Positions 1 to 25,023 of a stretch of 25,023 nucleotides of DNA are shown here, piece by piece. A program made the position numbers and the translations under genes. Under the pieces are notes generated by a model that saw only the letters and a program-made list of their open reading frames with translations, had not been told where the DNA came from and ran no database searches. How positions within the stretch are numbered: position 1 is the first letter of the stretch; each line of letters opens with the position of its first letter. Source of the DNA: an uncultured Mycoplasmatota bacterium (GTDB lineage Bacteria; Bacillota_I; Bacilli_A; RF39; UBA660); the NCBI GenBank assembly GCA_946528555.1, contig CAMMYS010000019.1:1-25023 (forward strand). Reading direction: 5' to 3'.

Positions 1-1135
1 TTATTGTTATTCTTCCTACTTCTGTATATTTTGCTGCATTTGTTACTACATTTAATAATGCTTGATATAATTTTGATGAATCTCCATGTAGCACTGATGA
101 TGTACTTTGATCTATATTTATTAATAACTTAACTGGCTTAGATCCTACTTTTTGTTTTGCTACATTTATTACATTTGAGATTATATCATTTACATTATAA
201 TCTATTTCTGATAATGTTTCTTTTCCAGTTTCAATTTTTGATATATCTAAGATATTATTTATTATATCTAATAAGTTATTTCCTGCATCTACTACTTGTT
301 TTATACAATTTTTTGCCTCAGCTACATCATATGATGGCATATTATTTAATTCATCACATAAACTTATTATTAAGTTCATTGGCATTTTTATTTCATATGA
401 CATATTTGATAAGAAATCTGTTTTCGCTTGATTTGATTTCTCTATATCTTCTTGTGAATTACTAATTTCCTCTAAAATTGAAATATCTGGGTTTTCAATA
501 ATAAAGTAAATCATATATATAATTGAACTACCCATAAATGGTATAAATGATACATTTTTATAATAAATTTGAAGTCCAAATCCTGCTATACTAAATAATA
601 TTAATAATATAATTAATCTTTTAAATTTCTTATCATTTTTCTTAATAGCATAAAATAAAATATTAACATCTAATAATAAATAATAAGGAGTAGCTACAAT
701 CATTAATCCTGTTGGAAAAAATTGTAAGTTATTAGCATCAATTGTGTCATATGGCATAAATAATGAGAATAATACCATAACAAAAATTACTACTGTATAA
801 ACAATTTCTGTTTTAGAGTACTTTAAAACATCTATAATAGATTCTTCTTTTAAGTCTTTATACTTACTAAATGCATATTTATATAAAGTACCACACCACA
901 ATAAGCCAATACCACAGTGTAATCTAAAAAATATTAATGTTAATATATCTAAATCTGTATATTTAGATATAACAACTGATAATATTTCAGTGACTATAAA
1001 TGCTAGGCATAAAATTAATAAAGCTCTAAAATATCTACTACTTGTTGTTTTTAATAATTCTTTTGAATAAAAAGTCATCATTAGAATTATTAAAAAGCAT
1101 AATGAAGTGACAGATAAGAAAAAACTGAATGCCAT
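1..1135 (-). CDS. Membrane sensor histidine kinase, C-terminus beyond window, phospho-accepting His replaced by Tyr
   Basis: Partial gene: 378 residues are visible from an ATG at 1135 (SD AAAGGAG about 7 bases upstream), and the frame is still open at base 1. Residues 1 to about 215 form a series of hydrophobic segments, a multi-pass membrane sensor. A HisKA-like dimerisation segment follows, then the start of a HATPase domain with an N-box (NVVTNAAKYT). The H-box reads SYEIKMPMN where the neighbouring kinase has SHEIRTPMN, so the phospho-accepting His is Tyr247 (codon 395-397). It begins 14 bases after the stop of the next kinase and is probably cotranscribed with it. The family is clear. 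Known HisKA kinases need this His for autophosphorylation, so I infer a pseudokinase or an allosteric partner. Any receiver domain lies outside the window. Confidence 0.88.
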   Translation of the reverse strand, partial: MAFSFFLSVTSLCFLIILMMTFYSKELLKTTSSRYFRALLILCLAFIVTEILSVVISKYTDLDILTLIFFRLHCGIGLLWCGTLYKYAFSKYKDLKEESIIDVLKYSKTEIVYTVVIFVMVLFSLFMPYDTIDANNLQFFPTGLMIVATPYYLLLDVNILFYAIKKNDKKFKRLIILLILFSIAGFGLQIYYKNVSFIPFMGSSIIYMIYFIIENPDISILEEISNSQEDIEKSNQAKTDFLSNMSYEIKMPMNLIISLCDELNNMPSYDVAEAKNCIKQVVDAGNNLLDIINNILDISKIETGKETLSEIDYNVNDIISNVINVAKQKVGSKPVKLLINIDQSTSSVLHGDSSKLYQALLNVVTNAAKYTEVGRITI

Positions 1136-1149
1136 AACTATACTCCTTT

Positions 1150-3057
1150 CTAATCAATGCTTGATCTATTTTCCATAACCCTTGTTACTGTTTTATTTAG
1201 TTCTCTAAAATTAATTGGTTTTGATATATAATCTGCAAAACCTTCAGATATAAATCTATCTCTAATGCCATCATAAGAATTAGCTGTTAATGCTACTATT
1301 GGAGGTAATGGTTTACCTAAAGAAATTAATTCTTTTAGTGTGGCTACACCATCCATTTCAGGCATCATATGATCTAATAAAATAATGTCATAGTTATTAT
1401 TTTTAACTAAATCAATGCACTCTTTTCCACTCTTAGCAGTACTTATGTTAAATTTAAATTGAGTTAAATATCTACTAGCTAATTTAATATTAACATCAGC
1501 ATCATCTACTATTAATGCAGTTAAACCACTATAATCAGATATTTCTTTAGAACTACTTACTTTTCCTTCACCAAACACATTACCAACAGGTTCACTATTT
1601 TTAATCTTTTGACGTATTTTAATTATATATTTAGTTCCTTGACCTTTTTCATTTATAAATTCCATTTGTCCATACATTAACTTAGTTAATTGTTTTGCAA
1701 TAATTACACCTAATTTAATATTATCTACATTATTTGATTGAGAATTCTCTATATCAACAAAATCGCTAAATTCTCTATTAAATATATCATATGACATTGC
1801 ATGTCCTGTATTTGATACTGTGAAATTAAATTCAAATATTCCATCTTTTACAGTTTTACCATCAACATTTAATTTAACTTCTCCATAATTTGTATATTCA
1901 ATAGCATTTAATAAAATATATGTAACTATCTTAAATATTTTATGAGCATCACCATTATACTCTTTTGGTATATTTTCATTTATTTCTATACTAAATTTTA
2001 ATTCATCTTTTGTTATTTTAGATGGAATTAAACTATTAATTTCAAATATTAAATTTTCTAATAAATAATCTTTATATATAACTACTTCTTTATCACTTTC
2101 TAAACTAGAAATATCAAGTATATTATTAATCAAATCCATAAGTGTATTACTAGCACTTGTAATACTACCCAAATCTCTTTTAAGAACTTCTTCATTTAAG
2201 TTTTCATCTTTTAATAATGATTCACTAAAACCAACTATTGTATTCATAGGAGTTCTTATTTCATGTGACATATTAATTAAGAATTCTGTTTTTGCTTTAT
2301 TAGCACTTTCTGCTTCCTTTTTAGATTTCATATATGAATATAGTAATTTATTATCCTGACTTTCAACAGTAAAATATAAAATAGTAATAATAAGTGCATG
2401 GAATGTACCATTAATATTAATATAATAATTTGAAGTTATTTGAATAATTAATACAATCATATAGAAAATGAATGCAACATATATTGGTAGCATATATATA
2501 TTTCTAACTCTTTCATCATTTGTCGCTAATAAATAAAGAGTAACAAAGCTTCCAAATACTATAAATCCATAATAAGCAAACATAGGAAAACCTGTTATAC
2601 CATAAGGCATACCATTAATACCACCTATATATTCAAATTCACAAAAGAATACAATTGCTATTGGAAATATAATACTAAATAATACTAAACCATATAAAAT
2701 GATTTTATCTTTTTGAAATTTTTTGAATAAATCAAAACCATAAATAGTATAAATAATATATATTAAGAAGGTTGATCCCCATACAAATGCAACAAGTAAA
2801 TATAATTTATTAGCAATAGTATTAATAACACCAAATTTTTCATAATTCATTATTGTATAAGGGCATATAAGTTCAAATATTAAAACGACTATTCCAATCC
2901 ACAATAAAACATCAAATATTCTACTTCCAATATTTGATTCTCTTTTTTTAGTCATATATGTAAAAAATAACATTATTAAAAAGAATAGTGAAACTAAAGA
3001 AGTACAAACACTATTATAATAAGCTGATGTACTTTCTGCTATTACAGAACTAAACAT
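1150..3057 (-). CDS. Hybrid membrane histidine kinase with receiver domain and degenerate ATP site
   Basis: 635 residues from the ATG at 3057, chosen because GGAAGGTG lies at SD distance; the frame is open 17 codons further upstream but without an SD. Residues 1-230 contain about seven hydrophobic segments (membrane sensor). HisKA follows with SHEIRTPMN (His265), then a HATPase domain at about 350-485 and a receiver domain at about 513-630. The receiver looks functional: acidic pair DD, phospho-acceptor Asp562 (LLDHMMPEMDG), the Thr of ALTA and the Lys of SKP. The ATP-binding boxes are eroded. The N-box keeps one Asn (LLNAIEYT), the usual DxGxG is NTGHA with the Asp lost, and the GLGL lid motif is KLGV. 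It precedes the Tyr247 kinase by 14 bases. The pair probably signals together; the ligand and output are unknown. Confidence 0.9.
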   Translation of the reverse strand: MFSSVIAESTSAYYNSVCTSLVSLFFLIMLFFTYMTKKRESNIGSRIFDVLLWIGIVVLIFELICPYTIMNYEKFGVINTIANKLYLLVAFVWGSTFLIYIIYTIYGFDLFKKFQKDKIILYGLVLFSIIFPIAIVFFCEFEYIGGINGMPYGITGFPMFAYYGFIVFGSFVTLYLLATNDERVRNIYMLPIYVAFIFYMIVLIIQITSNYYININGTFHALIITILYFTVESQDNKLLYSYMKSKKEAESANKAKTEFLINMSHEIRTPMNTIVGFSESLLKDENLNEEVLKRDLGSITSASNTLMDLINNILDISSLESDKEVVIYKDYLLENLIFEINSLIPSKITKDELKFSIEINENIPKEYNGDAHKIFKIVTYILLNAIEYTNYGEVKLNVDGKTVKDGIFEFNFTVSNTGHAMSYDIFNREFSDFVDIENSQSNNVDNIKLGVIIAKQLTKLMYGQMEFINEKGQGTKYIIKIRQKIKNSEPVGNVFGEGKVSSSKEISDYSGLTALIVDDADVNIKLASRYLTQFKFNISTAKSGKECIDLVKNNNYDIILLDHMMPEMDGVATLKELISLGKPLPPIVALTANSYDGIRDRFISEGFADYISKPINFRELNKTVTRVMENRSSID

Positions 3058-3110
3058 AGTATCACACCTTCCAACCCTATTATATATTAAGTATACTATT
3101 TTTAGCATAT

Positions 3111-3132
3111 AAAAACAAGAAAAATATTCTTG
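3111..3132 (-). terminator. Rho-independent terminator after dnaE
   Basis: On the minus strand, stem CAAGAA/TTCTTG with a five-base loop is followed by TTTTT. It lies 3 bases after the dnaE stop codon and separates dnaE from the kinase operon. Confidence 0.75.
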
Positions 3133-3135
3133 CTT

Positions 3136-6021
3136 TTAAACCTTTTTAATATCGAAAACTATTAATTGATATTCACTATTTCTTCTCTCTATTTTAGCAT
3201 TAAATAAATAGATTTTATTCTTTTCAAGTTCACCTATTTTTATATATTCTTGTGGGAAAATAACTCCTTCAATAGAATCATATTCATCACTTAAAGTAAG
3301 AAAACTCATTTTAGTACCATTTTTAGTTTTAATTGTTTTTACTTCTTCAACATATAATAGTATTGATATTATTTTATTGAAATATTTTTTATAATCATTT
3401 AATTTGACTAAATTAGATCTATCATATTTAGTAATAGGATGAAATGATAAATAAAAACCATAATTTTTTATTTCATTATCTATTATTTCACTATCTGTAT
3501 AATCTTTTATTTTTTCATCAAATGCAGGTTTTTCATCAATAACTAAACTTAAATTCTTACATAGTGAAACATAATTAATAATTTCATCAATATTATTAAC
3601 ATATGCTTTTTTATTAATGCCAAATATATTAAACGCACCACATTCTAGTAATGAAATAACAATTTTTTTATTAACTATTTGATTATAACATCTAATCATA
3701 AAATCATAAAAATCTTTAAATTCTCCATTTTTTCTTTCTTCTAATATATAATTACATACATTTATAGATATTGATTTAATTAAACTAAATGGCATCACTA
3801 AAGAATTATCATGTGATATAAAATCATATGCTGATAAATTAATATTCATTGGCTCAAAATTAATACCAAGATATTTAGATTCATCTATATACTCTTTTAA
3901 ATGATCACTATTCTTAGAATTATTGAGTAAGTTTTTCATAAAGAATGTTGGATAGTTTGCTTTAAGATATGCTTGTTTGTAAGCAAAATGGCAATAAGCA
4001 ACACTATGTGATTTATTAAATCCATAACCTGCAAATTTAACAATTTTATCAAATATATTATTAGCTATCTTAGAAGAATATCCTTTATTAATAATTATAT
4101 CTACAAATTCACTTCTATTACTTTCAATAATATCAATGTTCTTTTTACTCATAGCTCTTCTAATATTATCAGCTTTAGCATACGAATAACCCGCTACAGA
4201 TCTTAATATTTCTAATACTTGTTCTTGATAAATAATTATTCCATAAGTACTTTTTAATATTGGCTCTAATTCAGGTATTTCATATAATACTTTTCTTTTA
4301 CCATTCTTTCTTAGAATATATTCATCAATCATTTCCATAGGACCAGGTCTATATAAAGCTAAAGCATCAATAATAGTATCTAAATTATCTGGTTTTAATG
4401 CTTTAAGAAAGCTTTTCATACCACTACTTTCAAATTGAAAAATGCCAGTCGTATAAGCATTCATAAATATATCTAAAGTTTTTTTATCATTAAGATCTAT
4501 ATTATTAATATCTATATCAATATTATTGTTTTTCATATCATTAATAATTGATGATAATGTACTTAAATTTTTTATTGATAAAAAGTCCATTTTAAGTAAA
4601 CCAAGGTCTTCTATATATTCCTTACTATAACCAGTTAATATAATATTATTTGATTCATATAATGGCATTAATTCTTCTAGACTAATATCACTAATAACTA
4701 CACCTGCTGCTGTAATACTAGTATTCTTTTTAAGACCACATAATTTCTTACATATATTAATTAGTTTTACTAAACTACTATTTCTTCTAACTATAGAATT
4801 AAACTCATAATTACTTACTAAATCGTCAAAATTCTTTTCATTATTTTTAATAGTCTTACATAATCTATCTATTAAAACACTATCATAATCTAACACTTTA
4901 GAAATATCTTTAATAACTTGTTTAGGTGCTAAAGTATTAAATGATATTATTCTAGCAGTTTTATCACTACCATATTTATCAATTACATAATTAATAACAA
5001 CATCTCTTTTTTCATCATCAAAATCAATATCAATATCTGGCATTGTTATTCTATCTGGATTTAAAAATCTTTCAAATATTAAATTATATTTTAAAGGATC
5101 TATATCAATAATACCAAGAGCATAATTAACAAGTGATGCTACTCCACTACCTCTTCCAGGTCCAACCATAACATCATTCTTTTTAGCAAATAAAACATAA
5201 TCATAAACTATTAAAAAATAATCTACATAATTCATTTTTTCTATAATAGATAATTCATATTTAAGTCTTTCTTTATATACCTCCGTTACATTACCATTTA
5301 ATCTTTTTTCTAATCCTTTTTTAGCAAGAGCTCTTAAATATTTAACAGAATCATCTTTATATTTAGGAATGTGAATATCAACACTAGGTAATTCAATATT
5401 AATTAAACTAGAGAACTTCATAGTATTTTCATATTCATCTTTAGTATTTACTTTAATAAATGGATATTTATTAACTTCTAATTCTTCATTAATAGTTTTA
5501 CCATTTTCAATATACTTGATGTATCTATAATATTCATAATCGGATTCATCAAAATAGCATATTTGAGGTATAAAAACTATATCTTTAGATACAACTAATG
5601 AGTTTGTTTTTTCATTCTTATTTTTATATCCAATAAATACATATTCAAATAAATCTTTAAAAGAATCATAATCTTTATAATTACAAACACATATTAAATT
5701 ATCAGAATGTTTATTAATAAAATCCATTGTTAAATTTTTTAAGTTTTTATAACTAACAATCTTAAATAAGTTTTTTAATCCATCATAATTCATAGCATAT
5801 AATAAAAAACTTATTTCATTTAAATCTATTTGAATACCAATAATTGGTTTAATATTATTTTTATTACATAACTTAATAAATTCATATGTTCCAAACATAT
5901 TATTATCAGTTATACCAAGAGTATTAATATTATTTTCTTTTGCATATGAAATCAACTCATCAATCTTGATAAGACTATTCATTAATTCATATTCAGTTTT
6001 AATATTAATTGGAATATACAT
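3136..6021 (-). CDS. dnaE: DNA polymerase III subunit alpha, DnaE type
   Basis: Replicative or lesion-bypass DNA polymerase, 961 residues; DnaE proteins are usually about 1,050-1,160, so this one is short. Order: an N-terminal PHP domain (about 1-210); the palm with GPGRGSG (287-293) and the catalytic PDIDIDF (328-334, Asp329 and Asp331); KMDFLSIKNL, which carries the third Asp; a helix-hairpin-helix region; and a C-terminal OB fold ending in LIVFDIKKV. The PHP metal site is gone: the His-rich first motif reads PINIKTEYEL and the usual TDHG is TDNN, so no PHP proofreading is expected. Start: ATG at 6021 after GAGGT. Upstream is divIVA, behind a stem-loop and an extended -10 promoter. Low-GC Gram-positives usually also carry PolC, which is not in this window. 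Confidence 0.96.
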   Translation of the reverse strand: MYIPINIKTEYELMNSLIKIDELISYAKENNINTLGITDNNMFGTYEFIKLCNKNNIKPIIGIQIDLNEISFLLYAMNYDGLKNLFKIVSYKNLKNLTMDFINKHSDNLICVCNYKDYDSFKDLFEYVFIGYKNKNEKTNSLVVSKDIVFIPQICYFDESDYEYYRYIKYIENGKTINEELEVNKYPFIKVNTKDEYENTMKFSSLINIELPSVDIHIPKYKDDSVKYLRALAKKGLEKRLNGNVTEVYKERLKYELSIIEKMNYVDYFLIVYDYVLFAKKNDVMVGPGRGSGVASLVNYALGIIDIDPLKYNLIFERFLNPDRITMPDIDIDFDDEKRDVVINYVIDKYGSDKTARIISFNTLAPKQVIKDISKVLDYDSVLIDRLCKTIKNNEKNFDDLVSNYEFNSIVRRNSSLVKLINICKKLCGLKKNTSITAAGVVISDISLEELMPLYESNNIILTGYSKEYIEDLGLLKMDFLSIKNLSTLSSIINDMKNNNIDIDINNIDLNDKKTLDIFMNAYTTGIFQFESSGMKSFLKALKPDNLDTIIDALALYRPGPMEMIDEYILRKNGKRKVLYEIPELEPILKSTYGIIIYQEQVLEILRSVAGYSYAKADNIRRAMSKKNIDIIESNRSEFVDIIINKGYSSKIANNIFDKIVKFAGYGFNKSHSVAYCHFAYKQAYLKANYPTFFMKNLLNNSKNSDHLKEYIDESKYLGINFEPMNINLSAYDFISHDNSLVMPFSLIKSISINVCNYILEERKNGEFKDFYDFMIRCYNQIVNKKIVISLLECGAFNIFGINKKAYVNNIDEIINYVSLCKNLSLVIDEKPAFDEKIKDYTDSEIIDNEIKNYGFYLSFHPITKYDRSNLVKLNDYKKYFNKIISILLYVEEVKTIKTKNGTKMSFLTLSDEYDSIEGVIFPQEYIKIGELEKNKIYLFNAKIERRNSEYQLIVFDIKKV

Positions 6022-6039
6022 ATCAATACCTCTAAAAAT

Positions 6040-6045
6040 ATTTTA
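6040..6045 (-). promoter_or_regulatory. Extended -10 promoter of dnaE
   Basis: The minus strand reads TGCTAAAAT, an extended -10, about 20 bases before the dnaE ATG. The predicted transcript begins just ahead of the SD. No good -35 is visible. The same TGCTAAAAT precedes rplU. Confidence 0.45.
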
Positions 6046-6063
6046 GCAAAATTTATATAAAAT

Positions 6064-6094
6064 AAAAAGTAGATTAATATTTTTCATCTACTTT
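6064..6094 (-). terminator. Stem-loop at the end of divIVA
   Basis: Nine-base-pair stem AAAGTAGAT/ATCTACTTT on the minus strand, with an 11-base loop. It includes the last codons and the stop of divIVA and is followed by a weak T-tract (TTTATT). It is probably a leaky terminator, so dnaE may receive read-through as well as its own promoter. Confidence 0.6.
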
Positions 6095-6523
6095 ATCAAA
6101 ATCGACTTTATCCATTTCTTCAATTACTTCTAATTGATTTTCAATTATTTGTCTTAATCTACGTTTTAATATATTAGTGTTACGTTTTAATTGGTCAGCA
6201 TGATTTTGTGCTCTTTCAGCTTTCAATAATGCATCATTAATAATTCTATTAGCATTGCGTCTAGCATCATTAATAAGAGTATTTGCTTCACGTCTAGCAC
6301 TACTTTTAATTTGATCGCCAGCACTTTCAGCAGTATATATAGCTCTATTCATAGTATCTTCTATTCTTTGATAATAAGCTATTTGTTCTTTTAATAATTT
6401 GTTTTCTTCTTCAGTTTTCTTACTTTTATCAAGCAATAATTCATAGTTTTTAATTACATTATCTAAGAATTGATGTACTTGAACTTTATCGTAACCGCGA
6501 AAAACTGTATCAAACTTTTTCAT
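6074..6523 (-). CDS. divIVA: DivIVA-domain cell-division/polarity protein
   Basis: 149 residues. The N-terminus (KKFDTVFRGYDKVQVHQFLD) is the DivIVA membrane-curvature-binding head, here with FRGYDKVQVHQFL in place of the usual RGYDxxEVDxFL. Residues 30-145 are a heptad-rich coiled coil full of Glu, Lys, Arg and Asn that should form parallel dimers or tetramers. DivIVA proteins gather at strongly curved membrane, division sites and poles, and recruit division or wall-synthesis proteins. The gene starts 36 bases after sepF with SD GGAGG. In Bacillus the sepF-ylmG-ylmH-divIVA order is standard; here ylmG and ylmH are missing and the two genes are adjacent. At 149 residues it could equally be called a GpsB/DivIVA-like protein, though it is longer than GpsB (about 100). 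Confidence 0.88.
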   Translation of the reverse strand: MKKFDTVFRGYDKVQVHQFLDNVIKNYELLLDKSKKTEEENKLLKEQIAYYQRIEDTMNRAIYTAESAGDQIKSSARREANTLINDARRNANRIINDALLKAERAQNHADQLKRNTNILKRRLRQIIENQLEVIEEMDKVDFDKVDEKY

Positions 6524-6559
6524 GCTATCCTCCTTCTATATATTTTTAATTATACTACA

Positions 6560-6940
6560 CTACCAATCTTCTGTAGACTCTTTTTTAGAAGTTTTTTTAG
6601 TTTCTTCTTCTGAAATATTACCCTCTATTTCAAAACCTTTAGGCGCACATAAAACAATACCAGGGCCTAATTTTTCCATATTTCCTTCAATTGCATAAAC
6701 AATTCCATTTAGGAAATCCATTATTCTCTTAGAAACATCAGATGTCACTCTTTTAAAATTAACAACTACTTGATTATTAGCTTTTAAATAATCAGCAACT
6801 TGAAATGCTTCTGAAAAAGCTCTTGGCTCAACTAGGATTGTTTTATTAGTATATTCTTTAACATTATTTTTAACAATTTCTACTTCTTCTTCGTCACCTT
6901 CAACATTAGTAGGTTCAAAAATTTTACCAATTAGTCCCAT
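6560..6940 (-). CDS. sepF: Cell-division protein SepF
   Basis: 126 residues. SepF bundles FtsZ filaments and anchors the Z-ring to the membrane. The N-terminus MGLIGKIF is a short amphipathic membrane-targeting helix, followed by an acidic linker. The SepF fold spans about 33-108 with KTILVEPRAFSEAFQVADYL, VVVNFKRVTSDVSKRIMDFL and the Gly-rich end VYAIEGNMEKLGPGIVLCAP, all typical of the family. The tail is charged. SD GAGG lies 8 bases before the ATG, with a good promoter upstream. It is first in a unit with divIVA, which fits a division operon. Confidence 0.95.
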   Translation of the reverse strand: MGLIGKIFEPTNVEGDEEEVEIVKNNVKEYTNKTILVEPRAFSEAFQVADYLKANNQVVVNFKRVTSDVSKRIMDFLNGIVYAIEGNMEKLGPGIVLCAPKGFEIEGNISEEETKKTSKKESTEDW

Positions 6941-6968
6941 AATGACCTCCTCTACACTCTACAATAAT

Positions 6969-6997
6969 ATTTTATCATATAAATATTTTAGTATCAA
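6969..6997 (-). promoter_or_regulatory. sepF-divIVA promoter
   Basis: On the minus strand, -35 TTGATA (6992-6997), 17-base spacer, -10 TAAAAT (6969-6974), about 30 bases before the sepF ATG. This is a sigma-A-type promoter. Confidence 0.75.
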
Positions 6998-7031
6998 TCT
7001 TAAAATGAAGAAATTTAATATTTTTTCTCAT

Positions 7032-7057
7032 AAAAAAAGTAGGATTTAACCTACTTT
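7032..7057 (-). terminator. Terminator after the Big2 surface protein
   Basis: Perfect 8-bp stem AAAGTAGG/CCTACTTT with a 6-base loop, followed by T's on the minus strand, 6 bases past the stop codon. Confidence 0.85.
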
Positions 7058-7062
7058 ATATT

Positions 7063-8901
7063 TTATAAACCATAACTATTTGAGCAACTATTACTTTGCC
7101 AAATACTTTCGATTGATTGTTGTTTGCTTGAGTCAAATTTTGCTTCATCGCCATATTGAGCAGTTTTATCACAACCAGGAGTTATTTTACATGCAGCACT
7201 TTCAACCGCTTTTGTAACATGCTCATCACTCCAACACTTTTCTGCCTCTTCTTTAACAGCAGCTTTTACTTTTTCTATTATAGTTTTTAAATCACTACAT
7301 TTTGCTGCACATTTTGGGCTAAGTTCTGAATTATTATTTATTGCAGCAGTTGCACAACTTTCGCCAACAGTAGTTAAAGAATTTCTAAATTTTTTATATG
7401 CAGTTGTTCCTTCTGTATCAACTGTTTCTACATCATAAGTACAATTTGGTTTATCATTTTGACTTGTTTGTTCTTCTACTGCTTTTGGTGAAACTGTAAC
7501 TGTACAAGTTGCTTCTTTTCCATTTGATGTTTTAGCAGTAATAGTTGTTGTGCCTTCTGCTTTATATGTTACTTTTCCATCTTTAACAGTAGCAACATCT
7601 TTATTTGATGTTTCCCAAGTTACTTTTTTATCAGTAGCATTTTTTGGAAGAACTGTTGCTGTTAATGTAACTGCTTTATCTCCTACTGTAGCTTTTAATT
7701 CAGTTTTATTTAAAGATATACTTTCAACTTCTACTGTTGTTACTTCTGCTGTTTCATTTTTTTCTGGTTCAACAGTTGTTGTATTATCATCTTCTACTGG
7801 AGCAGCATCACAAGAAATACTTTTTACTGATTCCATTTCATTAACATGATTTATATTTTTATCTTCAGTTTCTTCAAATTCAACTGCATCAGCATCTTTT
7901 AAAGTACCATTACTACCTGTAGCAATTTGAGTAGTGCTTGTTCCATCTAATGTAGTACATACGCCATCTACAAATTCATGTTTTGGAGTAAATGTATAAG
8001 TATCTCCATCAATTTCATAAGTACCTTCTTCTATAGTATATGTACTTCCATCTGCTTTATATCTTGTATATGTTTTATCTTCATTTAATATATATTCTAT
8101 ATCATAATCTTCGGATACTGCTTTCAAATATTTTGTTTGTGATTTAACTGTTGTATTTGTATTATCAACAGGTTTTGGTGCTGGTTCATCTTTTCCTTTA
8201 ATTAAGAAAAAGTAAACTGCTGCAGCAATTGCAATTAGCAATACAACTACAATAATAATTAAACCAGTCTTTCCACCTTTCTTTTCCTCTCCTGCTGGAG
8301 TTTCAGAACTTACTTCAGTTGAAGTTTCAGTAGGTGTTGCTGGAGTCTCACCTTCAGTTGTACCTGTTATTTGAACTTCAGGTTCAGGCATTTCAGTTAC
8401 AGCTGGAACTGGATCAACTACTGGTAGTGGTTGTTCTGCAGGTGCTTCTACAGTTGGTGCTTCCATAGCTGGCATTTCAGCTGGTGCTTCTGCTATTGGT
8501 TCTGCAGGTGCTGCTGCCTCAACAGGTGCAACTTCTGCTACTGGAGTTTCTTCAACAACTGGTGCTGCTGCTGGTTGTTCTTCAACAGCAGGAACTGCTT
8601 CTACTGGAGCAACCTCTGCCGGAGCTTCTACTACAGGTTCTACAGGTGCTGCTTCCACTGGAGCAACTTCTTCTGTAGTTGGAGTTTCCATAGCTGGCAT
8701 TTCAGCTGGAGCTTCTACTACAGGCTCTGCAGGTAAAGGTTCAGCAACTGGCTGTTCTTCAACAGCAGGAACTGCTTCTACTGGAGCTTCTGCCACTACT
8801 TCTGGTGTTGCTTCAACTACTGGTTCTGCTACTGGAGTATCCATTACAGGAGCTTCTTCAGGTTGAACAACATTATTTAAATCTTGATTATTTTCTTCCA
8901 T
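7063..8901 (-). CDS. Single-pass surface protein with Pro/Ala/Glu/Val-rich arm and Big2 domain
   Basis: 612 residues, product not recognised beyond its domains. Residues 13-205 are a low-complexity Ala/Pro/Glu/Val tract with repeated units (AVPAVEEQP, APAEMPAME). KKGGK precedes one strong membrane helix (about 213-234, GLIIIVVVLLIAIAAAVYFF). The rest should be outside: a Thr-rich stretch with a strand-rich module at about 258-310, a bacterial Ig-like Big2 domain at about 391-470 (VESISLNKTELKATVGDK ... ATCTVTV), and a Cys-rich tail. All 11 cysteines lie after residue 310, which suggests disulphides and supports an N-in, C-out topology. There is no signal peptide. Start: ATG at 8901 with GAGGG upstream. 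It is transcribed alone, between two terminators, from its own promoter. A cell-surface adhesion or wall role is inferred only. Confidence 0.85.
   Translation of the reverse strand: MEENNQDLNNVVQPEEAPVMDTPVAEPVVEATPEVVAEAPVEAVPAVEEQPVAEPLPAEPVVEAPAEMPAMETPTTEEVAPVEAAPVEPVVEAPAEVAPVEAVPAVEEQPAAAPVVEETPVAEVAPVEAAAPAEPIAEAPAEMPAMEAPTVEAPAEQPLPVVDPVPAVTEMPEPEVQITGTTEGETPATPTETSTEVSSETPAGEEKKGGKTGLIIIVVVLLIAIAAAVYFFLIKGKDEPAPKPVDNTNTTVKSQTKYLKAVSEDYDIEYILNEDKTYTRYKADGSTYTIEEGTYEIDGDTYTFTPKHEFVDGVCTTLDGTSTTQIATGSNGTLKDADAVEFEETEDKNINHVNEMESVKSISCDAAPVEDDNTTTVEPEKNETAEVTTVEVESISLNKTELKATVGDKAVTLTATVLPKNATDKKVTWETSNKDVATVKDGKVTYKAEGTTTITAKTSNGKEATCTVTVSPKAVEEQTSQNDKPNCTYDVETVDTEGTTAYKKFRNSLTTVGESCATAAINNNSELSPKCAAKCSDLKTIIEKVKAAVKEEAEKCWSDEHVTKAVESAACKITPGCDKTAQYGDEAKFDSSKQQSIESIWQSNSCSNSYGL
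8461..8484. repeat. 24-bp direct repeat, copy 1
   Basis: Exact match to 8686-8709, inside the low-complexity arm of the surface protein. It encodes the PAEMPAME unit. The exact base identity suggests recent internal duplication rather than only codon-level convergence. Confidence 0.85.
8576..8610. repeat. 35-bp direct repeat, copy 1
   Basis: Identical to 8753-8787. It encodes the EAVPAVEEQ unit of the surface-protein arm. Such repeats can recombine and change the arm length. Confidence 0.85.
8686..8709. repeat. 24-bp direct repeat, copy 2
   Basis: Second exact copy of 8461-8484. Confidence 0.85.
8753..8787. repeat. 35-bp direct repeat, copy 2
   Basis: Second exact copy of 8576-8610, 177 bases away, a multiple of three, so recombination between them would keep the frame. 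Confidence 0.85.
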
Positions 8902-8933
8902 ATAAAATCCCTCTATTCTTATATACTACATTA

Positions 8934-8962
8934 AGGATAACACTTATAACAAACAATGTCAA
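8934..8962 (-). promoter_or_regulatory. Promoter of the Big2 surface-protein gene
   Basis: Minus strand: consensus -35 TTGACA (8957-8962), 17-base spacer, -10 TATCCT (8934-8939). It lies just past the glyQS terminator. The -10 matches only 4 of 6. Confidence 0.55.
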
Positions 8963-8964
8963 TT

Positions 8965-8986
8965 AAAAAATCCCTATTGGGATTTT
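8965..8986 (-). terminator. glyQS terminator
   Basis: Perfect 8-bp stem AAAATCCC/GGGATTTT with a 4-base loop and following T's on the minus strand. The stem includes two bases of the glyQS stop codon. Confidence 0.85.
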
Positions 8987-10364
8987 AAAAATTTATTTTT
9001 GAATTTATGTAATCAACAATCTCTTCAACCTTAATTACTTCTTGTTCCATTGTATCTCTATCTCTAACTGTTACTGTACCATTATTTATTGTTTCATCAT
9101 CTATTGTAATGCAATATGGTGTACCAACAACATCTGCTCTTCTATATCTTTTTCCAATAGAAGCTGTTTCATCGTATGATGTATTAAAATGTTTTGATAA
9201 TTCTTTATAAATTTCCATAGCTTTTTCACTATGATATTTTTTAACTAATGGTAAAACAGTTACTTTAATAGGAGCTAAGAAAGGATGTAATTTTAATACT
9301 TCTCTTTCATCATTTTCTAATTGTTCTTTATGATATGCATTACACATAACTGTTAAGAATAATCTTTCTACTCCTAGTGATGGTTCAATTACATATGGAA
9401 CATATTTTTCATTAGTATCAGGATCTAAGTATTCAAGTGATTCATTAGAAAATTTCATATGTTGTGATAAATCATAATTTGTTCTAGATGCAATTCCCCA
9501 TAATTCTCCCCATCCAAATGGGAATTTATATTCAATGTCAGTAGTTGCATTACTATAAAAAGACAACTCTTCTTTATCATGATCTCTTAATCTTAAGTTT
9601 TCTTCTTTGATACCTAAATCTAATAAGAATTGTTTGCAATATTCTTTATAATGTTTAAACCAATCTAATTCAGTACCTGGTTTACAGAAAAATTCAAGTT
9701 CCATTTGGTCAAATTCTCTTACTCTAAATATAAAATTACCTGGAGTAATTTCATTTCTAAAACTCTTACCTATTTGAGCAATACCAAATGGTAATTTAAG
9801 TCTCATACTTCTTTGTACATTCATAAAGTTTACAAATATACCTTGAGCTGTTTCTGGTCTTAAATATACTGTACTTTTAGAGTCTTCAGTAACACCTTGA
9901 AATGTTTTAAACATTAAGTTAAAGTTTCTAATATCAGTAAAATCTGTTGCTCCACAATTAGGACATTTAACTTTATTATTTTTAATATAATCTACTAGCT
10001 CATCATTACTGAATTTACCAGCATCTTCTACTCCTAAATCTTCAAGCAATTTATCTGCTCTATGTCTTGTCTTACACTTTTTACAATCAATTAATGGATC
10101 TGAAAAAGTTTTTAAGTGTCCACTTGCTTCCCAAACTTTAGGATTCATAAGTATAGCACTATCAAGTCCTACATTATTAATATCTTCTTGAATAAACTTT
10201 TTAGTCCAAGCTTTCTTAATATTATTTTTAAGTTCTACTCCTAAAGGACCAAAATCCCAAGTATTAGCAAGACCACCATATATTTCACTTCCTTGGAATA
10301 TAAATCCATATTGCTTACAAAAATTTGTAAGTTCCTCCATTGTTAAATTATTTTCTTCTTTCAT
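8985..10364 (-). CDS. glyQS: Glycine--tRNA ligase, single-chain alpha2 type
   Basis: 459 residues. It charges tRNA-Gly with glycine using ATP in the cytoplasm and is the dimeric archaeal/eukaryotic-like enzyme found in many Gram-positives and Mollicutes rather than the GlyQ/GlyS tetramer. Class II motif 1 is at about 30-50 ([14 protein letters not shown]). A zinc-type insert carries Cys94/Cys97 and Cys134/Cys137. Motif 2 lies at 202-226 ([20 protein letters not shown]), motif 3 contains GVERLFLTV, and the anticodon-binding domain fills the last 100 residues. The start overlaps the previous stop as TAATG and its SD (GGAGGG) is inside the end of that gene, so the two are translationally coupled. 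The T-box upstream of the operon explains its control by uncharged tRNA-Gly. Confidence 0.97.
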
Positions 10365-11158
10365 TAAAATCCCTCCATTTTATATTGTAATTTCATACTT
10401 TCTTCTTTTTTATTTATATCACTATTCATTTTTTCATCAATTTTATTAGCAAATCTTGCAAGTTCTCTTGGTACTACTAAAAATCTTTCTTTCCCATCTA
10501 TTGTACATTTAAATATAATATTATTTCTAAATAAATCATTACTATAACCACAAAATGTTATGTCTTTCATATCTTCAAGCATTCTATCTAAAAAGACTTG
10601 TTCTCCAGGACATATATGATAACTAACAGATTCAGCATTTTCAGTATTATATGACATTCCAATATCCATTATCATACATCTTTTACCATCAAATTCTTTT
10701 GGAAGACCATTAATATCTCTTTGAAAGCCATCAACAATTCCTGTAATATACCCTCTTTCATTACAATATTTAGATGATCTATTCATGAACCAATAAAAAG
10801 ATACATCTTCTTTTACATATTCTTCCATTCTATCAATATTATATTTTTGAATTATCTCACTTAATATTTTGTTACTTAATTTGTTAGATTTACTAACAAT
10901 AAGTTCAATTCCTGATTCTGATTCAATATAATAATCTTCAAAGTCCTCATATACCATTTTTATTTTATGATTTCTTAAGAAATATCTGATTACTTCTTCT
11001 TGTTTTTCTTGAGGAGTTTTACCTCTTAAAGATTTAGTAAAATCTTCACTTGTTTTAATTTTTCCATTAGTATTACTAGATAAAACATTAATATTACTAT
11101 AAATACTAATCTTCATATAATTATTAGCATTTAATGCACTTGCTCCGATTATTTTCAT
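10364..11158 (-). CDS. Unknown protein, first gene of the T-box/glyQS operon
   Basis: 264 residues; I do not recognise the family. No signal peptide, membrane helix or nucleotide-binding motif is visible. The protein looks soluble and charged, ending in a Lys/Glu/Met-rich tail. Landmarks: [20 protein letters not shown] (about 47-66), [20 protein letters not shown] (about 121-140), and [20 protein letters not shown] followed by SYHICPGEQ (about 156-190). Start: ATG at 11158 after SD GGAGG, directly behind the T-box terminator. Its last codons contain the SD of glyQS and the stop/start overlap as TAATG. A T-box that serves this gene as well as the synthetase suggests a role tied to glycine or tRNA-Gly supply, but that is inference from position. 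Confidence 0.8.
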
Positions 11159-11169
11159 AAAACCCTCCT

Positions 11170-11294
11170 AAAAAAGAAAAACTTCTAAAATATTATAGGG
11201 GTCCATAAGGACGGTTCCACCCTACTTATTCTAGAAGAATCACTCTTTATTCATAGCCTAAGTGCTTTACCATCACACTATCATCGCTTTATGC
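11170..11294 (-). ncRNA. Compact T-box riboswitch (predicted glycine) before the glyQS operon
   Basis: Minus-strand RNA of about 125 bases. The T-box core AGGGTGGAACCG is present. The antiterminator is TAGGG/CCCTA with bulge TGGAACC (11213-11219), capped by GTCC/GGAC. An 11-bp helix CTTCTAGAATA/TATTTTAGAAG (11227-11237 with 11182-11192) encloses it and runs into a T-rich tract: the terminator. A competing hairpin ATTCT-TCT-AGAAT (11228-11240) could open that helix. The upstream stem (about 11245-11290) is much shorter than a usual Stem I. It offers two Gly codons as possible specifier, GGC (11256-11258) and GGU (11269-11271); I cannot decide between them. Glycine specificity is inferred from the glyQS gene. 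Confidence 0.88.
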
Positions 11295-11299
11295 AAATA

Positions 11300-11328
11300 A
11301 TATTAGCATATTTTTTTTAATAATTCAA
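11300..11328 (-). promoter_or_regulatory. T-box/glyQS operon promoter
   Basis: Minus strand: -35 TTGAAT (11323-11328), 17-base spacer ending in TGC, -10 TAATAT (11300-11305). Transcription would start at about 11293, just before the T-box stem. Confidence 0.65.
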
Positions 11329-11329
11329 T

Positions 11330-11352
11330 AAAAAAGAGCTTAAAAAGCTCTT
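11330..11352 (-). terminator. Terminator of the metallophosphoesterase gene
   Basis: Perfect 8-bp stem AAGAGCTT/AAGCTCTT with a 3-base loop and T's on the minus strand. The stem contains the stop codon. Confidence 0.85.
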
Positions 11353-13058
11353 CTTGTTAATCTTGCTTCATTTTCATGAGTAACTAATCTTTCTTGTAAC
11401 TCATTTCTCTTTGCAATTAATGGTTTTATTTCTTCTTCATAACCAATTGTCATAAGAATATCTTTTTTCTTTTCAGCTGGAATATCAGGATTATCTAATA
11501 TACCTTCTAATTTTCTAAGAATCTTTTCATATTTCTTTTCAATTTGTCTAATTTCTTTTTCATTAGCAGAAATTAATCTTCTTAATTCTTCAGTTATTAC
11601 ATCATCTGCTTTAGTAGTAATGCTCTTTTCAATTGTTTTAGCATAATCAGTATCATCACTAATAGTAGGAACTGTAATTCCTTTTTCTAATTCTTCTTTA
11701 GTTAATTTTAGGTTAACTATTGCTTCTAAACCTTTATTAGCATCATATACATATGCTTGAGCAGTTTTATCAGCAGAATATAAGTTTTGAGCATCCCATG
11801 CACTAGATCCGGATGGTGAACCATTTCTAACTACTGTTACTCCATTTTCAGCAGTATATCTTTCAGTAGCATTATGATAATGTGCACCATGAACAGTAAC
11901 ATGATCAACTAATCTAGCTTCGTCTCTAAACATAGTATTTGGTATTTCGGATAATTTTTTATCATTAAGTGCTTTTCCATCTGGTCCTTTTCCATGACAA
12001 GCAACAATTAAGTTCTTACCAAAAACCATTGCATTTGCAAATCTAAGATCCTTAACATCACAACTAATTTTTACTTTTGGATCATCCTTATATCTATAAT
12101 ATAATTGCATATATAACATATAATCTATTAAGAAATCGTGATTTCCTGGTTCAAACATTAAATGTAATACTTCGCAATTCTTTTTCATTCTCTCAATTGC
12201 CCATATATGAGCAGCAACACCACTAGAAATCATTTGTTGGAATCTTGTATCATTGTGTTGTTCTGTTCCAGCAGTTGTAGTATTTTGTTCTGTATCAGTA
12301 TTGAAGAAATCATTTCCAATAGTCATACATACTTCTTTTGCTTTATATAAATTAACAACTTGTTCAGCTTCAATAATCATTTTTATGTATCTATATAAAG
12401 CTTTTTTATAATCATAGGCGTCACTTGAATCAAACTTACTTGCTAATTTTCCTAAGTGTAATTCAATATCTGGAATAAATACTAATTTATCAGGATTGTA
12501 TTTTTGTTTTTTCTTTTTTGGAGGTTCTACTGCTAAATGATTTTGTAATATAGCAGTATAAGCACTATCATGTGCTAAGAAATCTTCAAATGCTTTTTCA
12601 TATAGATTGAAGAAGTAGTCATCAGTTATTGCATTAACAGGTTTTCTTTTAACAAATCTAATAGTGAATTTTTGTTCATATTGTTGTTTTACCTCTGTAG
12701 TTTTTACAGGAAATCTCATTTTTTTCATATGATCTTCATCATAACCATATTTTTTTATTTCATCTGGACCAAGTATCTTTTCTATTTTTGTAGGTACCAT
12801 CCAATATCCAGTGTCTATACCTTTAATTTCCCAAACCATAGGATCTTTATGAAAGAATTTATATAGAAAATCATCTTTTGATGAAACCTCTATAATTTTC
12901 TTTCTTGCTTCTTCAACAGAATCAGTAGGTTCTACATGAAATACATTTTTTAAATCATCTTCACTTATTGCAAAGAATGTTCTTTCAGGTTTTGTACCTT
13001 CTAATACTTCAACCTCAAATTTCATATCTAACAGTTCTTTACTATATTGTTTTTCCAT
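11340..13058 (-). CDS. Calcineurin-like metallophosphoesterase, large form with coiled-coil tail
   Basis: 572 residues from the ATG at 13058, chosen for the strong SD GGGGAGG; the frame is open 30 codons further upstream with no SD. Residues 1-180 are an unrecognised N-terminal region, then a Lys-rich linker. The dimetal phosphoesterase core follows: PDIELH (Asp197, His201), IGND (Asp250), GNHD (305-308), CHGKG (His355) and VHGAHYH (His390, His393). These match the order D-x-H, GD, GNH(D/E), H, GHxH of the superfamily. About 475-545 is a charged coiled coil. The substrate cannot be read from sequence; the layout resembles large phage- or plasmid-borne phosphoesterases acting on nucleic acids, but no phage gene is nearby. 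Transcribed alone, with a leader hairpin upstream and a terminator downstream. Confidence 0.85.
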   Translation of the reverse strand: MEKQYSKELLDMKFEVEVLEGTKPERTFFAISEDDLKNVFHVEPTDSVEEARKKIIEVSSKDDFLYKFFHKDPMVWEIKGIDTGYWMVPTKIEKILGPDEIKKYGYDEDHMKKMRFPVKTTEVKQQYEQKFTIRFVKRKPVNAITDDYFFNLYEKAFEDFLAHDSAYTAILQNHLAVEPPKKKKQKYNPDKLVFIPDIELHLGKLASKFDSSDAYDYKKALYRYIKMIIEAEQVVNLYKAKEVCMTIGNDFFNTDTEQNTTTAGTEQHNDTRFQQMISSGVAAHIWAIERMKKNCEVLHLMFEPGNHDFLIDYMLYMQLYYRYKDDPKVKISCDVKDLRFANAMVFGKNLIVACHGKGPDGKALNDKKLSEIPNTMFRDEARLVDHVTVHGAHYHNATERYTAENGVTVVRNGSPSGSSAWDAQNLYSADKTAQAYVYDANKGLEAIVNLKLTKEELEKGITVPTISDDTDYAKTIEKSITTKADDVITEELRRLISANEKEIRQIEKKYEKILRKLEGILDNPDIPAEKKKDILMTIGYEEEIKPLIAKRNELQERLVTHENEARLTRRAF

Positions 13059-13073
13059 TAATATTACCTCCCC

Positions 13074-13116
13074 AAAAAAATAGAGCAAAAATATAACAAA
13101 TGTTTTATTTTGCCCT
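13074..13116 (-). promoter_or_regulatory. Leader hairpin with T-tract before the metallophosphoesterase gene
   Basis: Minus strand: AGGGCAAAA pairs with TTTTGCTCT (9 bp with one G-U) around a 17-base loop, then ATTTTTTT, then directly the SD GGGGAGG. It has the shape of an intrinsic terminator but sits between promoter and start codon, so it looks like an attenuator. Confidence 0.6.
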
Positions 13117-13137
13117 TTCTTATTCTCACCTAATATA

Positions 13138-13166
13138 ATGATACTCAATAATTTTCAAAAAATCAA
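13138..13166 (-). promoter_or_regulatory. Promoter of the metallophosphoesterase gene
   Basis: Minus strand: -35 TTGATT (13161-13166), 17-base spacer, -10 TATCAT (13138-13143). It leaves a leader of about 70 bases that contains the hairpin at 13074-13116. Confidence 0.5.
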
Positions 13167-13167
13167 T

Positions 13168-13191
13168 AAAAAAACATAAAATAATTTTATG
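13168..13191 (-). terminator. rnhB terminator
   Basis: Stem CATAAAA/TTTTATG with a 3-base loop followed by seven T's on the minus strand, overlapping the rnhB stop codon. Confidence 0.75.
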
Positions 13192-13792
13192 AAATTTTAT
13201 TTAAAATACTTGACACTGGTTCAAAAGTTTTCCTATGTTCTTTTAATGGACCATATTTATATAAAGCTTCAATATGCTTTTTAGTTCCATAACCTTTATT
13301 TTTAGCAAAATCATATTCAGGATGTTTTTTATCAAGCTCATACATCATTCTATCTCTAGTAACTTTAGCTATTATTGATGCAGCAGCTATTGTTTGACTT
13401 TTAGCATCTCCTTTGATAATAGATGTACTTGGAATATCTATATCTAATTTAACTGCATCTATTAAAACATGTTCAGGTTTAATGATACAATTATTAATTG
13501 CTTCTTTCATAGCTCTTTTAGTTGCTTCTAATATGTTTATTTCATCAATTACTTTTTCAGAAGACATCCCTATTCCTACGCTAATAGCATTTTCCATAAT
13601 AACATCATATAATTCTTCTCTTTTTTTCTCAGATAGTTTTTTAGAATCATTAATTCTTTCATCATAAAAATTTTCAGGCAAAATAACACATGCAGTTACT
13701 ACTGGTCCAACAAGAGGTCCTCTTCCTACTTCATCTACCCCACCTATATATTTAATACCTGTTTTGTATAATTCATTTTCATATTCTTTCAT
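13187..13792 (-). CDS. rnhB: Ribonuclease HII
   Basis: About 201 residues. RNase HII cuts RNA in RNA/DNA hybrids and removes single misincorporated ribonucleotides. The hallmark GGVDEVGRGPLVGPV near the N-terminus holds the first catalytic Asp-Glu. LIDAVKL and TRDRMM carry the other two Asp residues, and the substrate-reading Gly-Arg-Gly is intact. KGYGTKKH and the HRKTFEP tail fit the family. Start choice: ATG at 13792, with an in-frame GTG three codons upstream at 13801. Neither has an SD. The -10 TATAAT at 13808-13813 would place the transcript start at the GTG itself, so a leaderless GTG start is quite possible. Confidence 0.95.
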   Translation of the reverse strand: MKEYENELYKTGIKYIGGVDEVGRGPLVGPVVTACVILPENFYDERINDSKKLSEKKREELYDVIMENAISVGIGMSSEKVIDEINILEATKRAMKEAINNCIIKPEHVLIDAVKLDIDIPSTSIIKGDAKSQTIAAASIIAKVTRDRMMYELDKKHPEYDFAKNKGYGTKKHIEALYKYGPLKEHRKTFEPVSSILNKIS

Positions 13793-13807
13793 ATAAATCA
13801 CATAAAT

Positions 13808-13813
13808 ATTATA
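13808..13813 (-). promoter_or_regulatory. Extended -10 promoter of rnhB
   Basis: Minus strand TGTTATAAT (extended consensus -10). Its 3' end is 7 bases from the G of the GTG codon at 13801. No good -35 is visible. Confidence 0.55.
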
Positions 13814-13816
13814 ACA

Positions 13817-13850
13817 TAAAAAAATAACTTATTTATTAAACAAGTTATTT
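13817..13850 (-). terminator. Terminator after the YgjV-like gene
   Basis: Stem AAATAACTT/AAGTTATTT with an 11-base loop, then a run of T's on the minus strand. It overlaps the end of the upstream gene and separates it from rnhB. Confidence 0.8.
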
Positions 13851-14359
13851 AGTTTTTCATCATCTTTAAATAATTTATCACTAAATAGTAATATTGATGC
13901 ATTTGCAAAAACTATTATTGCATCAGTAAATGCACATGTAAATGATCCAACATGTAAATCATATATAATCCATAATAAATATTCAATCACTGCACAAAAT
14001 ACTATTACTTTTTTATGATTAGTAAGAGACCAACTTCCAAGGAAACTTGAGAATATTGGTAATATATCATAAACAATTTTATAACTTAATATCCCATAAG
14101 CTATGTATAGTGGAATACTTGCATAGAATATGTATTTATCAATATCGGTTTTATAATAAGCAAAATCTCTAAATGCCTCGAAAGTACATATTATTAATCC
14201 TGAAGTTGCTCCTAAAAAATAATAATGAACTGCATATAATATTGCTGCTATTGTTTGAAAAGCAAGTATTTTATCAGTATCTTCTCTATAATAACTAACT
14301 GCTAAAATGCCCCAAGCAATTAATCCTACAAGTTGTATTAATATAAACTCTAGTGTCAT
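13829..14359 (-). CDS. YgjV-like small multi-pass membrane protein
   Basis: 176 residues from the ATG at 14359. The frame extends to a TTG at 14383, but that codon lies inside the predicted -10 element, so the ATG is preferred. Six or so hydrophobic segments cover almost the whole length. Repeated features such as LVGLIAWGILAVSYYREDTD, ILYAVHYYFLGATSG and the end region with DAIIVFANASILLFSDK are typical of the YgjV (Imp-YgjV) family of inner-membrane proteins. The family function is not established. It sits after the rpmA terminator with its own extended -10 and ends in its own terminator, so it is transcribed alone. Confidence 0.8.
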   Translation of the reverse strand: MTLEFILIQLVGLIAWGILAVSYYREDTDKILAFQTIAAILYAVHYYFLGATSGLIICTFEAFRDFAYYKTDIDKYIFYASIPLYIAYGILSYKIVYDILPIFSSFLGSWSLTNHKKVIVFCAVIEYLLWIIYDLHVGSFTCAFTDAIIVFANASILLFSDKLFKDDEKLNNLFNK

Positions 14360-14382
14360 TATTTCATCTCTATTCCTCAACA

Positions 14383-14388
14383 ATTATA
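14383..14388 (-). promoter_or_regulatory. Extended -10 promoter of the YgjV-like gene
   Basis: Minus strand TGTTATAAT, start of transcription expected near 14376, giving a leader of about 17 bases before the ATG at 14359. No clear -35. Confidence 0.5.
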
Positions 14389-14401
14389 ACACTTTTTCAA
14401 G

Positions 14402-14423
14402 AAAAAAGAACTATTTCTAGTTC
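14402..14423 (-). terminator. Terminator of the rplU-prp-rpmA operon
   Basis: Stem GAACTA/TAGTTC with a 4-base loop followed by TTTTTT on the minus strand. The rpmA stop codon lies in the loop and stem. Confidence 0.85.
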
Positions 14424-14701
14424 TCATATACACTAACTTGTTTTTTATCTTTTCCTTTTCTTTCGAACTTAACATTTCCTGATACTTTAGCATATAATGT
14501 ATGATCTTTTCCCATACCAACATTAGTTCCAGGAAAAATTTTAGTTCCTCTTTGTCTATAGATAATAGCTCCAGCTTTAGCAACTTGTCCATCACTTAAC
14601 TTAGCTCCTAATCTACGACCAGCTGAATCTCTACCATTCTTAGTAGATCCAACACCTTTTTTAGATGCAAATAATTGTATATTTAAATCCATTTTATTCA
14701 T
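14417..14701 (-). CDS. rpmA: 50S ribosomal protein L27 with cleavable N-terminal extension
   Basis: 94 residues from the ATG at 14701 (SD GGAGG 6 bases upstream). L27 is a large-subunit protein whose N-terminal tail reaches the peptidyl-transferase centre. The first 11 residues end in LNIQLF directly before [15 protein letters not shown], the Firmicutes-type extension that the Prp protease removes; mature L27 should begin at ASKKG. The rest ([40 protein letters not shown]) is standard. Prp itself is encoded immediately upstream and overlaps by 8 bases. This pairing in one operon is typical of the phylum and is a strong taxonomic marker. Confidence 0.98.
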
Positions 14702-15008
14702 GGTCTTCCTCCTTAATATCAATATTTTTATTATAATTTTCTTTTAGTTCATATATCATATTAACTAAATTATTAAGTAAGCCATTTGTTATATTATCTT
14801 TCTTTATATTAATAATATCTAAATTATTAGTATCAGTATAACTAATAGCATTTTCATCAAATTCAAGTATTGCATTTATAGTTGTAATAATCATTGTACT
14901 AAATGATGCACAGACTATATCTTTTCCATAATCAGCATATCCTGCATGACCATTACAATGAATACTATCAATGATATCATTATTTTTTACTATTCTAACT
15001 CTTATCAT
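14694..15008 (-). CDS. prp: Prp cysteine protease, processes L27
   Basis: 104 residues, formerly known as YsxB-like. It removes the N-terminal extension of L27 before ribosome assembly. The catalytic His is in [18 protein letters not shown] and the catalytic Cys in the same segment (VCAS), both at the usual spacing. The rest is a small alpha/beta fold with an acidic tail. The ATG overlaps the rplU stop as TAATG and there is no SD of its own, so translation is probably coupled to rplU. Its substrate gene rpmA overlaps its 3' end. The order rplU-prp-rpmA is the conserved one. Confidence 0.95.
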
Positions 15009-15307
15009 TATTTTGAAATAGTTTTGATTAGTAACTTAGTATAAGGTTGTCTATGTCCTTGAGTTTTTCTATATTTCTTTTTAGGTTTATATTTAAATAC
15101 AAGAACTTTCTTTTGTTTACCATGTTTTAAAACCTTAGCAACAACCTTAGCTCCTTTAACAGTAGGAGTTCCTACTTTACCATCAACATATAAAACTTCA
15201 TCAAAAACAACTTCGCTATCTACTTCATTATTTAGCTTCTCAACATATATTTCTTGGCCTTCTTCAACCATATATTGTTTTCCGCCTGTTACAAATATTG
15301 CTTTCAT
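15008..15307 (-). CDS. rplU: 50S ribosomal protein L21
   Basis: 99 residues, the normal size. [20 protein letters not shown] and the basic end [20 protein letters not shown] are family signatures. L21 binds 23S rRNA next to L20. SD GGAGG lies 7 bases before the ATG. It is first in the rplU-prp-rpmA operon, behind a strong promoter and a structured leader. Confidence 0.98.
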
Positions 15308-15323
15308 TTTATTCCTCCTTCAA

Positions 15324-15407
15324 TAAGACTCGCTTTTAAGGTAAGTATTACTACTTTTTTTAACCTTTTCAATGCGGTTGTAGAGAAAGATTTCTACAAA
15401 CACGAGT
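15324..15407 (-). ncRNA. L21 leader, ribosomal-protein autoregulatory RNA
   Basis: Between promoter and rplU, the minus-strand RNA closes with ACTCG (15403-15407) pairing to CGAGT (15328-15332). It contains a stem-loop TGTAGA/TCTACA directly after the 5' strand, then AACCGC. Position, size and the closing ACTCG/GCGAGT helix fit the Firmicutes L21 leader class, in which excess L21 is thought to repress its own operon. I assign the class from memory of its layout, not from a model search. Confidence 0.75.
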
Positions 15408-15436
15408 ATTTTAGCATAATTATATAATTCTGTCAA
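15408..15436 (-). promoter_or_regulatory. rplU operon promoter
   Basis: Minus strand: consensus -35 TTGACA (15431-15436), 17-base spacer ending in TGC, -10 TAAAAT (15408-15413). This is the strongest minus-strand promoter in the window, as expected for ribosomal proteins. Confidence 0.85.
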
Positions 15437-15452
15437 TTAAAATTTATTGGCT

Positions 15453-16016
15453 TTATAGTGCATCATATGTATCAAATTTTACTAAACCTCTAACTAGTTT
15501 TGCATTCTCTAATATTTTTAAATCATAAGCATGATTAATATTGGTAATTTGTCTATTCATTATATTTAAAGGATTATCAGTATTATTAACATATTCATAT
15601 TCAATATTAGATATTTTAATCTTGTTATTTTCTATTATAGAAAAACCTTCTTTTTCTTTAGTTATCCATAAAGAAGCTGTAGAACCAAACTCAATTGGCT
15701 TATATTTTGGGTTTGCTTTTATTATAGCAAATAGTTTTGATTCATTCTTATAACCAAAGCGTGCATTTAATAGATCGTAATTAGATACTACAAATATACT
15801 ATTAGTTGAAGAGTCTTTTAATACAACATATTTATATCGAATTGTTCCTCCTTCAGCATCTTTCATAGCAGTTATAAAAACATCCAAATATGTTGCTTTA
15901 TGTTCTTCACATCTAGACATTATTCTTTTTGCTCTAATTCTTCTTGCAAGTACAATTATCAATATTGGTATTATAAATGAACCAATAATAAATAATATAG
16001 CAAATAGTTCTTCCAT
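15453..16016 (-). CDS. Small membrane-anchored protein of unknown function
   Basis: 187 residues from the ATG at 16016 (SD AGGTG about 8 bases upstream); an in-frame TTG at 16034 would add six residues and is not favoured. One N-terminal membrane helix (about 4-25, ending LARRIRAKR, so the rest lies inside) is followed by a cytoplasmic domain of roughly 160 residues. This domain is rich in beta-type stretches (GGTIRYKYVVLKDSSTNSIF, TASLWITKEKEGFSIIENN) and ends NAKLVRGLVKFDTYDAL. I recognise no family. It lies between radC and the rplU promoter with its own extended -10 (16039-16044); no clear terminator follows, so some read-through into the rplU operon is possible. Confidence 0.75.
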   Translation of the reverse strand: MEELFAILFIIGSFIIPILIIVLARRIRAKRIMSRCEEHKATYLDVFITAMKDAEGGTIRYKYVVLKDSSTNSIFVVSNYDLLNARFGYKNESKLFAIIKANPKYKPIEFGSTASLWITKEKEGFSIIENNKIKISNIEYEYVNNTDNPLNIMNRQITNINHAYDLKILENAKLVRGLVKFDTYDAL

Positions 16017-16038
16017 ATTAGCACCTACTTTCAAGAAT

Positions 16039-16044
16039 ATTATA
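16039..16044 (-). promoter_or_regulatory. Extended -10 promoter of the small membrane-protein gene
   Basis: Minus strand TGTTATAAT, about 22 bases before the ATG at 16016. The transcript would include the SD. No good -35. Confidence 0.5.
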
Positions 16045-16049
16045 ACATT

Positions 16050-16733
16050 TTATTTGTTCATATGCTCATAAAAACTATAATAATTATCTTTACCAAATAT
16101 AATATGATCTACAACAGGTATTCCCATTGTTTTACCAAGTTCCATTAATGCATATGTTACTTCTTCATCTTGAATAGATGGTGTAGTATCATTACTAGGA
16201 TGATTATGCATAATAATTATAGAATAAGCACTTTCTAGAACAGCATATTTAAACACTTCTCTTGGGTGAACGCATGACATATTAATAGTTCCTTTAAATA
16301 ATAATTTATATGTAATTAACATAGATTTAGTATTTAAATATATTGCATAAAAGTTTTCTTGTTCTTCATTAATAAATATATCTTTAAAATAGTTATATAT
16401 TTTAGAAGTATTATTTAATTTAATATTATTTTTTTCTTCTACATAATAAACTCTTTTACCAAGTTCTAAAGAAGCTAATAATTCAATAGATTTTACTTTA
16501 CCAATACCTTTTATTTTATTAAGAGTATTTATACTAATATTTTTAAGTCCTTTAATACCATTTAATTCTTTTAATAATATGTTAGATAATTCTTTAACAT
16601 TATAGTCTCTACAGCCATTTTTAAGCACTATAGCAAGTAATTCTTCATTAGATAAGTATTTTACTCCATATTTAATTAATCTTTCTCTAGGTCTCTCATT
16701 TATAGGTATATCTTTTATTTTAATCTTGTTCAT
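16050..16733 (-). CDS. radC: RadC-family JAB/JAMM protein
   Basis: 227 residues, the normal size. The N-terminal part begins with the family signature IPINERPRERLIKYGVKYLS and has a helix-hairpin-helix (about 65-90, LNKIKGIGKVKSIELLAS). The C-terminal JAMM metallopeptidase-like fold has HPREVF, then HNHPSNDTTPSIQDEEVT, which supplies the His-x-His and Asp zinc ligands, and ends GIPVVDHIIFGKDNYYSF. RadC was once thought to act in DNA repair; its real function is not settled. No SD precedes the ATG, which lies shortly after the terminator of the upstream gene; an AT-rich TATTAA sits 6 bases away, so translation may be leaderless, though the evidence is weak. Confidence 0.93.
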   Translation of the reverse strand: MNKIKIKDIPINERPRERLIKYGVKYLSNEELLAIVLKNGCRDYNVKELSNILLKELNGIKGLKNISINTLNKIKGIGKVKSIELLASLELGKRVYYVEEKNNIKLNNTSKIYNYFKDIFINEEQENFYAIYLNTKSMLITYKLLFKGTINMSCVHPREVFKYAVLESAYSIIIMHNHPSNDTTPSIQDEEVTYALMELGKTMGIPVVDHIIFGKDNYYSFYEHMNK

Positions 16734-16748
16734 ACTTATTAATACAAT

Positions 16749-16782
16749 AAAAAAGGAATTAACACTTTATTTTTTTAATTCC
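16749..16782 (-). terminator. Terminator after the YlbL-like protease gene
   Basis: Perfect 8-bp stem GGAATTAA/TTAATTCC with a 12-base loop, then TTTTTT on the minus strand. The stop codon lies in the loop region. Confidence 0.8.
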
Positions 16783-17783
16783 TCTATTACATTTTTTAAG
16801 TTGTCAGCTTTGATTAATTTAATTTTATAGTTATTTTCTTTTACAATTTTTTCTGCTTCTTCATAATTTTTAGATGGCACAATAAATATATCTGATCCAT
16901 TTTTAACAGCTCCAGGAAGTTTGTATTTAATTCCATCAATAGAACCAATACTACCATCTGAATATATGACACCAGTCCCTGATATAACTCTACCTTTAGT
17001 TAAATCTTCTTCTGTTATTTTATTATATATTTCTAAAGCACACATAAGTCCTCTTGAAGAACCACTTTCACTATCTTTAAATATATATTCAACTTTTGGA
17101 GTTGTCTCTATTTCTTTTAAAAGTATAATCAATATTCCAATTACTCTATTACCATCTTGTTCAGTTAATTTAGCACTACATTCTTTTTCTTTACCGTCTC
17201 TCAATATACTTACTTTTATTTTATCATTTACTTTACTCTTATTTATTTCAGATCGTAAACTATCCATATCATTTACTTCTATTCCATTTATTTTTTTGAT
17301 TACATCTCCTACTTTTAAATCAGTTTCAGCTGTATCATAAATATAAGTAACAACCAAATCTAATGATTTTATTTTGTATTCTTTACCTGCTTCATTAAAG
17401 GCAGCTATTATTGCATCATAGCTTGTTTCTTCTAAAGCTATCTGACCTCTTTTAATAGCATCTTCATCGCTTTCACCATCAATTCTAAGTTCATTAACAT
17501 CAACTATATCCCAATGAGGAATAATATATGATAATAATAAATTCTGTAATGTTGCATTTCTTGAAGTTACATAAGTCAAATTAAAACTTCCTTTTTCAGG
17601 ATAAGCATTTTCAACTATTATTCTATCATTTAAAGGAGTTAATCCCCCTGGCGCAAATATATAATAATCTAACTTAATAGTATTAAATAAAAGTATAATA
17701 AAAAGAATGATATAAAATAATAAATTACTTCTTATATCATTAATAATAAACTTTATAAATTTATTTTTCTTTATTTTATTCAT
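16767..17783 (-). CDS. YlbL-like membrane-anchored PDZ / Lon-type (S16) protease
   Basis: 338 residues. One N-terminal membrane helix (about 19-37), an external region, a PDZ domain (about 130-205, LKVGDVIKKINGIEV) and a Lon-type proteolytic domain (about 225-338). The Ser-Lys dyad is present: Ser243 in SGSSRGLMCALEIYN and Lys288 in GIKYKLPGA, followed by DIFIVPSKNYEEA. The usual PSAG around the serine reads SSRG here. There is no ATPase domain. B. subtilis YlbL has this plan and helps degrade the division inhibitor YneA; a comparable membrane-surface role is inferred. There is no SD; an extended -10 TGCTATAAT ends exactly 7 bases before the ATG, so the mRNA looks leaderless. Confidence 0.9.
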   Translation of the reverse strand: MNKIKKNKFIKFIINDIRSNLLFYIILFIILLFNTIKLDYYIFAPGGLTPLNDRIIVENAYPEKGSFNLTYVTSRNATLQNLLLSYIIPHWDIVDVNELRIDGESDEDAIKRGQIALEETSYDAIIAAFNEAGKEYKIKSLDLVVTYIYDTAETDLKVGDVIKKINGIEVNDMDSLRSEINKSKVNDKIKVSILRDGKEKECSAKLTEQDGNRVIGILIILLKEIETTPKVEYIFKDSESGSSRGLMCALEIYNKITEEDLTKGRVISGTGVIYSDGSIGSIDGIKYKLPGAVKNGSDIFIVPSKNYEEAEKIVKENNYKIKLIKADNLKNVIEELKK

Positions 17784-17789
17784 AAAAAA

Positions 17790-17795
17790 ATTATA
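17790..17795 (-). promoter_or_regulatory. Extended -10 promoter of the YlbL-like gene, apparently leaderless
   Basis: Minus strand TGCTATAAT, then six T's, then ATG. The expected +1 is the A of the start codon at 17783. Confidence 0.6.
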
Positions 17796-17797
17796 GC

Positions 17798-17826
17798 ATA
17801 AAAAAATAGTTATTAAAAACTATTTT
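17798..17826 (-). terminator. Terminator of the pilin-like operon
   Basis: Stem AAAATAGTT/AACTATTTT with a 6-base loop and trailing T's on the minus strand, a few bases after the stop of the 515-residue gene. Confidence 0.8.
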
Positions 17827-17830
17827 TTAT

Positions 17831-19378
17831 TTAATTAGCTTCCCATACTGCAAATAATTCAACAGTAGCACCTTTTGTATAAGATAAGTTTTTAACTTGT
17901 GCTTCGTCATTATATTTTACAGTATTTGATATATTATCAGTAGCCCAACCTTTAAATGTATATCCTTCTCTTGTATAAGTGTTTTTACGAAGTTTTGCTT
18001 CTTCATCTAATCTTAATGTTGTACTAATCATAGTTCCATCAGTAGCGCCATTTCCTCTATATTCAATTGTATATGTAATAGATGCACTTTCAAGAACATA
18101 TGGGTCATCGCTAGTTCCTTTTCCGCCTGTTACAAGTGTATTTCCATCTATTGATAATACTGGATAATATCTTGCACTTGCAGAAGTAACAGATGCACTT
18201 GATATTGAACCGCTTGAACTAACTGTAACTTCAAAAGCTCCACCACTATATTGAGCAGGGCTCATTGTCCAATAATTTTGACCAGTATTTAAATAATAAT
18301 CATTATTATTTTTAGCAAAGCCTCCACCAGCATATAAAACATCATCTACCGTAACTAATCCTACAGGATATTCAAGTGAGTTATATGCTTCATTATATCC
18401 ACCTTTAAATTTTGATAAAGATAATCTATCTTGATCTTGAGCACATCTAAATGGATTTGCAGAATAATTAACTGTACTAACATTATAATTTGTAGCTGCT
18501 GATCCTACACCAGAACCTGATGCTGGAACTCTATTAATACAGAAACTAGAATCAGTAACCATACTAGATAATAAACCACTATTCTTTTCATACCAAGCAT
18601 CCAATAATTTTTTAGCATTACTTTGATTTTCAAAATATTCAACTTTATTATCAACTACATAGAAAAATCTATATCCACTCTCATTTGAAGTTGATTTTGT
18701 TAAATCATATTCATAAAAATTATGTGTATCTTCATAGTCAGTATGTCTATTAGCAGCAACATCAATTCTATTTGCAAATACTTTATCATTTACTGATGTA
18801 CTAGATAAATCATGTAATTGACTTTGAGCTTTACCAAACATATATCCTACAAAAGCATTATCATCTCCTAAAAGATTGAATTTTTTATTAACTAAATCAG
18901 AGTCACCAGTACCATTATATGCAATACTATTGCATCCAGATGCATCTCTTCCCAGATACATCATTCTAACATTTCCGTCTTCGTTAGTTCTAATAATTCT
19001 AAAACACATATTGTCTATTTTAGCAAAATTATTTTCTACATGTCCTCTAAAGAAATATATTCTACTAACTTTACCATCTGCATTTTCATCTACACTATTT
19101 AAAAAGTATAATCCATTTCCATTACCAGTTGCTTTATTAGCAACATTTCCTATAACAAATATACTTCCATCTGTAACAAAGTTATCTTCTAATATTCTTT
19201 TAGTAATACTTGAACTTTTTGATTTTAAACTATCTAGGTCTTCATTAACTTTATTATTTACAAATTCTACATAGTTACTTTTTTCTGTTTGTGATGCCAT
19301 TATAGCAGCCATTACAAACAAGAATATTGTTAAGAAACTATATACAAGTGTCATTGATACAAAACCCTTTTTCTTCAT
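17831..19378 (-). CDS. Prepilin-like surface protein with C-terminal InlB/Flg_new repeat, Glu5 missing
   Basis: 515 residues. The N-terminus MKKKG followed by FVSMTLVYSFLTIFLFVMAA has the short basic leader, Gly and hydrophobic helix of a type IV prepilin, but position +5 after Gly5 is Thr, not the usual Glu. A long extracellular part follows with several Cys and motifs frequent in surface proteins of uncultured Firmicutes (YWTMSPAQYSGG, ARYYPVLSI, GTSDDPYVLE). The last 80 residues are one Listeria-Bacteroides (InlB B / Flg_new) repeat: IEYRGNGATDGT ... TREGYTFKGWATD ... VELFAVWEAN. SD AAGGAG precedes the ATG. It begins 10 bases after the first pilin-like gene. It could be a minor pilin or tip adhesin. 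No prepilin peptidase is in the window. Confidence 0.83.
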   Translation of the reverse strand: MKKKGFVSMTLVYSFLTIFLFVMAAIMASQTEKSNYVEFVNNKVNEDLDSLKSKSSSITKRILEDNFVTDGSIFVIGNVANKATGNGNGLYFLNSVDENADGKVSRIYFFRGHVENNFAKIDNMCFRIIRTNEDGNVRMMYLGRDASGCNSIAYNGTGDSDLVNKKFNLLGDDNAFVGYMFGKAQSQLHDLSSTSVNDKVFANRIDVAANRHTDYEDTHNFYEYDLTKSTSNESGYRFFYVVDNKVEYFENQSNAKKLLDAWYEKNSGLLSSMVTDSSFCINRVPASGSGVGSAATNYNVSTVNYSANPFRCAQDQDRLSLSKFKGGYNEAYNSLEYPVGLVTVDDVLYAGGGFAKNNNDYYLNTGQNYWTMSPAQYSGGAFEVTVSSSGSISSASVTSASARYYPVLSIDGNTLVTGGKGTSDDPYVLESASITYTIEYRGNGATDGTMISTTLRLDEEAKLRKNTYTREGYTFKGWATDNISNTVKYNDEAQVKNLSYTKGATVELFAVWEAN

Positions 19379-19388
19379 AATATTCTCC

Positions 19389-19910
19389 TTATAAATTTAT
19401 AGAAGCATAATAAAATTTATCACTTCTTTTAAATACACCTATTAAGTAATTTGTTTTATTAATATCTAATGTTTTCATATATTCAATTGTACCATTATCA
19501 TATTTAGTTGTTGGATTTGATGAAGCTTGTAATTTAGTTGCTAGTCCATCACCATCAATATAATATAAATATACCAATCCAGTATCATTAAACATATTAT
19601 TTATTTCATACACTTGGTTACCATGTTCATCAGTATAATTATCATAAAATCTATTACTAATACATGAATTATACGCAGTATCAATATTTATACTAAAATC
19701 GCCACAAGAAGTAAAATTATTATTTCCTGTAGTTCCCAATGAACTAATAGCATACAATAAATATTTGTCAGAAGTATTATCATAATGCTCTTTTCTTCTA
19801 GAATTATTTGAAAGAACTGTATAAGTAATTAAAAAACCAGTTAATGCAAGAGCAACAACTACTAAAACAATAACACTTTCTAAAAATACAAAACCATTCT
19901 TCTTTTTCAT
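19389..19910 (-). CDS. Type IV prepilin-like protein
   Basis: 173 residues. MKKKNG followed by FVFLESVIVLVVVALALTGF is a classical prepilin N-terminus: short Lys-rich leader, cleavage after Gly6, Phe at +1 and Glu at +5, then a hydrophobic helix that would form the filament core. The remaining 130 residues are a small extracellular domain rich in Asn, Asp and Tyr with two Cys (SCGDFS and NSCISN) that could pair. SD AGGTGG is 4 bases before the ATG. It is the first of two genes; the 515-residue partner follows after 10 bases. The product may form a filament, or be a pseudopilin of a secretion/competence-like apparatus; assembly genes are elsewhere. Confidence 0.85.
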   Translation of the reverse strand: MKKKNGFVFLESVIVLVVVALALTGFLITYTVLSNNSRRKEHYDNTSDKYLLYAISSLGTTGNNNFTSCGDFSINIDTAYNSCISNRFYDNYTDEHGNQVYEINNMFNDTGLVYLYYIDGDGLATKLQASSNPTTKYDNGTIEYMKTLDINKTNYLIGVFKRSDKFYYASINL

Positions 19911-19936
19911 ACTTCCACCTATTATATATTTTATTA

Positions 19937-19968
19937 CAAAAAAAAATAAAAGTCTACAATAGACTTTT
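19937..19968 (-). terminator. lon terminator
   Basis: Perfect 9-bp stem AAAAGTCTA/TAGACTTTT with a 3-base loop and a long run of T's on the minus strand, just at the lon stop codon. Confidence 0.9.
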
Positions 19969-22285
19969 ATTTAAACAATTGATTGTAAATATCAAAATAT
20001 GTTTTAACTGGTATAAAATTAATATTATTTTTAAGATCACTTTCTAACCATTCAATATCATTAATATTATCATATGGTACAAATAGTTTATTTATACCAA
20101 ATCTTTTAGCTGCTATTGATTTTTCTTTAACTCCACCTACTTTTAATATATCGCCTTTTAAAGTAAGTTCTCCAGTCATTGATATTTCACTAGAAACAAT
20201 TTTATTTTTAATTAATGATAATATTGCTGTTGTTATAGCACTACCTGCTGATGGACCATCTTTAGCAACTCCACCTTCAGTAAAGTGAATATGAATATCA
20301 TTTTCTAAGAAAAACTTTTCATCAATTTTGAAATATGAAGCATTACTTTTTATAAAGCTAATAGCAACTTCAATACTTTCTTTAGTAACATCTCCTAGTG
20401 AACCAGTAAATGTAAAATTACCATTACCTTTAAATGAACAACATTCAATATCAAGAGCAGTACCACCAGTATTATCACATGCAACTACTCTTACAACACC
20501 AGGATGCATTATTTGTTTTATATCATTAAAATCAAATATTTCTTTCTTCAAATAATAGCTAACATCATTAGCATGTATTCTTACACTTACTATTTTCCTT
20601 GATGTTTTAATATGTTCAGTTACAACTTTTCTAACAATCTTACTAATACAACGTTCAAGTTCTCTGACACCTGCTTCATCAGTATAATCCTCAATTATTT
20701 TAATAATAGCATCACTTTCAAATTTAATAACATTATTCTTAAGAGCATGTTTCTTTAAAATATTTGGAATTAAATAATTTTCACTAATATATGTCTTTTC
20801 TGTGTCAGAATATCCTTGTAAATTTATTATTTCTAATCTATCTAATAATGCTATTGGAATATTACTTATATCATTAGCAGTAAGAATAAATAATACACCA
20901 CTCAAATCAATTTCTTCATCAATATAATTATCAACAAACTTTTTATTTTGACTTACATCTAATATATCTAAAAGAGTTGAAGCTGGATCTCCTTTATAAT
21001 CTTTCTTTAATTTATCAACCTCATCTAATAAAAATACAGGATTTAAACTGCCACATTTTATTAATGATGTAACTATTTTACCAGGATTAGATCCAATATA
21101 AGCTCTTCTATGACCTATTAATTCTGCTGAATCACTCATACCACCTAAAGATATTTTTACAAAGTTTCTATTAATAGCATTAGCTATTGATTCTGCTAGA
21201 GTTGTTTTTCCTACTCCAGGAGGACCAACTAAACATAATATAGGTGAATTAATATCAGGGCTAATACTTTTAACAGCTATATATTCAACTATTCTTTCTT
21301 TAGCTTCTTCCATTCCATAATGAGATGCATTTAATTTCTTTTCAATCTTTACTAAATCTGATTCATCTTTAGTTTTATTAAACCAAGGTACTTCAAATAG
21401 ATAAGATATATAATTTCTTATAATACCTGCATCAGGACTCATTTCACTAGTTATATCAAATCTTTCAATTTCTCTTAATAATTTTTCTTTAATTCTATCT
21501 GGGAACTTACCATTATGAACTTTATCTCTTAAATTAATAACATCTTCATCTTTAGAAGTTCCTTCACCTAATTCATTTTTAATTACTTTAATTTTTTCTT
21601 TTAAAATATAATCTTTTTGTTCTTTATCTAAGTTATTCTTAATATCTGTTTCAATACGTCCTTCTATATCATAAACAGCACTTTCAATAGCAAGTTCTTT
21701 TATTAAAAATTTACTTCTTGATATAGGAGAAGAATCTAACATTAAAGTTAACTTTTTTTCAAAAGAAAGTTCTAAAAAATTACCTATTAAATCGGTAATT
21801 TTATCAAGAGACATATTACCTTTTAATTGAGACATAATTGAGTTAGTTACAAAAGGATTTTTGTTAACATAATTTTCTAGTTCTGACATTAATTTTCTAG
21901 AGTAAGCTATTTGTTCAATTTCACTATCCATATCTTCTATGTTAGTAATGATACTATCTAATACTTCTTCTTCATTAGTATAGTTAACATAGCTAATTAC
22001 TTTAACTCTTTCAATTCCTGAAATAATAACTCTCATGCTTCCTGTAGGTAAGTCTATTACACTTTTTATCTTTCCTACTACGCCAGTTCTTGGCAAATCG
22101 GATGTATCAGGATTCTCTTCAAGCGAATTTAGGGGGCACACTACTAGGACTTCACTATTATGATATAGTCTAGATATTTCAGTAACTTTTTTACTTATAT
22201 CGCTCCTTATTTCTACCCTTACTTCTTGGTATGGTAGTAAGACAAGGTTCTTTAATAAAATTACAGGTAAGTTACTTTTTATCAT
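19967..22285 (-). CDS. lon: ATP-dependent protease Lon
   Basis: 772 residues, the normal size for LonA. It degrades misfolded and regulatory proteins in the cytoplasm as a hexamer. N-terminal substrate-binding domain to about 200 (somewhat divergent), a coiled region, then the AAA+ domain with Walker A GPPGVGKT (354-361), Walker B FLLDEVDK (418-425) and the sensor region DEAGVRELER. The protease domain has the Ser-Lys dyad Ser679 (DGPSAGSAI) and Lys722 (VKEKSIAAKR). SD GAGGAGG before the ATG; a good promoter and a perfect terminator flank it, so it is a single-gene unit. No CtsR or CIRCE operator is seen. Confidence 0.97.
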   Translation of the reverse strand: MIKSNLPVILLKNLVLLPYQEVRVEIRSDISKKVTEISRLYHNSEVLVVCPLNSLEENPDTSDLPRTGVVGKIKSVIDLPTGSMRVIISGIERVKVISYVNYTNEEEVLDSIITNIEDMDSEIEQIAYSRKLMSELENYVNKNPFVTNSIMSQLKGNMSLDKITDLIGNFLELSFEKKLTLMLDSSPISRSKFLIKELAIESAVYDIEGRIETDIKNNLDKEQKDYILKEKIKVIKNELGEGTSKDEDVINLRDKVHNGKFPDRIKEKLLREIERFDITSEMSPDAGIIRNYISYLFEVPWFNKTKDESDLVKIEKKLNASHYGMEEAKERIVEYIAVKSISPDINSPILCLVGPPGVGKTTLAESIANAINRNFVKISLGGMSDSAELIGHRRAYIGSNPGKIVTSLIKCGSLNPVFLLDEVDKLKKDYKGDPASTLLDILDVSQNKKFVDNYIDEEIDLSGVLFILTANDISNIPIALLDRLEIINLQGYSDTEKTYISENYLIPNILKKHALKNNVIKFESDAIIKIIEDYTDEAGVRELERCISKIVRKVVTEHIKTSRKIVSVRIHANDVSYYLKKEIFDFNDIKQIMHPGVVRVVACDNTGGTALDIECCSFKGNGNFTFTGSLGDVTKESIEVAISFIKSNASYFKIDEKFFLENDIHIHFTEGGVAKDGPSAGSAITTAILSLIKNKIVSSEISMTGELTLKGDILKVGGVKEKSIAAKRFGINKLFVPYDNINDIEWLESDLKNNINFIPVKTYFDIYNQLFK

Positions 22286-22312
22286 TCGTGCCTCCTCGTC
22301 TTATGGGTATTT

Positions 22313-22341
22313 ATTATAGGAGCAAAAATTATATTTGTAAA
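22313..22341 (-). promoter_or_regulatory. lon promoter
   Basis: Minus strand: -35 TTTACA (22336-22341), 17-base spacer, consensus -10 TATAAT (22313-22318), 27 bases before the lon ATG. Confidence 0.8.
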
Positions 22342-22342
22342 C

Positions 22343-22378
22343 AAAAAAAAGTGAAAAAATTTAATATTTTTTTCACTT
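22343..22378 (-). terminator. Terminator between rbgA and lon
   Basis: Stem AAGTGAAAAAA/TTTTTTCACTT with an 8-base loop followed by T's on the minus strand. It lies about 80 bases after the rbgA stop and just before the lon promoter. Confidence 0.85.
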
Positions 22379-22410
22379 AAAAATTATTTAATTTTTTTAT
22401 CATTTTTTAC

Positions 22411-22438
22411 TTGACAAATTATATATTTTAGATATAAT
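22411..22438 (+). promoter_or_regulatory. Consensus plus-strand promoter-like element within a dyad
   Basis: TTGACA (22411-22416), 16 bases, TATAAT (22433-22438), both exact. It points into the 3' end of rbgA, antisense to it. The same bases form an inverted repeat (AAATTATAT/ATATAATTT) and are followed on the plus strand by CATTTTTTT. It may instead be a hairpin or an operator. No plus-strand gene follows. Confidence 0.4.
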
Positions 22439-22455
22439 TTACAACATTTTTTTAA

Positions 22456-23313
22456 TTAAATTCTATCAAAAGTTATACCCTTAATTTTCTCTTGTTTAAC
22501 AGTATTAATTATACTATAACTTACTCTTTCATAGTCTACTTCGCCTTTAATAGGTATATTCTTTTTCTTAGATATTACTTCAAATAATTCCTCTACTTCA
22601 TCATCATCGTAATGGTCTATTCCAAATTCTTTTTCTAATATACTTGGATAGTATTTAGATAACATTTTTAATAAGTGTATCGCTACTGAATCAATATTTA
22701 ATATTTCTTCTTTTATTATTGTCATACTAGCTAAATTTAAAGCAACATTTTGGCCTTCAAACTTAGGCCATAATATTCCTGGAGTATCCACTAAATCCAT
22801 AAACTCATTTATCTTAATTGTACTCAATGTTTTAGTGATACCAGGTTTATTTCCAACACCTGCGATTGACTTACCAATTATCTTATTAATAATAGTACTC
22901 TTACCTACATTAGGTACACCTATAACCATACATTTTGCTTTTTTTGGAAGTAATCCTTTCGCTTGTCTTTTTTTATTAATATTAGCCATTAAGTTTTTAA
23001 CTTCATTAATTATTTTTTTATAATCATTTGAATTTTTAGCATCACATGTCACACAAATATAACCTTCATTTTTATACTTATTTATCCACTTACATGTTTC
23101 ATCTTTATCACATAAATCATATTTATTAAATACAATTATATTATTTTTATCTCTAGTTAATTTATTTAAACCAGGTATTCTAGAAGAATATGGTACTCTA
23201 GCATCAATTACTTCTATAACAACATCTATCATAGACATAATAGTAGCCATTTCTTTCTTGGTTTTAGCCATATGTCCAGGATACCATTGTATTATCTTAC
23301 CATTTTCATTCAT
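22456..23313 (-). CDS. rbgA: Ribosome biogenesis GTPase RbgA (YlqF)
   Basis: 285 residues from the ATG at 23313, chosen for the strong SD AAAGGAGG; an open frame 16 codons upstream lacks an SD and would overlap the previous gene. This is a circularly permuted GTPase that matures the 50S subunit. The permuted motif order is visible: G4 NKYD (63-66), G1 GVPNVGKS (132-139), the switch with KPGITKT (156-162), then G3 DTPG (176-179). QWYPGHMAKTKKEM at the N-terminus is the family signature, with the metal-independent catalytic His. The C-terminal ANTAR-like helical domain is present. It follows the SIS gene closely. A terminator lies 80 bases downstream. Confidence 0.95.
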   Translation of the reverse strand: MNENGKIIQWYPGHMAKTKKEMATIMSMIDVVIEVIDARVPYSSRIPGLNKLTRDKNNIIVFNKYDLCDKDETCKWINKYKNEGYICVTCDAKNSNDYKKIINEVKNLMANINKKRQAKGLLPKKAKCMVIGVPNVGKSTIINKIIGKSIAGVGNKPGITKTLSTIKINEFMDLVDTPGILWPKFEGQNVALNLASMTIIKEEILNIDSVAIHLLKMLSKYYPSILEKEFGIDHYDDDEVEELFEVISKKKNIPIKGEVDYERVSYSIINTVKQEKIKGITFDRI

Positions 23314-23347
23314 GAGTTTCGCCTCCTTTAAATCTAGATAAATTATA

Positions 23348-24292
23348 TCATAATCCACCATTATATTTATATAATTTTTTTACAATTGGATTATAGTCTA
23401 CACCAGATAAATCTTTTTGCTCTTGTTCTGCTATATATTTTGTTAAATACATACACTCTACTAATAAATTATATTCTCTAAATAAATCTGTTTTATAACC
23501 CAAAACATGAGTACCAGTTTTTCTTCTATTCAAAACAATTACGTCTTTATAATACTTATGTAATTCTTCTAATAAAACTTTATCTAATTCTGTTCCAGTA
23601 TCAAAATATATAGCAATATTATTACTAACTGTAGATAATGTACTTCTACCATGACAATATGAATACTTATCATGTACTATTGGAATACCAATTCCTGATT
23701 CTACCATTGTAGATTCTAAATATTTACTTGCTGTACTAGTATCATATCCACTAAATATTTCAAAAGCATCACAATTAGGATCAAAATCAAAGTCATAGCT
23801 ATCTAAATCATCTATTATTCTATACCATCTATTATCAATAAAATAATTAAGTAAAATACTACATGGTATAAGAGTCGCTGCTAATGAAATAAAACTTTTT
23901 TCTTTATCTGTACAATTATAAGTTAAATTAACTATGCCACTATTATCATTTTTCTTACTTGCTAATAAATAATGATTTAAATCATTCGAAAATGCCAAAT
24001 CTACACCATAATTATTTCCAGAGTAACTACACGCTAGTACATTTTTATATACATCTATATCAAAATATTTAAAATCTCTTGGTTCAGTATTTCTAGTAAT
24101 TATTTTATTTTTTTGGGATAAAATTTTTGATGCATATTCACTTACTACACTTGAACCTCCAACTCCTGATACTAAAGTTGGTCCATCAATTTTTGATAAT
24201 TCATAATTTATTCGTTTTAAATCAGTATTACTTAAACTATCATATACTCTCCTTTCTAATTTTTCAAAATTTTCTTTCATGTTTTTTTCCAT
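23348..24292 (-). CDS. SIS-domain protein, sugar-phosphate isomerase/binding type
   Basis: 314 residues. Two sugar-isomerase (SIS) halves can be seen: the first with SGVGGSS (42-48), the nearby Glu-Tyr-Ala helix and ACSYSGNN (87-94), the second around HDKYSYCHGRSTLST (207-221). SIS proteins bind phosphosugars and act as isomerases or as regulators. The second half is divergent and the substrate is unclear; no GlmS-type amidotransferase domain is present. The ATG at 24292 lies 7 bases after SD AGGAGG, but that SD is the 3' arm of a strong hairpin. It is the only gene here ending in TGA. It follows an HTH/WYL regulator by 55 bases; that regulator may control it, or sense the same ligand. Confidence 0.85.
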   Translation of the reverse strand: MEKNMKENFEKLERRVYDSLSNTDLKRINYELSKIDGPTLVSGVGGSSVVSEYASKILSQKNKIITRNTEPRDFKYFDIDVYKNVLACSYSGNNYGVDLAFSNDLNHYLLASKKNDNSGIVNLTYNCTDKEKSFISLAATLIPCSILLNYFIDNRWYRIIDDLDSYDFDFDPNCDAFEIFSGYDTSTASKYLESTMVESGIGIPIVHDKYSYCHGRSTLSTVSNNIAIYFDTGTELDKVLLEELHKYYKDVIVLNRRKTGTHVLGYKTDLFREYNLLVECMYLTKYIAEQEQKDLSGVDYNPIVKKLYKYNGGL

Positions 24293-24331
24293 AAAAAATC
24301 CTCCTCAAGTTTTTTATATCACTTGAAGAGG
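24293..24331 (-). terminator. Terminator-like hairpin that also buries the SIS-gene ribosome-binding site
   Basis: Minus strand: CCTCTTCAAGT (24321-24331) pairs with ACTTGAGGAGG (24300-24310), 11 bp with one G-U and a 10-base loop, then ATTTTTT and directly the ATG. The 3' arm contains the SD AGGAGG. It begins about 15 bases after the stop of the HTH gene. Confidence 0.8.
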
Positions 24332-24346
24332 AAATATTTCGTCTCT

Positions 24347-24931
24347 TTAAAACTTTTCTTCTAATAATTCTATTTTATTAATTCTTTTTAATTCAAAATG
24401 TCTTAAATCTTTTCTAAGTTCACAATATGCTGCACATCCCCAACCACTATTATATAAAAACATATCAAGTGGATGAATTATTCTATCCATATTACCATTT
24501 TTAAATGAATAATAATTTATTTTAACTTTTCTTCTTTCTTTAATAGCTCTAGTTAATACATTATAATAATTTTTAGTAAATTCATTTAATTCAATATTCT
24601 CATTTTTAGAATCAAAGTATACTCCCCTAACTTTATCTGCAATTATATTTAACTTTTCTTTGTCTTCATTAGGCACTTTTAAACTATGTAAGAATTCATA
24701 ATCATTATTACTAAATTTTCTTGATGGAATTCTAATACTTTGATTTAATACATATCCACCATATGGTCCTTTAATAGTATCAATATATATACCAGCTTTT
24801 TCAAGTTCTTCTTTATATACTCTTATCATTCTTTCAGATACTTCTAATTTATCTGATAATTCTTTAATATTATATTTTTTACCATTTTGTAAATATTGAA
24901 GCATCAATAATACATTAGATATTTTAGACAT
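24347..24931 (-). CDS. HTH/WYL-domain transcriptional regulator
   Basis: 194 residues from the ATG at 24931 (SD AGGTG 6 bases upstream); a GTG at 24940 is in frame but is part of that SD. The N-terminal HTH_11 winged helix spans about 1-60 (KISNVLLMLQYLQNGKKYNI, then KELSDKLEVSERMIRVYKEE), followed by the PYGGYVL wing. The C-terminal WYL domain is about 120-194: YNVLTRAIKERRKVKINYYS, HPLDMFLYNSGWGCAAYCEL and FELKRINKIELLEE. The canonical Trp-Tyr-Leu is Gly-Trp-Gly here, and the WCX extension of many family members is absent. WYL domains sense ligands such as nucleotides or nucleic acids. It is followed by a terminator-like hairpin and the SIS gene. Confidence 0.9.
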   Translation of the reverse strand: MSKISNVLLMLQYLQNGKKYNIKELSDKLEVSERMIRVYKEELEKAGIYIDTIKGPYGGYVLNQSIRIPSRKFSNNDYEFLHSLKVPNEDKEKLNIIADKVRGVYFDSKNENIELNEFTKNYYNVLTRAIKERRKVKINYYSFKNGNMDRIIHPLDMFLYNSGWGCAAYCELRKDLRHFELKRINKIELLEEKF

Positions 24932-24932
24932 A

Positions 24933-25023
24933 TTATTCACCTACTATATCATATATAAAATTAATATTTTTATTATTAATTAATTTCTTAAGCATTCTTT
25001 TATTTCTATACATATGAAATTTA
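24933..25023 (-). CDS. Possible C-terminal end of an upstream gene (partial)
   Basis: An open frame enters from the right edge and stops with TAA at 24933-24935, one base before the HTH gene ATG. About 29 residues are seen, ending NKNINFIYDIVGE. The tight junction with the regulator suggests a coupled operon gene whose body lies outside the window. In DNA this AT-rich, 29 open codons could also be chance, so I cannot say more about it. Confidence 0.4.
   Translation of the reverse strand, partial: KFHMYRNKRMLKKLINNKNINFIYDIVGE

Follow-up and report, generated by a model that had tools for sequence, protein, structure and literature searches.

DivL of Caulobacter is a HisKA kinase in which a tyrosine stands in place of the phospho-accepting histidine, and CheA mutants lacking either the histidine or ATP binding reportedly complement each other. 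A naturally split chemotaxis kinase, CheA3/CheA4, is described from Rhodobacter sphaeroides, and neither of its halves is reported to autophosphorylate alone; split kinases have been modelled as switch-like circuits, CheA3/CheA4 being given as the biochemically characterised case, and the switch behaviour of a split kinase is ascribed to a phosphatase located on one half when it is free (PMC3591291). The same account counts, by means of SMART, HisKA proteins without a HATPase domain as potential acceptor halves (PMC3591291). Here we analysed a window of 25,023 nucleotides (the whole stretch of DNA under study) from an uncultured Mycoplasmatota bacterium, at one end of which two membrane histidine kinase genes, A and B, lie in tandem (Table 1). 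We consider it probable that A and B each supply one half of a membrane histidine kinase that evolution has split, and that they work as a mixed pair. A natural split HisKA pair like A/B was not found in the open-licence PMC literature, a body of text from which subscription journals are largely absent.

Table 1. Features of genes A and B, with positions in the window.
Feature	Position	Strand	Basis or remark
Gene A, first 378 codons, 7TM-HisKA-HATPase-REC hybrid kinase	2..1135	-	cut by the window's left edge
A: seven predicted TM helices, residues 1-214	494..1135	-	AlphaFold2 model of relative P0001
A: HisKA (DHp) domain without phospho-accepting His	224..427	-	Pfam PF00512, residues 237-304
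A: Tyr247 codon replacing phospho-accepting His	395..397	-	window ATA = TAT on the minus strand
A: start of HATPase, N-box intact LLNVVTNAAKYT	2..85	-	Pfam partial match, weak because cut, E 0.037
Gene B, 652-codon frame	1150..3108	-	transcriptionally upstream of A
B: HisKA, intact H-box MSHEIRTPMN	2095..2295	-	Pfam PF00512, residues 272-338
B: phospho-accepting His codon (CAT)	2263..2265	-	
B: HATPase, recognised by Pfam, catalytic motifs lost	1609..1953	-	PF02518, residues 386-500
B: broken G1 box NTGHAM, canonical DTGxGI	1795..1812	-	
B: broken G2 box NVDNIKLGVIIAK, canonical GxGLGL	1693..1731	-	
B: receiver	1186..1515	-	Pfam PF00072; DD, D, T, K columns
B: receiver phospho-Asp	1372..1374	-	

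The domain layout of gene A was also read from the full-length relatives P0001 (87% identical, 613 amino acids) and L001:8001-9839 (76%); Pfam lists no family for the transmembrane part (residues 1-214). The initial annotation had reported a tyrosine in place of the histidine in the H-box of A, and this was confirmed: the residue lies in the stretch TDFLSNMSYEIKMPMNLIIS, the frame is open and the HisKA domain is matched by Pfam (E 2.5e-9) despite Tyr247. Since the G1 and G2 boxes of A itself lie beyond the window edge, its C-terminal end was taken from P0021 and relatives. P0021, encoded on a separate contig of 1,446 bases, is identical to A at 170 of 171 residues over residues 208-378, the tyrosine included, and carries the motifs DTGIGI and GSGLGL, an intact HATPase domain and a receiver in which the phospho-Asp is present (DHMMPEMDG); whether a receiver remains beyond the left edge, which the initial annotation had left as a question, is thus answered by a protein with one mismatch in 171. 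Because P0021 comes from a separate contig and shares the tyrosine, Tyr247 is neither chance nor a read error, and sequencing error is ruled out by P0021 together with the His-less relatives.

Our searches with A, B and the protein P0086 retained the best 120 of 1564, 3333 and 2608 matches, respectively, so that the counts describe nearest relatives. Among the best 120 of the 1564 homologues of A, the histidine is absent from 78 and present in 42, and the site in the 78 is occupied by Tyr in 64 and by Thr, Ser, Val, Phe or Asn in 14. The substitution is therefore conserved in relatives, and the loss of autophosphorylation that had been proposed for A is supported, for the usual site, by Tyr247. 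All six scored G1/G2 residues are kept in 77 of these 78 proteins, the exception being P0113, which has lost one G2 glycine, and the identities of His-less relatives span 87% to about 39% among the matches listed. The search with P0086 added 88 proteins, 86 of them with His and intact sites, the others being P0241 (Gln for His, intact ATP site) and P0318 (Asn, damaged G2). Tyr being the commonest replacement, A could be imagined as a tyrosine autokinase acting on Tyr247, and DivL was reportedly first named a tyrosine kinase; we find this reading barely credible, since the site is also filled by Thr, Ser, Val, Phe and Asn, Val occurs in three linked genomes, and Val and Phe are not phosphorylatable. 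A bacterial tyrosine kinase was likewise rejected as a candidate, a conserved phosphorylatable Tyr being absent in 14 of the 78 His-less proteins.

The neighbouring gene had been described as a canonical homologue, which is wrong, as the G1 and G2 ATP-binding motifs of B are both lost. The stop of B and the ATG of A are 14 bases apart, and B likely starts at 3057, giving a protein of 635 amino acids that matches P0121. The H-box histidine expected of an autophosphorylating kinase is missing from A and present in B, and the G1 Asp and G2 glycines, intact in the relatives of A and in P0021, are gone from B, which reads NTGHAM and has no GxGxG. The HATPase domains nevertheless score 41 bits in B, 84 in P0001 and 89 in P0021, and because all of these exceed the Pfam cut-off of 26.4, routine annotation calls both proteins normal. 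Loss of the G1 Asp was found in 119 of the best 120 of 3333 B homologues, and 118 of those keep the His; the two exceptions are P0191, of B type, in which Arg replaces the His and the ATP site is dead too, and P0201, an intact chimera with His. In P0201 (920 amino acids, on a contig of 2938 bases) the sensor and H-box are of B type, but the ATPase core is complete and is joined by a receiver, a long acidic linker and a C-terminal end that is Hpt-like by eye; the protein arose by natural re-fusion or else is an artefact of assembly.

We next compiled a residue table of 246 rows. Its His-less rows comprise 78 with all six G1/G2 residues and one damaged (P0113), and the remainder 121 His-bearing ATP-dead rows, 43 intact in both, one with Arg and a dead ATP site (P0191) and two that are cut. 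In a further scoring, the five receiver residues considered are kept in 121/121 ATP-dead His-bearing and 79/79 His-less ATP-intact rows, save for one Lys gap. The residue at H+4, part of the HisKA phosphatase motif (PMC3591291), is Thr in 120 of the 121 ATP-dead His-bearing rows and in 15 of the 79 His-less ATP-intact rows; because B-type proteins keep this Thr and the His-less proteins mostly do not, B is the likely phosphatase.

Because the homologues of A keep the ATP site while those of B have lost the G1 Asp, we favour divided catalysis over interference. The earlier suggestion that A serves its neighbour as partner or decoy therefore holds in its first part, A being tied to B, and falls in its second, given that A keeps an ATP site and B has lost its own. 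That A is decaying into a pseudogene, or blocks B as a decoy, is very unlikely: the loss of the catalytic His would fit such a fate, but the frames are open, the ATP residues are intact in 79 His-less rows, whose receiver residues are kept save for one gap, and His-less A proteins have been maintained over deep divergence. The pseudogene was rejected on the conserved His-less relatives and P0021, and the decoy on the ground that B, by sequence, is not an active kinase and offers nothing to block. Somewhat more room, though still little, must be given to A as a DivL-like pseudokinase, that is, a protein without catalysis of its own that adjusts another kinase, as its allosteric partner or by sensing an input. 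Tyr for His in the H-box is the DivL trait, shared by A and by most of its His-less homologues, and the DHp-CA fold of DivL (PDB 4q20) is similar. However, the ATPase domain of DivL is described as dispensable (PMC9491836) and the ATP site is kept in all but one of the 78 His-less relatives of A in the search, a strong conservation that speaks for a role of the site, and B, having no ATP site, leaves no complete kinase in the pair for A to tune.

We then tabulated 30 pairs, in all of which A and B are adjacent on the same strand with B first. The first gene keeps its His in 30/30 pairs and is ATP-dead in 27/30, being followed by a complete second gene in 16 and by a His-less one in 11, the window included (Tyr in 7, Val in 3, Ser in 1; two of the 11, in the window and in the second pair of L066, are cut before the G1 box); in the remaining three pairs (G016, G033, G248) both genes are intact. 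Where the first gene is ATP-dead, the ATP site of the second is intact in all 25 readable pairs (two are cut), and no ATP-competent first gene among the 30 pairs is followed by a second gene that lacks the His. At the level of sequence, the acceptor and ATP functions are thus divided between the two proteins at least partly in 27 of the 30 pairs and fully in 11. Outside the 30 stand G774, partly fetched, with an ATP-dead first and a His-bearing, ATP-intact second gene; G772 and G778, in which the first gene lies at a contig end and no partner adjoins it; a pair of neighbouring kinases on G001:C7, both complete and from a distant lineage; and weak matches to the B profile in G628 and G634. Between the 78 His-less A proteins, found in the top 120 of 1564 matches, and the B proteins (the top 120 of 3333), 20 source-contig sizes are shared, compared with a mean of 0.35 for shifted sizes, and at least two of the shared sizes (13559 and 9912) are those of contigs of fetched genomes.

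A reading in which B is a Spo0B-style phosphotransfer protein that receives phosphate from receivers or other kinases and A a separate ATP-binding regulator, mixed dimers being unneeded, strikes us as improbable. In its favour, B retains a His together with an ATPase domain that can still be recognised, though ATP binding is lost, and other complete hybrid kinases are present in the relative G001 (L005-L007); yet the reading leaves unexplained why A, itself lacking the His, has kept its ATP site, and why each of the 11 tabulated His-less A genes lies directly behind an ATP-dead B.

The genes that neighbour the pair differ between genomes. What we take to be a dnaE-like gene lies beside the pair in the window and in L066, and a presumably ksgA-like gene lies upstream of it in L055-L059, with a YabG peptidase gene (Pfam) on the other side in L055. 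L066 holds two pairs in tandem, the latter truncated where the contig stops, and G631 holds three pairs. In L062, L063, L064 and L065 the first genes have Ser for the G1 Asp and no NTGHAM, possibly an independent loss of the ATP site. Elsewhere in the window, two adjacent genes at 17831-19910 (minus strand) encode short hydrophobic N-termini that are pilin- or pseudopilin-like by eye, the longer with a Listeria-Bacteroides repeat domain (Flg_new), and the protein encoded at 7063-8901 (minus strand) has a long repetitive N-terminal part rich in Pro, Ala, Glu and Val and one hydrophobic stretch (both by eye), together with a Big_2 Ig-like domain.

To follow the order of these losses we built two trees by rapid searches, with SH-aLRT as the sole branch support and the earlier of the two rooted at its midpoint. 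First genes and second genes form separate clades with similar branching. Among the first genes, all but the three intact ones and the two distant G001:C7 kinases, which are placed beside the first-gene clade, are ATP-dead and group together. Loss of the second-gene His took at least two events, one in a large clade and one in P0086, P0241 and P0318, in two of which the ATP site is kept; where relatives of these second genes are linked to a partner, that partner precedes them and is ATP-dead. The trees suggest that both genes were at first intact, that B then lost ATP binding and that A lost its His afterwards, at least twice, and they make this order likely. The mirror-tree correlation (r 0.82; 0/2000 permutations as high) shows only co-inheritance, which any linked pair would display, and was given no weight as a sign of contact between A and B.

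In the genus of G001, a strong match to the A profile is present in 8/18 genomes and a His-less A in 7/18, each within a B-A pair, in a scan whose reach for His-less genes ended at E 1e-190 to the A profile. Of the 18 genomes in the genus of G177, 14 have an ATP-dead first gene, adjoined by a complete partner in 12 (G774, partly fetched, among them) and located at a contig end in two. Strong matches are rare in draws from the family (5/193 and 7/386 genomes) and the class (3/395), include intact and first-stage pairs, and may understate prevalence, as only the top three candidates per genome were scored in the draws of 386 and 395. An order-wide search brought 30 loci (L011-L040), and in 24 of them (L017-L040) the kinase is complete, with no ATP-dead partner in flanks of up to 1,500 bases. 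As to source, L001 is labelled an uncultured Tenericutes genome, and a few proteins, P0041 and P0144 among them, 'Bacilli bacterium'.

Returning to the split kinase, we considered how A and B could work together. Transfer of phosphate from A to B within a mixed dimer is the simplest account of an A that has an ATP site without a His and a B that has a His without an ATP site, and the conservation of the B His long after the loss of ATP binding likewise suggests transfer in trans. The sequences show the complementary losses, their conservation and the linkage of the genes, which is suggestive of a complex, and the trees a likely order of loss; a heterodimer, trans transfer and a downstream route we infer along the following lines. 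The pair would have arisen from a tandem of complete 7TM hybrid kinases, the first gene losing ATP binding and retaining its His, and the second retaining ATP binding and losing its His later. Neither homodimer should autophosphorylate; in the A:B heterodimer, the His of B would be phosphorylated in trans by the ATPase domain of A. One or other of the two receivers, both intact, would then accept the phosphate, and a phosphotransfer protein is its probable next recipient. B probably retains the phosphatase activity, and the kinase would fire only with both sensors present and joined. On the fuller claim, that this is an obligate heterodimeric kinase made by stepwise complementary inactivation, with half of the catalysis contributed by each 7TM sensor, and an AND gate multiplied within genomes, we are evenly divided; pair sets within one genome are perhaps insulated from each other.

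AlphaFold2 models of P0121 (for B; mean pLDDT 80.5, pTM 0.49) and P0001 (for A; 81.9 and 0.46) predict for each protein seven TM helices, a DHp hairpin, an ATPase domain and a receiver, and the placement of domains was left unused because of these pTM values. The top NCBIfam match of both proteins is BarA, at 262 and 230 bits, far below the cut-off of 890; BarA is reported to work in trans, its ATP-dead and His-dead mutants complementing each other (PMC4734776). In the structure search the matches of B were dominated by receiver domains. The best structural match, HK853, works in cis and, together with ArcB, is the main evidence against trans transfer. The cis or trans geometry of HisKA kinases is described as following a loop of the DHp (PMC6798134), and the loop of P0001, one residue shorter than that of HK853 and two longer than those of 7z8n and 6qrj, settles nothing. 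As for the route downstream, the receivers keep their phospho-Asp and Hpt matches above the cut-off are present in 18/18 genomes of the genus of G001, so that both elements of a phosphorelay are at hand there. Proteins with a receiver and an HD_5 domain (Pfam) lie near the pairs at L071:8759-10384 (G177) and L070:7409-9025 (G016), and an output of HD-GYP type is possible for these two pairs. At L018:700-1494, a protein with Hpt and receiver domains (Pfam) stands beside an unpaired complete kinase, and neighbours of similar size occur in L032, L033, L035, L036, L038 and L039.

If the split kinase is true, it would be a membrane HisKA kinase with each evolutionary stage alive in relatives, and every step by which two complete kinases became an obligate pair would be open to test. 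The pair also carries a warning for annotation, as both proteins pass Pfam as ordinary kinases and a residue-level view of both partners is needed. Unlike the HisKA proteins without a HATPase domain, B keeps this domain above the Pfam cut-off and is missed by a count of domains. A differs from DivL, whose ATPase domain is described as not needed and which tunes the kinase CckA (PMC9491836), in its conserved ATP site and its ATP-dead tandem partner. RetS-GacS of Pseudomonas is a heterodimer of two hybrid kinases in which RetS, among the nearest solved sequences to P0001, is reported to inhibit an autophosphorylating kinase (PMC12189002), whereas in A/B neither partner is complete. The same division of defects as in A/B has been engineered in EnvZ and BarA, whose His-dead and ATP-dead mutants complement (PMC4734776); in A/B, in contrast to these and the CheA mutants, it is evolved and conserved. 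CheA3/CheA4, as proposed for A/B, shares acceptor and ATP-dependent kinase function between two proteins, and its acceptor half is described as holding phosphatase activity (PMC3591291); the layout of A/B may be similar, and by analogy a switch with the phosphatase on free B is possible. However, CheA3/CheA4 belongs to the CheA family and was split by the loss of whole domains (PMC3591291), whereas A and B are membrane HisKA hybrids that have kept every domain and lost complementary motifs, with the intermediates present in relatives.
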